A stretch of 64,000 nt of DNA from Terasakiella brassicae. GTDB taxonomy: Bacteria > Pseudomonadota > Alphaproteobacteria > Rhodospirillales > Terasakiellaceae. The DNA lies in NCBI RefSeq assembly GCF_014641495.1, contig NZ_BMHV01000001.1:186001-250000 (forward strand), given 5' to 3'. How positions within the stretch are numbered: the stretch's first letter is position 1; each line of letters starts with the position of its first letter. The notes beneath the pieces are model-generated. The model searched no databases. It was not told where the DNA came from and saw only the letters and a program-made list of their open reading frames with translations. This document shows positions 1 to 64,000 of the stretch, piece by piece. A program made the translations under genes and the position numbers.

Positions 1-1356
1 ATCTGGACAGGTTTCGACAATTCAACGGCGGATTTCCAGTTCGTTGAAAAAGCCGAATGGCTGCCGGGTGTCGGTGTGAACTATCACATGGGTATCGATG
101 GTATTTCCATGCTGTTTGTGCTGCTTTCCACTTTGCTGACACCGATTTGTATCCTGTCAGCTTGGGAAGCTGTTACCAAACGCGCCAAAGAATATATGAT
201 CTCCTTCCTCATTCTTGAGACGATGATGATCGGTATGTTCTGTGCCTTGGATATGATGCTGTTCTACATCTTCTTCGAAGGTGTCCTGATCCCGATGTTT
301 ATCATCATCGGTGTTTGGGGCGGTCAGAACCGTATCTATGCGGCATTTAAACTGTTCCTCTACACCTTGTTGGGATCCGTTTTGATGCTGGTTGCCATGA
401 TGGCGATGTATTGGGAAGCCGGCTCTTTCGACATCCCGACATTGATGGCTTATAACTTCCCGGCACAAATGCAAACATGGATCTGGCTGGCTTTCTTCGC
501 ATCTTTCGCGGTGAAAGTCCCAATGTGGCCGGTTCATACATGGTTGCCGGATGCACACGTACAAGCCCCAACAGCCGGTTCCGTTATTCTGGCTGGTGTG
601 CTGTTGAAAATGGGTGGTTACGGCTTCCTGCGTTTCTCCATCCCGATGATGCCGTTGGCCAGTGCAGACTTCACACCGTTGATTTACACTTTGTCTATCA
701 TTGCCGTGATCTATACCTCGCTGGTTGCCCTGGTGCAGGAAGATATGAAAAAGCTAATCGCTTATTCCTCTATCGCCCACATGGGTTTTGTCACCATCGG
801 TTCTTTCACAGGCACGGTACAGGGTGTTGAAGGCGGTATCTTTACCATGCTGTCACACGGTATCGTTTCTGCCGCGCTCTTCTTGATCGTCGGCGTCATC
901 TACGACCGTATTCACACCCGTGAAATTTCTGCTTATGGCGGTCTGGTTGATCGCATGCCGAAATATGCATTGATTTTCATGCTGTTTATGATGGCCTCTG
1001 TCGGCCTGCCGGGCACATCCGGTTTCGTCGGCGAGGTTCTGGTTCTGGTCGGTGTTTTCCAAGTTGATCAATGGGTTGCCGCCTTGGCTGCAACCGGTGC
1101 TATCCTTGGTGCGGCTTACTCGCTGTACCTCTATCGCCGCATCGTTTTCGGGACACTGACCAAAGAAAGCCTCAAGGCTATTTTGGATATGAACCGCCGC
1201 GAAGTTCTGGTTTTCGCACCGTTAATCATCCTGACGATTTATGCGGGGGTTTACCCGCAGCCGTTTCTGGATGTGATGCATGCATCTGTCGAAAACCTCG
1301 TCAACAACTACCACGCTGCTTTGGACGCTGCAGGCGTTCAAGTGGCCACCCAATAG
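1..1356 (+). CDS. nuoM: NADH-quinone oxidoreductase subunit M (5' truncated by window edge)
   Basis: Membrane subunit of respiratory complex I, one of the three antiporter-like proton-pumping subunits. The frame is open from base 1, so the N-terminus lies outside the window and the GTG at 76 is internal. Multiple hydrophobic helices are visible, along with the NuoM hallmark stretch [12 protein letters not shown] (lysine and histidine of the proton path) and the later [11 protein letters not shown] segment. The stop lies 9 bp before nuoN, whose start is preceded by a GGAG-type ribosome site, so this is the distal end of a nuo operon. The family assignment is secure; the only uncertainty is the missing N-terminus. 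Confidence 0.97.
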
Positions 1357-1368
1357 GAGTAGGCATCC

Positions 1369-2859
1369 ATGAGTGAGCTTCCAAATCTCACCCCGGCCTT
1401 GCCGGAAATCTTCATGGCAGCCGTTGCTATGGCCCTCTTGATGGTGGGCGTCTTTATGAAGGCCGAAGCCAAAACGGTTACCCGTACGGTTTCTTACCTT
1501 GCAACAGGCGCCATGATACTGGCGTTGTTGTTGGTGACGACTTTCAGCACGCAAGCAGGGACAACGTTTAACGGTCTGTTTATAACCGGGACTTTCAGCG
1601 CCTTTGCCAAGGTGCTGATCCTTGGTGCCAGTGCCCTGACATTGTTGATGTCACGCGATTTCTTTGATCGCGTGAACGTCAGCCGCTTTGAATATCCGAT
1701 CCTCGCAATTCTCGCGACTTTGGGTATGATGATGATGGTTTCTGCCAACGACCTGATTGCCCTTTATATGGGGCTGGAACTGCAATCCCTGTCTCTGTAT
1801 GTAATGGCTTCCATTATGCGCAATGACCTGCGTTCCACAGAGTCGGGCTTGAAATACTTCGTCCTTGGCGCTTTGGCTTCCGGTATGTTGCTTTACGGGT
1901 CCAGCCTTGTTTATGGCTTTGCCGGTACAACAAACTTTGAAGTTATGGCGGACATCTTTGCAAATCAACATGGCGTACATGGCCCCAGCACGGGCTTGAT
2001 CTTCGGTATCGTCTTTGTCATGGTCGGTCTGGCATTTAAAGTTTCCGCCGTACCGTTCCATATGTGGACACCGGACGTTTACGAAGGTGCCCCGACACCG
2101 GTTACGGCCTTTTTTGCGGCTGCACCAAAAGTTGCTGCCCTTTCGCTGTTTATCTCTGTGATGGTTGGTGCGTTTGGCGAACTGGCTGGGCAATGGCAAC
2201 AAATCATTATTTTTGTTTCCGTTGCTTCTATGGCGTTGGGCGCATTTGCCGCTGTTGCACAAACAAATATCAAACGTCTGATGGCTTATTCATCCATCGG
2301 TAACGTGGGTTATATGTTGATCGGTCTGGCGGTCGCCGGTTCGGTTGCCAGTGGTGCAGAAACACAGCAAAGCGGTATTGAAAGCATGCTGGTCTATCTG
2401 ACCATTTATGTGATTATGACGTTGGGCACATTCGGCTGCATTTTGGCTATGAAACGCAATGGTCAAAACGTTGAAAACATCAGCGATTTGGCTGGTTTGT
2501 CCAAATCCAATCCTTTGATGGCCGCTGCTTTGGCGATCTTTATGTTCTCAATGGCTGGTATTCCGCCGCTTGCCGGTTTCTTCGGTAAGCTCTATGTCTT
2601 CCTAGCTGCCTTGGAAGCAGGGTTGGTTACGCTGGCCGTTTTGGGTGTCTTGACTTCCGTTGTCGGTTGTTTCTACTATATCCGTCTCATTAAAATCATG
2701 TATTTCGATGATACGGAAGAAGCATTGGACCGCAAGGTTGGTACGGAGATCAATATGGTTGTTGCTGCGGCTGCAATCGTAATTCTGGCCTTCTTCATCT
2801 ATCCGTCCCTGATTACAGACGGTGCGGCGGCTGCCGCAGCTAGCCTGTTTGCCGGATAA
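1369..2859 (+). CDS. nuoN: NADH-quinone oxidoreductase subunit N
   Basis: Complex I antiporter-like membrane subunit, 496 aa, a normal length for NuoN. The sequence shows about 14 hydrophobic segments and the NuoN/NuoM family motifs [14 protein letters not shown] and [17 protein letters not shown], which carry the buried glutamate and lysine of the proton channel. It is the last nuo gene: its TAA shares one base with the ATG of birA (TAATG). A terminator-shaped hairpin lies immediately after it, inside birA, and probably limits read-through of the abundant nuo transcript into birA. Confidence 0.97.
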
Positions 2860-3629
2860 TGAAGACGTCGAACTTTTTCGAACTCAAAAAGCCGTCAGCG
2901 TTTACGCTGGCGGCTTTTGAGTCTCTGGACAGCACCAATGATGAACTACGCCGCCGCGCTATAAATGGGGCTGATGCCTATAGTGTTGTTTGCGCATTGG
3001 AACAAACCAAGGGCAGGGGACGGCGTGGTCGCACATGGGTTTCGCAATCGGGAAATCTGTTTTGTTCGATCTTGATGAAACCGCGCGTCCCCATTGCAGA
3101 AGCATCCAAATCAAGTTTTGTCAGTGCATTGGCTATTCACGATGCCATCCAGGAAGCTGTTCAAGGTTTTGATTGTGATGTTGCCTGTAAATGGCCCAAT
3201 GATGTGTTGATCGACGGCTATAAAGTCTCCGGTATTTTACTGGAAACACAGGCACAACCTAAATCGATTGAACCGGATTGGCTTATTATTGGAATCGGAA
3301 TAAATCTCGCGCATTCTCCCGCTGATACACCTTATCCAAGCGGATATATCAACGCATACCGCGATCAGGTGATCAAAGCCCCTGAAATGCTTGAAATCCT
3401 GCTTCGACATTTCCAGGTCTGGTGGGAACGCTGGGAAACATTGGGGTTTCAGGCTATTCGCAATGCATGGCTGGATCGTGCAAAAGGGGTTGGCGAAGAA
3501 ATAATCGTCAATTTAAGCACTGAGTGTATTAGCGGAATCTTTGAAAGCCTTGACCACGATGGGGCGCTTGTCTTACGAACCACAGAAGGACAACGCCATA
3601 TCACAGCTGGCGATGTCTTTTTTAAATGA
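2859..3629 (+). CDS. birA: biotin--[acetyl-CoA-carboxylase] ligase, monofunctional
   Basis: Activates biotin as biotinyl-AMP and attaches it to the lysine of biotin carboxyl carrier proteins. The 256-aa protein has the biotin/ATP loop KGRGRRGRTW (residues 51-60) and the downstream CKWPNDVL and KVSGILLE motifs. There is no N-terminal helix-turn-helix, so it is a ligase only, not a repressor as in E. coli. The start at 2859 overlaps the nuoN stop, and no other ATG precedes the conserved DSTNDE motif, so the start is well constrained. Residues 10-20 are encoded by a 14-bp inverted repeat that looks like the nuo terminator. coaX follows after 23 bp. Confidence 0.95.
   Translation: MKTSNFFELKKPSAFTLAAFESLDSTNDELRRRAINGADAYSVVCALEQTKGRGRRGRTWVSQSGNLFCSILMKPRVPIAEASKSSFVSALAIHDAIQEAVQGFDCDVACKWPNDVLIDGYKVSGILLETQAQPKSIEPDWLIIGIGINLAHSPADTPYPSGYINAYRDQVIKAPEMLEILLRHFQVWWERWETLGFQAIRNAWLDRAKGVGEEIIVNLSTECISGIFESLDHDGALVLRTTEGQRHITAGDVFFK
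2887..2918 (+). terminator. terminator-shaped hairpin inside birA codons
   Basis: AAAAGCCGTCAGCG (2887-2900), a TTTA loop and CGCTGGCGGCTTTT (2905-2918) form a 14-bp stem with a single G-T wobble, ending in TTTT. The shape and the A/T flanks match intrinsic terminators elsewhere in this window, for example the argO one. It starts 28 bases after the nuoN stop yet is translated as birA residues 10-20. The 3' U tract is only four bases, so termination may be partial. The structure is read directly; the function is inferred. Confidence 0.6.
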
Positions 3630-3652
3630 GAAAATAATAAAGGTTTCAGTCC

Positions 3653-4429
3653 ATGTTACTGGCAATCGATTCAGGAAACACCAATACGGTCTTTGCCGTT
3701 TTTGATAAAGAGGGCAAAGTGCTCGGGGAATGGCGCAGTTCCACCAACCCGAACCGTACCGCCGATGAATATGCCGTTTGGCTGTCTCAGCTTATGAGCT
3801 TTGAAGACATCAAACCTGTCGATATTACAAATGCAATCATTGCAACGGTTGTCCCGGCTATGTTGTTTAATTTAAAAACACTTTGCCGAAAATACTTCAA
3901 AGTCGACCCGTTAATCGTTGGTGACGAAAACGTCGATCTGGGCATCAAAGTCTTTTTGGACCGTCCCGAAGAAGTCGGGGCAGACCGTCTCGTCAACGCG
4001 ATTGCCGCCCATGAAATGTTTAGCGGCCCGATGATTGTGATCGACTTTGGAACGGCAACCACCTTTGATGTTGTCGATAAAGATGGTAATTATTGTGGAG
4101 GCGCAATTGCCCCCGGGATTAACCTTTCGCTGGAAGCCTTGCACATGGCAGCCGCAAAATTACCGCGTGTCGCCATTGGAAAACCGGACAAAGCAATCGG
4201 GAAAGGCACGACAACAGCGATGCAATCAGGTATCTTCTGGGGATATATCGGCATGATCGAAGGATTGACCCAGCGTATGAAAGAAGAATTCGGCTCAGAC
4301 ATGACCGTTATTGCAACAGGTGGTCTGGCAGCCCTGTTTGCAGAATCTACTGATGTTATTCAACATAACGACACCGACCTGACCCTGCGTGGTTTGCTTG
4401 CCATTTACAAAAGAAATCAAAACGTATGA
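3653..4429 (+). CDS. coaX: type III pantothenate kinase
   Basis: Catalyses the first step of coenzyme A synthesis (pantothenate to 4'-phosphopantothenate) in the cytoplasm. The 258-aa protein shows the ASKHA-fold signature loops of CoaX: DSGNTNT near residue 6, DFGTATTFD near residue 128, and the intervening [11 protein letters not shown] segment with the catalytic aspartate. It lies between birA and rnj, an order common in alphaproteobacteria. Its stop overlaps the rnj start by 4 bp (ATGA), suggesting translational coupling. Type III kinases are feedback-insensitive to CoA. Confidence 0.96.
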
Positions 4430-6093
4430 AGAATAAAGAAGAGCTTATCTTCGTTCCGCTAGGCGGGGCAGGGGAAATCGGTATGAACCTCAACCTCTAT
4501 GGCTATGGAAAGCCGGAACAGGAAGACTGGATCATCGTCGATTTCGGCATTACATTCGGTGACGATATGGCACCGGGGGTTGATGTTATCCTCCCCGATC
4601 CAACCTTTATTGAACAGCGCCGCGACCGCCTGAAAGGGATGGTCATCACCCACGCGCATGAAGATCATGTCGGCGCACTTGCCTATATATGGGACCGCGT
4701 TCAGTGTCCGGTCTATTGCACACCGTTCACCGCCCATATTGCCCGTGAAAAACTAAAAGAAGCCGGGTTCGGTCATCTTGATATCGTCAAGGAAATTCCC
4801 TTGGGCGGTCGTTTCCAACTCGGCCCCTTTGATGTGGAATTCATCACCTTTACCCATTCTATTCTGGAACCCAACGCCCTTGCTATACGCACACCAAAAG
4901 GCACCATCGTTCACACCGGGGACTGGAAACTGGATGACGGCCCTGTTGTCGGGCGTACAACAGATACAGACGCGCTTGACCGCTTGGGCAAAGAAGGCGT
5001 TCTGGCAATGATTTGCGATTCAACGAATGTCTTCAGCGAAGGCAAGACCGGATCGGAAGAAGACCTTGAACCCAGCCTGATAGAACTGATCAGCCGTTAC
5101 GAAGGTAAAGTCTGCGTCACCTGTTTTGCCTCCAACCTTGCACGTCTGCACACCATTGCCGTTGCCGCCAAGGAATGCGGGCGTCAAATCGTTGTGTCCG
5201 GTCGCTCCTTTGGGCGCATGATGGATGCCGCACATGCCAACGGATATATGCTCGATACCCCCGATTTTTTACCGGAAGACGAAGCCCATCATATACCTGA
5301 TAATGAATTACTGATTATCTGTACCGGATCCCAAGGCGAACCACGCGCAGCCCTTGCCCGTATTGCCAGTGGTCAACATAAAAACATCTCGCTTGGGGAT
5401 GGCGATGTGGTGATTTTTTCCTCCCGCACCATTCCGGGCAACGAAAAATCCATCTATCGCATCCAAAACGAATTGGCCCGCAAAGGTATTGAAATCGTCA
5501 CCTCGCATGATCATTTCGTTCATGTATCCGGTCACCCGGCACGTGATGAACTGCGCGAACTTTTCCGCCGTGTCCGTCCGCAATATGCTGTCCCGGTTCA
5601 TGGTGAATTCCGTCACCTGCAAGCCCATGCGGCGTTGGCAGAGGAATGCGGTGTGCAAAAAGCCTTCGTCATTGAAAATGGCCATGTGGTTAAACTTGAA
5701 AAAGAAATGCCCTGCATTATTGATGAAGTTGAAACCGGACGTTTGGCATGGGAGGGTCGCCGCGCTGTCCCGATGAAATCCGAAGTCGTCCAAAGCCGCA
5801 AACGCGCCTTATTCAATGGTTCTGCCGTTGTCTCGATTGCCGTAAACAAAGACGGACATATCCTGAGCGAGCCCATTGTCACCACTGAAGGCTTACTTGA
5901 TCCCGATGGGGATGATGATCTATGGGATGCCTTGTTCGATATTATCTATAATACTGTTGAAAGTATGCCCAAGCGTGACCGCACAGACGACGTGGTTTTG
6001 GAAGAAGCCTTGCGCCTGAACGTGCGCCGCTGGTTTAGAAACATTTTCGCAAAACGTGCTATCACCCATATTCACCTTATGAGAATAAAATAA
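4426..6093 (+). CDS. rnj: ribonuclease J
   Basis: Metallo-beta-lactamase/beta-CASP ribonuclease with endo- and 5'-3' exonuclease activity in RNA processing and decay. The 555-aa length is typical. The HxHxDH zinc site appears as HAHEDH at residues 76-81, followed by the HTGDWK, DSTN and GHPAR motifs of the lactamase and beta-CASP parts, then a C-terminal domain. It overlaps coaX by 4 bp and precedes mce by 20 bp. The coaX-rnj-mce order is a well-known alphaproteobacterial arrangement. Confidence 0.96.
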
Positions 6094-6113
6094 ATAGAAG
6101 GAGTTCAAGAAAC

Positions 6114-6518
6114 ATGATTGGTCGTCTTAATCACATTGCAATCGCCGTTCCTGATTTGGAAGCTGCTGCCAAAACCTATTCCCAGACATTGGGGGCAAAG
6201 GTCAACCCGCCGCAGGACGAACCCGACCACGGTGTCACTGTTGTTTTTGTGGAACTTCCCAACACAAAGGTCGAATTGCTGTACCCGTTGGGTGAAAATT
6301 CCCCGATCCAAGGTTTTTTGGATAAAAACCCGGCTGGTGGCATCCATCATATCTGTTATGAAGTCGACGATATCATCGCTGCACGCGACAAGCTGAAAGC
6401 AGCAGGCGCACGCGTTCTGGGCAATGGGGAGCCGAAAATCGGTGCCCACGGCAACCCGGTTCTGTTCCTCCACCCCAAAGATTTCAACGGGGCTTTGGTT
6501 GAACTGGAACAAGCCTAA
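6114..6518 (+). CDS. mce: methylmalonyl-CoA epimerase
   Basis: Interconverts the (2R) and (2S) epimers of methylmalonyl-CoA, linking propionyl-CoA breakdown to succinyl-CoA. The 134-aa vicinal-oxygen-chelate protein has the expected metal ligands: RLNHIAIAV near the N-terminus, KVELLYP in the middle, GIHHICYEVDD, and a C-terminal GALVELEQ. The start is fixed by AAGGAG about 10 bp upstream. A terminator follows 9 bp after the stop, closing the transcript that contains coaX-rnj-mce. Confidence 0.94.
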   Translation: MIGRLNHIAIAVPDLEAAAKTYSQTLGAKVNPPQDEPDHGVTVVFVELPNTKVELLYPLGENSPIQGFLDKNPAGGIHHICYEVDDIIAARDKLKAAGARVLGNGEPKIGAHGNPVLFLHPKDFNGALVELEQA

Positions 6519-6527
6519 GACAAAGGT

Positions 6528-6551
6528 GCCCCTGTGAGAGCAGGGGCTTTT
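6528..6551 (+). terminator. intrinsic terminator after mce
   Basis: GCCCCTG (6528-6534) pairs with CAGGGGC (6541-6547) across a 6-nt TGAGAG loop and is followed by TTTT. It sits 9 bp after the mce stop and ends 16 bp before the next start codon. Confidence 0.8.
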
Positions 6552-6567
6552 CCTTAAGGGGAATGCA

Positions 6568-6801
6568 ATGACTTTCGGTCAAACAGAAGCCATCCTGCTG
6601 GTTGCCTACCTCGTCTTATGGTGGCTGTTCTATTTCGGCGTCAAAATGCGTGCCGATCAGAAATATCTGCAAAGCGATCTTGCTGAAGATATGCGCCCGT
6701 GTCAGGGCTGTATCATCACCCAATCAGCCATGATGGCTGCTGCCACACTCGCCATTATTTATGGGGCGATTTTAATGGACTGGATCGGGATTAAACAATG
6801 A
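6568..6801 (+). CDS. small two-TM membrane protein, unknown function
   Basis: A 77-aa protein that I cannot place in a named family with confidence. It has two hydrophobic segments, about residues 6-24 (containing LWWLFYFG) and 50-70, joined by a charged loop with a CQGC pair. The start has GGGG upstream. In many alphaproteobacteria a small DUF1467 protein with a similar two-helix, WW-containing layout lies between mce and proS, so this may be a divergent positional equivalent. Its stop overlaps the tag start by 4 bp, so the two are co-transcribed. Confidence 0.7.
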   Translation: MTFGQTEAILLVAYLVLWWLFYFGVKMRADQKYLQSDLAEDMRPCQGCIITQSAMMAAATLAIIYGAILMDWIGIKQ

Positions 6802-7355
6802 ACTGGTATTGTGACGTTGCACCGGGACACGAATTTCACGGCCCCTACCATGAAAACGAATACGGTTTTCCTATTGATGATGACAACAAGCTGTTTGAAC
6901 GGCTCTGCCTTGAAATCATGCAAGCCGGATTATCATGGCTCACAATCCTGAAGAAAAAAGATAATTTCATCAAAGCGTTTGATGGTTTCAATCTGGATAT
7001 CGTTGCGGCTTACGGAGATGACGATATTACCCGTTTACTTGATGATGCGGGGATTATCCGCAACAAATTAAAAATCAATGCCATTATTGAAAATGCGCGC
7101 CGTATTCAAACATTACAGGCAGAATACGGCAGTTTCGCCAACTGGATTGCCAAACAGCACCCAAAGCCAAAGTCCGATTGGGTCAAACTGTTTAAAAAGA
7201 CCTTTAAGTTTACCGGTGGCGAAATCACTGGCGAATTTCTAATGAGTATCGGCTACCTGCCGGGCACCCATCGCACAGATTGCCCGGTCTATGACGAGAT
7301 TGCAAAAATCAACCCACCCTGGATGCAGGTTGATCCGATGGTTTATGAGGCATAA
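6798..7355 (+). CDS. tag: DNA-3-methyladenine glycosylase I
   Basis: Base-excision repair enzyme that removes 3-methyladenine from alkylated DNA. The 185-aa protein fits Tag in length. The zinc-snap ligands are present: Cys5 and His18 (YHENEYG) at the N-terminus, and a C-terminal H-x3-C in GTHRTDCP. The FERLCLEIMQAGLSW helix and NKLKINAIIENA helix-hairpin-helix region are recognisable. It overlaps the upstream small membrane protein by 4 bp. Its stop directly abuts the convergent gene at 7356, with no hairpin visible between them. Confidence 0.93.
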   Translation: MNWYCDVAPGHEFHGPYHENEYGFPIDDDNKLFERLCLEIMQAGLSWLTILKKKDNFIKAFDGFNLDIVAAYGDDDITRLLDDAGIIRNKLKINAIIENARRIQTLQAEYGSFANWIAKQHPKPKSDWVKLFKKTFKFTGGEITGEFLMSIGYLPGTHRTDCPVYDEIAKINPPWMQVDPMVYEA

Positions 7356-7595
7356 TCACCCCTGATTTTTCCCATAAATGCGCTGCATCACTGCAGAAGA
7401 GGCCTCGGCATGGGCGATAATTTGTTCCATTAGGCCCAAAATATACATGTTGTTTGCCATAACTTCCTGAATTTCGGGGTTATGATCATCTTGCATGTCA
7501 TTGCAGCGTTTTAAAATATCACCACGGATCATGCGAAAAACCGCTTCCAAGGTATGACCGTTGGGATTGTCTTTCGATACGAGTAATTTTGTCAT
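7356..7595 (-). CDS. hypothetical protein, 79 aa
   Basis: Not recognised. This is a short soluble-looking, mostly helical protein with several His, Met and Asp residues (CNDMQDDHN, YILGLMEQIIAHAEASSAVM) and no signal peptide or membrane helix. A good GGGAGG ribosome site sits just upstream of its ATG, which supports it as a real gene. It stands alone on the minus strand, convergent with tag and divergent from the secreted-protein gene at 7692. Confidence 0.65.
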   Translation of the reverse strand: MTKLLVSKDNPNGHTLEAVFRMIRGDILKRCNDMQDDHNPEIQEVMANNMYILGLMEQIIAHAEASSAVMQRIYGKNQG

Positions 7596-7691
7596 CTTTT
7601 CCTCCCTAAAAAATCAGGAATGACTATATACTGTAGAACATTACTTTTTTCTTACTTGGGGTTTTATGCCCTTCATTGAAAGGAAAGTTTC

Positions 7692-8096
7692 ATGCGCCTG
7701 TTTTTCTTTACTCTTCTCTTGATCTCCGGTCCGGTGATGGCACAGGATGTGGAAAGTGCGCTCAGCATTACGCAAAAAGAATGTATGAAACTCATTCGCA
7801 TGAATACCGTCAATGGGGCAGATTATGTGCCCGGGGTCGATGCGCATGGCAACAAGGTTGTCGGGGCTGATGTCCATGAAGACAGCAAACTGGACCTGCC
7901 CGAAGAAATTACCTTTGATCTCGGAATCGATCTGGCCGAAAAATATAATTTTGGCCCCGGGTTTCAGGGGAAAGCCAAATTGGGGGAGGTCAAAATAAAG
8001 GGCCGGGATGTCTATTGGAACGGCAAAAAACTCTATAAAGACGAAAATCAAGCTGTTCTGGATGCCTGTTTGGCGCAATATGGACAAAAAGAATAA
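7692..8096 (+). CDS. small exported protein, unknown function
   Basis: A 134-aa protein with a clear N-terminal signal peptide (basic start, hydrophobic core to about residue 16, likely cleavage after PVMA near residue 18), so it is probably periplasmic. The mature part has the repeated-sounding segments GADYVPGVDAHGNKVVGADVH and a C-terminal DACLAQYG; two cysteines (about residues 32 and 127) could form a disulfide. AAGGAAAG precedes the ATG. I do not recognise the family. It lies upstream of proS on the same strand. Confidence 0.75.
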   Translation: MRLFFFTLLLISGPVMAQDVESALSITQKECMKLIRMNTVNGADYVPGVDAHGNKVVGADVHEDSKLDLPEEITFDLGIDLAEKYNFGPGFQGKAKLGEVKIKGRDVYWNGKKLYKDENQAVLDACLAQYGQKE

Positions 8097-8104
8097 CGAT
8101 TTCG

Positions 8105-8133
8105 TTGCGTTTGTGCGGTGCATTAACTAAAGT
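8105..8133 (+). promoter_or_regulatory. candidate sigma-70 promoter for proS-lolCD
   Basis: TTGCGT (8105-8110), a 17-bp spacer and TAAAGT (8128-8133) lie about 36 bp before the proS ATG. This is a match by eye to a generic consensus only. Confidence 0.35.
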
Positions 8134-8169
8134 CAGTCCAACATAAATTAACCTGTTTTGAGGACGACT

Positions 8170-9483
8170 ATGCGCCTTTCGCAATATTTTCTGCCTACAC
8201 TAAAAGAAAACCCTTCCGAAGCCCAAATCGTTTCGCACCGTTTGATGTTGCGCGCCGGTATGATCCGCCAGTCTTCTGCCGGTATTTATTCATGGCTGCC
8301 GATGGGACTGCGCGTCTTGCGCAAAATCGAACAGATCGTTCGTGAAGAACAGGATCGGGCCGGTTGTCAGGAAGTTCTGATGCCGACCATTCAACCGGCT
8401 GAGCTTTGGCAACGCAGTGGCCGTTATGACGATTACGGCAAAGAAATGCTCCGCATCAAGGATCGCCATGACCGCGATATGTTGTATGGGCCGACAAACG
8501 AAGAACAAATCACCGATATCGTAAAGATGGAATGTCAAAGTTACAAAGACATGCCCAAAATGCTTTATCATATTCAGTGGAAGTTCCGCGACGAGGTTCG
8601 CCCGCGCTTTGGGATTATGCGCGGTCGCGAGTTTTTGATGAAAGATTCATATTCTTTCGACATGGATTATGAATCCTCCAAACGCGCCTATAATAAAATG
8701 TTTGTCGCTTACCTGCGTACGTTTGACCGCCTTGGGATCAAGGCTATTCCCATGCGTGCAGATACAGGCCCGATCGGTGGTGACTTGTCCCACGAATTCC
8801 TTGTTTTGGCTGAAACAGGTGAGTCCGGCGTTTTCGTTCATAAAGATGTTCTGGAATTTGATATTCCGGGCGAAGATATCGATTACAATGGTGATTTGCA
8901 GCCGATTGTCGATAAATGGACGTCCCTGTACGCCGCAACCGATGAAAAACACGAAGAAAGCGCCGAAGCTGAACTTGGCGACAAACTGTTGGCCGCGCGT
9001 GGGATCGAAGTCGGTCATATTTTCCACTTCGGGACTAAATATTCCAAACCGATGGGCGCCACCGTTACCGATAAAGACGGCAATGAGATTGACTTGCAAA
9101 TGGGGTCTTACGGCATTGGGGTTTCCCGCCTGATCGGGGCGATTATCGAAGCCAGCCACGATGACGGCGGTATTATCTGGCCCGAAAGTGTTGCCCCCTT
9201 TAGCGTTGGTCTGATCAACCTGAAATCCGGTGATGCCGATTGCGATAAAACATGTGCAAAACTGTATTCTGATTTGAATGCCGCTGGTGTGGAAACTTTG
9301 CTGGATGATACAAACGAACGGGCCGGTGCCAAGTTCAACAATATGGATTTGATCGGTTTGCCGTGGCAGGTTGTCATCGGTCCACGTGGTTTGAAAAACG
9401 GTGTTGCGGAAGTTAAAAACCGCAAATCCGGCGAAAAAGAAGAAATCGCAATTGATCAACTGGTTGCGAAATTTTCTGCCTAA
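8170..9483 (+). CDS. proS: prolyl-tRNA synthetase, alphaproteobacterial short form
   Basis: Charges tRNA-Pro. Class II synthetase motifs are visible: motif 2 as [17 protein letters not shown] and motif 3 in the [12 protein letters not shown] segment, followed by an anticodon-binding domain. At 437 aa it lacks the YbaK-like editing insertion of the 570-aa E. coli type, which is usual for alphaproteobacteria. I chose ATG 8170 over the upstream TTG 8158 because GAGGA lies 5-9 bp before it and MRLSQYF is the family N-terminus. It is followed by lolC after 44 bp. Confidence 0.96.
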
Positions 9484-9527
9484 GCACATATCACGACAGC
9501 CGATAAAATACACACAGGGAAAACCGT

Positions 9528-10772
9528 ATGTTCAAAGCATTTGAATGGATGATGGCGGCGCGCTATCTCAGGGCGCGACGACGCGAAGGTTTCGTTTCCG
9601 TCATCGCATGGTTTTCCCTGTTGGGTATTGCCTTGGGGGTTGCAACCCTGATTATCGTCATGTCCGTTATGAATGGATTTCGCGAAGAATTACTGAGCCG
9701 TATCCTCGGCATCAACGGTCATATCAATGTCTATGGACAGACGCGTGACTTAACGGATTACACGTCACTTAGTGAGCGACTTTCTCAAATCGATGGTGTC
9801 GTCAGCGTAACGCCAACTATCGAAGGGCAGGTCATGGCAACCGGGCAGGGCGCATCCAGCGGTGCAATGGTTCGCGGATTAACCGGTGACGATTTCAAGA
9901 AACGCAAACTCCTGTTTGATAGCCTCAAGGCCGGGTCGATGGACCTTTTCAATCAGGATCAAGGCGTTATTGTCGGGGCGAGATTAGCCCAAAAATTAGG
10001 ATTATGGGTCGGTGACAAAATCACCCTGATTTCCCCTAAAGGCAATATAACCGCCTTTGGAACCGTGCCGCGCATGCGCAGTTTTACAATTGCCGCAACG
10101 TTCGATGTCGGCATGTATGAATATGACAGCAGCTTTATCTTTATGCCCTTAAACGCTGCGCAAAATTATTTCCGCATGAAAGGTGTTAATTACCTTGAGG
10201 TCATGGCCCCCAATGCCGACAGTACGGATCAGGTCACCTATAATATCATGACAGAACTGGGTCGTTTCGGTGTCAATCCAATTGATTGGAAGCGTACAAA
10301 TTCCAGCTTCTTCAATGCGTTGCAGGTTGAACGCAACGTCATGTTCATGATCTTGACCCTGATTATTATTGTTGCGGCCTTCAATATTATTTCCGGTCTG
10401 ATTATGCTGGTTAAAGATAAAGGCAAGGATATCGCCATCCTGCGTACAATGGGGGCAAGTCGGGGCAGCATTATGCGTATTTTCCTGATTGCCGGGGCAA
10501 GTGTTGGTGTCTTTGGCACAATCCTTGGTTTTATTTTGGGCCTCGCCTTTGCCGAAAACATCGAAACCATCCGGCGTTGGATTGAAACCCTAAGCGGTAA
10601 TGACCTGTTTGCGGCTGAAATCTATTTCCTGTCCAAACTACCCGCAATTGTTGATTATGGCGAAGTCAGTCTGGTTGTCGCAATGGGATTGGGCCTGTCT
10701 TTCCTGGCAACTCTTTACCCATCGTGGCGGGCCGCCCGTCTCGACCCGGTGGAGGCATTGCGTTATGAATAA
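9528..10772 (+). CDS. lolC: lipoprotein-releasing system permease LolC/LolE
   Basis: Inner-membrane permease of the Lol ABC transporter, which releases lipoproteins from the inner membrane toward LolA. The 414-aa protein has the MacB/FtsX topology: the first TM at about residues 25-48, a large periplasmic domain, then three C-terminal TMs (about 275-300, 320-345 and 380-402). The N-terminal [23 protein letters not shown] and C-terminal [12 protein letters not shown] are family-typical. Only one permease gene is present, consistent with a homodimeric arrangement. Its last bases overlap lolD by 8 bp. Confidence 0.95.
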
Positions 10773-11445
10773 GGCTGTTCTCGAACTTCAACGCCTCAAT
10801 CGTAGCTTTTTACAAGGCCATGATCGGCTGGATATCCTGAAAGAAGCCAGCCTTACGATCCATCCCGGTGAAATTGTGGCTTTGGTTGGTCCAAGCGGGG
10901 CCGGGAAATCCACCTTGCTGCAAACCGCAGGCTTGCTGGAACGCCCGGACAGTGGCGAAATTTTGATTGATGGTGTGGAAACTACAAAACTGAGCGATCG
11001 TGAAAAAACCCGACTTCGCCGCAATCATTTGGGGTTTGTCTATCAATACCATCACCTGCTGCCCGAATTTTCGGCTCAGGAAAATATTGTTATTCCGCAA
11101 ATGATCAATGGCAAAACGAAGCAAGAAGCGCAAATCCGCGCACAAGAACTGCTGGAAGCGGTTTCCTTGGCCAAAAGAGGGCAACACCGCCCTGCTGAAC
11201 TATCGGGTGGGGAACAACAACGTATTGCGATTGCGCGTGCCCTTGCCAACAAGCCGAAGCTTTTATTAGCAGATGAACCGACGGGAAACCTTGACCCGGC
11301 AACATCTGATCATGTGTTTAACCTGTTGCTGGATGAAGTACGCAAAGAAGGCCTCGCCGCGCTGATTGCAACACATAACCCGACCTTGGCGCAACGCATG
11401 GACCGGATTGTAAAACTGGAAAACGGTAATCTCATCACACAATAA
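10765..11445 (+). CDS. lolD: lipoprotein-releasing system ATP-binding protein LolD
   Basis: ATPase of the Lol lipoprotein-release transporter. It is 226 aa with Walker [10 protein letters not shown] (residues 42-50), an LSGGEQQR signature and Walker [13 protein letters not shown]. The start at 10765 is supported by GGAGG at about 10751, within the lolC coding end, giving an 8-bp overlap and translational coupling. A bidirectional terminator follows. Confidence 0.95.
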
Positions 11446-11457
11446 GATCAGATAAAC

Positions 11458-11490
11458 AAAAGGCGGCTTTCAAAGAAAAACCGCCTTTTT
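11458..11490. terminator. bidirectional terminator between lolD and the CBS gene
   Basis: AAAAGGCGG (11458-11466) pairs with CCGCCTTTT (11481-11489) and is flanked by A and T tracts, so it can act on both strands. It lies between the convergent stops of lolD and the CBS-domain gene. Confidence 0.8.
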
Positions 11491-11518
11491 CTATTCAGGT
11501 CCATCAGTGATAAGTTTA

Positions 11519-11920
11519 TCAATCTTCCTTATAACCCAGTACCATATCGCGTAACGTGATAATCCCGATCGGATTGCGTTCGTGATCAACAACAACTGCA
11601 CGTGACACCGCATATCGCACCAACAGGCGCACCGCGTATTTGATATTCATTTCCGATGCAACGGTCAAAACCGGCTTGGTCATAATCTCATAGACACTGG
11701 TGCGCATCGCAGGGCGATCCGTTGCCACAACTTCACGGGCAATATCGCGAATGGTCAACATGCCGAACTCATCACTTTCGTCATGGCGTTCCACAATCAG
11801 GGAGCTAACCCCTTCATCCCTGATGATATCAATGGCTTCGGCAATGGTTGCAACGCGCCCGATTGTTTTGACATTCGGGGTCATAATATCGCTTACGCTG
11901 ACATAACTTTTCTCAGTCAT
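11519..11920 (-). CDS. CBS-domain pair protein
   Basis: A 133-aa cytoplasmic protein made almost entirely of two CBS motifs (about residues 8-65 and 75-130; SDIMTPNVKTI and YEIMTKPVLTV are the two repeat starts). CBS pairs bind adenosine nucleotides and act as regulatory sensors. It is the last gene of a minus-strand set: its ATG overlaps the stop of the PII-like gene (ATGA). It likely senses a nucleotide on behalf of the DUF1538 membrane proteins upstream, but no partner can be shown from sequence alone. Confidence 0.9.
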   Translation of the reverse strand: MTEKSYVSVSDIMTPNVKTIGRVATIAEAIDIIRDEGVSSLIVERHDESDEFGMLTIRDIAREVVATDRPAMRTSVYEIMTKPVLTVASEMNIKYAVRLLVRYAVSRAVVVDHERNPIGIITLRDMVLGYKED

Positions 11921-12267
11921 ACTTCACCTGCAATTTCTTCCATGATTTTAGGCAATTGGGTCTTCAATCCGACTGCATCTTCAAGATCAATCTGAAAAGC
12001 CAGTCCTGTTCCCGGTTCCTCATCAAATTTACCGGCAGTACAAATGGCTTCCAGAATTTTACGCGCTTGTGTCCCGGCAACTAAAAACAGGATAACGTCA
12101 CGCTGGGCGGTTAACTCCAATCCCATAAATCCTTTTTCCGGTGTCAGGCCTTCGCCGCGCACAGAACTGATGGTTGTGGCACCTGTCGCACCCGCTTCAC
12201 GGGCCGCATCAATCACGGTGTTTGTGATCTCATCGGCCACCATCGCAACAATAAGTTTTAAATTCAT
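11917..12267 (-). CDS. PII-like signalling protein
   Basis: A 116-aa protein with the ferredoxin-like PII pattern: [20 protein letters not shown] at residues 21-40 corresponds to the PII GATGAT-G-G segment, and a hydrophobic strand follows. It lacks the classic T-loop tyrosine context of GlnB/GlnK, so it is a PII-like regulator rather than a canonical nitrogen sensor. It overlaps the DUF1538 gene upstream and the CBS gene downstream by ATGA junctions, so all are translated from one message. A ligand (nucleotide or bicarbonate-type) cannot be decided here. Confidence 0.85.
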
Positions 12268-13069
12268 GCTTCACTCCCTGATGAAGACGCGACCTTTTTG
12301 GTCTTCGCACGCTTTGCCACTTTTTCGGCAATCAATGCATAGGCCAAAACGGACATAATTGGAAAAACACTCGCAAACGCAATTAAACCAAAACCGTCCA
12401 GCAACGGACTTCGCCCCGGTACAGTCGAAGCCAACCCAAGACCAAGGGCGGCAACCACGGGGACCGTCACAGTCGAGGTTGTTACCCCCCGCTGTCATAG
12501 GCCAGAGGAATAATTGTTTTGGCAGCAAAAAATGTCTGGAGAATGACGATTATATATCCAACCATAATATAGATGGGCAGGGGAGTCCCCGAAACGATAC
12601 GATAGGCCCCCAGCGAAACCCCAATCGCAACCCCGATTGCCACAGCGGCACGTAACCCCCATGCGCTGATACTGCCCCCTGAAATTTCCTCCGCCTTAAT
12701 CGCAACGGCAATTAACGACGGTTCCGCAACGGTTGTCGAAAAACCAATGGCGGCGGCAAAAATATAAACCCAGTAATAATCATGCCATTGCAAGGTTTCA
12801 GGCTGGCCTTTTGCCCCCAGAAAATCGGGATCTGATAATTGGGTTGCCATTGTTTCGCCCAGTGGGAACAACGCTTGTTCCAATCCGACAAGGAACAAGG
12901 TCAAACCAAGCAGTACATAGACAAAACCAATAATGATTTTTTTAAAATTCGGGACTTTTTTACGAATGACCAGAAACTGAAAGCCCAGCAAAATAGCAAG
13001 GATCGGCAACACATCCCGCCCGGTCGAGATAGCAGCATGAGCAATATTTATAATCCAATCCAGCATCAC
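12264..13069 (-). pseudogene. DUF1538 membrane protein, frameshifted at a G6 tract
   Basis: Second DUF1538 protein of the block. Translation from ATG 13069 runs 195 aa with multiple TM segments and ends in LAYDSGG followed immediately by TAA (12482-12484). The rest of the domain ([17 protein letters not shown] onward, about 73 aa) continues in the -1 frame to 12264. The intact paralogue at 13066-13800 reads [14 protein letters not shown] straight through. The break lies in a run of six G on the coding strand (12485-12490); seven would restore the frame to about 268 aa. It could be a true inactivation, a phase-variable tract, recoding or a homopolymer sequencing error. Both ends keep ATGA overlaps with neighbours, implying recent or apparent loss. 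Confidence 0.8.
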
Positions 13070-13800
13070 ATAATCATCCCGAACAAAAGGACAAAGATCA
13101 TGGGCGTGAGGCTGGCGAAAGCAATCAAGCCAAACCCATCAATCATGGGATTGCGCCCCTTAATGGTGGAAGCCAGCCCAACACCAAGTGCTGTTACCAA
13201 GGGCACCGTCACGGTCGAGGTTGTCACCCCGCCGCTATCATAAGCAATGCCGACAATTTCCGGTGGGGCAAAATTTGTAATCACAATAACAAGAATATAA
13301 CCGCCAATAATGAAATACTGAATGGGCCAGCCTTTTAAGATACGATAGACACCAAGAATAATGGCGCATCCCACAGATAGGGCCACAACCATGCGTAGCT
13401 CAAAAGCATACGTGGCCTGCGCTTCTGTTGTTAAAGGTATCTGCCCCCCTTTAGCGGCAATCTCGGCGGCTTCTGCCGCGACAGCGATCAAGGCCGGTTC
13501 AGCCACAGTTGTCCCAAACCCCAAACAGAAAGCAAAAGCCAGCAGCGCGATTAAGCTGCCCTTACGTGCAAACGCATTGGCCATTGATTCACCAAGGGGG
13601 AACAACCCCATCTCAAGTCCCTGAATAAAAAGGGCCAGACCCAAAACAACAAATAACAGACCCGGAATAACTTTATCCAGATTTGGAAAGGGTTGCTGTA
13701 GAACGATAATTTGGAAAAAGGCAATAACCAGAATAATGGGTGCCAAATCGCGCAAAGCCCCCACAAATAAACCTAAAAATCTTTTTAATCCGGGATTCAT
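13066..13800 (-). CDS. DUF1538 membrane protein, intact
   Basis: A 244-aa polytopic inner-membrane protein with about seven hydrophobic segments and the family motifs GLELGLFPLG-like ([14 protein letters not shown]), [13 protein letters not shown] and [14 protein letters not shown]. Paired DUF1538 proteins (UmpA/UmpB) have been reported as a two-component Na+(Li+,K+)/H+ antiporter in Halomonas; I rely on memory for that. Here the pair is followed by PII-like and CBS regulators with overlapping stop/start codons. A nucleotide cyclase lies 68 bp upstream on the same strand. The transported ion in this organism is unknown. Confidence 0.88.
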
Positions 13801-13831
13801 AAATCTATTTCGCGCCCCCTGTTTTTATCAT

Positions 13832-13860
13832 TACATATGTCTTAATGTATCCAACGACAA
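13832..13860 (-). promoter_or_regulatory. candidate promoter of the DUF1538 operon
   Basis: On the minus strand TTGTCG (13855-13860), a 17-bp spacer and TATGTA (13832-13837) lie about 30 bp before the ATG at 13800, in the 68-bp gap after the cyclase gene. If real, the operon can be transcribed independently of the cyclase. Confidence 0.4.
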
Positions 13861-13868
13861 AGAACAAG

Positions 13869-15704
13869 TTACGTTTTTGGAACATAAAGACGAACCCGGC
13901 CATTTAGACCACGCACTGTGGTTGTTCCAATCGTGCGCAGTTCAATGTTTTTCACATTCTGGGCAGTGGCTTCAGAAATAAGGATATTTGTCCCAAATTC
14001 CTTGTTCAGATTTTCAATTCGCGAGGCCAGATTTACAGCATCCCCATGAACCGTATAATTCAGGCGGCCTTGCGCACCAACGGCCCCGGCCACCACAGTT
14101 CCGGTGTTCAATCCAATTCGGCTTTTTAAATAAATACCATCAAATGTTTTTGTATCGAGTGTGTTGCAGATTTCCAAGGCCGCACGCAACGCACATTCCG
14201 CATGATCCGGTGCTTTAATCGGGACATTAAAGGTTGCTAGTACCGCATCGCCTTGAAACTGCGTTACAACACCGCCATAACGTTCCAGAATCTCAACCAC
14301 TTGTGAGAAATATTCATTCAGGATCGCCACAATGCGTTCCGGCCCGACTTCTTCGGTTAATTGGGTAAAGCCTTCCAAGTCAGAAAACAGAATTGTGGCC
14401 TGTGTCGAAATCGGTTTCAGCTCTCCGCTTTCCTGCATTAAAGAAGCCGCAACCGATTCAGGAACGTAACGACCAAAAACTTCGCGGATCATGTCGCGTT
14501 CGCGCATTCCTTCGACCATTTCATTAAACGCCAAAGCCGCTTGGTCCAGTTCGCGCAAACGGCTGCGGGGTAAGGGTTCTATATCTTCAAACTTCCCAGA
14601 ACGGACCTTTTTCGCCGTATCTGCCAATCGAATAATGGGACGCGCCAGTTTTTTACCGACCTTCAGCGATAGAACAATCGAAATCACAAGGATAAGAAAA
14701 CCGGCCCCGGCCATTTCAAACAACTGTGTCCCCGCATTTCGATCCGACTTTTCGGTATTGATGTAAACCCCGGTAATCCAGGGTGTTTCCCCAAAACGTT
14801 CCAATTTACGCGTTGCAACGACATAAAGATCATCTTCAATACGTGCCCGGTTTACCTCGACATCCTGGATCGGTGTAATCAACCCGGCCTTGATAACCGG
14901 CCCGGCAATCAATCGATTAAGCTTGCTGTCCTGAAAATCGACCAAACGGGGCAGGGGAACTTCACTTTTACCTTCCAGCCAGTCGGTCCCCCGGCCAATT
15001 TCATCAGACACTGTACTGCCATGCGTTAACAGTGGATGTGCCAATAAATGTTTCGTACCGTACAAAATAAAAGGGGTCAGAAACTCGTCTGTAGAGGTCG
15101 TAAGAATGGTCTTTGACAGATCGGCAACCGTCACACCAATAAATAAAACGCCTTTTAGTTCCCCGTTTTGATAAAGGGGGGCACGCATATTCACAACCGT
15201 TTGTTTGCGTTCTTCATACCAGAAAAAACGGCCCCAAACATTTGTTTTGACCTTATCCATCAGTTGGAAAAGCTTAACGGTTTCCTCCGGCGTTGCGTCC
15301 AGATCTTCGCGCCAAACATTTTCATCGCGCAGCAGGTATCTGGCAACACCATCAGGGTACTGGATCCCCACGCCGGTCACGTTTGGGGTGGCACTGATAA
15401 CACCCCTGAAAAACGTTTGTACCTGAGCATGGTTTTCAATATCAAGATTCCCGATCTTAACTTGATCGCTTATCCAACGGGCCTGATTTTCAACAGGGAA
15501 TAACAGGTTTTCAACCTCATCAGTTAGCCTGTTGAGCGCCGTTTCGATCAAAAGATGATTGTAATCTTTTGTCAGTTTTGTCGTGAAGTTCAAACCCAGA
15601 TATAAAACATGCGCCACAGCAAACAGAATCAAACCACCGAAAGCGAAGAATAAAACGCTTCGGATAGGTTGCCTTGGAAAAGTGATTTTTTTCCATAAAT
15701 TCAT
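13869..15704 (-). CDS. membrane class III adenylate/guanylate cyclase with periplasmic sensor and HAMP
   Basis: Makes a cyclic nucleotide second messenger. Order in 611 aa: TM1 (about 17-37), a periplasmic Cache-like sensor (about 45-325), TM2 (about 331-348), HAMP (about 349-400), then the cyclase domain (about 430-600). Metal aspartates are D442 in FSDLEGFT and D486 in FQGDAV; the transition-state N558 and R562 are present in VNLASRIE. The position of the adenine-selecting lysine is Gln482 and the usual partner Asp is Thr551, so substrate choice (ATP or GTP) is not certain. The gene lies 68 bp upstream of the DUF1538 operon and divergent from dnaE. Confidence 0.9.
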   Translation of the reverse strand: MNLWKKITFPRQPIRSVLFFAFGGLILFAVAHVLYLGLNFTTKLTKDYNHLLIETALNRLTDEVENLLFPVENQARWISDQVKIGNLDIENHAQVQTFFRGVISATPNVTGVGIQYPDGVARYLLRDENVWREDLDATPEETVKLFQLMDKVKTNVWGRFFWYEERKQTVVNMRAPLYQNGELKGVLFIGVTVADLSKTILTTSTDEFLTPFILYGTKHLLAHPLLTHGSTVSDEIGRGTDWLEGKSEVPLPRLVDFQDSKLNRLIAGPVIKAGLITPIQDVEVNRARIEDDLYVVATRKLERFGETPWITGVYINTEKSDRNAGTQLFEMAGAGFLILVISIVLSLKVGKKLARPIIRLADTAKKVRSGKFEDIEPLPRSRLRELDQAALAFNEMVEGMRERDMIREVFGRYVPESVAASLMQESGELKPISTQATILFSDLEGFTQLTEEVGPERIVAILNEYFSQVVEILERYGGVVTQFQGDAVLATFNVPIKAPDHAECALRAALEICNTLDTKTFDGIYLKSRIGLNTGTVVAGAVGAQGRLNYTVHGDAVNLASRIENLNKEFGTNILISEATAQNVKNIELRTIGTTTVRGLNGRVRLYVPKT

Positions 15705-15823
15705 AAGCTTACAATCACCTTTTAAGGCAAATTCATAAAAACAAACTATTGGCCTGCGTGAAAAACATGTTTAGGATAAGGAGTCTGAGCATAAAGTTTC
15801 TCTCTTCACAAGTTTTTATAGCC

Positions 15824-18800
15824 ATGTCCCACGCAGATTTCATCCACTTGCGCATTCATACCGCTTACTCTCTATCAGAAGGCGCAATTCGTATCAAAGA
15901 GCTTCCCAAGTGGGTTGAATCTGAACGTATGCCTGCCATCGCGATGACGGACACAAACAATATGTTTGGCGGGTTGGAATTCTCCCAAACCATGTCCGGG
16001 GCGGGAATCCAGCCGATTATCGGATGTCAGCTCTCGTTGACACCGCAAGACAAAGATGAGCAGTCCGGCGGATTAAAAGGGCGCAGCGTTGGACCGGCCG
16101 CACCGGAACCTATTGTCCTGATTGCCCAGAACGATCAAGGCTATCGTAACCTGATGCATCTGGTCAGCCGTGCCTTTTTAAACTCACCTGAAGGCCACGA
16201 CCCACAAGTTCCTCTGGATGATGTGCTGGATTTCCATGAGGGTTTGATCCTTCTCACCGGGGGGCATCTTGGCCCGATCGGGCAACTTCTTCTTGATGGT
16301 AAAAAAGAAAAGGCTGAATCGTTATTATCTAAAATAAACAATAAATTAAAAGGAAGAGTTTACGTTGAACTTCAACGTCACAATCTGCCGGAACAAGACC
16401 AAATCGAAGAAGACTTTATTGACCTTGCCTATAAACTGGATATTCCGCTCGTTGCAACGAACGAAGCCTTTTTCCCGGACCGCAAGATGTATGCGGCCCA
16501 CGATGCCCTGATTTGTATCGCGGCAGGTAGCTATGTCGATCAAACAGATCGACGGAAACTCACACCCGAACATTATTTAAAATCCGCCGCAGAAATGCGC
16601 GAGCTGTTTGCAGACATCCCCGAAGCCTGTGATAACACCCTCGTTATTGCCAAACGATGCGCCATCAAGGTTGAAAATATTGACCCGATCCTGCCACCTT
16701 TTGACTGCGGGGAAGGACGAAACGAAGAAGACGAGCTGCGCAGAATGGCTGAAGACGGCCTGAAATTACGCCTTGAAGAAGGTGTTTTTGAAGAAGCCAT
16801 GCCCCCGGAAGAACGCGATACAATCGCCAAACCGTACTGGGAACGTCTGGATTACGAGCTTGGTATCATTAATAAAATGGGCTTCCCCGGTTACTTCCTG
16901 ATCGTTGCTGACTTTATCCAATGGGCAAAAGAACATGACATCCCTGTTGGACCGGGCAGGGGGTCCGGGGCGGGGTCACTGGTGGCCTATGCCCTGACCA
17001 TTACCGACTTGGACCCGCTGAAATACGCCTTGCTGTTCGAACGTTTCCTCAATCCCGAACGCGTGTCCATGCCTGACTTTGATATCGATTTCTGTCAGGA
17101 CCGCCGGGAAGAGGTTATTAAATACGTTCAGGACAAATACGGCTACGACCATGTCGCCCAGATTATTACCTTTGGTAAATTACAGGCCCGTGCGGTGTTG
17201 CGCGATACAGGGCGCGTCCTGCAAATGCCCTTTGGTCAGGTTGACCGAATTTGCAAATATGTTCCCAACGATCCGGGTAAAGCCCTCACCGTCAGTGAAG
17301 CTCTGGACCAAATCCCGGAATTCAAACAAGAAGTCGAAGAAGACGAAACCGTTGCCCGAATGGTTGGTATCGCAAAACAACTGGAAGGCCTGTTTCGCCA
17401 TGCCTCGACCCACGCTGCCGGCGTGGTAATCGGGGATCGGCCACTGGATAAACTGGTTCCGCTTTATCGCGACCCCAAATCAGATATGCCCGTCACCCAG
17501 TTCAACATGAAATTCGTTGAACAAGCCGGCCTTGTCAAATTTGACTTTTTGGGCTTGAAAACACTGACCGTTATCGCAACGGCCCTGAAGTTCATTAATG
17601 AAAAACGGGATGTTCCACTGGATATTTCAAAAATTCCACTGGATGATCAACGAACATACGAAATGCTGGGACGCGGCGAAGGCGGCGGCGTCTTCCAACT
17701 TGAATCCGAGGGGATGCGGGGCGTTCTGCGTTCCATGAAACCCAACCGACTTGAAGACCTGATCGCGGTTGTGGCCCTGTACCGACCGGGGCCGATGGAT
17801 AACATCCCCAGCTACATTAAACGTAAACACGGTCAGGAAAAGCCGGATTATCTGTATCCCACGATTGAACCGATCCTAAAAGAAACCTACGGGATTATGA
17901 TCTATCAGGAACAGGTTATGCAGATCGCGCAGGTCATGGCTGGATACAGTCTGGGCGAAGCGGATTTGCTGCGCCGCGCGATGGGTAAAAAAATCGCCGA
18001 AGAGATGGAAAAACAACGAAAATTGTTTGTTGACGGTTCTGTTGAACGCGGCGTCCCCGATAAAAAGGCCAGTGAAATTTTCGACATCATGGCGAAATTT
18101 GCCTCCTACGGTTTCAACAAATCGCACGCCGCTGCCTATGCCTACGTTGCTTATCAAACCGCCTATCTTAAAGCCAATTTCCCGGCGGAATTTATGGCGG
18201 GCATCATGTCGCTGGATTTAAACAACACCGACAAGCTTAACCTGTTCCGCCAGGAACTTGACCGAATGAAAATTCCGTTACTTCAACCTGACATCAATAA
18301 ATCCGATGTCATTTTCAGTGTTGAAGAAATACCGAACCCAAATGAAGATATCGGCGGCACAATCAAAGCCGTGCGTTACGCCTTGTCCGCTGTGCGTAAT
18401 GTGGGGGATGCCGCGATGGCGGCCCTTGTTGCGGAACGTAAAACCAATGGTCCGTTTACAGATCCGTTTGATCTGGCCAACCGGGTCGATAGCAAAGGAA
18501 TGAACAAACGGATTTTGGAAAACCTTGTCCGTGGCGGCGCATTTGACAGCATGAACAGCAACCGCAGACAGGTCTTTGACGGTATTGAAACCTTGATCAA
18601 GCATTCAAACCTTGCCGCATCAGAACGCAATTCAGACCAAATGGGCTTTTTTGGTGCTGATGACAATGCAATGAAAAAAGCCGCACAACTGCCCAATGTG
18701 CCCGACTGGCCCCTTATGGACAGACTGCGCGAAGAAGCCTCGGCCATTGGCTTTTATCTGTCGGCGCACCCTCTGGACGCTTATAAAACGACCTTAAAAC

Positions 18801-19330
18801 GCATTGGCGTTAAGTCCTACGTTGATATTTTTCAAAACGGTATTTCCGGTCCTGTCAAAATCGCGGGAACCGTAATCAGCAAGCGTGAAAAAATATCACA
18901 AAAAGGCAATCGTTTCGCTTTCGTTCAACTTTCCGATTCATCTGCCGCTTTTGAAATTGCTGTTTTCAGCGAAGCTTTGTCCGTCAGCCGTGACTACCTT
19001 GAACCGGGACAATCGGTTTTTATTATGGCTTCGGCACAATTTGAAGAAGAAAGCCTTCGCTTTATCGCAAACACAATCGAATTGCTTGACGTCAAGGCAG
19101 CCAAAGCAACAGCGGGATTAAAAATATTCATTGAAGATCAAACCGCCGTTCCCCTGACTAAGGAACTGTTGGAACGCGAAGGAAAGGGGCGAGGCAACGT
19201 TGTCATCATGGCCCGAATTGATGCAACAACAGAAGCTGAAATACATTTAAATCAAGGATACCGGATCACACCGGGCTTATTACAGGCTGTCAAAGCCGTT
19301 CCCGGAATTGCAGAAGTACAGGAAATTTAA
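15824..19330 (+). CDS. dnaE: DNA polymerase III alpha subunit
   Basis: Replicative polymerase of the chromosome. The 1168-aa protein has an N-terminal PHP domain (FIHLRIHTAYSLSEG), the palm with catalytic aspartates in PDFDIDF near residue 418, finger motifs (GPGRGSGAGSL), a tandem HhH region and an OB fold near the C-terminus (GPVKIAGTVIS). I start at ATG 15824 because MSHADFIHLRIHTAYS is the family N-terminus; the upstream in-frame 25 codons look non-coding and no strong ribosome site is seen at either place. A DEDDh exonuclease gene follows after 2 bp. Confidence 0.97.
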   Translation: MSHADFIHLRIHTAYSLSEGAIRIKELPKWVESERMPAIAMTDTNNMFGGLEFSQTMSGAGIQPIIGCQLSLTPQDKDEQSGGLKGRSVGPAAPEPIVLIAQNDQGYRNLMHLVSRAFLNSPEGHDPQVPLDDVLDFHEGLILLTGGHLGPIGQLLLDGKKEKAESLLSKINNKLKGRVYVELQRHNLPEQDQIEEDFIDLAYKLDIPLVATNEAFFPDRKMYAAHDALICIAAGSYVDQTDRRKLTPEHYLKSAAEMRELFADIPEACDNTLVIAKRCAIKVENIDPILPPFDCGEGRNEEDELRRMAEDGLKLRLEEGVFEEAMPPEERDTIAKPYWERLDYELGIINKMGFPGYFLIVADFIQWAKEHDIPVGPGRGSGAGSLVAYALTITDLDPLKYALLFERFLNPERVSMPDFDIDFCQDRREEVIKYVQDKYGYDHVAQIITFGKLQARAVLRDTGRVLQMPFGQVDRICKYVPNDPGKALTVSEALDQIPEFKQEVEEDETVARMVGIAKQLEGLFRHASTHAAGVVIGDRPLDKLVPLYRDPKSDMPVTQFNMKFVEQAGLVKFDFLGLKTLTVIATALKFINEKRDVPLDISKIPLDDQRTYEMLGRGEGGGVFQLESEGMRGVLRSMKPNRLEDLIAVVALYRPGPMDNIPSYIKRKHGQEKPDYLYPTIEPILKETYGIMIYQEQVMQIAQVMAGYSLGEADLLRRAMGKKIAEEMEKQRKLFVDGSVERGVPDKKASEIFDIMAKFASYGFNKSHAAAYAYVAYQTAYLKANFPAEFMAGIMSLDLNNTDKLNLFRQELDRMKIPLLQPDINKSDVIFSVEEIPNPNEDIGGTIKAVRYALSAVRNVGDAAMAALVAERKTNGPFTDPFDLANRVDSKGMNKRILENLVRGGAFDSMNSNRRQVFDGIETLIKHSNLAASERNSDQMGFFGADDNAMKKAAQLPNVPDWPLMDRLREEASAIGFYLSAHPLDAYKTTLKRIGVKSYVDIFQNGISGPVKIAGTVISKREKISQKGNRFAFVQLSDSSAAFEIAVFSEALSVSRDYLEPGQSVFIMASAQFEEESLRFIANTIELLDVKAAKATAGLKIFIEDQTAVPLTKELLEREGKGRGNVVIMARIDATTEAEIHLNQGYRITPGLLQAVKAVPGIAEVQEI

Positions 19331-19332
19331 TC

Positions 19333-19911
19333 ATGTCAGGCCTTTTTTACCCTCATTTCATCGATTTTGAAGCAAGTGGATTTGGCGAAGATTCATATCC
19401 GATCGAGGTTGCCTGGAACGGTGCAAGCGGGACTGTGGAAAGCCACCTGATCAACCCGGATACGATCAAAGCCTGGACCTATTGGGACAAACATGCCGAG
19501 GTGGACGCCCACCGGATAAGCCGCGAAAGCTTATCGCAACTCGGAACCTCCCCCCAAACCATTGCCTTAAGAATGAATGATACCCTTGCCGGGCAGGTTC
19601 TTTACAGTGATGCGCCGCAGTTTGATGGTTTTTGGCTCGCCCGCTTGTATGAAGAGGTGAACCTAAGTCCGACCTTTAAACTTGGTTCCGTTATGGACCT
19701 GTTCGATCTTAAAATCGATGAAGGCCAAAAACTTCAAGGCAGTTCCCCGGAACATGTTCAAAAACGTTTTGACACTATCATCGATACATTGGGACTACAG
19801 GCGTGGGAAAACATTGGTTTGCGCCCCCATCGTGCAGGTAACGATGTCCGTCACCTGATGGAAACCTATCGTTTATTGAATGAATGTGGTGGAATTATCC
19901 CAAAAAACTAA
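19333..19911 (+). CDS. DEDDh-family 3'-5' exonuclease
   Basis: A 192-aa protein with all four acidic residues and the histidine of the DnaQ/RNase T superfamily: D11 and E13 in IDFEASG, D98 in APQFDGFWL, and H166 with D171 in PHRAGND. It starts 2 bp after the dnaE stop, so it is translated with the polymerase. It is shorter than E. coli DnaQ (about 240 aa), and I see no clear clamp-binding QxxLxLF motif. It may proofread, trim RNA or act in repair. The enzymatic class is secure; the substrate is not. Confidence 0.88.
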   Translation: MSGLFYPHFIDFEASGFGEDSYPIEVAWNGASGTVESHLINPDTIKAWTYWDKHAEVDAHRISRESLSQLGTSPQTIALRMNDTLAGQVLYSDAPQFDGFWLARLYEEVNLSPTFKLGSVMDLFDLKIDEGQKLQGSSPEHVQKRFDTIIDTLGLQAWENIGLRPHRAGNDVRHLMETYRLLNECGGIIPKN

Positions 19912-19918
19912 AAAAGTC

Positions 19919-19947
19919 TTGCTTTTGCTTTAAAAAAGGCATATCAA
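19919..19947 (+). promoter_or_regulatory. candidate sigma-70 promoter for rpsB-tsf
   Basis: TTGCTT (19919-19924), a 17-bp spacer and TATCAA (19942-19947) lie about 125 bp upstream of rpsB, directly after the exonuclease stop. The same -10 form with 17-bp spacing recurs before eno. Confidence 0.5.
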
Positions 19948-20071
19948 GCGCGCCTTAACTTCACACGTGGAATTCACGCAAGTGTGGGGAGACATCCCAT
20001 ACCTTCGATCCGGTGTTCGATTTTCGAACTCTATCATTCCACGGAGGATCAACCGGAAAAGGAAATGAATA
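19948..20071 (+). promoter_or_regulatory. rpsB: structured rpsB 5' leader, candidate autoregulatory element
   Basis: The roughly 120-nt leader can form several hairpins. CACACGTG at 19962-19969 pairs with CAC (19975-19977) and GTGTG (19982-19986). TGGG (19985-19988) with CCCA (19996-19999) offers a competing stem. GTTCGA (20015-20020) pairs with TCGAAC (20024-20029) over a TTT loop. S2 is known to autoregulate rpsB-tsf in other proteobacteria through its leader; whether this one does is inference. Confidence 0.4.
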
Positions 20072-20863
20072 ATGGCACTGCCAACCTTTACCATGCGCCA
20101 GCTCTTGGAAGCTGGTGTTCACTTCGGCCACAACACACGTCGCTGGAACCCCAAGATGGATCAATATCTCTTCGGGGCACGTAACGGCATTCACATCATC
20201 GACCTCGGTCAAACTGTTCCGCTTCTGCACCAAGCTATGGTTCAGGTTCGTGATAAAGTTGCCAGTGGTGGTCGCGTTCTGTTTGTAGGTACAAAACGTC
20301 AAGCGTCTGACATTGTTGCAGAATCTGCTAAAAAATGTGGTCAGTACTACGTAAACCACCGTTGGCTCGGCGGCATGCTGACAAACTGGAAAACGGTTTC
20401 TGGTTCTATCAAACGCCTGAAAACACTAGAAGCACAGCTTGAAAGTGGTATGCAAGGCCTGACCAAGAAAGAACAGCTCAACCTGACACGTGAGTGTGAG
20501 AAACTGGAACGTACCCTTGGTGGTATTAAAGAAATGGGCGGCCTGCCCGATGTCATGGTTGTGTTTGACACTCAAAAAGAAGCCATTGCAATCAACGAAG
20601 CCAAAAACCTTGGCATTCCGGTTATTGCGGTTCTTGACTCAAACAGCAGCCCGTTGAACATCACGCACCCGGTACCAGGCAACGACGATTCAATCCGCGC
20701 CTTGAAACTGTACTGCGATCTGTTTGCCGGTTCCGTTCTTGACGGTATCCAGAGCCAAATGTCTGCTGCCGGCATCGACGTTGGCGCACAAGCCGAAGCA
20801 CCGGTGGAAAACCTGCCGGAAGCTGAAGCTTCTGACGAAGCGGCTGTTGCTGCCGAAGCTTAA
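20072..20863 (+). CDS. rpsB: 30S ribosomal protein S2
   Basis: Structural protein of the small ribosomal subunit. The 263-aa sequence has the S2 landmarks [19 protein letters not shown] at the N-terminus, [10 protein letters not shown], the [11 protein letters not shown] block, and [13 protein letters not shown]. The C-terminus carries an acidic, alanine-rich tail (about residues 235-263). The start has GGAAAAGGAA upstream. It is followed by tsf after 107 bp, the near-universal bacterial pair. Confidence 0.98.
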
Positions 20864-20871
20864 TCGCACTG

Positions 20872-20903
20872 TGACAGCGGAAGAATGACTTCTCCCGCTG
20901 TCA
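20872..20903 (+). terminator. rpsB-tsf intergenic hairpin (attenuator or processing site)
   Basis: TGACAGCGG (20872-20880) pairs with CCGCTGTCA (20895-20903), with an inner AAG/CTT extension. No T tract follows, so it is more likely a partial terminator or an RNA processing/stability hairpin than a full stop. Confidence 0.45.
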
Positions 20904-20970
20904 TCGCTTTGACACATAAGACGTGTAAAAGCATTTGAATTTTAGCTCTACTGAACAAGAGGATTTCCCT

Positions 20971-21894
20971 ATGGCACAGATTACTGCTGCGCTCGTAAAG
21001 GAACTGCGCGAAACTTCCGGCGCAGGCATGATGGATTGCAAAAAAGCACTGAACGAAACGGATGGCGACATTCAGGCTGCACAAGACTGGTTGCGTCAAA
21101 AAGGTCTCGCGTCTGCGGCGAAAAAAGCGGGCCGTATCGCAGCTGACGGGTTGGTTGCCGTTGCTTCCGGTGACAACATTGCTGCCGTTGTTGAAGTAAA
21201 CTCCGAAACTGATTTCGTTGCGAAAAATGATCAATTCCAGTCATTCGTAAAAGCCGTTGCTGGCGTTGCTCTTGAAGCTGCCGATTTAGATGGCTTGAAA
21301 GCCGCAAACTTCCCCGGTTCTGACAAGTCCTGTGAAGATGCACTGAAAGAACTGGTTGGCACAATCGGCGAAAACATGAACCTGCGCCGTATGGAAAAAC
21401 TTACAGTATCCAATGGCGTTGTTGCTTCTTATATGCACAATGCCGCAAGCGAAGGCCTTGGTAAAATTGGCGTTTTGGTTGCACTGGAATCCGAAGGCGA
21501 TAAAGGTAAGCTGAACGCACTGGGCAAGCAAATTGCCATGCACGTTGCGGCAACCAACCCGATCTCTTTGGACCGTGATTCTGTTGACGCTTCTGAAATC
21601 GAACGTGAACGTACCGTTTTGATCGAACAAGCGAAAGAAGCCGGCAAGCCGGAAGAAATCGCCATCAAAATGGTTGAAGGCCGTATGCGTAAATTCTACG
21701 AAGAAAACTGCCTCGTTGAACAAGCTTTCGTTATCGACCCTGACAATTCTGTCGGCAAAACAGTTGAAAATCTCGCCAAAGAAATCGGTTCAGAGATTAA
21801 ACTGACCGGCTATGTTCGCTTCGAACTGGGCGCAGGCCTTGAGAAAAAAGAAGAAGACTTTGCTGCTGAAGTTGCTGCTGCTGCCGGTAACTAA
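20971..21894 (+). CDS. tsf: translation elongation factor Ts
   Basis: Guanine-nucleotide exchange factor for EF-Tu. It is 307 aa with the N-terminal UBA-like module ([20 protein letters not shown]), the TDFVAKN exchange motif (in [13 protein letters not shown]), and the two core repeats, ending in an alanine-rich tail. ATG 20971 is chosen over the in-frame ATG at 20935 because AAGAGGA sits about 8 bp before it and [13 protein letters not shown] is the family start. A strong terminator follows. Confidence 0.98.
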
Positions 21895-21920
21895 GTCAAG
21901 CAAAGCTTTGCTTTTAGATG

Positions 21921-21966
21921 AAAACAAGGACGGTTTGGAAATTCCCAGGCCGTCCTTGTTTTTTTT
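21921..21966 (+). terminator. strong intrinsic terminator after tsf
   Basis: AAAACAAGGACGG (21921-21933) pairs perfectly over 13 bp with CCGTCCTTGTTTT (21950-21962), with an uninterrupted T tract to 21966. A separate perfect palindrome AAGCAAAGCTTTGCTT lies just before it at 21898-21913. Confidence 0.92.
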
Positions 21967-21987
21967 AACGACAAAGACAAACAGGCG

Positions 21988-22016
21988 TTGATTATTGATG
22001 CTGAGCAGGGTATGTC
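21988..22016 (+). promoter_or_regulatory. candidate promoter for the pyrH-to-gloA gene string
   Basis: TTGATT (21988-21993), a 17-bp spacer and TATGTC (22011-22016) follow the tsf terminator and precede pyrH by about 40 bp. The -10 is weak. Confidence 0.4.
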
Positions 22017-22056
22017 TAGCTCTCCATTCAAATATGGTTCATATGGACGAATAATA

Positions 22057-22776
22057 ATGTCGGATACCCCCGTTTTTAAACGTGTTCTCTTGAAGCTTTC
22101 CGGTGAAGGCCTCATGGGGAAAAAACAATTCGGTCTAGATACTGAATATGTTGATCAAATTGCCAGCGAAGTGGTCAAAGTACACAAGCTTGGTACTCAA
22201 ATTTGTCTCGTTATCGGAGGCGGCAATATCTTTCGTGGCATTTCAGATGCCGCTGCGGGTATCGATCGCACCAGTGCTGACCATATGGGGATGCTGGCAA
22301 CCGTAATGAATGCCTTGGCCATGCAAAGTGCACTGGAACGCCAAGGTGTGCAAACCCGTGTTCAATCCGCCATTCCCATGCAAAGCGTTTGTGAACCTTA
22401 CATCCGCCGCCGCGCCATTCGCCATATGGAAAAAGGCCGCATCGTTATTTTTGCCGCTGGTACAGGCAATCCGTTCTTTACAACCGATACAGCCGCCGCC
22501 TTACGCGCTGTTGAAATGAACTGCGATGCCATCCTGAAAGGAACACAAGTTGACGGCGTTTATAGTGCCGATCCGAAAAAGGATCCCAATGCCCAACGCT
22601 ATGACCGACTTAACTATAAAGAAGTTTTAACGAAAGATCTGAAGGTTATGGACGCAGCCGCCATTACGCTGGCGCGTGAAAACAGCCTGCCGATCGTTGT
22701 ATTTTCCATGCATGAACCCGGATCCTTTGCAAATGTTGTCAATGCGCAGGGGCTCTTTACGGTTATCAAAGATTAA
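22057..22776 (+). CDS. pyrH: uridylate kinase
   Basis: Phosphorylates UMP to UDP in pyrimidine nucleotide synthesis. It is 239 aa with the amino-acid-kinase-fold motifs KLSGEGLMG near residue 12, IGGGNIFRG, and [20 protein letters not shown] 22057 ([13 protein letters not shown]) is preferred over the in-frame ATG at 21988 because the kinase fold begins there and the earlier stretch overlaps the promoter region. First gene after the tsf terminator; frr follows after 15 bp. Confidence 0.97.
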
Positions 22777-22791
22777 CAGAGGGGAAGACAC

Positions 22792-23361
22792 GTGTCTGAC
22801 GTTGATTTCAAAGCCATTAAAAAAGATCTTCACACCAAAATGGACAAGGCAATCGAAGTACTTCACAACGAATTCGCCGGTCTGCGTACAGGTCGGGCAT
22901 CGACAAGTTTGCTTGATCCAATCATGGTTGATGTCTATGGTGCCAAAATGCCGATCAATCAGGTGGGCACCGTCAGTGTACCGGAAGCCCGTATGCTTTC
23001 GGTACAGGTTTGGGATAAAACCAATGTAAAAATGGTTGAAAAAGCCATTCGCGATGCAGGTCTCGGCCTCAACCCGCAAGCAGACGGCACATTAGTGCGC
23101 ATTCCGATCCCGCCGCTCAACGAAGAACGTCGTAAAGAACTGGTTAAAGTGGCCGGTAAATATGCCGAAGATACCCGTATTGCCATTCGCAACATTCGAC
23201 GCAACGGCAATGACGAACTGAAAAAACTGGAAAAAGACAACGCCATTACTGAAGATCAACACCGTGATTTCGGAAAAGAAATTCAGGATGAAACAGATGC
23301 CGCCATTAAGAAAGTCGATGAAACTTTGGCGCATAAAGAAGAAGAAATCATGCAAGTATAA
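22792..23361 (+). CDS. frr: ribosome recycling factor
   Basis: With EF-G it splits the post-termination ribosome. The 189-aa length is typical, and the tRNA-mimic landmarks are present: [13 protein letters not shown] near residue 25, then a C-terminal [10 protein letters not shown] with a long helical end. It uses a GTG start at 22792, preceded by GAGGGGA. It lies between pyrH and uppS (5-bp gap), the standard alphaproteobacterial order. Confidence 0.97.
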
Positions 23362-23366
23362 ATCGC

Positions 23367-24101
23367 ATGAACCAAGTTTCTTCACACCTCCAAACCGATA
23401 TAACCCCAGTGCATGTTGCCATTATTATGGATGGCAACGGGCGCTGGGCCAAGAAGCGTATGCTGCCACGAACCGCCGGTCATAAAAAGGGGGCCGATGC
23501 GGTACGTCGTGTTATTGAAGCCTCTGTTGAATTAGGCGTCACTCACTTAACGCTGTTTGGGTTTTCCTCAGAAAACTGGCAACGTCCAAAGGAAGAAGTC
23601 GATGCCCTCATGGGATTGTTGCGCTATTATCTGAAAAGTGAAATCAAACGCCTGCATAAAGAAGGGGTTCGTATTCGTTTCATTGGGGACCGCGATACAC
23701 TTTCAGATGATATTGTGCGTTCGATTGAAGAAGCGGAAACTCTGACACAAAATAATAAGCAGCTCGTGTTAACAATCGCCTTGAGCTATGGCGCACGTGC
23801 TGAGTTGGTGCATGCGACAAAGCAAATTGCACAAAAAATCAAGGATGGAACTCTCGACATTGATCAAATCAATGAAGATCAATTAACAAATGAGTTGTAT
23901 GCCCCGGATTTGCCGGAACCGGATTTACTTATCCGCACGAGTGGCGAGCAACGCGTCAGCAATTTTCTGCTTTGGCAACTGGCATATACGGAATTCTTTT
24001 TTACCGATGTTCTCTGGCCTGATTTCAACAAAACACATTTGAAAGAAGCCTTGGGTGAATTGTCAAAACGTGACAGACGATACGGAATGATCAGTGGCTA
24101 A
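23367..24101 (+). CDS. uppS: isoprenyl transferase (undecaprenyl diphosphate synthase)
   Basis: Makes the C55 undecaprenyl diphosphate carrier for peptidoglycan and lipopolysaccharide by cis-condensation of isopentenyl units. It is 244 aa with the catalytic Asp22 in IMDGNGRWAKKR, the GFSSENWQRP loop and the C-terminal DLLIRTSGEQRVSNFLLWQ motif. Its end overlaps cdsA by 8 bp. Confidence 0.97.
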   Translation: MNQVSSHLQTDITPVHVAIIMDGNGRWAKKRMLPRTAGHKKGADAVRRVIEASVELGVTHLTLFGFSSENWQRPKEEVDALMGLLRYYLKSEIKRLHKEGVRIRFIGDRDTLSDDIVRSIEEAETLTQNNKQLVLTIALSYGARAELVHATKQIAQKIKDGTLDIDQINEDQLTNELYAPDLPEPDLLIRTSGEQRVSNFLLWQLAYTEFFFTDVLWPDFNKTHLKEALGELSKRDRRYGMISG

Positions 24102-24906
24102 ATCGCTTCCCAAAAACTTGCTTCAACGTATTATTTCGGCGATTGCTCTTGCACTTCCGGCGCTGGCTTCAATCCAATTCGGCGAGCCTTATTTCAATAT
24201 TTTTATCGCTGTATTAGGCGTTTTAATGGCTTGGGAATGGTCTCGCCTCTGTCAGGGCAAATTACAGGCTGGCGGGATTGTACTGATCCTGTTTATCGGT
24301 CTAATCCCCTTTTTACCGATCAGTGGCTTGGCGTTGCAAGAAGCCATTTTAGTTGCCCCGGTCATCTGCGCCTTGCTCTTTGCCTTGGCACAACGCCAAA
24401 ACGGGCGCATTTTATTTTCTGTGGGTGTGCTCTATCTCGCACTTCCCATCTGCGCCTTTATTTTCCTGCGAAATAGCCTGGAAAACGGTGTTGAATTTGT
24501 CTACTGGCTGGTTCTGGTTGTTGTGGCAACCGATACAGGCGGCTATGGTTTTGGCCTGACAATCGGCGGCCCCAAAATGGCACCTCGCATTAGCCCTAAA
24601 AAAACGTGGGCGGGTCTTCTCGGGGGGATGTTATGCGCCTGTATCATGGGCATTGGCATGTCCCATCTTTTTGACTGGAACGAGCCGTTTTTTGTCGGCG
24701 CGTTCAGTGCACTCCTTGCCATTGTTGCACAAATTGGCGACTTGTTTGAATCTCATGTAAAAAGAACATTTAACGTCAAGGATTCCAGCAATATCATCCC
24801 CGGACATGGCGGTGTCCTTGATCGCATGGATGGCATGCTAACCGCTGGCGCAGCCTTTGCAGGCATCATCTTGATGAGCAACGGACATATTTTATCATGG
24901 TTTTAA
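24094..24906 (+). CDS. cdsA: phosphatidate cytidylyltransferase
   Basis: Inner-membrane enzyme that converts phosphatidic acid and CTP to CDP-diacylglycerol, the branch point of phospholipid synthesis. The 270-aa protein has about eight hydrophobic segments and the C-terminal CDS signature, seen here as KDSSNIIPGHGGVLDRMDG. It starts with GTG at 24094 inside the uppS end (8-bp overlap) and itself overlaps dxr by 10 bp, so it is tightly coupled in the operon. Confidence 0.95.
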   Translation: MAKSLPKNLLQRIISAIALALPALASIQFGEPYFNIFIAVLGVLMAWEWSRLCQGKLQAGGIVLILFIGLIPFLPISGLALQEAILVAPVICALLFALAQRQNGRILFSVGVLYLALPICAFIFLRNSLENGVEFVYWLVLVVVATDTGGYGFGLTIGGPKMAPRISPKKTWAGLLGGMLCACIMGIGMSHLFDWNEPFFVGAFSALLAIVAQIGDLFESHVKRTFNVKDSSNIIPGHGGVLDRMDGMLTAGAAFAGIILMSNGHILSWF

Positions 24907-26063
24907 AAAAATCCGTTTCCATTCTCGGCTCGACCGGATCAATCGGTACAAACACCATTGACCTGATCCATCGCAACCCAAATAAGTTTAGAACTGTCGC
25001 ATTAACCGGAAACAGCAATATCCAATTATTGGCGGAACAGGCGCGCGAACTAAATCCCGAATTCGTCGCCGTTGCAAATGAAGCAAACTATCAGTCTCTC
25101 AAAGACGCACTGGCCGACACGGATATAGAAGTCGGGGCAGGGGAAAACGCAATCATCGAAGCCGCCCTTCGCGATGCTGAATGGGTCATGGCGTCAATCG
25201 TTGGTTCAGCCGGATTAGCCCCCACCTTAAAAGCGATTGAACGCGGAGCCACCATTGGTCTGGCGAACAAAGAAAGCCTTGTTTGCGCCGGTGAACTTAT
25301 GATGCAAGCCGTTGCAACCCATAAGGCCACCTTACTCCCGGTCGATTCAGAACATAACGCCATTTTCCAAGTTCTAGACCGCCAAAATGCCAAAGCCGTC
25401 GATAAAATAATCCTAACCGCATCAGGCGGCCCTTTTCGCACCTTCAGCATAGAAGATATGTGCAAAGTAAGCCCAAAAGAAGCGGTTGCCCATCCGAACT
25501 GGTCAATGGGTGCAAAAATTTCTGTTGATTCAGCAAGCATGATGAACAAGGGACTGGAACTTATTGAAGCCTACCACCTTTTCCCTGTAGACGAATCTCA
25601 AATAGACATTCTGGTTCACCCTCAATCTGTCGTACATTCAATGGTTTCCTATATTGATGGCTCAGTTCTTGCCCAAATGGGCACACCGGATATGCGCACC
25701 CCGATTGCCTATGCTCTGGCTTGGCCGGAACGCATGATTGCACCATCCGCAAAACTCGATTTATCTGAAATTGCACAATTGAATTTTGAAGAACCAGACC
25801 CTGTGCGTTTCCCGGCATTGCGTCTTGCACGTGAGGCTCTGAAATTTGGAAAATCTGCCCCGGCGGTCCTGAATGCAGCAAACGAAGAGTCTGTCGGTGC
25901 CTTCCTCAAAGAAAAAATTGGATTTTGTGATATCACCGCTATTGTCGAAGAGGTTTTATCCCGCTTTGACCACCAGGAAATAACACATATTGACGATATT
26001 CTGGCCACAGATAAAAAAGCACGCATTTGTGCGCTGCAAGCCATTGAAAAAAGAAGCCGATAG
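24897..26063 (+). CDS. dxr: 1-deoxy-D-xylulose 5-phosphate reductoisomerase
   Basis: Second step of the non-mevalonate isoprenoid pathway (DXP to MEP, NADPH-dependent), feeding substrate to UppS encoded upstream. It is 388 aa with the NADPH-binding GSTGSIG at residues 11-17, the LANKESLVCAG motif, metal ligands in PVDSEHNAIFQ, and the SVDSASMMNKGLE loop. It overlaps cdsA by 10 bp and precedes rseP by 42 bp. Confidence 0.97.
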   Translation: MVLKKSVSILGSTGSIGTNTIDLIHRNPNKFRTVALTGNSNIQLLAEQARELNPEFVAVANEANYQSLKDALADTDIEVGAGENAIIEAALRDAEWVMASIVGSAGLAPTLKAIERGATIGLANKESLVCAGELMMQAVATHKATLLPVDSEHNAIFQVLDRQNAKAVDKIILTASGGPFRTFSIEDMCKVSPKEAVAHPNWSMGAKISVDSASMMNKGLELIEAYHLFPVDESQIDILVHPQSVVHSMVSYIDGSVLAQMGTPDMRTPIAYALAWPERMIAPSAKLDLSEIAQLNFEEPDPVRFPALRLAREALKFGKSAPAVLNAANEESVGAFLKEKIGFCDITAIVEEVLSRFDHQEITHIDDILATDKKARICALQAIEKRSR

Positions 26064-26105
26064 GCCTATTTTAACGCATACTTTTAAATTATTGGTTTTT
26101 CCCAT

Positions 26106-27236
26106 ATGTATGATCTCCTTTTTGCCAATCCGATTGTCTCCTTTATTTTTGCGCTTAGTGTGCTGGTTTTCTTCCATGAACTCGGTCACTATTGGGTCGC
26201 ACGACGCAATGGTGTAAAGGTCGAAGTTTTTTCAATCGGCTTTGGGCCAGAACTTTTTGGCTGGAACGATAAAGCTGAAACACGCTGGAAAGTCTGCGCA
26301 ATGCCCTTTGGCGGATATGTCAAAATGTTCGGGGACAGCGATGCAGCCAGCAGCGGCGTAAATGAAGACGAAACTCGTCCTTTCACAGAACAAGAAAAAG
26401 CCGTTTCCTTTCACTATAAATCCCTAGGCGCACGTGCAGCAATCGTTGCAGCAGGCCCGATTGCAAACTTTATTTTGGCCGCCATCTTGTTCGCCTTGCT
26501 TTATATGGCAGTTGGCGTTCCGGAAAAATTCCATGCCGGCATTGGCGAAGTCGTCAGTGGCAGTGCAGCCGAAGAAGCCGGCCTGCAAAAGGGGGATCTA
26601 GTCGTCAGTCTGGCTGGAAAGAAACTGGATAGCTTTGATGACTTGCGCACCATGATTATGGAAAACCCGTCAACTCAGCTGGGCGCTATCGTCTTGCGAG
26701 ACGGGAAAGAATTATCACTGACAATCACACCCAAAGCAAAAGAAAGCGGTGATAAAACCATTGGATTGCTGGGTGTTCGTCCTGACCCGGATCAGGCCGA
26801 ATATATCCGCTACAACCCGGCTACAGCCGTCTGGATGGGGGTGGAGCGCACATACACCATGTCGGCCGAAATTCTTTCGCACCTTGGCACTTTAATCAGT
26901 GGCGGGGGCAGCATGAAAGACCTTGGCGGCCCCTTGCGTATTGCTCAGGTTTCCGGTGATGCGGCAAAATCCGGTTTCGATAATTTGATTTATTTGATGG
27001 CGGTACTTTCTGTTAACCTTGGTCTGATAAACTTGTTTCCAATTCCAATGCTTGATGGGGGGCACCTCGTGTTTTACGCTTTTGAAGCCATTCGCGGTAA
27101 GCCTTTAAGTGAAAAGGCACAAGAATATGGTTTTCGTTTGGGGCTAACTCTGGTATTGGGTTTAATGGTCTTTGCGACTTGGAACGACCTTGTACAGTTG
27201 AAAGTATTCGATTTTATCAAACAGCTCTTCACCTGA
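26106..27236 (+). CDS. rseP: site-2 zinc metalloprotease RseP
   Basis: Intramembrane protease that cleaves anti-sigma factors and remnant signal peptides. The 376-aa protein has the zinc motif HELGH at residues 24-28 in the first TM, one PDZ domain (about 140-210) where E. coli has two, and the third-ligand motif PMLDGGH at 314-320. It is immediately upstream of bamA, the usual neighbour in envelope stress and assembly operons. Confidence 0.96.
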   Translation: MYDLLFANPIVSFIFALSVLVFFHELGHYWVARRNGVKVEVFSIGFGPELFGWNDKAETRWKVCAMPFGGYVKMFGDSDAASSGVNEDETRPFTEQEKAVSFHYKSLGARAAIVAAGPIANFILAAILFALLYMAVGVPEKFHAGIGEVVSGSAAEEAGLQKGDLVVSLAGKKLDSFDDLRTMIMENPSTQLGAIVLRDGKELSLTITPKAKESGDKTIGLLGVRPDPDQAEYIRYNPATAVWMGVERTYTMSAEILSHLGTLISGGGSMKDLGGPLRIAQVSGDAAKSGFDNLIYLMAVLSVNLGLINLFPIPMLDGGHLVFYAFEAIRGKPLSEKAQEYGFRLGLTLVLGLMVFATWNDLVQLKVFDFIKQLFT

Positions 27237-27265
27237 GCAAAAAAACTCAATAACGGGGGACAAAG

Positions 27266-29545
27266 GTGAAATATCGTCAACGCATGGCATCAATCGGTGC
27301 AGGACTGGCATTTGGTGTAACGGCAGCACTTGTAAGTGCACCTGCTCTCGCTGCAGGTTTGATCGAGGAAATCACGATCGTCGGCACACAACGTGTCGAA
27401 CCGGAAACAGTTAAAACCTATCTGACTTTTCAGGAAGGCGACACATTTAACTCTCGCCAGTTAAACCGTTCATTGAAAAAGCTGTTTGACACAGGGCTCT
27501 TTGCCGATGTTATCTTCAAACGCGAAGGCGGGAACCTTGTTATCAATCTGGTTGAAAACCCCGTCATCAACCGAATTGCGTTTGAAGGTAACCGCAAAAT
27601 CAAGAATGATACCTTAGAAACAGAAGTCACTTTACGTCCTCGCGTGGTCTATACGCGGACGCGTGTTCAACAGGATGTTGAACGTATTCTCACGCTTTAT
27701 CGTCGCAGCGGTCGCTTTGCCGCAACCGTTGAACCAAAAGTCATTCAACTCGACCAAAACCGGGTCGATCTTGTCTTTGAAATTAAAGAAGGCCTGCCCA
27801 CCGGGATTGAAAAAATCCGCTTCGTCGGTAACCATGAATATAGTGATGGTAAGCTTGGCGAAGTCGTGCGAACAAAAGAAACGCGTTGGTATAACTTCTT
27901 AACAGCCGATGACAATTATGACCCGGATCGCTTGAATTACGACAAGGAACTTTTGCGTCGTTTTTATCTTGCTCGCGGTTTTGCCGATTTTAAGGTTACG
28001 TCTGCCATCGCTGAACTCAGCCCATCGCGTGAAGAATTCTTCATTACTTATACCATTGATGAAGGTATTCGTTATGAAATCGATCAGGTAAACATCAATA
28101 ACACGCTCGAAGGTTTTGATGAAAAAACCGTTGCCGACATCCCCACTTTGGAAAACGGTGATTGGTATAATGCCGATGAAGTCGATAGCTCAATTGAAGA
28201 TTTAATTGATTCTATCGGCTTTCAAGGTTTCCCCTTTGTTCGTGTCACACCTTCCATTGACCGGGATGTCGAGAACAGAAAAATCAATCTCACCTTTAAT
28301 GTCGAGGAAGGCCCGCGTATATTCGTTGAACGAATTGATATTAAAGGGAACTTCCGTACCTTGGATGAAGTGGTTCGTCGCGAATTCCAACTCGTCGAAG
28401 GGGATGCGCTCAATACTGCCAAATTAAAACGCTCGGAAAAACGCATTAACGACTTAAACTTTTTTGAGAAAGTTGAAGTCTCACGTTCCCCGGGAAGCGC
28501 ACCTGACCAAACCGTTATTGACGTAACCGTTGCAGAAAAATCAACTGGTTCCTTATCAATCGGTGCCGGATATTCAAGTTCCGATGGCCCACTTGCTGAT
28601 TTTGGAATTTCCGAAGGCAATTTATTGGGTAAAGGGCAACGTCTCTCCTTTAGCGCCAGCATTGCTGCAGAGAAAACGCGCTTTAACATCGGCTTTACAG
28701 AGCCTTATTTTCTGGATCGTGAAGTTGCTGCCGGATTTGACCTTTACAAGATTACGGAAGAACGACAAGACGAAAGTTCTTATGACTCTTCAAGTGTCGG
28801 TTTTGCACTTCGTGCCGGATATCCAATCGGTGAGTATTTAACCCAAAGCTGGAGCTATGGACTGGACCAAACCACCGTTGAAAATGTTCCAACTTCAGCC
28901 TCTCGACTTATCAAAAGCCAAGAAGGCGATGAAATTACCTCTTCGATTTCTCACGCTCTGACATATGACGTTCGTGATAGCAAAATCCTCCCTACGGAAG
29001 GGTACAAAATTTCCCTTTCCAACAAAGTCGCAGGTCTTGGAGGGACAACTTATTATCTCAGAAATCAGATGAATGGTGCATACTATTACCCTATTGGCGA
29101 CCAATGGATTGTAAGTACAAAAGCAACCTTGGCTCATATTTTGGGATTAGGGGATGACGTTAATATGCAAGACCGTTTCTTCCTTGGCGGTCAGAACTTG
29201 CGCGGCTTTGAAGATAATGGTGTTGGCCCGAGAGATTCTGCTTCAACAGACTCTTTGGGTGGCGAATATATGTTTAACGGCAGTACAGAAATGCGTTTTC
29301 CCTTGGGCTTGCCCAGCGAATATCAAATCGCAGGCACACTCTTTGGTGACTATGGTATATTGACAGAATTAACTCCTAAAGATGCCAACACAATTGATAA
29401 AAATGCCTTGCGCGCCTCAGTTGGCGTTGGGATATCCTGGGTCTCTCCGATGGGGCCAATTGGTCTGGATTGGGCATTCCCTGTCCTTAAAGAAGACCAC
29501 GATAAAACCGAATCTTTCCGTTTCTCTTTTGGAACCCGTTTCTAG
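27266..29545 (+). CDS. bamA: outer membrane protein assembly factor BamA
   Basis: Core of the beta-barrel assembly machine in the outer membrane. The 759-aa protein has a signal peptide (about residues 1-29, cleaved after ALA-A), five POTRA domains (to about residue 420), and a 16-strand barrel ending in phenylalanine (FSFGTRF), the outer-membrane export signal. The GTG start at 27266 has GGGGGA upstream. skp follows after 10 bp; it delivers barrel substrates to this machine. Confidence 0.97.
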   Translation: MKYRQRMASIGAGLAFGVTAALVSAPALAAGLIEEITIVGTQRVEPETVKTYLTFQEGDTFNSRQLNRSLKKLFDTGLFADVIFKREGGNLVINLVENPVINRIAFEGNRKIKNDTLETEVTLRPRVVYTRTRVQQDVERILTLYRRSGRFAATVEPKVIQLDQNRVDLVFEIKEGLPTGIEKIRFVGNHEYSDGKLGEVVRTKETRWYNFLTADDNYDPDRLNYDKELLRRFYLARGFADFKVTSAIAELSPSREEFFITYTIDEGIRYEIDQVNINNTLEGFDEKTVADIPTLENGDWYNADEVDSSIEDLIDSIGFQGFPFVRVTPSIDRDVENRKINLTFNVEEGPRIFVERIDIKGNFRTLDEVVRREFQLVEGDALNTAKLKRSEKRINDLNFFEKVEVSRSPGSAPDQTVIDVTVAEKSTGSLSIGAGYSSSDGPLADFGISEGNLLGKGQRLSFSASIAAEKTRFNIGFTEPYFLDREVAAGFDLYKITEERQDESSYDSSSVGFALRAGYPIGEYLTQSWSYGLDQTTVENVPTSASRLIKSQEGDEITSSISHALTYDVRDSKILPTEGYKISLSNKVAGLGGTTYYLRNQMNGAYYYPIGDQWIVSTKATLAHILGLGDDVNMQDRFFLGGQNLRGFEDNGVGPRDSASTDSLGGEYMFNGSTEMRFPLGLPSEYQIAGTLFGDYGILTELTPKDANTIDKNALRASVGVGISWVSPMGPIGLDWAFPVLKEDHDKTESFRFSFGTRF

Positions 29546-29555
29546 GATCTGATAT

Positions 29556-30110
29556 ATGACTTTTCTACGGCAACTACCTGTTCTTACTCTTCTCTGTGTT
29601 CTTATTTCAGGTGTTTTCTCTGGTGCGCAAGCGCAACAGCAAGTTCCTTTAAATATCGCAATTGTAAATATTGATAAAATTCTGGGAACAGCTGCTGCAC
29701 CCAAAAGTATCCTCGCACAGATTAAACAAATCCGAGATACTTACCGTCAGGAAGTTCAAAAAGAAGAAGAAGCTCTTCGTCAAGCAAACCAGGAACTTGC
29801 CCAAAAGCAAAGCCTGTTAAGCCCGGAAGCCTTTAAAGAAGAACGCCGCAAGTTCGAACAAAATGTACTGGCTGTACAAAAAAAGGTTCAACAAAAAAAC
29901 CTGAGCTTGCAGAACGCACAACAAGATGCACAAAATCAGGTGCAATCTGCCCTGCGTGATGTTGTTCTCGAGATTTCCAAAGAAAAAGGATACACATTGG
30001 TCTTGCGCCGCAATCAAACCGTAATTGTTGCCGATCCGCTTGATATTACGGATCAAGTTATTGCTGCGCTGGACAAGAAGTTGCCTAAAGTCACAGTGTC
30101 ACCGAAGTAA
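29556..30110 (+). CDS. skp: periplasmic chaperone Skp/OmpH family
   Basis: Periplasmic holdase for unfolded outer-membrane proteins. The 184-aa protein has a signal peptide cleaved near residue 26 (AQA before QQQ), a short beta body (NIAIVNIDKIL) and a long charged, glutamine-rich coiled coil (about residues 60-140) that forms the jellyfish-like tentacles. It lies between bamA and lpxD, as in most proteobacteria. Confidence 0.93.
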   Translation: MTFLRQLPVLTLLCVLISGVFSGAQAQQQVPLNIAIVNIDKILGTAAAPKSILAQIKQIRDTYRQEVQKEEEALRQANQELAQKQSLLSPEAFKEERRKFEQNVLAVQKKVQQKNLSLQNAQQDAQNQVQSALRDVVLEISKEKGYTLVLRRNQTVIVADPLDITDQVIAALDKKLPKVTVSPK

Positions 30111-30114
30111 TCCA

Positions 30115-31128
30115 ATGGCTGACGACCGATTTTTTAAAAAACAAGGGCCTTTTACAGCGCAGCATCTTGCAGAAATTGCATCTGCTGAATTACGCGGCGA
30201 TGCGGATTTGCTTATAAATGATGTTGCCGCTTTGGATCAGGCCGGTTCAGATCAACTTTCTTTTTTAGATAATAGAAAATATCTGGAAACCTTTTGTAAC
30301 AGCCAAGCAGGCCTTTGCCTTGTTCATCCAGACCTTGCCGACAAAGCCCCTATGGGAATGGCTCTCCTGATTACACCAGAGCCCTATATGGGGTATGCAA
30401 AAATTGCATCGACCTTTTACCCGGTTCCTCATGTTGATGGATTTATCTCTGAGCGGGCAAGTGTTGCCGCAAATGTAGAAATTGGGGAAAGTGTGCGCAT
30501 TGACGCAGGGGCTTATATTGGCGAAAACGTAAAAATTGCGGCAAATAGCTGGATTAAAGCAAACGCAGCTATCCATGACGGTGTTGAAATTGGCAGCGAT
30601 TGTATTATTTCATCCAATGTCACCATTAGTCATGCCATTATTGGCAACGCGGTCACAATTCACCCCGGCTGTCAAATCGGACAGGATGGGTTTGGCTTTG
30701 CCAGTGGCCCGCAAGGTCATGTGCGTATTCCCCAACTGGGGCGTGTCATCATTCAGGACCACGTAAATATCGGGGCCAACTGCACAATTGACCGTGGTGC
30801 CGGGCCTGACACCATTATTGGTGCCGGGACCCAAATTGATAATCTGGTACAAATCGGTCACAATGTCCAACTTGGTATGGGATGCGTTATCGTGTCGCAA
30901 GCCGGTGTTTCAGGCAGTACAAAGGTCGGGAATTTTGTTGTCATTGCAGGCAAAGCCGGGATCGGTGGCCACTTGACAATCGGCGATGGCGTTACAGTTG
31001 CCGCCTGTGCCGGCGTAATGAGAAATATTGAAGCCGGGCAAACCGTTGGTGGTTTTCCTGCAATTCCGCAAAAAGAATGGTTACGTCAACAGGCAATGAT
31101 TGCCCGATTGACAAAAGGTAAAAAATAA
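30115..31128 (+). CDS. lpxD: UDP-3-O-acylglucosamine N-acyltransferase
   Basis: Third step of lipid A synthesis: N-acylation of UDP-3-O-acylglucosamine. The 337-aa protein has an N-terminal uridine-binding domain and a left-handed beta helix of hexapeptide repeats (about residues 100-300, repeated [ILV]-G-x4 units such as VEIGESVRIDAGAYIGENV). ATG 30115, 4 bp after skp, is taken as the start since the family N-terminus begins there. Confidence 0.96.
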   Translation: MADDRFFKKQGPFTAQHLAEIASAELRGDADLLINDVAALDQAGSDQLSFLDNRKYLETFCNSQAGLCLVHPDLADKAPMGMALLITPEPYMGYAKIASTFYPVPHVDGFISERASVAANVEIGESVRIDAGAYIGENVKIAANSWIKANAAIHDGVEIGSDCIISSNVTISHAIIGNAVTIHPGCQIGQDGFGFASGPQGHVRIPQLGRVIIQDHVNIGANCTIDRGAGPDTIIGAGTQIDNLVQIGHNVQLGMGCVIVSQAGVSGSTKVGNFVVIAGKAGIGGHLTIGDGVTVAACAGVMRNIEAGQTVGGFPAIPQKEWLRQQAMIARLTKGKK

Positions 31129-31142
31129 AGAGGGCACCACTT

Positions 31143-31598
31143 ATGTCTGAGCAAGAAGTTACATCCGTCGATATCATGCGTATCATGGAAATGATCCCAC
31201 ACCGTTATCCTTTTCTTTTGGTTGATCGGGTCGAAGATATCGTTTCGGGCGAAAGCGCAACCGGTATTAAAAATGTTACAATCAATGAACCGTTTTTCCC
31301 CGGCCATTTCCCATCAAAACCCGTTATGCCCGGTGTTTTGATCGTTGAAGCAATGGCCCAGACCGCTGCGGTACTTGTCGTTCATACAGAAGGCAAAGAC
31401 ATTGAAGGTAAATTGGTTTACTTCATGTCGATTGATGGCTGTCGTTTCCGCAAACCCGTTGGCCCGGGTGATACATTGAATATCAAAGTGCAAAAAGAAC
31501 GTCAGCGCGGCAATATCTGGAAATTTAAAGGCGAAGCCTATAGCGCAGGAAACCTGATGGCCGAAGCAACCATCACAGCAATGATCGTGAACGAATAA
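31143..31598 (+). CDS. fabZ: 3-hydroxyacyl-ACP dehydratase FabZ
   Basis: Dehydrates 3-hydroxyacyl-ACP in fatty acid elongation and competes with LpxA/LpxD for the same acyl-ACP, which explains its place among lpx genes. The 151-aa hot-dog-fold protein has the [11 protein letters not shown] motif, catalytic His55 in FFPGHFP and Glu69 in [10 protein letters not shown]. Its stop shares a base with the lpxA start. Confidence 0.97.
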
Positions 31599-32383
31599 TG
31601 GCTGAAATCCACCCAAGCGCCGTTGTCGCCCCGGAGGCAAAACTCGCCGATGGTGTAAAAATTGGTCCTTTCTGTATTGTGGGGCCTGACGTACAACTTG
31701 GTGAAAATGTTGAATTGCTTTCCCATGTGGTTATCGAAGGTAGAACAACCATTGGGAAAAACAACAAGATTTTTCCGTTTGCCTCAATCGGACACTGCCC
31801 ACAGGACCTGAAATACAATGGCGAACCATCCCGATTGGAAATTGGCGATAACAACACCATTCGGGAACATGTAACAATCAATCCAGGGACCGAAGGCGGC
31901 GGAATGCTGACTAAAATCGGCAGCAACTGCCTGATTATGGTCGGTGCCCATGTCGGCCATGACTGCCAGATCGGGGATCATGTTATTTTGGTCAACAATG
32001 CCACGTTGGCCGGACATGTGATTATTGAAAACTGGGCCATTATTGGCGGACTTTCTGCAGTTCATCAGTTCTGCCGGATCGGCCAACATGCCATGATCGG
32101 TGGTATGTCAGGCGTTGAAAATGATGTCATTCCTTATGGTTCAGTCACGGGCAACCGGGCACGATTGGGCGGGCTGAATATTGTCGGTTTAAAACGCCGC
32201 AATTTCGACCGCGAAGTTATCCATTCCATGCGCACGGCTTATCGTTTGTTGTTTGCCCAAGAAGGAACGATGGCAGAACGTGTTGAAGATGTTTATAGTA
32301 TGTACAAAGACATCGAACCCGTCATGGAAATCGTGAAATTTATCCGTCAGGATTCTTCGAGGGGCGTTTGTACGCCGAAATAA
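31598..32383 (+). CDS. lpxA: UDP-N-acetylglucosamine acyltransferase
   Basis: First step of lipid A synthesis, 3-O-acylation of UDP-GlcNAc. It is 261 aa: left-handed beta-helix hexapeptide repeats over the first 190 residues, with the catalytic histidine region MVGAHVGHDCQIGD, then a helical C-terminal domain (NFDREVIHSMRTAYRLLF). The one-base overlap with fabZ and 2-bp gap to lpxI imply a single message. Confidence 0.97.
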   Translation: MAEIHPSAVVAPEAKLADGVKIGPFCIVGPDVQLGENVELLSHVVIEGRTTIGKNNKIFPFASIGHCPQDLKYNGEPSRLEIGDNNTIREHVTINPGTEGGGMLTKIGSNCLIMVGAHVGHDCQIGDHVILVNNATLAGHVIIENWAIIGGLSAVHQFCRIGQHAMIGGMSGVENDVIPYGSVTGNRARLGGLNIVGLKRRNFDREVIHSMRTAYRLLFAQEGTMAERVEDVYSMYKDIEPVMEIVKFIRQDSSRGVCTPK

Positions 32384-32385
32384 TC

Positions 32386-33201
32386 ATGGCGGAAAAACTT
32401 GGATTACTAGCCGGTCGCGGCGACCTTCCCAAACGCATTATTCAACAATGCCTTAAAGAAGGTCGCCCTTTTCATATTGTGGCTTTTAACGGACAAACCG
32501 AACCGAAACTGGTTGATAGCTATCCCCATACATGGGTGCGTCTTGGCGCGGCTGGTAAAACACTGTCTGTTTTAAAAGAACAGGGTGCCAAAGACATCGT
32601 TATGGCAGGACGTATCAAGCGTCCTTCCATTGCAGCCTTGCGTCCCGATGCATGGACCTTGAAATTTCTGGCGAAAACCGGGGCAGGGGCATTTGGTGAT
32701 GATGGTCTGCTCAGTAAACTGATTGATGCCTTGGAAATAGAAGGCTTTCACGTTGTTGGTGCACATGAACTGTTAGATGACCTATTGGCGCCTGCAGGCA
32801 TCCTTGGACAGACTGAACCCGATGATCAGGCCAAGCGAGATATTGAAAAAGGTTTTACCATTGCGCACAACCTTGGTGATTTGGATATCGGCCAAGCTGT
32901 TGTTTTACAAGACGGCCTTGTTTTGGCGGTTGAAGCCATCGAAGGAACAGATGCCATGCTTTCGCGTTGTGCAGAACTTAAGCGTGAAGGCCTCGGTGGT
33001 GTATTAATAAAAGCCAAAAAGCCCAATCAGGAAAACCGCGCCGATTTACCTACGATCGGAGTTAGAACCATAGAAAACGCCCATCGCGCCGGATTGCGTG
33101 GCATCGCCGTAGAAGCCAACGCAACCATCATTGTCGATTTGCAAGGGGTTACTGACAAGGCGGACGAGCTGGGGCTCTTTCTTATAGGTGTCGAAAAATG
33201 A
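32386..33201 (+). CDS. lpxI: UDP-2,3-diacylglucosamine diphosphatase LpxI
   Basis: Hydrolyses UDP-2,3-diacylglucosamine to lipid X, the alphaproteobacterial alternative to LpxH. The 271-aa DUF1009 protein begins GLLAGRGDLPKRI, includes KDIVMAGRIKRPS, and ends with EANATIIVDL and a LFLIG segment. ATG 32386 is preferred to the in-frame TTG at 32368, which would overlap lpxA. It sits exactly between lpxA and lpxB (4-bp ATGA overlap with the latter), filling the pathway step. Confidence 0.95.
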   Translation: MAEKLGLLAGRGDLPKRIIQQCLKEGRPFHIVAFNGQTEPKLVDSYPHTWVRLGAAGKTLSVLKEQGAKDIVMAGRIKRPSIAALRPDAWTLKFLAKTGAGAFGDDGLLSKLIDALEIEGFHVVGAHELLDDLLAPAGILGQTEPDDQAKRDIEKGFTIAHNLGDLDIGQAVVLQDGLVLAVEAIEGTDAMLSRCAELKREGLGGVLIKAKKPNQENRADLPTIGVRTIENAHRAGLRGIAVEANATIIVDLQGVTDKADELGLFLIGVEK

Positions 33202-34358
33202 CAGCGCCGCTAATCTATCTCATTGCGGGTGAACCGTCCGGTGATTTGCTGGGGGCACGTCTCATGCGCGCCCTTAAAGATAAAACCGGCGGAAATGTGC
33301 GGTTTTGCGGTGTTGGTGGCCCACATATGTGTGCCGAAGGCATGGAAAGCCTGTTTGATATGGCTGAATTGAGCGTCATGGGATTAACTGAAATTCTCCC
33401 GCATATTCCCAAGCTTTTAAATCGTATCAAGCAAACTGTTCTTGATGTTGAAACGCAAAAACCAGACTGCCTTATTACAATTGATGCACCGGGTTTTACC
33501 TTCCGCGTTGCCAAACAATTGAAAGGCAAGGGGATACCGCTTGTTCATTACGTTGCCCCAACCGTATGGGCCTGGAAACCGGGACGCGCCCAAAAAATCG
33601 CACAGTTTCTGGATCATTTAATGGTCTTGCTGCCGTTCGAACCACCTTATTTTGAAAAAGAAGGGCTCGCCACAACATTCGTCGGTCACAGTGTAATTGA
33701 AAGTAGCTTGGAAAGTATCGATGGGAATGCCTTTAAAGAACGTCACGGCATCCCGCAAGACGTCCCTCTCCTGTGTCTTTTGCCCGGTAGTCGCATGAGT
33801 GAGACCAGTCAGCTTTTGCCTGTGTATAAAATTGCCTTGAAGCAATTGAAAGAAAAGTTTCCGACCTTGCGTATCGTATTACCCACAGTCTCGAGCGTTG
33901 CACGTTATGTGAAAGAAACCACGGCTGACTGGGGCATCCCCATCCTGATTGTCGAAGGAAATGACGAGAAGTTTGGCGCTTTCAAAGCAGCAGATGTCGC
34001 ATTGGCCGCATCGGGAACAGTCAGTCTGGAACTGGCCCTTGCAAAAACGCCCAGCGTGATTACATATCGTCTGAAAAAAATCACGCATTTTATTGCCAAA
34101 CGACTTATTAAGGTAAAATACGCGAGTATCGTAAACCTGTTGCATAATAAGTATGTCATGCCGGAATTATTGCAAGACGAGTGCACACCGGATAACATCG
34201 TGCGCGAAGTCAGTCACATTCTGTCCAATCACGACAACAGCAAGACACAGTCAAATGAATTGGACAGCGCAATGAAGATGTTAGGACTAGGGAATGAGCA
34301 AAAACCCAGTGAACGGGCAGCTGAGTGCGTTCTGAACATTATCAATAAGGAAAGATAA
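33198..34358 (+). CDS. lpxB: lipid-A-disaccharide synthase
   Basis: Condenses lipid X with UDP-diacylglucosamine to form the lipid A disaccharide at the inner membrane face. It is a 386-aa GT-B type glycosyltransferase with the N-terminal AGEPSGDLLGARLM motif, GITEILPHIPK-like (GLTEILPHIPKLL), APTVWAWKPGR and LLPGSRMSE. It is the last lpx gene here; gloA follows after 3 bp. Confidence 0.96.
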   Translation: MTAPLIYLIAGEPSGDLLGARLMRALKDKTGGNVRFCGVGGPHMCAEGMESLFDMAELSVMGLTEILPHIPKLLNRIKQTVLDVETQKPDCLITIDAPGFTFRVAKQLKGKGIPLVHYVAPTVWAWKPGRAQKIAQFLDHLMVLLPFEPPYFEKEGLATTFVGHSVIESSLESIDGNAFKERHGIPQDVPLLCLLPGSRMSETSQLLPVYKIALKQLKEKFPTLRIVLPTVSSVARYVKETTADWGIPILIVEGNDEKFGAFKAADVALAASGTVSLELALAKTPSVITYRLKKITHFIAKRLIKVKYASIVNLLHNKYVMPELLQDECTPDNIVREVSHILSNHDNSKTQSNELDSAMKMLGLGNEQKPSERAAECVLNIINKER

Positions 34359-34361
34359 TCA

Positions 34362-34760
34362 ATGTCCGATTTCCGTTTTCTTCATACGATGATTCGTGTT
34401 TTTGACTTGGACAAGTCCATTCAGTTTTATACCGATATCCTCGGCATGACGCTTTTACGAAAAAATGACTACCCCGATGGGCAATTTACACTTGCCTTTG
34501 TCGGGTACGGTGACGAAAAAGACCACACCGTTATTGAACTGACCCATAACTGGGACCAAAATGAACCTTACGATCTCGGCAATGCCTTTGGGCATATGGC
34601 TTTGGGTGTTCCTGATATTTATAAAACGTGTGAAGATTTACGTAAAATCGGGGCAAAAATTGTTCGTGAACCCGGCCCAATGAAACACGGAACAACCGTC
34701 ATTGCCTTCATTGAAGACCCAGACGGGTATAAAATAGAACTGATTGAAACAAAACAATAA
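34362..34760 (+). CDS. gloA: lactoylglutathione lyase (glyoxalase I)
   Basis: Converts the methylglyoxal-glutathione hemithioacetal to S-lactoylglutathione. The 132-aa protein has the four metal ligands in the expected places: His8, Glu59 (TVIELTHN), His78 (FGHMALGV) and Glu126 (YKIELIE). The short form without the insertion of the human type points to a Ni/Co-dependent enzyme. It closes the long pyrH-to-lpxB string and is followed by a terminator. Confidence 0.94.
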   Translation: MSDFRFLHTMIRVFDLDKSIQFYTDILGMTLLRKNDYPDGQFTLAFVGYGDEKDHTVIELTHNWDQNEPYDLGNAFGHMALGVPDIYKTCEDLRKIGAKIVREPGPMKHGTTVIAFIEDPDGYKIELIETKQ

Positions 34761-34766
34761 ACGGAT

Positions 34767-34798
34767 AAAGCCCTTTCAACATACGAGAGGGCTTTTTC
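34767..34798. terminator. terminator between gloA and argP
   Basis: AAAGCCCTTTC (34767-34777) pairs with GAGAGGGCTTT (34785-34795) over 11 bp with one G-T pair, with a T-rich tail on the plus strand. It sits between convergent genes. Confidence 0.82.
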
Positions 34799-34799
34799 T

Positions 34800-35699
34800 T
34801 TACTCTTTAATTTTTGCCAATTCCATCATGGCAATCGCTTGTGTAACATTCACCACCGCTTTTAACATCTGGCTATCAATATTGTGATAATGCAGGTACA
34901 ACGGGCGCGTTTCCAGTTTGTCACAAATTTTAATCAATTCGCCACTTTCCAGATACGGTTTTACCTGATTTTCCGGCACCAAAGCATAAGCCATACCGGT
35001 ACGGGTTACATTTACAAATCCTTCCGATGACGGAACGACATGCGTTGGAAATTCCCCGGCTGCAATACGGTAGTTCTTTTTCAGAAATCGTTGATGCAAA
35101 TCATCATCACGCCCAAAAATCACCGCAGGAGCTTTTCGAAGGGCACTTGGCGTTACCCCATCCGGGAAATAACGCTGGATAAAATCCAGTCGGGCAACAG
35201 TAACATATCGCATCGCGCCCAACGCCTTGACCTTACAGCCTTGAATACGTTTATCCTGCGTACTGACCGATGCCATGACCGTCCCTTGTTTTAAGAGGTC
35301 CAATGTATTTGTCTCATCGGCAACAGACAGATCTACAAGTAGATTATAATCCAAGAATAAAACTTCGGCGACCCGGACAAACCATGTTGCAAGACTATCG
35401 GCGTTAACCGCTAAAGAAACCCCTCTGAAATGGGTGTTTTCCAGACTGTCAGGCAGGTCTGTCAGAATTTCCTGTTCCAATAAGTTGACATGCTGAAAAT
35501 GGCGATACAAGCGTAAACCTGCATCCGTTGCCTTAATCGGTTTAGAACGCACGACAAGCGGTTGTGCAACCCGTTCTTCCAACAGCTTTATGCGTTGAGA
35601 GACAGCCGATTGCGTCATCCCCAATTCCTGAGCGGCCTTTTCAAAAGAGCCCAAACGAATGACCGCAGAGACGGCCTCAACCAATTTATAATCCAGCAT
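34800..35699 (-). CDS. argP: LysR-family regulator ArgP/LysG
   Basis: Transcription activator of a basic amino acid exporter. The 299-aa protein has an N-terminal winged HTH (SFEKAAQELGMTQSAVSQRIKLLEERV) and an effector-binding domain with the ArgP-like SLAVNADSLATW segment. It is divergently transcribed from argO with a 102-bp gap, the classic LysG-LysE/ArgP-ArgO arrangement. In that system lysine or arginine acts as the effector. Confidence 0.92.
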   Translation of the reverse strand: MLDYKLVEAVSAVIRLGSFEKAAQELGMTQSAVSQRIKLLEERVAQPLVVRSKPIKATDAGLRLYRHFQHVNLLEQEILTDLPDSLENTHFRGVSLAVNADSLATWFVRVAEVLFLDYNLLVDLSVADETNTLDLLKQGTVMASVSTQDKRIQGCKVKALGAMRYVTVARLDFIQRYFPDGVTPSALRKAPAVIFGRDDDLHQRFLKKNYRIAAGEFPTHVVPSSEGFVNVTRTGMAYALVPENQVKPYLESGELIKICDKLETRPLYLHYHNIDSQMLKAVVNVTQAIAMMELAKIKE

Positions 35700-35702
35700 T
35701 TA

Positions 35703-35717
35703 ATAAGCTCATCTTAT
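35703..35717. promoter_or_regulatory. ATAAG-N5-CTTAT dyad in the argP-argO gap
   Basis: A perfect 5-bp inverted repeat with LysR-type spacing lies directly upstream of the argP ATG. It is a plausible regulator contact or autoregulatory site. The activation site for argO may lie elsewhere in the 102-bp gap. Confidence 0.35.
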
Positions 35718-35801
35718 CGACATTAAGCACTATTCACTTCTATTTATAGGACCAATTGGTTAAAAATCTATCTACAAATTAAGTAAACCAAAGGGTTAAG
35801 T

Positions 35802-36401
35802 ATGATTTCAGCTTTTGTTTCCGGGTTGGCGATCGGTGCGGGGTTAATTATTGCAATCGGGGCACAAAATGCCTTTGTGCTGGGCCAAGGCTTACGCCGC
35901 CAATATCATATTATGGTCGCGGCTATCTGCGCAATCTGCGATATTCTTTTGATTTCCGCCAGTGTTGCCGGCTTAGGTGCCTTAATATCGGCAAGCCCCG
36001 TCTGGACAGATATCATGGCGTGGGGTGGGGCACTTTTTCTGGGGTGGTACGGCTTCCAAAGTTTCAAAAGCCTTTTCCGTGACCACAAGCTTAAACAAGA
36101 CAAGTCACACGGGAAATCACGCCGCGAGATCTTCTTCTATACCATCGCCGTCACCCTGCTTAATCCGCATGTCTATTTGGACACTGTCGTGCTCTTGGGG
36201 GGAATTGCGGCACAATACGACACACAAGAACGCCTCTATTTCGGATTTGGGGCCATCTGTGCAAGCATTCTCTGGTTTTCCCTGATCTCCCTTGGGGCGG
36301 CATGGGCATCGCCTCATCTGCAACGCCCGATCACATGGAAAGTCATCGATGCGGTCACGGGAGTTATGATGTGGAGTGTCGGTTTATCGTTAATTTTATA
36401 A
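35802..36401 (+). CDS. argO: LysE/ArgO-family amino acid exporter
   Basis: Inner-membrane exporter of lysine/arginine or toxic analogues. The 199-aa protein has about six TM segments and the family motifs IGAQNAFVLGQGLRRQYHI near residue 20 and LNPHVYLDTVVLLG in the middle. It is paired divergently with argP. The match to E. coli ArgO is close over the full length, but lysine versus arginine preference cannot be read from sequence. Confidence 0.92.
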   Translation: MISAFVSGLAIGAGLIIAIGAQNAFVLGQGLRRQYHIMVAAICAICDILLISASVAGLGALISASPVWTDIMAWGGALFLGWYGFQSFKSLFRDHKLKQDKSHGKSRREIFFYTIAVTLLNPHVYLDTVVLLGGIAAQYDTQERLYFGFGAICASILWFSLISLGAAWASPHLQRPITWKVIDAVTGVMMWSVGLSLIL

Positions 36402-36405
36402 AATA

Positions 36406-36437
36406 AAAAAGCCGCCCGAATGTTCGAGCGGCTTTTT
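36406..36437. terminator. bidirectional terminator between argO and gltA
   Basis: AAAAAGCCGC (36406-36415) pairs with GCGGCTTTTT (36428-36437), with an inner CGAA/TTCG extension and A/T tracts on both sides, so it can serve both convergent genes. Confidence 0.9.
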
Positions 36438-36463
36438 ATCAGAACAGAAAGCTTGTTCGTATT

Positions 36464-37762
36464 TTAGCGTTGGTGCAACGGTACGAAATCACGATCTACT
36501 TCACCTGTATAAAGCTGACGCGGACGACCGATACGCTGAGACGGATCTTCGATCATTTCGTTCCACTGTGCAATCCAGCCGGTTGTACGGGCCAGTGCAA
36601 ACAAGACAGTGAACATAGATGTCGGAATACCCATCGCTTTCAAGATGATGCCGGAATAGAAATCAACGTTCGGGTAGAGTTTCTTCTCGATGAAGTAATC
36701 GTCTTCCAAAGCAATCTTTTCAAGCTGCATGGCAATCTCCAACAGCGGCTCATCCTTGATGCCCAACTCGCCGAGAACTTCATGGCAGGTTTTCGCCATG
36801 ATTTTCGCGCGCGGGTCAAAGTTTTTGTAAACGCGGTGACCAAAGCCCATCAGACGGAACGGATCGTTCTTATCTTTCGCTTTCGCAACGAATTCACCAA
36901 CACGATCCGGCGTACCGATTTCTGTCAACATATTGAGAACAGCTTCGTTCGCACCACCGTGTGCCGGCCCCCACAGGGACGCGATACCCGCAGCGATACA
37001 AGCAAACGGATTTGCACCGGAAGATCCCGCCAAGCGAACAGTTGATGTAGACGCATTTTGTTCGTGATCAGCATGCAAGATCAAGATACGGTCCATCGCT
37101 TTTGCCAGTACCGGATTCACTTTGTAATCTTCGCACGGTACAGCAAACATCATATGCAGGAAGTCTTCTGCATAACGCATATCATTGCGCGGGTACATGA
37201 AGGGTTGACCTACAGAATATTTGTAAGCCCATGCCGCAATTGTCGGCATTTTGGCAATCAAACGATAAGAGGCAACCATACGCTGGTGCGGATCGTTGAT
37301 ATCCAGTGAGTCGTGATAAAAGGCCGACAACGCGCCAACAACACCGACCATAATCGCCATCGGGTGGGCATCGCGACGGAAACCGTCATAGAATTTGTGC
37401 AGTTGCTCATGCACCATTGTGTGCATGGTGATGTCGGTTTCAAATTTGGCTTTTTCGTCGATGTTGGGCAATTCACCTTTCAACAACAAATAAGCAACTT
37501 CCATGAAGTCACAGTTTTCAGCCAGGTCTTCGATAGAGTAACCACGGTGTTGCAAAATACCTTTGTCACCGTCGATGAAAGAGATTTTAGACTCACAGGA
37601 ACCTGTGGAGGTAAAACCCGGGTCATATGTGAAATGGTCGGTATCTGCGTAGAACTTGCGAACGTCAACAACGCTCGGCCCAACGGACGCATCCATAACC
37701 GGCAATTCGTAACTTTTCCCAGACTGATTATCTGTAAGAGTAAAGGACTTCTTAGAACTCAT
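36464..37762 (-). CDS. gltA: citrate synthase
   Basis: Condenses oxaloacetate and acetyl-CoA at the entry to the TCA cycle. It is a type I (GltA-like) enzyme of about 432 aa with an N-terminal beta domain, the catalytic-histidine region [24 protein letters not shown], and the aspartate region near PNVDFYSG. Two ATGs lie 9 bp apart. ATAAGGGG directly abuts the first (37771) but is about 9 bp from the second, so I take 37762 as the start. Upstream on the same strand is gltX. Confidence 0.95.
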
Positions 37763-37871
37763 TAGAGACATCCCCTTATAAATGTTGCTCGGACCTAATT
37801 GTCCAAGACAAGGTGAACTGACTTAACATAATATTGGTGCAGACTTTACTGCTTGTTAGTCAAAAAAACAA

Positions 37872-39284
37872 TTATTCTCCTTGATTGGCAGGCTCACACG
37901 TTAATCGCTTCACGGTTTCATCACGGCCTAAAACGGCCATAACTTCGAAAACGGAAGGCGAAACGGTGGATCCCGTCAAGGCAACGCGGATTGGCTGGGC
38001 AATTTTGCCAAGACCGACTTCTTGACTTTCTGCCAAGGCTTTAGCCGCATTTTCAAGGTTTTCCTGCGTCCATTCAGACACAGTTTCAAGGCCCGCAACA
38101 AACTGCTCTAGCAGCTCTTTTGCGTTGCCTTTATTGATAAGTTTCAAAGCTTTGTCATCATATGTGAACGGCAGGCTGCGCAGATAAAACGCGCTGCTGT
38201 CTGCCAGTTCCAACAAAGTTTTGGCACGTTCTTTTAAGCCGGGCATACCGGCCTGAAGCCAAGCGGTCCCGTCTTTATTAAACTCATCCCCCAGATTGTT
38301 TTCAATCAAGGGCAAGACAAGTTCTGTCAAACGGGCATCATCGGCCTGACGCATATATTCAAAATTCAACGCGGTCAGCTTGACGGTGTCAAAACGGGCA
38401 GGGGATTTCCCGATGCCGTCCAGATCGAACCATTCAATCGCTTTTTCACGCGGTATAAATTCATCATCGCCATGCCCCCAGCCCAGACGCAGCAGATAAT
38501 TGCACATGGCTTCGGGCAGGAAACCATCATCGCGGTAACTGGATGCAGCCAAAGCCCCATGACGCTTGGACAGTTTTTTTCCATCAGAACCGTGGATCAG
38601 TGGAATATGCGCAAAAGTCGGTGTTTCCCAGCCCATTGCATCATAAATTACTTTTTGTCGGAAGGTATTGGTTAAATGGTCGTCACCACGAATAGCATGG
38701 GTAACCCCCATATCGTGATCATCGACAACCACAGCCAACATATAAGTCGGTGTACCATCACCACGTAACAGGATCATATCATCGATCTTGTCATTTGCGA
38801 CTTTCACTTCACCCTGTACGGCATCAACAACGGTTGTTTCACCTTCCAGCGGGGCTTTCAGGCGAACAACCGGTTTAATACCTTCCGGCGGGGTCGCATC
38901 AGAATCACGCCAACGACGATCATAAGCCACCGTGCGGCCTTCTGCGCGGGCTTTTTCGCGCATCTCGGTCAATTCATCCGGTGTGCAATAACAATAGTAC
39001 GCTTTGCCTTCCGCAAGAAGTTGCTGCGCAACCTCTGCATGACGATCCCGGCGTTCAAATTGAGAAACGACATCGCCATCCCAATCAATGCCGAGCCAGT
39101 TCAAGCCGTCAAAAATTTTATCCACTGCATCGTCCGTTGAACGTTCACGGTCAGTATCTTCGATACGTAGAAGGAATTTTCCGTTATGATGACGGGCGAA
39201 TAGCCAGTTGAAAAGAGCCGTACGCGCCCCACCAATGTGGAGGTAGCCGGTCGGAGAAGGAGCAAATCGTGTTACGACAGTCAT
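37872..39284 (-). CDS. gltX: glutamyl-tRNA synthetase
   Basis: Charges tRNA-Glu (and possibly tRNA-Gln where GatCAB is used). It is a class I synthetase of 470 aa with the HIGH-type motif HIGG at residues 16-19 ([19 protein letters not shown]) and KMSKS-type KLSKR in [11 protein letters not shown], then a helical anticodon-binding half. It is transcribed toward gltA and divergent from comEC. Confidence 0.97.
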
Positions 39285-39336
39285 GTAGCCAAAATCTTTG
39301 TTGTTTCTTTAGTTGGCGGTTGTGTACCATATAAAA

Positions 39337-41451
39337 ATGAGATGTGCATTAGTTGCTTTTGAAAAAATACTGTCAAAAATCCGACACAAATATCAAAAGC
39401 TTTATTTTTCAACGCCTTTTAAGCTCTTTTTAACTCAAGAAAAAGATCATTTTTTCTTGTGGATTCCGGTTCTACTTGCCGTTGGAATTGCTTTTTATTT
39501 TGGTATCACCACAGAACTCCCTACTTGGACAGGGTTAACTTGCCTATTTATAAGTGGTCTGACCACGTATTATTTACGTGATTATTACATTGTATTCTTA
39601 AGTACTTTGTCACTGACTATAATATTCGTCGGTTTTTCATCAGCACAATTGAGAACACTCTCTGTTGATACCAAAGTACTGCCATACAGTGTTGGCGCCA
39701 CACAAATTCAAGGACGAATCGCTAAAATTATCCCCGAAGAAAAGGGAATAAAACTGGTTCTTGATAACTTGCAAATCAGCCGTTTACGTGCCGATCATAT
39801 TCCCAGTCGCGTGCGATTACATGCAAACAGCCCCATTTCCAACTTAAAAACAGGCCAATGGATTAAGACACGCGCGGTCTTGAAACCACTTCCGCAACCT
39901 GTCAGCCCGCATGCCTTTGATTTTCAGCGATACGCCTATTTTAAAGGCATCGGTGCCATCGGTTTTATCTATGGCAACCTTGAAATCTTAAAAAATACAG
40001 AAGATGGACAGTACGATTTGTTTGCAGAACTGAGACAATCTGTACAAAATCGCTTAACAGAATTTTTCCATAAACCAAAAGACAAAGACACCTTAAGTCT
40101 CGCCACCACTTTCCTGACTGGAAGCAAGGGATTGATTAACGAAGAGACAATGGAAAATGTTCGCAAATCCGGGCTGGCGCATCTTCTTGCCATTTCAGGC
40201 CTGCATATCGGTTTGGTCTGCGCTTTGTTTTTCTTTTGTGTCCGTTTCTTATTGAGCCTTATCCCAGCTTTGGCCTTGCGATATCCCACGAAGAAATGGG
40301 CGGCTGTCTTTGCCATTGCAGCAACCTTGTTCTTTACCCTTTTAACCGGGGCGAGTGTGCCCACCATACGTGCCTTTATTATGAGCACCATTGTTTTGGT
40401 TGGCGTTTTACTGGATCGAAAAGCCATTTCCCTGCGAAGTGTCGCTTGGGCGGCCATTTTTATTTTGATCTTGTTCCCCGAAAGTTTGATGGGCGCAAGC
40501 TTTCAACTTTCGTTTGCCGCCGTTACCGCCTTAATTGCTTTTTACGAACATCGCAAACCCAGCCCCAGTCGCCCGAAAATAATTGGCTATATTGGTGATA
40601 TTTTTTCATCCAGCCTGATCGCCACTTGCGCAACAACACCTTTTGCGGCCTATCATTTCAACCGGGTGGCGCTATGGGGGATTGGGGCAAATCTGTTGGC
40701 GATTCCGCTAACCGTCTTTCTGATCATGCCGTTTGGATTGGCCGCACTCATTCTCATGCCTTTCCATCTGGAAGCATTCCCCCTCTGGGTCATGGGGAAC
40801 GGCATTTCTGCGTTGTTATGGGTTGCCAATGAAACTGCCGGGTTACCTTTTGCGCAAATCAATATATCAGCCCTCAATGACTTTTCCCTGATTTTTCTGA
40901 CGCTTGCGGGCTTATGTCTTTGTTTATTAAAATCAAAAATCCGCTTTCCTGCATTTGCTATTGCAAGCTTCATCGCGCTTATCGTCATTTACAATAACAA
41001 ACAACCCGATATTTTAATCAGCGGAGATGGTCGAATTTCTGCCATTCAAACAGAAAGCGGGGAAGTCGTTGTCTCACAATTACGACGCGCTGCTTATACG
41101 CGCGAGAACTGGTTGCGCCGTTGGGGGAAGGATGAAAACCAGCTCAATTCATTCGAACAACAACTGGCCTGTGACCGTCAAGGCTGCCTGTTACGAAACC
41201 GAAACGGCTATCAGATTATCTTCAACCGTCACTCTATGGCCTTGAATGAAGATTGCCAACGCGCCGATATCTTAATCACGCCCCAACATAGTCCTGCGGT
41301 TTGCACAGAACCTCAATTGATTATTGATCAGCATAGCCTGAAACACAGCGGCGCACATGCTATCTATATCGACACAACGGGTCAGATTGAAATGGAAACC
41401 ACCCGTGATGTCAGAGGGCAGCGCCCCTGGACCATTTACGGCAATCATTAA
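39337..41451 (+). CDS. comEC: ComEC/Rec2 family competence membrane protein
   Basis: Predicted inner-membrane channel for single-stranded DNA uptake. The 704-aa protein has N-terminal TMs with a DUF4131/OB-type soluble region (about 90-210), then the Competence domain with about eight TMs, including the family motif LLAISGLHIGLVCAL and LTGASVPTIRAFIM. The C-terminal 150 residues resemble the metallo-beta-lactamase-like tail but carry no HxHxDH motif, so no nuclease activity is expected from it. ATG 39337 is preferred over the TTG at 39313. Its stop is 3 bp from the convergent lexA stop. Confidence 0.92.
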   Translation: MRCALVAFEKILSKIRHKYQKLYFSTPFKLFLTQEKDHFFLWIPVLLAVGIAFYFGITTELPTWTGLTCLFISGLTTYYLRDYYIVFLSTLSLTIIFVGFSSAQLRTLSVDTKVLPYSVGATQIQGRIAKIIPEEKGIKLVLDNLQISRLRADHIPSRVRLHANSPISNLKTGQWIKTRAVLKPLPQPVSPHAFDFQRYAYFKGIGAIGFIYGNLEILKNTEDGQYDLFAELRQSVQNRLTEFFHKPKDKDTLSLATTFLTGSKGLINEETMENVRKSGLAHLLAISGLHIGLVCALFFFCVRFLLSLIPALALRYPTKKWAAVFAIAATLFFTLLTGASVPTIRAFIMSTIVLVGVLLDRKAISLRSVAWAAIFILILFPESLMGASFQLSFAAVTALIAFYEHRKPSPSRPKIIGYIGDIFSSSLIATCATTPFAAYHFNRVALWGIGANLLAIPLTVFLIMPFGLAALILMPFHLEAFPLWVMGNGISALLWVANETAGLPFAQINISALNDFSLIFLTLAGLCLCLLKSKIRFPAFAIASFIALIVIYNNKQPDILISGDGRISAIQTESGEVVVSQLRRAAYTRENWLRRWGKDENQLNSFEQQLACDRQGCLLRNRNGYQIIFNRHSMALNEDCQRADILITPQHSPAVCTEPQLIIDQHSLKHSGAHAIYIDTTGQIEMETTRDVRGQRPWTIYGNH

Positions 41452-41454
41452 ACC

Positions 41455-42180
41455 TTAATATTTGCGGATCAAACCGACAAGACGCCCCTGTATTTTCACA
41501 CGGTCCGGCGGCAAAATGCGGGTTTCATAAGCCGGGTTCGCCGGTTCCAGCGCAATTGAGCCTCCTTTGCGGCGCAATTTTTTCAAAGTTGCTTCTTCCT
41601 GATCGACCAGCGCAACGATAATCGCCCCATTTTCTGCGGTATTGCAGCGTTGAATGATCACCGTATCCCCATCGTTAATCCCGGCCTCAATCATGGAATC
41701 GCCTTCGACTTCCAACGCATAGTGGTTCCCCAGTCCCAACAGACTGGCGGGAACATCCACATGATTGCTATCATCCTGCAAGGCGGCAATCGGTGTACCG
41801 GCAGCGATTTTGCCAACAAGGGCAAGCTGCACAGCTTCGGAGTCCGGTAAAATATCCGTATTTGCGCGTTTATTACCGTCTATACCGCCCACTTGATTGC
41901 GCATTTCCTGTAAGTCATGGACCTTGGAGCTATCAGAACGCAAAGGCGCATCAAGCTGATCCTGATTTTCAGGAACACGTAAAACCTCAACCGCACGGGC
42001 GCGGTGGGGAAGACGGCGGATAAAGCCACGTTCTTCCAATCCCGTAATCAAACGGTGAATGCCTGATTTGGACTTCAGGTCCAGCGCTTCTTTCATTTCA
42101 TCATAAGAAGGAGAAACACCTGTATCCTTAAGACGTTTCTCAAGGAACAAAAGCAGGTCGTATTGTTTTTTCGTCAGCAT
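41455..42180 (-). CDS. lexA: SOS repressor LexA
   Basis: Represses DNA damage genes and self-cleaves upon RecA activation. The 241-aa protein has an N-terminal winged HTH ([32 protein letters not shown]), the Ala127-Gly128 cleavage site in KIAAGTP, catalytic Ser162 in EGDSMIEAG and Lys200 in ATLKKL. GGGAGGG precedes the ATG. A LexA box lies in its own promoter, indicating autoregulation. It follows moeA on the same strand, a standard alphaproteobacterial order. Confidence 0.97.
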
Positions 42181-42219
42181 GGCTGTTCACCCTCCCGAAG
42201 TGGAACAAAAGTAAAACAC

Positions 42220-42258
42220 ATTATATGTTCTACTTTAGTTCCGCAAACAGGTCAAGAA
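42220..42258 (-). promoter_or_regulatory. lexA: lexA promoter with GTTC-N7-GTTC LexA box
   Basis: The LexA box of alphaproteobacteria, GTTC-N7-GTTC, is exact at 42227-42241 (plus-strand reading). On the minus strand a TATAAT sits at 42220-42225, directly beside the box, with TTGACC further upstream near 42249-42254. Binding would block the polymerase. A half-matching GAAC-N7-AAAC lies at 42203-42217. Confidence 0.8.
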
Positions 42259-42284
42259 CAAAACAAGTTCTTACAGAATAGGCA

Positions 42285-43505
42285 TCAGACAGAAAGCAAA
42301 GAGTCCCGAACGTAAATCACGTTTGTTTCATCGCCTTTATCCAGGGCCGGTGCGTTAACCGGGCGAATGATGAAACCTTCGCAATGGGCAAGGTTCGCCA
42401 GCATGGCACTGTCTTGCTTATCGTAAGGGGTTGCGACAAGTTGTCCGTTTTCGTTATGAGCAAAGACCGCGCGCATAAATTCCTGTCGCGCCCCATTGGC
42501 TTTCACAGCGCCGCCCAGAATGGCCCGAATAGGTTTATCCTGTTCAAACGGCAAACCTTGCATTTTCTTTAAAGCAGCACGCAGAAAAATAAAGGCGGTG
42601 ACATAAGCCGATACCGGGTTACCCGGCAGCCCCATAGCGGGTTTATCTTTGATGCGGCCAAACATAAACGGCTTACCGGGCTTAATAGCAATCCGGTAAA
42701 CATCAATATCCAGACCTTCTTCACCCAAGACATTGCGAACCAGATCATATTCACCAACAGAGACACCACCGGACGTCACCAGCAAATCCGCCCCGTCCAC
42801 ACCAGCGAGCATGGATCGCAGGGAACTTTCGCTATCATCCGCAATTCCCAGATTGATGGCTTCACCGCCCATCGCAGTGACCATTGCCCCAACCATCAGG
42901 GAATTGGATGAAATAATCTGGCTATCGCGCAACGCTTCACCAGGCATAACCAGTTCATCACCCGTTGCCAAAATCGCCACACGGGGTTTGCGATAGACAT
43001 GGACCCACGGCACATTCATCGCACACAACAACCCGATATCACGTGCGGACAGAATTTGGCCTTTCTTAATCAGGATATCGCCTTTGGAAAAATCCAGCCC
43101 GGCACGGCGCACGAACTTACCTTCAAACGCGACTTCCTTAAAGGTAATCAGATCGCCATCGACCTCGGTATCTTCCTGCATGATGACCGCATCCGTACCT
43201 GCAGGTAAGGGCGCACCTGTGAAGATACGCACACATTGCCCAGACTGTACCGTCCCCATAAACGGCCCACCGGCTTGTGATTCCCCAATACGTTTAAGGC
43301 TTACAGGATGTTCAGGGATATCAGAAGACACCACCGCATAGCCATCCATTGCAGAAACCGGGGCAGGGGGCTGGGTCAGGCGCGCCGCAACATCTTCAGC
43401 CACCACACGGCCCAAGGCATCGGCAACAGAAACCATTTCAGCAGGCAGGGTGCGAATACCTTCTTCAACTTTGGCAAAGGCATCGTTTAAGGGGATTAAA
43501 CTCAT
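42285..43505 (-). CDS. moeA: molybdopterin molybdenumtransferase MoeA
   Basis: Inserts molybdate into adenylated molybdopterin to make molybdenum cofactor. The 406-aa protein has the N-terminal MoeA domain ([10 protein letters not shown]), the MoCF-binding core ([14 protein letters not shown]) and the KPGKPFMFG and [11 protein letters not shown] motifs, then domain IV. It overlaps moaC by 4 bp. Together with moaC it forms the molybdenum cofactor pair embedded between trpC and lexA. Confidence 0.95.
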
Positions 43506-43981
43506 TGTGCGACGAACTTTCCTGATTTGCCGCCTTCCTTATAGGTAAGACGCACATTCGTAATCGTCATTCCCTTATCAACGGCCTTACACATGTCATA
43601 AACGGTGAGACAGGCAACAGAGACCGCTGTTAAGGCTTCCATTTCGACGCCGGTACGACCCTTAAGCTTGCAGGTTGCCTCCACATCCACAGCATTACGT
43701 TCGGGCACACAGACCAGTTCCACTTTTACCGATGTCAACGCCAGCGGGTGACATAACGGAATTAAGTCAGGCGTTTTTTTCGCCCCCATAATGCCCGCCA
43801 GTTGCGCAACACTGAGAACATCACCTTTCTTCATGGTGCCGTCCATAATGCGTGCCAGCGTTTCGGGCTGCATAATAACACTGCCTTTTGCGGTGGCGCT
43901 GCGTTCGGTAATGTCTTTTTCCGAGACATCGACCATCACGGCGTTCCCGTCCTGATCGAAATGCGTGAACTGATCGCCCAT
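43502..43981 (-). CDS. moaC: cyclic pyranopterin monophosphate synthase MoaC
   Basis: Works with MoaA to convert GTP to cyclic pyranopterin monophosphate, the first step of molybdenum cofactor synthesis. The 159-aa protein has the characteristic [12 protein letters not shown] motif and the [23 protein letters not shown] block. It lies 30 bp after trpC, and its stop overlaps the start of moeA. Confidence 0.96.
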
Positions 43982-44011
43982 ATGTTCCTCTTAAAATCGC
44001 GTGTTTAGATG

Positions 44012-44803
44012 TCAGCGGGCCAAAAGTGCTTGTGTTGCGGCTTCCACATCGTCCTGTCGCATCAAAGATTCCCCAACAAGGAAACAGTTGGCATTGACTT
44101 TGGACATGCGGGCCAGATCTTCCGGGTTAAAAATCCCGCTTTCACAAACCAGCAATCGATCTTTTGGGGCCATTGGGGCCAGACGTTCCGTTGTCGTCAG
44201 GCTGATTTCCATCGTCTTCAGGTTCCGGTTATTCACGCCGATTAATTTGGATTTCAATTTCAAGGCACGTTCCATTTCTTCTTCATCGTGCACTTCAATC
44301 AGACAATCCATCCCGTAAGAGATGGCTTTTTCTTCCAACTCCGCTGCCAGATCATCTGACAACGCCGCCATAATCAGCAAAATACAATCTGCGCCCAAGG
44401 CACGGGCTTCCGTGACCTGATAGGTATCAATCATAAAGTCTTTGCGTAAAACCGGCAGGGATACGGCATTGCGCGCCACAACCAGATATTCGTCAGCCCC
44501 TTGAAAATAGGGAACATCCGTTAAGACAGACATACAGGCCGCACCACCTGCTTCATAGGCTTTGGCAATCGCCACGGGGTCAAAGTCGGGACGGATCAAC
44601 CCTTTGGACGGGGATGCCTTTTTTATTTCCGCAATCAACCCATATTGTTTTGCACGCACCCGTGTTTTCAACGCACTGATAAACCCGCGTGGTCGTGAGG
44701 CTTGCTTGGCTGCAACTTCCAAAATGTTCAGGCTTTTGCGTTTTTTACAATGTTCAACGTAGTCCCGTTTATCGGCACAAATTTTTGCCAGAATATCACT
44801 CAC
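44012..44803 (-). CDS. trpC: indole-3-glycerol phosphate synthase
   Basis: Closes the indole ring from CdRP in tryptophan synthesis. The 263-aa TIM-barrel has the catalytic lysine motif [20 protein letters not shown]-like ([11 protein letters not shown]), [18 protein letters not shown] and [10 protein letters not shown] start at GTG 44803 (reading [16 protein letters not shown]), 4 bp after the trpD stop. A longer in-frame ATG at 44896 would lie inside trpD and adds non-family residues. Confidence 0.95.
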
Positions 44804-44807
44804 TGAC

Positions 44808-45827
44808 TTATTCTCCGTTTGTGGCCTTGACCAAATTCGCCAAGGCTGCTTTTGCCTTACCTTGATCAATTGAATCCGCAGCCATTGCCATGCCATCCGT
44901 CAGACTTGTGACTTTATCTGCCACCATCAAAGAGGCAGCCGCATTTAACAACACAACATCGCGATATGGGCCGGTTTCACCATCAAACAAACGATGGATC
45001 GCTGCCGCATTATGGGCCGCGTCACCGCCTTTAAGGTCTTCTTCACTGACCAGTGACAAACCAAAATCGCTTGGATTAATTTCAAATTCACGGACTTGAC
45101 CGTTTGCAAACTCCGCCACATAAGACGGACCCGTTGTTGTGATTTCATCCATGCCGTCGCTGCCATGCACGATCCAGACTTTCTCGCTGCCCAAACGCCC
45201 CAGCACCTCTGCCATTGGGCGCACCCAGCGTTTATCAAAAACCCCGGTCATTTGGCGTTTCACACCTGCCGGATTGGACAACGGTCCGACAAGGTTGAAA
45301 ATCGTACGCGTGCCAAGCTCCACCCGGTGCGGACCGACAAAACGCATGGCGGTATGATAAAGCGGGGCCATTAAAAAACCGATCCCGACTTCGGCAATGG
45401 CTTTTTCCACTATGGGCACAGGGGCTTCCATATTCAATCCAAGACTGGACAGAACATCTGCGGCCCCCGACTTCGAAGACAAAGCCTTATTACCGTGTTT
45501 TGCAACCGTCACACCACACCCCGCCACCACAAAAGCTGTCGCGGTTGAAATGTTCAACGTTCCTTTGGCATCCCCGCCTGTGCCGACAATATCAATCGCA
45601 TCGGCCGGTGCCTTGATCGGGCGCATTTGTTCGCGCATGGTCGTCACGGCGCCTGTAATTTCATCCACAGTTTCACCACGCACACGTAACGCCATCAAAA
45701 AACCGCCAATTTGTGCCGCACTGGCTTCACCTGTCATAATAATATCAAAGGCGGCTTTGGCTTCTTCCTGCGTCAAGGACAAGCCATCGGCAACCTTGGC
45801 AATAAGGGGTTTCATCGCGTCACTCAT
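44808..45827 (-). CDS. trpD: anthranilate phosphoribosyltransferase
   Basis: Transfers phosphoribose from PRPP to anthranilate. The 339-aa protein shows [15 protein letters not shown], the [17 protein letters not shown] loop and [15 protein letters not shown]. It lies between trpG (5-bp gap) and trpC (4-bp gap), and all three are co-transcribed. Confidence 0.97.
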
Positions 45828-45832
45828 CTGGC

Positions 45833-46411
45833 TTATCCCTGTTTTTCTGCGAGTTCTAAAAAGTTTTTCAAAAGCTGATGCCCATGTTCCGAAGCAATGC
45901 TTTCAGGGTGGAACTGCACACCGTGAATGGGCAATTCTTTATGTTGCACCCCCATAATGACGCCATCCTCAGTTTGCGATGTCACCTCCAGACAATCGGG
46001 CATACTTGCCGGATCGATGGTCAGAGAGTGATAGCGCGTCACAGCCAGCGGCGAGGGTATATTGGCAAAAACGCCTTTGCCTTCATGATGGATCGCACTG
46101 ATTTTTCCATGCATAGGTTCAGGGGCGCGCACAATCTTTGCCCCAAAGGCCTGACCAATGGATTGATGCCCCAGACAAACCCCGAAAATCGGCAACTTGC
46201 CAGATGCCTTTGCAATCAATTCCAAACAAATACCAGCCTGATCAGGATCACAAGGACCGGGGGACAAAATGATCCCTTCCGGATTTAAGGCCATCGCCTC
46301 ATCCGCGCTGAGCACATCATTTCGCCGCACGACCATCTCCGCCCCCAGTTCCCCGAAATAGTGAACGAGGTTATAGGTGAAGCTATCATAATTATCAATT
46401 AACAGAAACAT
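45833..46411 (-). CDS. trpG: anthranilate synthase glutamine amidotransferase subunit
   Basis: Supplies ammonia from glutamine to TrpE; may double as PabA for folate. The 192-aa class I amidotransferase has the triad Cys79 (GVCLGHQ), His168 and Glu170 (FHPESI), and the [11 protein letters not shown] motif. It is the first gene of trpGDC-moaC-moeA. Its usual partner trpE is 4.4 kb away, beyond the oppositely oriented copper operon, so trpG needs its own promoter in the 206-bp gap. Confidence 0.96.
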
Positions 46412-46558
46412 ATCAGCAACTTACATGTAAAAGTTCAGGTGTCACACAAAGCATATACCCCAAACAAAATTCTTTATGGACGCAGAATGCAAGCAGACTG
46501 CCGTAAGGTCAAGGTGAATATAGCCATAAAATGTCGTCAAATTCGAATAATTTATCCC

Positions 46559-46589
46559 TTGACCTTGCCCTTACTGGAAAGACCATATA
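46559..46589 (+). promoter_or_regulatory. copA: CueR-type copper promoter of copA
   Basis: TTGACC (46559-46564) and CATATA (46584-46589) are separated by 19 bp, the overlong spacing typical of MerR-family promoters. The spacer begins TTGCCCTTACTGGAAAG, very close to the E. coli copA CueR operator (CCTT...GGAAGG type dyad). The cognate CueR is encoded in this operon. Confidence 0.85.
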
Positions 46590-46617
46590 ACATTACAGTT
46601 AGATGGAAGGTAAAGCC

Positions 46618-48732
46618 ATGACAGAGTATAAACTGAACATCACCGGAATGACGTGTGCGTCTTGCTCCAGTCGCATTGAGAAAGTTCTCAACCGCATGGA
46701 CGGAGTGAAAGAGGCAACGGTTAATCTCGCCATAGAACAGGCTCATGTCAATGTAAGTAACGACCAGTTATCGGTTGGTGATTTGATTACCAAGATCGAA
46801 AAAGCCGGATTTGGTGCCACTGAAATACGTGACGATACATTTGAGCCGGAAGAAAAGCCCGATAATCGTGAAAAAGGGATTTTGATCTTCTGTTTGCTCC
46901 TGACCATCCCCTTGGTTGCCCCGATGGTGTTGATGCCCTTTGGGATCACTTGGCATTTAAACGGCTATGTTCAGCTTTTACTCGCAACCCCGGTGCAACT
47001 GGTTGCCGTTTATCGATTTTATGGATCAGCCTGGGCCGCACTTAAAGGCTTGACAGGGAATATGGATTTACTTGTTTCCCTTGGCACAACGGCGGCCTTT
47101 GGGCTCAGTCTCTATGAATTATTTGCCCCATCCGGCAATCATCAAGCCCTGTATTTCGAAGCTGCGGCAGCCGTGACCAGCTTAATCCTGTTGGGGAAAT
47201 GGCTGGAAAATCGTGCCAAACACGGGGTTACACAAGCCATTCGTGCCTTGATGCATCTGCGCCCGGAAACCGCCCGCAAGCAAGAAGGTGACACAGAAAA
47301 AACTGTCTCTATCAGGGATATTCGCCTTGGTGACCTTATCATTGTCAAACCCGGTGAGAATATCCCGGTTGATGGAAAAATTATCAAAGGTCACAGTGAG
47401 CTGGATGAATCCATGCTCACCGGAGAAAGTATGCCCGTTACAAAATCCATAAATGACGAGGTAACGGGGGGAGCCATTAACGGTTCCGGCCTGCTGGTTA
47501 TTGAAACAACAGCAATTGGTCAGGAAACTGTGCTGTCCAAGATTATTGAGATGATCCAGGGCGCCCAAGCCAGTAAAGCGCCCGTGCAGAAACTCGCAGA
47601 CCGTATTGCCGCCATTTTTGTCCCCATTGTCTGTGTTATCGCCTTATTTACCTTGGTTGGATGGCTGATTTATGGGGTCAGCATTGATATTGCCATTATT
47701 AACGCCGTAACAGTACTGGTTATCGCATGCCCTTGCGCCCTTGGTTTGGCCACGCCCACTGCGATTATGGCGGGAACCGGGGTCGGCGCACGTCACGGTA
47801 TTTTGATTAAGGATGCGCAATCACTGGAACTTGCCCACAAGATCGATACTGTTATTTTCGACAAAACAGGAACGTTGACCGAAGGCAAGCCCGAATTGAT
47901 TGATCAAAGCGGTGATTTTCTTTTTATCGCTGCCAGTTTGCAACAAGGCAGCGAGCACCCCTTGGCAAAAGCCTTTATCACCAATACGAAATTATCAGAA
48001 GTTTACGATTTTCAGGCGACCACAGGGCAGGGGATCAGCGGACAAATCGACAATGTTGTCTATCGCTTGGGCAATCGCAAACATATGCAAAACGCGCTTG
48101 CCCCCTTTGAAAATCAGGCCCAGAAATGGGAAGAACGTGGTCACACGGTTGTTTGGCTGGAAAATGATGAAAGCGTCCTCGGTATTTTTGCCATTGGCGA
48201 TAAAATCAAAGCCAGTGCCAAACAAGCAATTGCCACCTTGAAAGAAAAAGGCATTACGCCAGTGCTCCTTAGTGGGGATAACAAAAAAACGGCGCAAAGC
48301 GTTGCCCAGCAAGTCGGCATCGAAACCGTTATTGCGGAAGTCCTGCCCGCAGATAAAGCCGATCAGGTCAATCAATTGAAAGCAAAGGGCGCAACGGTTG
48401 CTATGGTCGGTGACGGTGTCAACGATGCCCCCGCCTTGGCAGCCGCCGATGTTAGTTTTGCAATGGGCACCGGATCGGACGTTGCCATTCACAGTGCAGG
48501 CATAACGTTGATGCGCGCAGACCCGGCACTGGTGGCGCAGGCCATTGATATTTCCAATGCAACCTACAACAAAATCCGCCAGAACCTGTTCTGGGCCTTT
48601 TTCTACAATGTCGTTGCCTTACCGGCTGCGGCGCTTGGTTTACTTAATCCGGTAATTGCCGGTGGTGCAATGGCGCTCAGTAGTGTAAGTGTGGTCACCA
48701 ACTCCTTGTTATTGAAACGGTGGAAGCCATGA
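46618..48732 (+). CDS. copA: Cu(+)-exporting P1B-type ATPase
   Basis: Pumps cytoplasmic Cu(I) out across the inner membrane. It is 704 aa, with one N-terminal HMA domain (GMTCASC, residues 10-16), the A-domain TGES at 268-271, the transmembrane CPC at 371-373, phosphorylation DKTGT at 415-419, the N-domain HP at 447-448 and GDGVND at 598-603. YN (663-664) and M685/S688-S689 are the P1B-1 copper signature. GGAAGG about 7 bp upstream supports ATG 46618 over 46603. The stop overlaps cueR (ATGA). Confidence 0.97.
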   Translation: MTEYKLNITGMTCASCSSRIEKVLNRMDGVKEATVNLAIEQAHVNVSNDQLSVGDLITKIEKAGFGATEIRDDTFEPEEKPDNREKGILIFCLLLTIPLVAPMVLMPFGITWHLNGYVQLLLATPVQLVAVYRFYGSAWAALKGLTGNMDLLVSLGTTAAFGLSLYELFAPSGNHQALYFEAAAAVTSLILLGKWLENRAKHGVTQAIRALMHLRPETARKQEGDTEKTVSIRDIRLGDLIIVKPGENIPVDGKIIKGHSELDESMLTGESMPVTKSINDEVTGGAINGSGLLVIETTAIGQETVLSKIIEMIQGAQASKAPVQKLADRIAAIFVPIVCVIALFTLVGWLIYGVSIDIAIINAVTVLVIACPCALGLATPTAIMAGTGVGARHGILIKDAQSLELAHKIDTVIFDKTGTLTEGKPELIDQSGDFLFIAASLQQGSEHPLAKAFITNTKLSEVYDFQATTGQGISGQIDNVVYRLGNRKHMQNALAPFENQAQKWEERGHTVVWLENDESVLGIFAIGDKIKASAKQAIATLKEKGITPVLLSGDNKKTAQSVAQQVGIETVIAEVLPADKADQVNQLKAKGATVAMVGDGVNDAPALAAADVSFAMGTGSDVAIHSAGITLMRADPALVAQAIDISNATYNKIRQNLFWAFFYNVVALPAAALGLLNPVIAGGAMALSSVSVVTNSLLLKRWKP

Positions 48733-49148
48733 ATATAAGTAAGGTCTCCAAATTAACCGGCATCAGCGCCAAGACCATCCGTTATTATGAAAGCATTGAT
48801 CTGATGCCCGAACCGGCACGCGCGGATAACGGCTATCGCGATTATTGCGAACGCGATGTTGAAATCCTGCGTTTTATCCAAAGTGCCCGCAAAATGGGAT
48901 TTCCACTGAAAGACGTCGGTAATCTTCTGGAACTTTGGCAAGACAAAAACCGTGCATCGCGTGATGTGCGCGAACTTGCCAAACGTCATATTGACGAAGT
49001 CGAAAACCGCATCAAGGAACTGGAAGGCATCCGCGATACCTTGAAAAATCTGGTCGATTGCTGCCACGGGGATGATCGCCCGGATTGCCCGATCCTAAAC
49101 AGCTTTTTAAAGGAAGACAGCTGTGGCTGCGCCGAAACCACGGAATAG
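48729..49148 (+). CDS. cueR: copper-responsive MerR-family regulator CueR
   Basis: Activates the copper promoter when it binds Cu(I). The 139-aa protein has an N-terminal MerR HTH (KVSKLTGISAKTIRYYESIDL), a dimerisation helix, and the metal loop CCHGDDRPDCPIL with Cys112 and Cys120, the same numbering as E. coli CueR. A C-terminal SCGC pair is also present. ATG 48729 overlaps the copA stop. The gene ends 26 bp inside the following deacetylase gene. Confidence 0.95.
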   Translation: MNISKVSKLTGISAKTIRYYESIDLMPEPARADNGYRDYCERDVEILRFIQSARKMGFPLKDVGNLLELWQDKNRASRDVRELAKRHIDEVENRIKELEGIRDTLKNLVDCCHGDDRPDCPILNSFLKEDSCGCAETTE

Positions 49149-50301
49149 GAAAAAGAAAAAAACAAATCTGGGACCGCTGATCGGCGCATTGCTGATTGGC
49201 GGACCGCTGGTTTATGGTGCCGTCTATTTTAAAGACCGGATATTCAGCGATAATCCGCCACAAAAGGCACAAGGCCAAGCGTGGTACAAAGAACATGCCC
49301 AAGCCCCTGAAATGATCCGTCTGCCTGATGCGCCGCTTATTCTGGCCGCAAAGGAAGCCGAGATCGACCCCCATGTGCGTGAGTTGCTCCCCAAACGCCC
49401 CTTAAAAAAACAGATCCCTTTCACAGTGCAGCCACGCGTCAACAGTGTGGATATGACTGCAAAACCCCAGCCACCTGCCGCTGTTTATGAAGAAGCTTTG
49501 CCTCAGGACGTGTATACGCCTGCAATTGTTCCAAATACAGAACGCGCCCCCGTCATCGTTGCCCCGCAACACTTACAACCGCGTTGGATGCAATATGCTT
49601 TAAAAATGGATGTGCCGACCAATAAACCCATGATCGCCGTTGTTATTGACGATTTGGGATTAGACCGTAAACGCACAGCGCGCACACTCGCTTTACCCGC
49701 CCCGTTGACGATGGCTTTTATCCCTTATGCCAAAAGTCTGGATAAACAAACCGCAACAGCGCGCAACAACGGACACGAACTTTTAGTTCACCTTCCAATG
49801 GAACCTTTGAATGAAAAATTGGATGCGGGCCCGAACCATTTAAACACCCATCTTGCCCATGAAGACCTGCAAGACCGTATTCATTGGAATTTGGAACGTT
49901 TTGGCGGCTATGTCGGTGTTAACAACCATATGGGCAGTCGCGCAACAACTGATAAGACAGTAATGAGCGCCCTCATGGCGGAATTGCGTAATCGCGAAAT
50001 GTTATTTTTAGATTCCCGCACCAACGCAAAATCTGTTGGCGGTGAAATGGCCGCGCAGGAAGGGGTTCCTTTTGCAGAACGCAATGTCTTTCTAGATAAC
50101 GTAAACGACAAAACAGCCGTGCTCAAACAATTAAGCTTATTAGAAAGAGTTTCACGAAAAACAGGCTTTGCCGTCGGTATCGGGCATCCGCGCGACGGTA
50201 CCATTGACGCCTTAAAAGAATGGCTCCCCTTGGCGCGTAGCAAGGGGTTTAGCCTTGTTCCCATCTCGCAAATCGTATTAAAGAAACAAGAACTGAGTTA
50301 A
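49123..50301 (+). CDS. divergent polysaccharide deacetylase family protein
   Basis: A 392-aa protein with a very basic N-terminus, one TM (about residues 17-36), a proline-rich periplasmic linker (about 40-165), and a divergent polysaccharide deacetylase (YibQ/DUF610) domain from about residue 168 with VIDDLG at 174-179, LLVHLPMEP and GVNNHMGSRAT. It is probably anchored in the inner membrane and faces the periplasm. The GTG start lies inside cueR (26-bp overlap), which ties it to the copper message. Family members are usually linked to envelope genes, so its presence in a copper operon is unusual. Confidence 0.88.
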   Translation: MAAPKPRNRKKKKTNLGPLIGALLIGGPLVYGAVYFKDRIFSDNPPQKAQGQAWYKEHAQAPEMIRLPDAPLILAAKEAEIDPHVRELLPKRPLKKQIPFTVQPRVNSVDMTAKPQPPAAVYEEALPQDVYTPAIVPNTERAPVIVAPQHLQPRWMQYALKMDVPTNKPMIAVVIDDLGLDRKRTARTLALPAPLTMAFIPYAKSLDKQTATARNNGHELLVHLPMEPLNEKLDAGPNHLNTHLAHEDLQDRIHWNLERFGGYVGVNNHMGSRATTDKTVMSALMAELRNREMLFLDSRTNAKSVGGEMAAQEGVPFAERNVFLDNVNDKTAVLKQLSLLERVSRKTGFAVGIGHPRDGTIDALKEWLPLARSKGFSLVPISQIVLKKQELS

Positions 50302-50312
50302 GGAGTTCCCGG

Positions 50313-50519
50313 ATGACTAATACATATATCGTTGACGGCATGACATGCGGCCATTGTGCACAAGCTGTCACAAATGCCCTTAAATCCTTAAACGACACCG
50401 CAGACATTCAAGTGGACCTGGAAAAGAAAACCGTGACAGTCAGTGGTATTGACGATGATGCAGCCATTTCAGAGGCCGTCGAAGACGCAGGCTTTGATTT
50501 TAAAGGAAAAGCGGAATGA
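50313..50519 (+). CDS. copZ: CopZ-like copper chaperone (HMA domain)
   Basis: A 68-aa cytosolic metallochaperone consisting of a single heavy-metal-associated domain with the Cu(I)-binding GMTCGHC motif (Cys12 and Cys15). It would hand copper to CopA encoded upstream. GGAG precedes the start. Its stop overlaps the next gene by 4 bp. Confidence 0.94.
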   Translation: MTNTYIVDGMTCGHCAQAVTNALKSLNDTADIQVDLEKKTVTVSGIDDDAAISEAVEDAGFDFKGKAE

Positions 50520-50797
50520 ACCTTGGTTACCTGCTCCCCATTTTTGTCACTGTTTTTTTAGCAGAACTGGGGGATAAGACCCAATTGGCAACGGTTTTAT
50601 TCGCATCGGATAAAAACCATAGTCCGCTGTTTGTTTTTATTGCCGCTGCCGCCGCTTTGGTGGCATCAACCGCAATAGCCGTTATTCTGGGCGCTGCGGC
50701 AGGAAAATATCTCGACAATATACCGCTGAAACTGATTGCGGGTATCGGCTTCATCGCCATCGGCGCATGGACAGTCTTTGATCACTTCAAAGCATAA
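50516..50797 (+). CDS. half-size TMEM165/GDT1 (UPF0016) family transporter
   Basis: A 93-aa membrane protein with three hydrophobic segments and one copy of the family cation motif, ELGDKT at residues 17-22. Full-length members have two such repeats and move Mn2+, Ca2+ or H+; half-size bacterial forms are expected to pair with themselves or another half. No second half gene is adjacent. It is translationally coupled to copZ and is the last gene before a strong terminator. Confidence 0.88.
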   Translation: MNLGYLLPIFVTVFLAELGDKTQLATVLFASDKNHSPLFVFIAAAAALVASTAIAVILGAAAGKYLDNIPLKLIAGIGFIAIGAWTVFDHFKA

Positions 50798-50798
50798 A

Positions 50799-50845
50799 AA
50801 TAGCGTCGATCCAACAAGTTATCAGGATCGACGCTATTATATTTT
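50799..50845. terminator. strong terminator between copper operon and trpE
   Basis: AATAGCGTCGATCC (50799-50812) pairs perfectly over 14 bp with GGATCGACGCTATT (50825-50838) and is followed by ATATTTTTT. It serves the plus-strand copper operon and may also act on trpE from the other side. Confidence 0.9.
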
Positions 50846-50863
50846 TTAATAATTTGAATAAAA

Positions 50864-52384
50864 TCAGTTTCGTTGCTTATCATCAGAAGCAAATTTATAG
50901 GCTTCTTCTGCTGCGCGAACCAAGGCACGTGCCTTGTTGATACTTTCCTGATATTCACCTTCCGGACTGCTGTCGGCAACAACACCACCACCGGCTTGAA
51001 CATACATCTTGCCATCTTTAAGCAAGGCCGTGCGCAAGGCAATGGCGGTATCCATATCACCATTGGCCCCGAAATAGCCGATACATCCCGCATAAAAACT
51101 GCGCCGTTCCGGTTCCAGCTCATCAATAATTTCCATCGCCCGGACCTTCGGCGCCCCGGAAACGGTCCCTGCAGGGAAGCCACCGATCAAGGCATCCATA
51201 TTGTCAAACCGATCTGTATCCAGCTCACCGACCACATTAGACACGATATGCATCACATGGGAATAAAGCTCGACAATCATTTTATCCGTAACTTTAACCG
51301 TCCCGATTTTGGCAACACGTCCGACATCGTTGCGCCCCAGATCCAGCAACATTAAATGTTCGGCCAATTCTTTGGGGTCAGACAGAAGATCTTCCATCAG
51401 GGCTTTATCTTCAGCGGCATCCTTGCCACGAATACGCGTTCCAGCAATCGGACGAATGGTCACTTCACCATCGCGTTGACGGACCAAAATTTCAGGACTG
51501 GACCCCACCAGTGAAAATTCCCCAAAATTAAGGAAGAACAAAAACGGTGACGGGTTTAATCGACGCAAGGATCGATACAGTGCAAAAGGTGGTAATTCAA
51601 AGGGCAGGGTAAAGCGTTGCGACAACACAGCCTGAAAAATATCACCGGCCAGAATGTATTCTTGTGCCTTATGAACCATGCCATGAAAATCTTCACGGCT
51701 CATATTCGACACAGGTTCCGGCAATTCACCAATATTTTCGTTAAAGTCGCGGCTGATCCGCAAACTGGATTGCAATCCATCGACAATTTCCTGCAAACGA
51801 TCCAGTGCTGCATCATACGCATCCTTGGCGCTTAATCCCATCTGCGGGCGCACAGGCGTGACAATCGTGACCACATCTTCGATGTTATCAAAGGCGGCAA
51901 TGATCGTCGGGCGCATAAATACCCCATCGGGAATGCCAAGCGGATCTGGGTTGTTATCCGGCAGTTTTTCCATCAAGCGCACCGTGTCATAGCCCATATA
52001 CCCCACAAGGCCAGCAGCCATCGGGGGCAGGGGGGCCGGCAGATCAATCGCGCTTTCGTCAATCAAGGCACGCAAGGAATCCAGTGATGTTTTATCACAA
52101 GGTTCAAAGGTATCACGTGTCAATCCGGCATTGCGGTTGATCTCTGCCTTTTCCCCGAAACACCGCCATGTCACATCGGGTTTCAAACCCAAAAATGAAT
52201 AACGACCACGCTTGGCACCGCCTTCAACAGATTCCAGCAGGAAACTATCGGGCTCACCTTGCGCTAACTTCATCATCGCAGAAACTGGCGTTTCCAGATC
52301 GGCGACCTGTTTGGTCCACACAACCTGTGCCGTTCCATTTTGATAAAGTTTTTCAAAAGCGGAAAATTCGGGGAAAGCAATCAT
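50864..52384 (-). CDS. trpE: anthranilate synthase component I
   Basis: Forms anthranilate from chorismate with ammonia from TrpG. The 506-aa protein has the N-terminal regulatory half (LLESVEGG, the tryptophan-binding type) and the chorismate-binding half with IRPIAGTRIRGKD, GAPKVRAMEIIDELEP and YAGCIGYFG. ATG 52384 is chosen: it is 1 bp after the ppiD stop (TAA-T-ATG), and the longer in-frame start lies inside ppiD. With so small a gap there is no room for a trp leader peptide or attenuator. It is separated from trpGDC by the copper operon. Confidence 0.95.
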   Translation of the reverse strand: MIAFPEFSAFEKLYQNGTAQVVWTKQVADLETPVSAMMKLAQGEPDSFLLESVEGGAKRGRYSFLGLKPDVTWRCFGEKAEINRNAGLTRDTFEPCDKTSLDSLRALIDESAIDLPAPLPPMAAGLVGYMGYDTVRLMEKLPDNNPDPLGIPDGVFMRPTIIAAFDNIEDVVTIVTPVRPQMGLSAKDAYDAALDRLQEIVDGLQSSLRISRDFNENIGELPEPVSNMSREDFHGMVHKAQEYILAGDIFQAVLSQRFTLPFELPPFALYRSLRRLNPSPFLFFLNFGEFSLVGSSPEILVRQRDGEVTIRPIAGTRIRGKDAAEDKALMEDLLSDPKELAEHLMLLDLGRNDVGRVAKIGTVKVTDKMIVELYSHVMHIVSNVVGELDTDRFDNMDALIGGFPAGTVSGAPKVRAMEIIDELEPERRSFYAGCIGYFGANGDMDTAIALRTALLKDGKMYVQAGGGVVADSSPEGEYQESINKARALVRAAEEAYKFASDDKQRN

Positions 52385-52385
52385 A

Positions 52386-54245
52386 TTATTGAGACTCTGA
52401 CACAAAGAGACGATTAACCATTGCACGGTCGACATTGACGCTGTAGCGACTGCGCAGGGCGTTTACGAATTGGGTCTGCATATCATTGGAAACCGCGTTC
52501 ACCATTTCCCCACGTAACGCTTCGATTTGGGATTTATCGGCGTCACCGTCTGTAGATTTGATTTCACTCAGTACGGCAATGACTTGACCGTTTTGCGTTG
52601 CCCCAATCGCCGTATCGCCAACGTTGCTTTCAAACAAAGTTTTAACAACGTCTTTGGGCAATTTCGCATCCATGCGGGTGAAGTTCATTTCACTGGTCAA
52701 TACCAGTCCTGCTTCTTCAGCAACTTGAGCAACCGGTGTACCTGATTTGATTTTGGCAACGACTTCTTCTGCTTTTTTCTTGGCAGCATCAAATTTCTTC
52801 AAATCAAGAACGAAAGATTCAACAGCCAGTTTCACATCCTCAAACGGACGCGCTTTACTGCTGGTGATATTATCAACGCGCACCATGAAATAACCGCCTT
52901 GGCCGTCATCTTTCATCACCGGTTCAGCGTTCATATCCAGTTGGAAGGCTTCATCCAAAATAGCTTGCTGCCCTTTTAATGCATCTACCTTCTTGTAATC
53001 TTTGCTGTTGGCACGATCATCAGTTGATGCAATGCTCACAACATCGAAACCGACAACTTTTGCCGCCTCTTCAATTGTCGCACCGCCGCCCAAGGCATCT
53101 TCAATCTGATTTGAAATTGCGAACACTTCTTCCGTTGCCAGTTCAAGGGCAACGGCATCACGTAGCTCATCTTTCAAGTCATCAAATGTCGGATCAACCG
53201 CTTCCACCGCATCACTGACATGGACGATGTGCCAACCAAGCAATGATTGAACCGGCGCACTGGCTTCGCCTTTGGACAAGGCAAAGGTAACTTCGCGCAA
53301 ATCTTCCGGCAATTCTTCTTTCGTCACATCGCCGAGTTCCAGCACCTCGCCACCTAATTCAGCAAAGGCTTTACCCTCGGCCAGTTCTTGTGCGGCTTTC
53401 TTGGCGTCTTCTTCATTTGCGAAAACAATTTGTTCAACGGTACGGCGCGCCGGTTTTTTAAATTCAGCATGGCGGGCACTAAACGCATCTTCGATCTTTT
53501 CAAGCGGAACGTCGATTGTTTTGGCAATTGCCGCAGGCGTGATATGCAACAGGGTCAAGCCGCGATATTCCGGTGCCATAAATGAATCGATGTTGTCTTC
53601 GTAATATTTACGAACTTCTTCTTCTGTCGGGGCGGGAACATCGCCAACCGTATCCAGACCAACTGTCAAAACATCTGCAGAACGTTTTTCCTGTAAATAA
53701 ACATACAGGTCCTTGGCGGCACTGCCCGGCATATAAACGCCACTATTTAAAACACTGATGACTTGTTCGCGGGCAAGATCACCGCGCACAAGTTCAATAT
53801 ATTGCGCTTCGTTCAGGCGGTTGGAAAACATAACTTGTTCAAACCGTGCCCGGCTGAATTTGCCGTCTTCCAAAAACATGTCGGTGGATCTGATTTCCTT
53901 GGCGACTTGTTCATCGCTAATCGCAACATCCAGATCATCGGCGTTCACCGCCAAAAGGGTCCGATTAATCGCACGATCCACCACACTGCCGCCAATGGCC
54001 TTAGACAGGTTTTCATCAATCCCCTGATCCCCGGTCAACTGACGCATACGGGCCATTTCACGCTGGAAATCATTATAGACTTCCTGTGCCGAGATTTCCT
54101 TGCCATCGACTGTTGCAACCGAGTTACCAGTTGCTGCGGGGCGCAACATATCCCCAATCCCCCATGCCGCGAAACTCGCGATCAACAGGAATAAAAGGGT
54201 TTTAACGACTATAGAATTAGAGTGTTTGCGAAAACCATCGAGCAT
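52386..54245 (-). CDS. ppiD: SurA N-terminal/parvulin-type peptidyl-prolyl isomerase, PpiD-like
   Basis: Membrane-anchored periplasmic folding factor. The 619-aa protein starts with MLDGFRKHSNSIVVKTLLF and a single TM (about residues 12-30), then a SurA-N-like chaperone domain, a parvulin domain (about 270-360, with the GWHIVHV strand) and a long C-terminal chaperone region. ATG 54245 is taken since MLDGFR is the family start. It is transcribed into trpE, with a 1-bp gap. Confidence 0.92.
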   Translation of the reverse strand: MLDGFRKHSNSIVVKTLLFLLIASFAAWGIGDMLRPAATGNSVATVDGKEISAQEVYNDFQREMARMRQLTGDQGIDENLSKAIGGSVVDRAINRTLLAVNADDLDVAISDEQVAKEIRSTDMFLEDGKFSRARFEQVMFSNRLNEAQYIELVRGDLAREQVISVLNSGVYMPGSAAKDLYVYLQEKRSADVLTVGLDTVGDVPAPTEEEVRKYYEDNIDSFMAPEYRGLTLLHITPAAIAKTIDVPLEKIEDAFSARHAEFKKPARRTVEQIVFANEEDAKKAAQELAEGKAFAELGGEVLELGDVTKEELPEDLREVTFALSKGEASAPVQSLLGWHIVHVSDAVEAVDPTFDDLKDELRDAVALELATEEVFAISNQIEDALGGGATIEEAAKVVGFDVVSIASTDDRANSKDYKKVDALKGQQAILDEAFQLDMNAEPVMKDDGQGGYFMVRVDNITSSKARPFEDVKLAVESFVLDLKKFDAAKKKAEEVVAKIKSGTPVAQVAEEAGLVLTSEMNFTRMDAKLPKDVVKTLFESNVGDTAIGATQNGQVIAVLSEIKSTDGDADKSQIEALRGEMVNAVSNDMQTQFVNALRSRYSVNVDRAMVNRLFVSESQ

Positions 54246-54518
54246 GATGAAGACAATCCAACGATTAAGAGGAGTTATAAATTTGGTGCGCATCATAAGT
54301 AAGGAAACACGACCTCGCAACAGCTTAAACACCCAAAATTTGCCAATATTGTGACAATTTACCTCTTTTCATCGACAGAACGCAGAAAACGGACGAAACC
54401 ACGTCTTAAGATTGACCATTTTTTTGATTATCTTCTGGCTCTTAATAGGCAAATTGTGTAAAAGCAGGGCAAATTTTAAACATCATTTCCTATGACAAAA
54501 TGAATGAGGGTGGACATT
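54246..54518. other. divergent ppiD/tpiA promoter region
   Basis: A 273-bp AT-rich gap between divergent genes must hold both promoters. A perfect palindrome ATTGTGACAAT sits at 54348-54358, and TTGACC (about 54413) faces tpiA without a clear -10. I cannot assign individual elements with confidence. Confidence 0.4.
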
Positions 54519-55286
54519 ATGAGTGCACGACGTCCGTTAATTGCCGGTAACTGGAAAATGAATGGCCTGCGTGCAGATGCACGTGCCTTGGCCGACGAAA
54601 TCGGAACCCTGCGGAAAAACAAATCCCAGGATGCGTTTGATTTATTGATCTGCCCGCCCTTTAGCGTCATCGAAACCGTTGGTCATGTCCTTGATAGCAC
54701 GGGTATCTTTTTAGGGGCACAAGATTGCCACACCGCAGAAAAAGGTGCCCATACAGGTGATGTTAGCGCTGCCATGTTAAAAGATGCCGGATGCAGTCAT
54801 GTTATTCTCGGTCACTCAGAACGCCGCACCAATCATAAAGAGAGCAACGAACTGGTAAAACAAAAAGCCATTGCAGCGCATAATGAAGGGCTCATTGCTA
54901 TTATATGTGTCGGTGAAACGGAAACTGAGCGTGAAAACGGCAAAACACTGGAAGTCGTCACGGCACAGATTAAAGATTCTGTACCGGAAGGGGCACGCGC
55001 GGACAATACGGTCATTGCCTACGAACCTGTTTGGGCAATCGGCACAGGTAAAGTCGCGACTCCAGACGATGTACAGAACGTACATGGTGATATTCGTAAA
55101 ACTTTGGCGGCAAAACTTGGTCAAGAAACAGCTGATGGCATTCGTATCCTCTATGGTGGGTCGATGAAACCTGAAAATGCCAAGGAATTACTGGCTCTGC
55201 CTGATGTTGATGGCGGGCTGATCGGTGGTGCGGCCTTAAAAGCAGAAGATTTTTGGGCAATTGCGCAAAGTTGTCCTAGCCTTTAG
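54519..55286 (+). CDS. tpiA: triosephosphate isomerase
   Basis: Interconverts dihydroxyacetone phosphate and glyceraldehyde 3-phosphate. The 255-aa TIM barrel has substrate lysine Lys13 in GNWKMNG, the catalytic histidine in ILGHSERR, the catalytic glutamate in AYEPVWAIGTG, and phosphate-binding GGSMKPENA. GAGGGTGG about 7 bp upstream supports ATG 54519 rather than 54504. It heads a plus-strand run toward secG. Confidence 0.97.
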   Translation: MSARRPLIAGNWKMNGLRADARALADEIGTLRKNKSQDAFDLLICPPFSVIETVGHVLDSTGIFLGAQDCHTAEKGAHTGDVSAAMLKDAGCSHVILGHSERRTNHKESNELVKQKAIAAHNEGLIAIICVGETETERENGKTLEVVTAQIKDSVPEGARADNTVIAYEPVWAIGTGKVATPDDVQNVHGDIRKTLAAKLGQETADGIRILYGGSMKPENAKELLALPDVDGGLIGGAALKAEDFWAIAQSCPSL

Positions 55287-55295
55287 GGAAACTTC

Positions 55296-55322
55296 GCGCT
55301 AAAAGAAGCGCCAAGATTTTTT
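55296..55322 (+). terminator. weak terminator-like hairpin after tpiA
   Basis: GCGCT (55296-55300) and AGCGC (55307-55311) form a 5-bp stem with TTTTTT at 55317-55322. The stem is short and separated from the T run, so function is doubtful. Confidence 0.35.
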
Positions 55323-55381
55323 CGCGGGCGTAAATTTTGCGCTCGCTCGATTTGTTTGAATGTAAGGATGGAAGAGAAGCG

Positions 55382-55732
55382 ATGACAAACGTACTTCTCG
55401 TTATTCATTTGATCTTGTGCCTCGGCCTGATCATTCTGGTTTTGATCCAACGCTCTGAAGGTGGCGCATTAAGCGGCCTTGGCGGTGGTGGCGGCGGTGG
55501 CGGTATGAGCGGTCTGATGACCGGACGTTCCACCGCAAACTTGCTGACACGCGCAACGGGGCTTATTGCTGGCGGTTTTATGCTGACAAGCCTGATCCTG
55601 TCATTGCTTGCCAATGCAGAGCGCAACACCACCTCTATTTTAGATACGGGCACAGGTGCACCGGCAGCAGTAGAACAATCTGCACCGGCACCGGAAAAGT
55701 CCAATGAGCCGGGTGCGCCTCTAGCAAAATAA
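55382..55732 (+). CDS. secG: preprotein translocase subunit SecG
   Basis: Accessory subunit of the SecYEG protein-export channel. The 116-aa protein has two TM segments (about residues 3-22 and 52-75) around a glycine-rich loop with eight consecutive glycines, then a proline/alanine-rich tail. ATG 55382 follows GGAAGAGAAG. The secG-pyrG-kdsA-eno order is standard in alphaproteobacteria. Confidence 0.94.
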   Translation: MTNVLLVIHLILCLGLIILVLIQRSEGGALSGLGGGGGGGGMSGLMTGRSTANLLTRATGLIAGGFMLTSLILSLLANAERNTTSILDTGTGAPAAVEQSAPAPEKSNEPGAPLAK

Positions 55733-55735
55733 GTT

Positions 55736-55758
55736 CTTGCTTTTGGTTTAAAAGCAAG
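55736..55758 (+). repeat. 9-bp perfect hairpin after secG
   Basis: CTTGCTTTT (55736-55744) and AAAAGCAAG (55750-55758) form a perfect stem over a GGTTT loop just after the secG stop. The left part is nearly identical to the sequence after the exonuclease stop at 19918-19935. No T tract follows. Confidence 0.5.
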
Positions 55759-55773
55759 CTTGAAATTGGATGA

Positions 55774-55806
55774 AAGAGGCGGTCAAATGGCTGCCTCTTC
55801 TTCTTT
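55774..55806 (+). terminator. terminator between secG and pyrG
   Basis: AAGAGGCGG (55774-55782) pairs with CTGCCTCTT (55791-55799) with one wobble, followed by CTTCTTT. It probably ends or attenuates the tpiA-secG transcript ahead of pyrG. Confidence 0.6.
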
Positions 55807-55839
55807 GAATGAATTTGATCGACGATTAGGTTGTTTGAT

Positions 55840-57471
55840 ATGACACGTTATATTTTCATCACGGGTGGTGTGGTTTCATCCCTGGGTAAAGGTCTGGCTT
55901 CAGCTGCGCTGGGCGCCTGTCTCCAAGCACGCGGGTTTAAAGTTAGGTTGCGTAAACTTGACCCTTATCTGAACGTCGACCCCGGCACCATGAGCCCGTA
56001 TCAACATGGCGAAGTTTTCGTCACCGATGATGGCGCGGAAACCGATTTGGACCTTGGTCACTACGAACGCTTTACATCGGTGAATGCCATGCAAAGTGAC
56101 AATGTAACGTCCGGGCGCATTTATTCCACCGTCATTCAAAAAGAACGCGCTGGCGAATATCTGGGCGCAACGGTACAAGTTATCCCGCATGTGACCGAAG
56201 CCATTAAAGAATTTACAAAAGCCAATGTGACCGACGAAGATTTTATCCTCGTTGAAGTCGGCGGCACGGTTGGTGATATCGAATCGCTGCCATTTTTAGA
56301 AGCCATCCGCCAAATGGGCAACGAGTTGGGACGGGGACGCACTATGTACCTGCACACAACTCTAGTCCCCTATATTCCTGCGGCGGGTGAATTAAAGACC
56401 AAACCGACCCAACATTCGGTCAAAGAATTACTTGGCCTTGGTATCAGCCCGGATGCTTTGTTGTGTCGTTGTGATCGCGAAATCCCGGCAGGCGAGCGTC
56501 GCAAGATCGCCCTGTTCTGTAATGTTGCCGAAGATGCCGTCATTCCGGCACTGGATGTGGACACCATCTACCGCGTGCCGCTTTCCTATCACGAAGAAGG
56601 GCTGGATACGGTCGTTCTTAAACACTTCGGCATGGCTGCACCGGAACCGGATCTTTCCCAATGGGAAGAAATCGTTCACCGCGTTCTGGAACCGGAAGGC
56701 GAAGTTAACATCGCTATTGTCGGAAAATATACAGAACTTCTGGAAGCCTATAAATCATTGGCCGAAGCCATGACCCACGGTGGCATCGCCAATAATGTCA
56801 AAGTCAACCAGCACTGGATTGATGCCGAAAGCCTTCTCGAAGAAGGTGGATTGACGCAATTGGAAGATAAAGATGCGATTTTGGTTCCCGGTGGGTTCGG
56901 TGAACGCGGTGCAGAAGGCAAAATTGCCGCCATCAAATATGCCCGTGAAGAAAAAGTCCCTTATTTCGGGATCTGTCTCGGTATGCAAATGGCTGTTATT
57001 GAAACCGCCCGTAACATGGCAGGCATTGACGGGGCAGGGTCTTCCGAATTCGGCGCCTGTAAAACACCGATCGTCGGATTGATGACCGAATGGGCAAAAG
57101 AAGACGGCAGCAAGGAAAAACGCAGTGAGGATGGTGATCTGGGTGGCACCATGCGCTTGGGCGCTTATCCGTGCACACTTGTGCCCGATACCTTGGCCTA
57201 CAATATTTACAACGGTGCGAAAGAAATTTCAGAACGTCACCGTCACCGCTATGAAGTCAACGTCGATTTCAAACAAAAACTTGAAGATGCCGGCATGAAA
57301 TTCTCCGGCCTGTCGCCCGATGGTATTTTGCCTGAAATCGTTGAATTGCCGGGACATCCGTTCTTTATCGGCGTGCAGTTCCACCCGGAACTGAAATCAC
57401 GTCCGACAAACCCGCACCCGATCTTTAAAGCCTTTATCAAGGCCGCGATCGAACAGAACCGTTTGGTATAA
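55840..57471 (+). CDS. pyrG: CTP synthase
   Basis: Aminates UTP to CTP using glutamine. The 543-aa protein has an N-terminal amidoligase domain ([29 protein letters not shown]) and a C-terminal class I glutaminase with the nucleophile in GICLGMQ and a VQFHPE catalytic pair. ATG 55840 is the family start; an in-frame TTG 9 bp earlier is less likely. kdsA follows after 15 bp. Confidence 0.97.
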
Positions 57472-57486
57472 TCAAGGGAAACAATC

Positions 57487-58350
57487 ATGGTTGCGCAAAA
57501 ACACGTTCAAGTCGGCAATGTCACCTTTGGCAATGATCTGCCTTTTTGCCTGATCGCCGGACCTTGTTCTATGGAAGGGCGCAACCATGCCCTTGAAATG
57601 GCCCATGCCTTAACAGAAATGTGTTCTGACCTTGGTATCGGCCTGATTTACAAATCTTCATTTGATAAAGCCAACCGTACATCGGTGGCAGGCAATCGCG
57701 GTATCGGCATTATGCCTGCCCTTTCCATCTTTCAGGAAGTCAAAGACACATACGGTTGCCCGGTGATTACCGATGTCCATACCGAAGATCAATGCGCGGT
57801 TGTGTCTGAAGTTTGCGACATGATGCAAATTCCGGCCTTTTTATGCCGTCAAACCGATCTTCTTTTGGCAGCAGGCCAAACGGGCAAAGCGGTAAACGTT
57901 AAAAAAGGCCAATTCCTTGCCCCTTGGGATATGCCCAATGTCTGCAAAAAAGTGGCCTCAACCGGTAATGAGAATATTTTAATTACCGAGCGCGGTTCCA
58001 GCTTTGGCTACAACACCCTTGTGACAGATATGCGCGGCCTGCCGCAAATGGCCCTTGATACCGGCTATCCCGTTATCATTGATTGCACCCATTCTGTCCA
58101 ACAACCGGGCGGGCAGGGCAATAGCTCCGGCGGTCGTCGCGAACTGGCACCGGTCATTGCACGTTCCGCCATTGCCTTGGGCATTGCAGGTGTTTTTGCT
58201 GAAACACACAACGACCCGGACAAAGCCATTTCAGATGGCCCCAATATGATCCCGGTTCACAAGCTGAAAGGCGTTCTGGAAACACTGAAAGCCTTGGATG
58301 AAGTTGCAAAAGCCAATCCGGTCGATCTGGTTGGTATGGCAACTTATTAA
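57487..58350 (+). CDS. kdsA: 3-deoxy-8-phosphooctulonate synthase
   Basis: Condenses PEP and arabinose 5-phosphate to KDO 8-phosphate for lipopolysaccharide core. The 287-aa TIM barrel shows IAGPCSMEG, the YKSSFDKANRTS motif, GVFAETHNDP and the C-terminal MIPVHKLKGVL. Cys27 in GPCSME occupies the position that is Asn in the E. coli enzyme and Cys in metal-dependent members such as Aquifex, so this one is predicted to be metal-dependent. It uses the phosphoenolpyruvate produced by Eno downstream. Confidence 0.95.
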   Translation: MVAQKHVQVGNVTFGNDLPFCLIAGPCSMEGRNHALEMAHALTEMCSDLGIGLIYKSSFDKANRTSVAGNRGIGIMPALSIFQEVKDTYGCPVITDVHTEDQCAVVSEVCDMMQIPAFLCRQTDLLLAAGQTGKAVNVKKGQFLAPWDMPNVCKKVASTGNENILITERGSSFGYNTLVTDMRGLPQMALDTGYPVIIDCTHSVQQPGGQGNSSGGRRELAPVIARSAIALGIAGVFAETHNDPDKAISDGPNMIPVHKLKGVLETLKALDEVAKANPVDLVGMATY

Positions 58351-58451
58351 GTTATTACCTGCCTAAGCGATACCATGTTCAGACAATTTAACTTTTGCTG
58401 ACAAAACAAGACAGTTATAAATTAGACCTTCTCCATGATTAAGCAATAATC

Positions 58452-58504
58452 AGTGCCCCAAAAAGCTTGCATTTCTGCGCTCAACGCAGTATCAAACGGG
58501 CACT
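58452..58504 (+). promoter_or_regulatory. eno: candidate eno promoter overlaid by nested dyads
   Basis: TTGCAT (58467-58472), 17-bp spacer and TATCAA (58490-58495) form a promoter. The spacer contains CTGCG-N5-CGCAG (58475-58489), and the whole is bracketed by AGTGCCC (58452-58458) and GGGCACT (58498-58504). This could be a regulator site or an RNA hairpin ending kdsA. Confidence 0.5.
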
Positions 58505-58524
58505 ATTTTCCATTTTGTTTCTGA

Positions 58525-59823
<1,299 letters not shown>

Positions 59824-59844
59824 AAGAAACATTTTTCGTTTTTT

Positions 59845-59882
59845 AAAAAGGCCGTCTCTGGTGAACTGGGGGCGGCCTTTTT
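59845..59882 (+). terminator. intrinsic terminator after eno
   Basis: AAAAAGGCCG (59845-59854) pairs with CGGCCTTTTT (59873-59882), 10 bp, with the T tract built into the stem end. It ends 94 bp before ftsB. Confidence 0.88.
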
Positions 59883-59976
59883 CTATTTATTTGTCGAACA
59901 ATCACAATCCATATAGAATTTGTTTACCAATTGTGTGCATAAAAAGAAGATCGGTACTTCTTTTGGATAGGACAAA

Positions 59977-60291
59977 ATGAAAGCTTGGCACACCATAAGG
60001 ACCAAGTTTCAGCCGGGGGTTTTTCTTCCGGTTCTTGGCGTGTGCGTGGTTCTTAATTTTGCCTATCATTTTGTGCAGGGCGATGGCGGCATCCGGGCCT
60101 TACTTGATTATCAAAACCGCATTGAAAAAACCCGGTTCCAATTGGACCAAATCCGGGCAGAACGCCAACAGCTTGAACATCGTGTTTATTTGCTGCGTTC
60201 CGATAGTTTGGATCCCGATATGTTGGAAGAACGTGCGCGTGCCGTTCTCAATTTTGCCGCACCCAACGAATTTGCCATTGTTATTGAATAG
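59977..60291 (+). CDS. ftsB: septum formation initiator FtsB/DivIC family
   Basis: Small bitopic divisome protein that couples septal peptidoglycan synthesis to division. The 104-aa protein has one TM (about residues 14-33) followed by a coiled coil (about 42-75, QNRIEKTRFQLDQIRAERQQL) and the C-terminal LEERARAVLNFA that corresponds to the family's conserved end. It lies between eno and pdhA, its usual alphaproteobacterial location. A hairpin (59942-59964) precedes its GGATAGG ribosome site. Confidence 0.92.
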   Translation: MKAWHTIRTKFQPGVFLPVLGVCVVLNFAYHFVQGDGGIRALLDYQNRIEKTRFQLDQIRAERQQLEHRVYLLRSDSLDPDMLEERARAVLNFAAPNEFAIVIE

Positions 60292-60304
60292 GACAGACAC
60301 AGCC

Positions 60305-60637
60305 ATGACTGCAAAAAATTTACCGAACCCGCCATATTACGCAGTCATTTTTGTCAACCAACGTACAAATGATGATGCAGAAGGATATGGTCAAATGGCG
60401 GACCGTATGGTTGAATTGGCACAACAACAATCCGGTTTTCTGGGCATGGAAAGTGTGCGCGAACCCGCAGGCAAGGGCATTACTGTTTCCTATTGGCAAG
60501 ATCTGGAAGCGATCCAAAACTGGAAAGAAAACCTCGAACATATCGAAGCGCGCAAACTTGGTAAGGAAAAGTGGTACGAAGATTATCAATTGCAGGTCGC
60601 AAAAATTGAACATGGTTACCGCTGGATTAAAAGTTAG
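60305..60637 (+). CDS. antibiotic biosynthesis monooxygenase (ABM) domain protein
   Basis: A 110-aa protein with the dimeric alpha-beta barrel ABM pattern: YYAVIFVNQRTNDD strand, MVELAQQQSGFLGMESVRE, then ITVSYWQDLEAIQNWKENLEHIEA. Such proteins include heme-degrading and quinol monooxygenases as well as uncharacterised ones, so the substrate is open. The start is 13 bp after ftsB. A 581-bp non-coding stretch follows. Confidence 0.88.
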   Translation: MTAKNLPNPPYYAVIFVNQRTNDDAEGYGQMADRMVELAQQQSGFLGMESVREPAGKGITVSYWQDLEAIQNWKENLEHIEARKLGKEKWYEDYQLQVAKIEHGYRWIKS

Positions 60638-61218
60638 ATTTATCTAATCTAACTACCTCTTGCCTCCATTACAGTCAGTTTTAAACTTTCAACCTCTCCT
60701 CAAAATGCACAATCACGCGAAGAATTGACGCTCTGCGCAGATTCAGCCCTCTGGTAACTATGTGGTTTACGCAAAAAAAACAACCCGGCTAAGTCCCCTT
60801 TAATTTTCCACAATATGAAATCACAGCTTCTACGAATCTGGATGCTTGTCTGGTATTCAAATACCGCCTTCTTTCTTTTTTTCTATTTTTGCACCGCAAT
60901 AAGTGCAATTACCCTAAAAAGTACACTTATTGTTTCTATTACAAACAATATACACCATAAAAATATTAATATGTTTTTAGTTAATTTGAAGGTTTCACTA
61001 GGGCCTTGATGGTAGCACCGCTAATCAAAGTCAACCCAAACCACAGCATAAGATACACCCTATAATTAACTATTAAAAAGTTAATTATAGTTTTTGCACT
61101 GCAATACAAACAGTTACACCCCTTGAAAAACTTGCGTCACAGCCCCTTTTCAGGTTTTAACAGGGTATAAATTTGCTTCGCATCTATTGCCTATCATGGT
61201 CAGCCAAGGGGAGCCCTT
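60638..61218. other. 581-bp AT-rich intergenic region upstream of pdhA
   Basis: No convincing gene. It holds an inverted repeat AATAAGTG (60898-60905) / CACTTATT (60924-60931), an orphan plus-strand terminator at 61060-61095, and the pdhA leader with AAGGGGAG as ribosome site. The 64-codon open frame at 60815-61009 has no ribosome site and simple hydrophobic composition. Confidence 0.6.
61060..61095 (+). terminator. orphan intrinsic terminator upstream of pdhA
   Basis: CTATAATTAACT (61060-61071) pairs perfectly over 12 bp with AGTTAATTATAG (61079-61090), followed by TTTTT. The other strand has GGG after the stem, so it points forward only. The nearest upstream gene ends 420 bp earlier, so it may end a small RNA or the ftsB-ABM transcript. 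Confidence 0.7.
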
Positions 61219-62232
61219 ATGGCAACACAAACAAAACGTACAACTCGGGGTAAGAAAAAGTCACCTGAGTCCACACCTGAAGAACTTATCAAATTCTATA
61301 AGGACATGTTGTTAATCCGCCGCTTTGAAGAAAAAGCCGGTCAACTGTATGGCATGGGCCTGATCGGTGGTTTCTGCCACCTTTACATTGGACAGGAAGC
61401 CGTTGTCGTTGGCATTCAATCCATTGCCAACCCACAAGACACATTGATCACATCCTATCGCGACCACGGTCATATGCTGGCCTGCGGCATGGACCCGGAC
61501 GGCGTTATGGCTGAATTGACAGGGCGCGAGGGCGGCTATTCCAAAGGGAAGGGCGGCTCGATGCATATGTTCTCCAAAGACAAAGGATTCTACGGCGGTC
61601 ACGGGATCGTTGGGGCACAAATCCCGTTGGGAACCGGTCTTGCCTTTGGTCACAAATATAAAGAAGATGGCGGCGTCAACTTTGCCTATATGGGTGATGG
61701 CGCGGTCAATCAGGGTCAGGTTTACGAAGCCTTTAACATGGCGGCCCTATGGAAATTGCCGGTTGTTTATGTCATTGAAAATAACCAGTACGGCATGGGT
61801 ACGAGCTTGGAGCGTGCATCCAGCAACACCAACCTGTCTCAACGTGGGGCCGCACACGGCATTCCCGGCGTTCAAGTCAACGGCATGAGCGTTCTTGAAG
61901 TCCGCGAAGCCGCCCGTGAAGCGGCTGAAAAATGTCGCCGTGGCGAAGGTCCGGTCATTCTGGAAATGAAGACATACCGTTATCGCGGTCACTCTATGTC
62001 CGACCCGGCGAAATACCGCCCCAAGGAAGAGGTCCAGAAAGTCCGTTCAGAAAGCGACCCGATTGATTTCGTTCGCAATCTCTTGATCGAAGGCAATCAC
62101 ATGGACGAAGCCGGTCTCAAAGAGATCGACAAAGAAATTAAAGCCATTGTGACAAAGTCCGCCGAATTTGCCCAAACCAGCCCGGAACCGGCGGAAAGCG
62201 AGCTATGGACCGACGTATTGGTCGAAGCCTAA
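61219..62232 (+). CDS. pdhA: pyruvate dehydrogenase E1 component alpha subunit
   Basis: Thiamine-diphosphate-dependent decarboxylation of pyruvate, alpha chain. The 337-aa protein has the TPP motif GDG at 159-161 to NN at 188-189 and the phosphorylation-loop region [15 protein letters not shown]. The N-terminal basic stretch ([10 protein letters not shown]) is typical of alphaproteobacterial E1 alpha. pdhB follows after 25 bp. Confidence 0.97.
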
Positions 62233-62257
62233 GCGTTTAAGAGATAGAGGAAAAAAT

Positions 62258-63631
62258 ATGCCTATTGAAATTCTTATGCCTGCGCTTTCTCCGACCATGG
62301 AAGAAGGCAATCTTGCAAAATGGTGCAAGTCAGAAGGTGATAAAGTTGAATCCGGTGATGTGATTGCCGAGATCGAAACCGACAAAGCCACAATGGAAGT
62401 CGAAGCCGTCGATGAAGGTATTCTCGGCAAAATCGTTATCCCAGAAGGCACACAAAACGTTAAAGTAAATGAACTGATTGCCTTGCTGCTCGAAGATGGT
62501 GAAGATGCCGCCGCAGCCGACAATTATTCAGCAGGTGGCGCCGCTGCCCCGGCAGTACAGGAAAGTGCCCCGGCGCAAAGTGAAGCAAGTGCCGCACCGA
62601 CCGCATCAGCCGCCCCGGTTGCCGTTGCAGAAGACGCCTACACAGGCCCGACCGAGGCCATGACCGTCCGCCAAGCCCTCAACACCGCTTTGTTTGAAGA
62701 ATTCCGCCGTGATGAAACCGTTTTCATCATGGGTGAAGAAGTGGCCCAATACCAAGGCGCTTACAAAATTTCTCAAGGCTTGCTGGAAGAATTTGGCGAC
62801 AAGCGCGTTGTTGATACACCGATCACCGAAATCGGCTTTACTGGCTTAGGTGTCGGTGCGGCATGGTCCGGTTTGAAACCCGTTGTCGAATTTATGACGT
62901 TTAACTTTGCCATGCAGGCGGTTGACCATATCATCAACTCTGCGGCTAAAACACTTTATATGTCCGGTGGGGAAATTCCCTGTCCGATCGTCTTCCGTGG
63001 ATGCAACGGGGCCGCTTCGCGCGTTGCGGCACAACATTCACAATGTTATGCGTCCTGGTATGCACACTGTCCGGGCCTTAAGGTCGTTGTGCCTTATTCC
63101 GCCGAAGATGCAAAAGGGTTGCTCAAGGCCGCCATTCGTGATCCAAACCCGGTGATTGTACTGGAAAACGAAGTTCTTTACGGCAAGACATTTGATTGCC
63201 CAACAGACGAAGATTTCGTTGTTCCCTTCGGTAAAGCCAAAATTGAACGCAGTGGTACAGACGTCACATTGGTGGCTTATTCCATCACGGTTGGTTGGGC
63301 ATTGGAAGCAGCAGAAAAGCTTGCCGAACAAGGCATTTCAGCCGAGGTGATCAACCTGCGTTCCTTACGTCCGCTGGATACACATACCATCGTTGAGTCT
63401 GTGAAAAAGACAAACCGTCTGGTTACGGTCGAAGAAGGCTGGGCTTACGCCAACATCGGTTCTGAAATCGCCGCACAGGTGATGGAACATGCATTTGATT
63501 ATCTGGATGCACCGGTTACCCGTATTGCCGGTGCCGATGTGCCGATGCCATATGCCGCTAACCTTGAAAAACTTGCCTTGCCGCGTATCGACGACATCGT
63601 CAATGCCGCCAAAGCAGTTTGTTACAAGTAA
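62258..63631 (+). CDS. pdhB: pyruvate dehydrogenase E1 beta subunit with N-terminal lipoyl domain
   Basis: Beta chain of E1. In 457 aa, residues 1-83 form a lipoyl domain (lipoylated Lys43 in ETDKATME), residues about 84-135 are an Ala/Pro linker, and the rest is the E1 beta transketolase-like domain ([41 protein letters not shown]). The fusion is a known alphaproteobacterial trait. ATG 62258 follows GAGAGGAA. The lipoyl part is nearly identical to that of pdhC. Confidence 0.97.
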
Positions 63632-63653
63632 CCTCGGATAAAGGAACAGCATT

Positions 63654-64000
63654 ATGCCTATTCAAATCCTGATGCCTGCACTTTCTCCGACGATGGAAGA
63701 AGGTAATCTGGCAAAATGGTGCGTCAAAGAAGGCGACACCGTTGAATCCGGTGACGTAATCGCCGAGATTGAAACCGACAAAGCCACGATGGAAGTCGAA
63801 GCCGTTGACGAAGGCGTTATCGGTAAAATCCTTGTGGCTGAAGGCACACAAGGCGTGAAAGTCAACGAACTGATCGCCCTGTTGCTGGAAGACGGCGAAG
63901 ACGAAAGCGCCCTTGAAGGGGCAGACACCGCCGCACCGGCCCCCAGTGCCCCGGCACAAGCAACGGATGCACCGGCAAAACCCGATGCAGCCCCAGCCCC
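63654..64000 (+). CDS. pdhC: dihydrolipoamide acetyltransferase E2 of pyruvate dehydrogenase (3' truncated by window edge)
   Basis: E2 core of the complex. Only the first 115 codons are present: a lipoyl domain with lipoylated Lys43 in ETDKATME, then the start of an Ala/Pro-rich linker. A GGAACAG ribosome site precedes the ATG, 22 bp after pdhB. The catalytic domain lies beyond the window, so the assignment rests on the lipoyl domain and operon position. Confidence 0.92.

Follow-up and report, generated by a model that had tools for sequence, protein, structure and literature searches.

Organization of the DUF1538 locus

The window analyzed here, a 64,000-nucleotide stretch of contig NZ_BMHV01000001.1 from Terasakiella brassicae, carries a block of five minus-strand genes. 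The block is flanked by lolD, which ends at 11445, and by dnaE, whose open reading frame runs from 15749. Its genes encode, in order, a membrane-bound class III nucleotide cyclase, two DUF1538 membrane proteins (UmpA and UmpB), a PII-like protein, and a CBS-pair protein (Table 1). Open reading frames and family profiles bear out this order, which had been proposed in the first-pass annotation, with Pfam matches above cut-off to Guanylate_cyc and HAMP, to DUF1538 in both ump genes, to P-II, and to CBS in two stretches. The 68-bp spacing between the cyclase gene and umpA is likewise as described (13801-13868), and neither a terminator-like nor a minus-strand promoter-like site was found inside it; a weak 5-pair terminator-like site lies barely within the 3' end of the cyclase gene. 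The last four genes had been described as joined by ATGA overlaps, which is accurate for PII-CBS and, in the shifted frame described below, for umpB-PII, but not for umpA-umpB, where the junction reads TGATG. A hairpin beyond the CBS gene has a 14-pair stem, the longest among seven terminator-like sites (6.3 expected from shuffles), and probably marks the 3' end of the operon.

Table 1. Features of the DUF1538 locus, in window coordinates
Feature	Position	Strand	Basis or remark
Terminator-like hairpin with T tail	11458..11489	-	Directly 3' of the CBS gene, between convergent CBS and lolD
CBS-pair protein, 133 aa	11519..11920	-	PF00571, two stretches, 81.1 bits
PII-like protein, 116 aa, short T-loop region, non-classical nucleotide-site residues	11917..12267	-	PF00543
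umpB, DUF1538 membrane protein, UmpB type, -1 frameshift	12264..13066	-	PF07556 in two frames
umpB first frame, 194 aa plus TAA	12482-13066	-	TAA at 12484-12482
G6 run, site of the umpB frame change, directly before TAA	12485..12490	-	Sequence
umpA, DUF1538 membrane protein, UmpA type, 244 aa	13066..13800	-	PF07556
Membrane class III nucleotide cyclase, sensor-like region plus HAMP	13869..15704	-	PF00211 94.5 bits, PF00672 27 bits

A frameshift in umpB

The first-pass annotation treated umpB as one open frame and overlooked a -1 frameshift in the gene. The rest of its DUF1538 domain is encoded in the -1 frame, which ends with a stop at 12266-12264, and PF07556 matches positions 1-161 and 159-211 in separate frames. 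The first-frame part scores 157 bits against this profile (cut-off 22.6) and 242.1 against the NCBIfam UmpB model (cut-off 500). Because umpB is frameshifted, this genome does not hold both Ump subunits intact, and the four-gene unit in it may have lost its activity, may carry a sequencing error, or may be rescued by slippage. In all five same-genus genomes (G001-G005) umpB is intact, and none of them has a G6 run at the corresponding place.

Homopolymer runs are common sites of sequencing error. A generally indel-prone assembly is not a good explanation for the split, since no second split gene was found over the 56,131 window bases matched to genus-mate proteins (at least 45% identity to ORFs of 100 aa or longer taken from stretches of G001 and G003); an isolated homopolymer error could still account for it. 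Both parts of umpB are 81-86% identical to their genus mates, and the -1 frame contains no additional stop ahead of 12266, so any decay is at most recent. It is possible, though doubtful, that in this genome alone umpB is a fresh pseudogene in a dying operon, as opposed to carrying a sequencing error or undergoing programmed or slippery frameshifting. The uniqueness of the split in the matched bases favors such decay, whereas the preserved identity, the missing further stops, and the error-prone nature of the run count against it, and a stop placed directly after six G could permit -1 slippage.

UmpA and UmpB as a DUF1538 pair

The two paralogous side-by-side ump genes both match PF07556 above its curated cut-off and form a DUF1538 pair. 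UmpA matches the profile with 231 bits (E 1.2e-68), and scores 380.6 bits with the NCBIfam UmpA model versus 187.5 with the UmpB model. Neither protein reaches its NCBIfam equivalog cut-off (490 for UmpA, 500 for UmpB), so both are members of the DUF1538 family but not equivalogs of the Halomonas type.

The AF2 model of UmpA is confident (pLDDT 91.3) and helical throughout. A Foldseek search with this model, a single subunit of a heterodimer, returned no match at E <= 0.001 (best E 1.1); among the best 50 of 147 matches there is no AmtB or SbtA chain, and an NHA2 chain stands at rank 27 with E 3.1. A VIA comparison of the same single subunit gave middling Z scores (best 6.1, rmsd 4.6 over 68 residues). 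Because the query was only one half of a heterodimer, these comparisons show neither a novel fold nor an absence of relatives. PDB sequence searches for a solved DUF1538 relative yielded no credible match.

The first-pass annotation mentioned a DUF1538 pair from Halomonas reported as a Na+(Li+,K+)/H+ antiporter, in agreement with the published study on UmpAB of Halomonas zhaodongensis, which describes antiport and co-immunoprecipitation of UmpA with UmpB (PMC5484666). As in that species, the T. brassicae genes share one junction base, are of the UmpA and UmpB types, and lie above the PF07556 cut-off. They differ in a frameshifted umpB and in scores under the NCBIfam equivalog cut-offs, and the Halomonas study names no PII or CBS partner. 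Antiport in the Halomonas study was seen with umpAB alone; its 4.2-kb insert, by the authors' description, carried ORF1-4 with no PII or CBS, and the words "PII" and "CBS" do not occur in the paper (PMC5484666). The sensors are thus not needed for activity.

The PII-like and CBS-pair proteins

The PII-like protein belongs to the P-II family (38.3 bits against PF00543; cut-off 25), matches GlnB-1 in the PDB (E 0.00018, profile A2), and is one of only three PII matches in the 3.64-Mb genome, a scarcity that contrasts with the PII linkage of DUF1538 described below. A GDGK B-loop lysine, an RxR C-loop, and a full T-loop with a modifiable tyrosine, which we take to be the functional residues of classical PII (GlnB/GlnK), are absent in all 20 aligned DUF1538-linked PII sequences or halves, whereas both classical PII proteins of the genome have them in the same alignment. 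The missing basic residues are presumably those that classical PII uses for ATP, and for this reason nucleotide sensing, a general property of PII, should not be assumed for this protein.

The CBS-pair protein carries two CBS motifs within one chain. Among solved chains, the CBS pair of cyanobacterial CBS-CP12 (5nmu) is closest by sequence (E 1.4e-33); the match stops at residue 127 of the 208-residue chain, and, unlike CBS-CP12, the DUF1538-linked protein has no CP12 tail and sits in another gene setting.

Conservation of the umpA-umpB-PII-CBS neighborhood

A search of DUF1538 neighborhoods for co-occurring PII-like and CBS genes, as the first-pass annotation had suggested, reveals a recurrent module. 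Among the 80 UmpA loci closest to that of T. brassicae (start codons assigned by script), 72 are uncut by contig ends, and 70 of these carry umpA-umpB-PII-CBS in this order, which is more than chance would give. The remaining ten comprise eight loci cut by contig ends and two (L030 and L071) with PII and without a CBS match. In all 74 close loci with more than 44 bp of sequence beyond umpB, a PII-like gene comes next, and no other neighbor recurs at a like frequency around the close loci. This last comparison used a cruder ORF call, which picked up PII at 53 and CBS at 55 of the 82 loci covered, below the profile counts. Pairwise distances among the four proteins correlate with r of 0.68-0.78, against a maximum of 0.146 for any pair in 1000 permutations, a correlation that may reflect only shared descent.

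The linkage extends well beyond close relatives. A wider sample of 79 genome/architecture pairs from 74 genomes, each with 520 bp or more downstream, was hand-picked and not random. It took best-scoring loci from the order and phylum samples plus 19 regions and 11 genomes selected chiefly for their tandem, long-frame, or divergent genes. The gene immediately downstream of DUF1538 encodes PII in 75 of the 79 pairs: 51 of 55 split pairs, all 6 short tandem genes, and all 18 long tandem genes. L200, a long tandem gene that is truncated, was entered among the split pairs. Left out of the sample were loci with less than 520 bp downstream (L100, L106, L108, and L198), those with an incomplete or fragmented DUF1538 set (L115, L216, and L217), and repeats of one genome/architecture. 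As for the four exceptions, in G336 a PII gene precedes DUF1538 within the same gene run, in G319 the upstream genes encode CNNM/CBS membrane proteins rather than PII, and G282 and G441 have no PII within the examined stretches. On clostridial plasmids, a P-II gene adjoins or overlaps a tandem DUF1538 gene in all five records examined of six matched, and Methylocystis and Chelativorans plasmids carry a DUF1538 pair followed by P-II.

CBS is present in 41 of the 55 split pairs, some of the remaining loci being cut, and in all 6 short tandem pairs. An obligatory role for it can be rejected, with no CBS gene at any of 16 long tandem loci that have at least 1000 bp downstream. The extra length of the examined long tandem genes, searched for fusions, gave no match to a PII or CBS domain. 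Of the genomes sampled, 86 of 199 within the order and 116 of 299 within the phylum contain DUF1538. The PII-like subfamily is a nearly invariant partner of DUF1538 over three architectures and CBS a common but dispensable one; the core is the four genes umpA-umpB-PII-CBS, not five, and is widespread in several phyla.

Possible control of UmpAB by the PII-like protein

PII proteins control AmtB and SbtA. The transporters known to be under PII regulation are few, and a review names those for ammonium, urea, and bicarbonate among them (PMC10710835). The DUF1538 loci show the same transporter-PII gene linkage as AmtB-GlnK and SbtA-SbtB. As with AmtB-GlnK, a membrane transporter gene adjoins the gene for a small PII-fold protein (PMC10710835), but DUF1538 is a separate Pfam family and its PII-like partner is without the classical T-loop length and Lys/Arg positions. 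The resemblance to SbtA-SbtB includes a dedicated non-classical PII-like protein and Na+-linked transport (PMC8352866, PMC10710835), to which the DUF1538 locus adds a CBS protein. No paper linking DUF1538 to PII was found in the open-access literature.

By analogy with these systems, the best reading of the locus is an UmpAB-type cation/proton antiporter that would be under the control of its own, non-classical PII-like protein, often together with a CBS sensor. UmpA and UmpB would form a heterodimeric antiporter in the inner membrane, and the PII-like protein may dock on its cytoplasmic face and switch transport in response to a small molecule that it binds, much as GlnK acts on AmtB and SbtB on SbtA; the docking, the ligands, and the direction of control are inferred. 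The CBS-pair protein could add an adenine-nucleotide (energy-charge) input. We give even chances to the proposal that the four genes act as one such unit. If true, it would extend PII control to cation/proton exchange and thereby to the homeostasis of pH and sodium, and would offer a testable role both for an uncharacterised PII-like family and for a domain of unknown function.

Two alternatives concern what is transported and where the sensors act. DUF1538 proteins may be PII-controlled transporters of a metabolite or another ion, with antiport a side activity in antiporter-less E. coli. The functional evidence for Na+/H+ exchange is one study that used a heterologous host, and DUF1538-PII pairs are spread over diverse organisms and plasmids, Clostridia among them. 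With no credible solved sequence relative and only middling fold matches, structure cannot yet assign a substrate; we nonetheless consider another substrate rather unlikely, given the reported NaCl, LiCl, and alkaline-pH tolerance along with antiport activity (PMC5484666) and the listing of DUF1538 among growth-pH predictor families alongside Mrp, Trk, and Kdp (PMC13255231). Alternatively, the PII-like and CBS proteins may be co-transcribed with umpAB and act elsewhere, on enzymes or transcription, so that the linkage reflects dosage or co-regulation only. Function of Halomonas umpAB in E. coli without PII and CBS (PMC5484666) fits this arrangement, but it is unlikely in view of a PII linkage that persists over split, short tandem, and long tandem genes in Pseudomonadota and Bacillota while other neighbors change.

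The membrane cyclase as a probable genus-specific neighbor

The cyclase is a member of class III by its Pfam score and its catalytic residues. D442, D486, N558, and R562, which we take to be the two metal Asp and the Asn/Arg pair of the catalytic domain, are invariant across 12 aligned sequences. The structural model (pLDDT 77.6) predicts a long N-terminal helix and then sheet-rich regions ahead of HAMP, in a putative sensor region that presumably resembles dCache. The best 50 matches listed from a PDB search are cyclase entries.

According to the first-pass annotation, the cyclase was the fifth part of the system, and its absence from most DUF1538 loci was named beforehand as evidence that would speak against this. 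Such an absence is what we observe: the same cyclase is a same-strand neighbor of umpA in 2 of 80 close loci, both from the same genus, and occurs at no locus outside the genus among the close or wider loci. The wider loci, mostly reaching only 1500 bp or less upstream, gave no cyclase match of any kind. A five-gene system is thus rejected as a conserved unit, and the cyclase is probably a genus-specific neighbor kept with its syntenic block, dispensable to the system elsewhere, and not a core part.

Within the genus, all five genes could still form one system: a periplasmic cue would drive synthesis of cAMP (or cGMP) by the cyclase, and the PII-like or CBS protein would set UmpAB activity in response to that messenger. 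The cyclase gene adjoins umpA in all five genus mates with gaps of 55-69 bp, the T. brassicae gap is free of terminator-like and minus-strand promoter-like sites (the weak terminator-like site lies in the cyclase 3' end), the catalytic residues are invariant, and SbtB proteins, which bind many adenyl nucleotides (PMC10991534), provide a precedent. However, proS-lolC-lolD and dnaE hold their places across the genus, so the persistence of the cyclase is not independent evidence, and four full-length comparisons across species put cyclase identity at 67-69%, versus 89-92% for UmpA. Together with its confinement to the genus, this makes a single five-gene system quite unlikely. We consider it very unlikely that UmpAB in this genus is a second-messenger-gated cation/proton antiporter with three inputs, in which the PII-like or CBS protein would read the cAMP or cGMP made by the cyclase, in an SbtB-like circuit on another transporter family.

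Outside the genus, one locus (L026) has a contig-cut class III cyclase near umpA, a point in favor of the five-gene arrangement; it lies on the opposite strand, starts about 1.3 kb before umpA, and is another protein, with a GAF-GAF-PAS-cyclase build and an identity of 32% across 187 residues. Six further genomes of the order were found with both the cyclase and umpA, and in each of them the two genes lie apart.

Conserved gene order around DUF1538

The umpA and umpB genes belong to a unit that also encodes a PII-like protein and a CBS-pair protein in most close relatives. A scan of genome contigs recovered at least 539 UmpA relatives; the best 80 loci were kept, with genes called by profiles built for this analysis. 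The order umpA-umpB-PII-CBS on one strand occurs in 70 of these 80, eight more are cut by contig ends, and two (L030 and L071) have PII and no CBS match. A PII-like gene lies 3' of umpB in all 74 of the best loci that reach more than 44 bp past umpB (the other six end within 44 bp). In 57 of the 70 four-gene loci, the PII and CBS genes share 4 bases. The best 80 include records labelled Alpha- and Gammaproteobacteria, Thiobacillus, Gallionellaceae, Chloroflexi, Nitrospirae and Latescibacterota, a spread in which binning errors are possible because many are MAGs. Across 82 loci, no other recurrent neighbour of comparable frequency was found; after removal of antisense artefacts, the next families are a response regulator (16/82) and a GGDEF protein (10/82), on mixed strands. 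Pairwise distances among the four proteins correlate (r 0.68–0.78, 71 loci), which fits inheritance as a unit, yet is also expected from shared descent. With no more than three PII matches in the entire host genome, the DUF1538–PII linkage is far from chance.

The window locus and its cyclase

Coordinates and Pfam matches confirm five minus-strand genes between lolD (end at 11445) and dnaE (ORF from 15749), with the cyclase 68 bp from umpA, as described in the first-pass annotation. No terminator-like or minus-strand promoter-like site was found inside this gap; a weak, 5-pair terminator-like site lies just within the cyclase 3' end.

Coordinates of the window genes and of clostridial P-II genes linked to DUF1538
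Feature	Sequence	Position	Strand	Remark
Class III cyclase	window	13869-15704	-	family above Pfam cut-off
umpA	window	13066-13800	-	family above Pfam cut-off
umpB	window	from 13066	-	family above Pfam cut-off
PII-like	window	11917-12267	-	family above Pfam cut-off
CBS pair	window	11519-11920	-	family above Pfam cut-off
Strong terminator-like hairpin	window	11489-11458		just 3' of CBS gene; 14 pairs and T tail
P-II, about 220 aa	L225	5401-6069		
P-II, about 220 aa	L226	6155-6829		
P-II, about 220 aa	L228	5353-6021		
P-II, about 220 aa	L227	5411-6064		
P-II, about 220 aa	L223	6161-7078		

The annotation had suggested looking for conserved co-occurrence of DUF1538 with PII-like, CBS and cyclase genes, and had made the cyclase part of one system. 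The PII-like and CBS genes recur; the cyclase does not. It adjoins umpA on the same strand in all five same-genus genomes (split over two contigs in G005), where proS, lolC and lolD on one side and dnaE on the other also keep their order wherever contigs are long enough, so the co-location is ordinary synteny. Among the best 80 close loci, of at least 539 relatives, only two, both of the genus, have it beside umpA; absence from most DUF1538 loci is what the annotation itself had taken to speak against membership. None was found beside umpA in the wider DUF1538 loci. Cyclase relatives (E ≤ 1e-60) occur in 23 of 100 genomes of the order: six of the genus, eleven without a DUF1538 match, and six with DUF1538 elsewhere, on a different contig (G011, G014, G021, G067, G079) or far apart on one contig (G029). 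Nine matches to class III cyclases were counted in the host genome. Judged by its sequence, the cyclase near umpA seems to be active, as residues to which we assign metal and transition-state roles are invariant in 12 aligned sequences. In one locus outside the genus, the opposite strand upstream of umpA carries a class III cyclase of another build, GAF-GAF-PAS, cut by the contig end (L026:1-1978).

The window umpB is not contained in one frame. Its PF07556 match is spread over two frames (positions 1–161 and 159–211): the first, of 194 residues, ends at a TAA immediately past a six-G run (12485-12490), and the -1 frame is open to 12264, with an ATGA overlap with the PII start. The change may be a mutation, a homopolymer error or slippage. 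In each of the five genus mates umpB is intact, with different codons at the position of the run. A comparison with proteins of two genus mates, covering 56,131 matched bases of the window, detected no split gene other than umpB, both parts of which remain 81–86% identical. A search of the host genome found no second DUF1538 set. In another relative, umpB likewise falls into two reading frames or ORFs (L073:887-1702).

Proposed control of UmpAB

The predicted structure of UmpA is helical (mean pLDDT 91.3), with the strongly conserved motifs AEP (100–102) and DSGGVTTS (188–195) at breaks between helices and DGFGLIAF in the last helix; a sequence search for a solved relative gave no credible match. 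Compared by fold as one subunit, the UmpA model had no Foldseek match at E ≤ 0.001 (best 1.1) and middling Z scores with VIA (best 6.1, rmsd 4.6 over 68 residues). The window PII-like protein passes Pfam P-II, and its family profile matches a GlnB in the PDB (E 0.00018), presumably archaeal. In an alignment with the two classical PII proteins of the genome, the GDGK lysine and the RxR motif are missing from 20 of 20 DUF1538-linked PII sequences or halves, each of which also has a gap of five columns or more in the T-loop region; the functional meaning of these positions is assumed. Judged by these residues, the PII-like protein is not GlnB/GlnK. The closest solved chain to the CBS protein is CBS-CP12.

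The assignment of function to DUF1538 rests on one study (PMC5484666), which bears out the annotation's antiporter: Halomonas UmpAB, ORF3-4 of a 4.2-kb clone carrying ORF1-4, restores salt tolerance to E. coli KNabc and performs Na+(Li+,K+)/H+ antiport. The paper nowhere mentions PII or CBS. As the Halomonas pair is active in E. coli without them, the PII-like and CBS partners are probably not subunits required for transport but regulators, perhaps inhibitory ones. Gene linkage was observed directly, whereas binding, ligands and direction of control are inferred. By analogy with the transporters with PII-type regulators AmtB-GlnK and SbtA-SbtB (review PMC10710835), the PII-like protein would most likely set UmpAB activity by binding its cytoplasmic face, with the CBS protein contributing an adenine-nucleotide input. 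Antiporters of the DUF1538 family and transporters regulated by PII are already known separately; searches of the open-access literature found no description of the two paired, either with CBS or without it.

Other architectures

DUF1538 is present in 86 of 199 whole genomes sampled in the order and 116 of 299 in the phylum. Besides split pairs, two DUF1538 domains occur in short tandem genes (open frame about 500–575 aa) with PII and CBS, and in divergent long tandem genes (about 575–660 aa) with PII, near which no CBS match was found. A non-random sample took one locus for each combination of genome and architecture, provided that 520 bp or more of downstream sequence was present. PII immediately follows DUF1538 in 75 of these 79 (split 51/55, short tandem 6/6, long tandem 18/18). 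Among the exceptions, G282 and G441 have no PII in the stretches available around DUF1538, and G336 has PII upstream in the same gene run, which holds two DUF1538 systems (tandem-PII-CBS-PII-umpA-umpB; L185:996-5214). In G319, the genes ahead of a umpAB pair without PII encode two CNNM/CorC-type membrane proteins that carry CBS domains and may stand in as a sensor (L229:602-3206).

Six clostridial plasmid records match. In all five examined (three annotated, two not), a P-II gene adjoins or overlaps a tandem DUF1538 gene; two PII halves are detected in L223, L227 and L228, the first weakly, and the second alone by Pfam in L225 and L226. Methylocystis and Chelativorans plasmids carry two DUF1538 followed by P-II. 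At L190:3090-4000, the PII-like gene is apparently in two frames, which may reflect sequencing error or decay, and the UmpA and UmpB domains share a 562-aa open frame. Two CBS-less split loci encode a 219-aa protein directly 5' of umpA (L233:2562-3221, L235:5716-6375), with a bacterial SH3 domain by Pfam in the former; the latter is similar judging by the beginning of its sequence.
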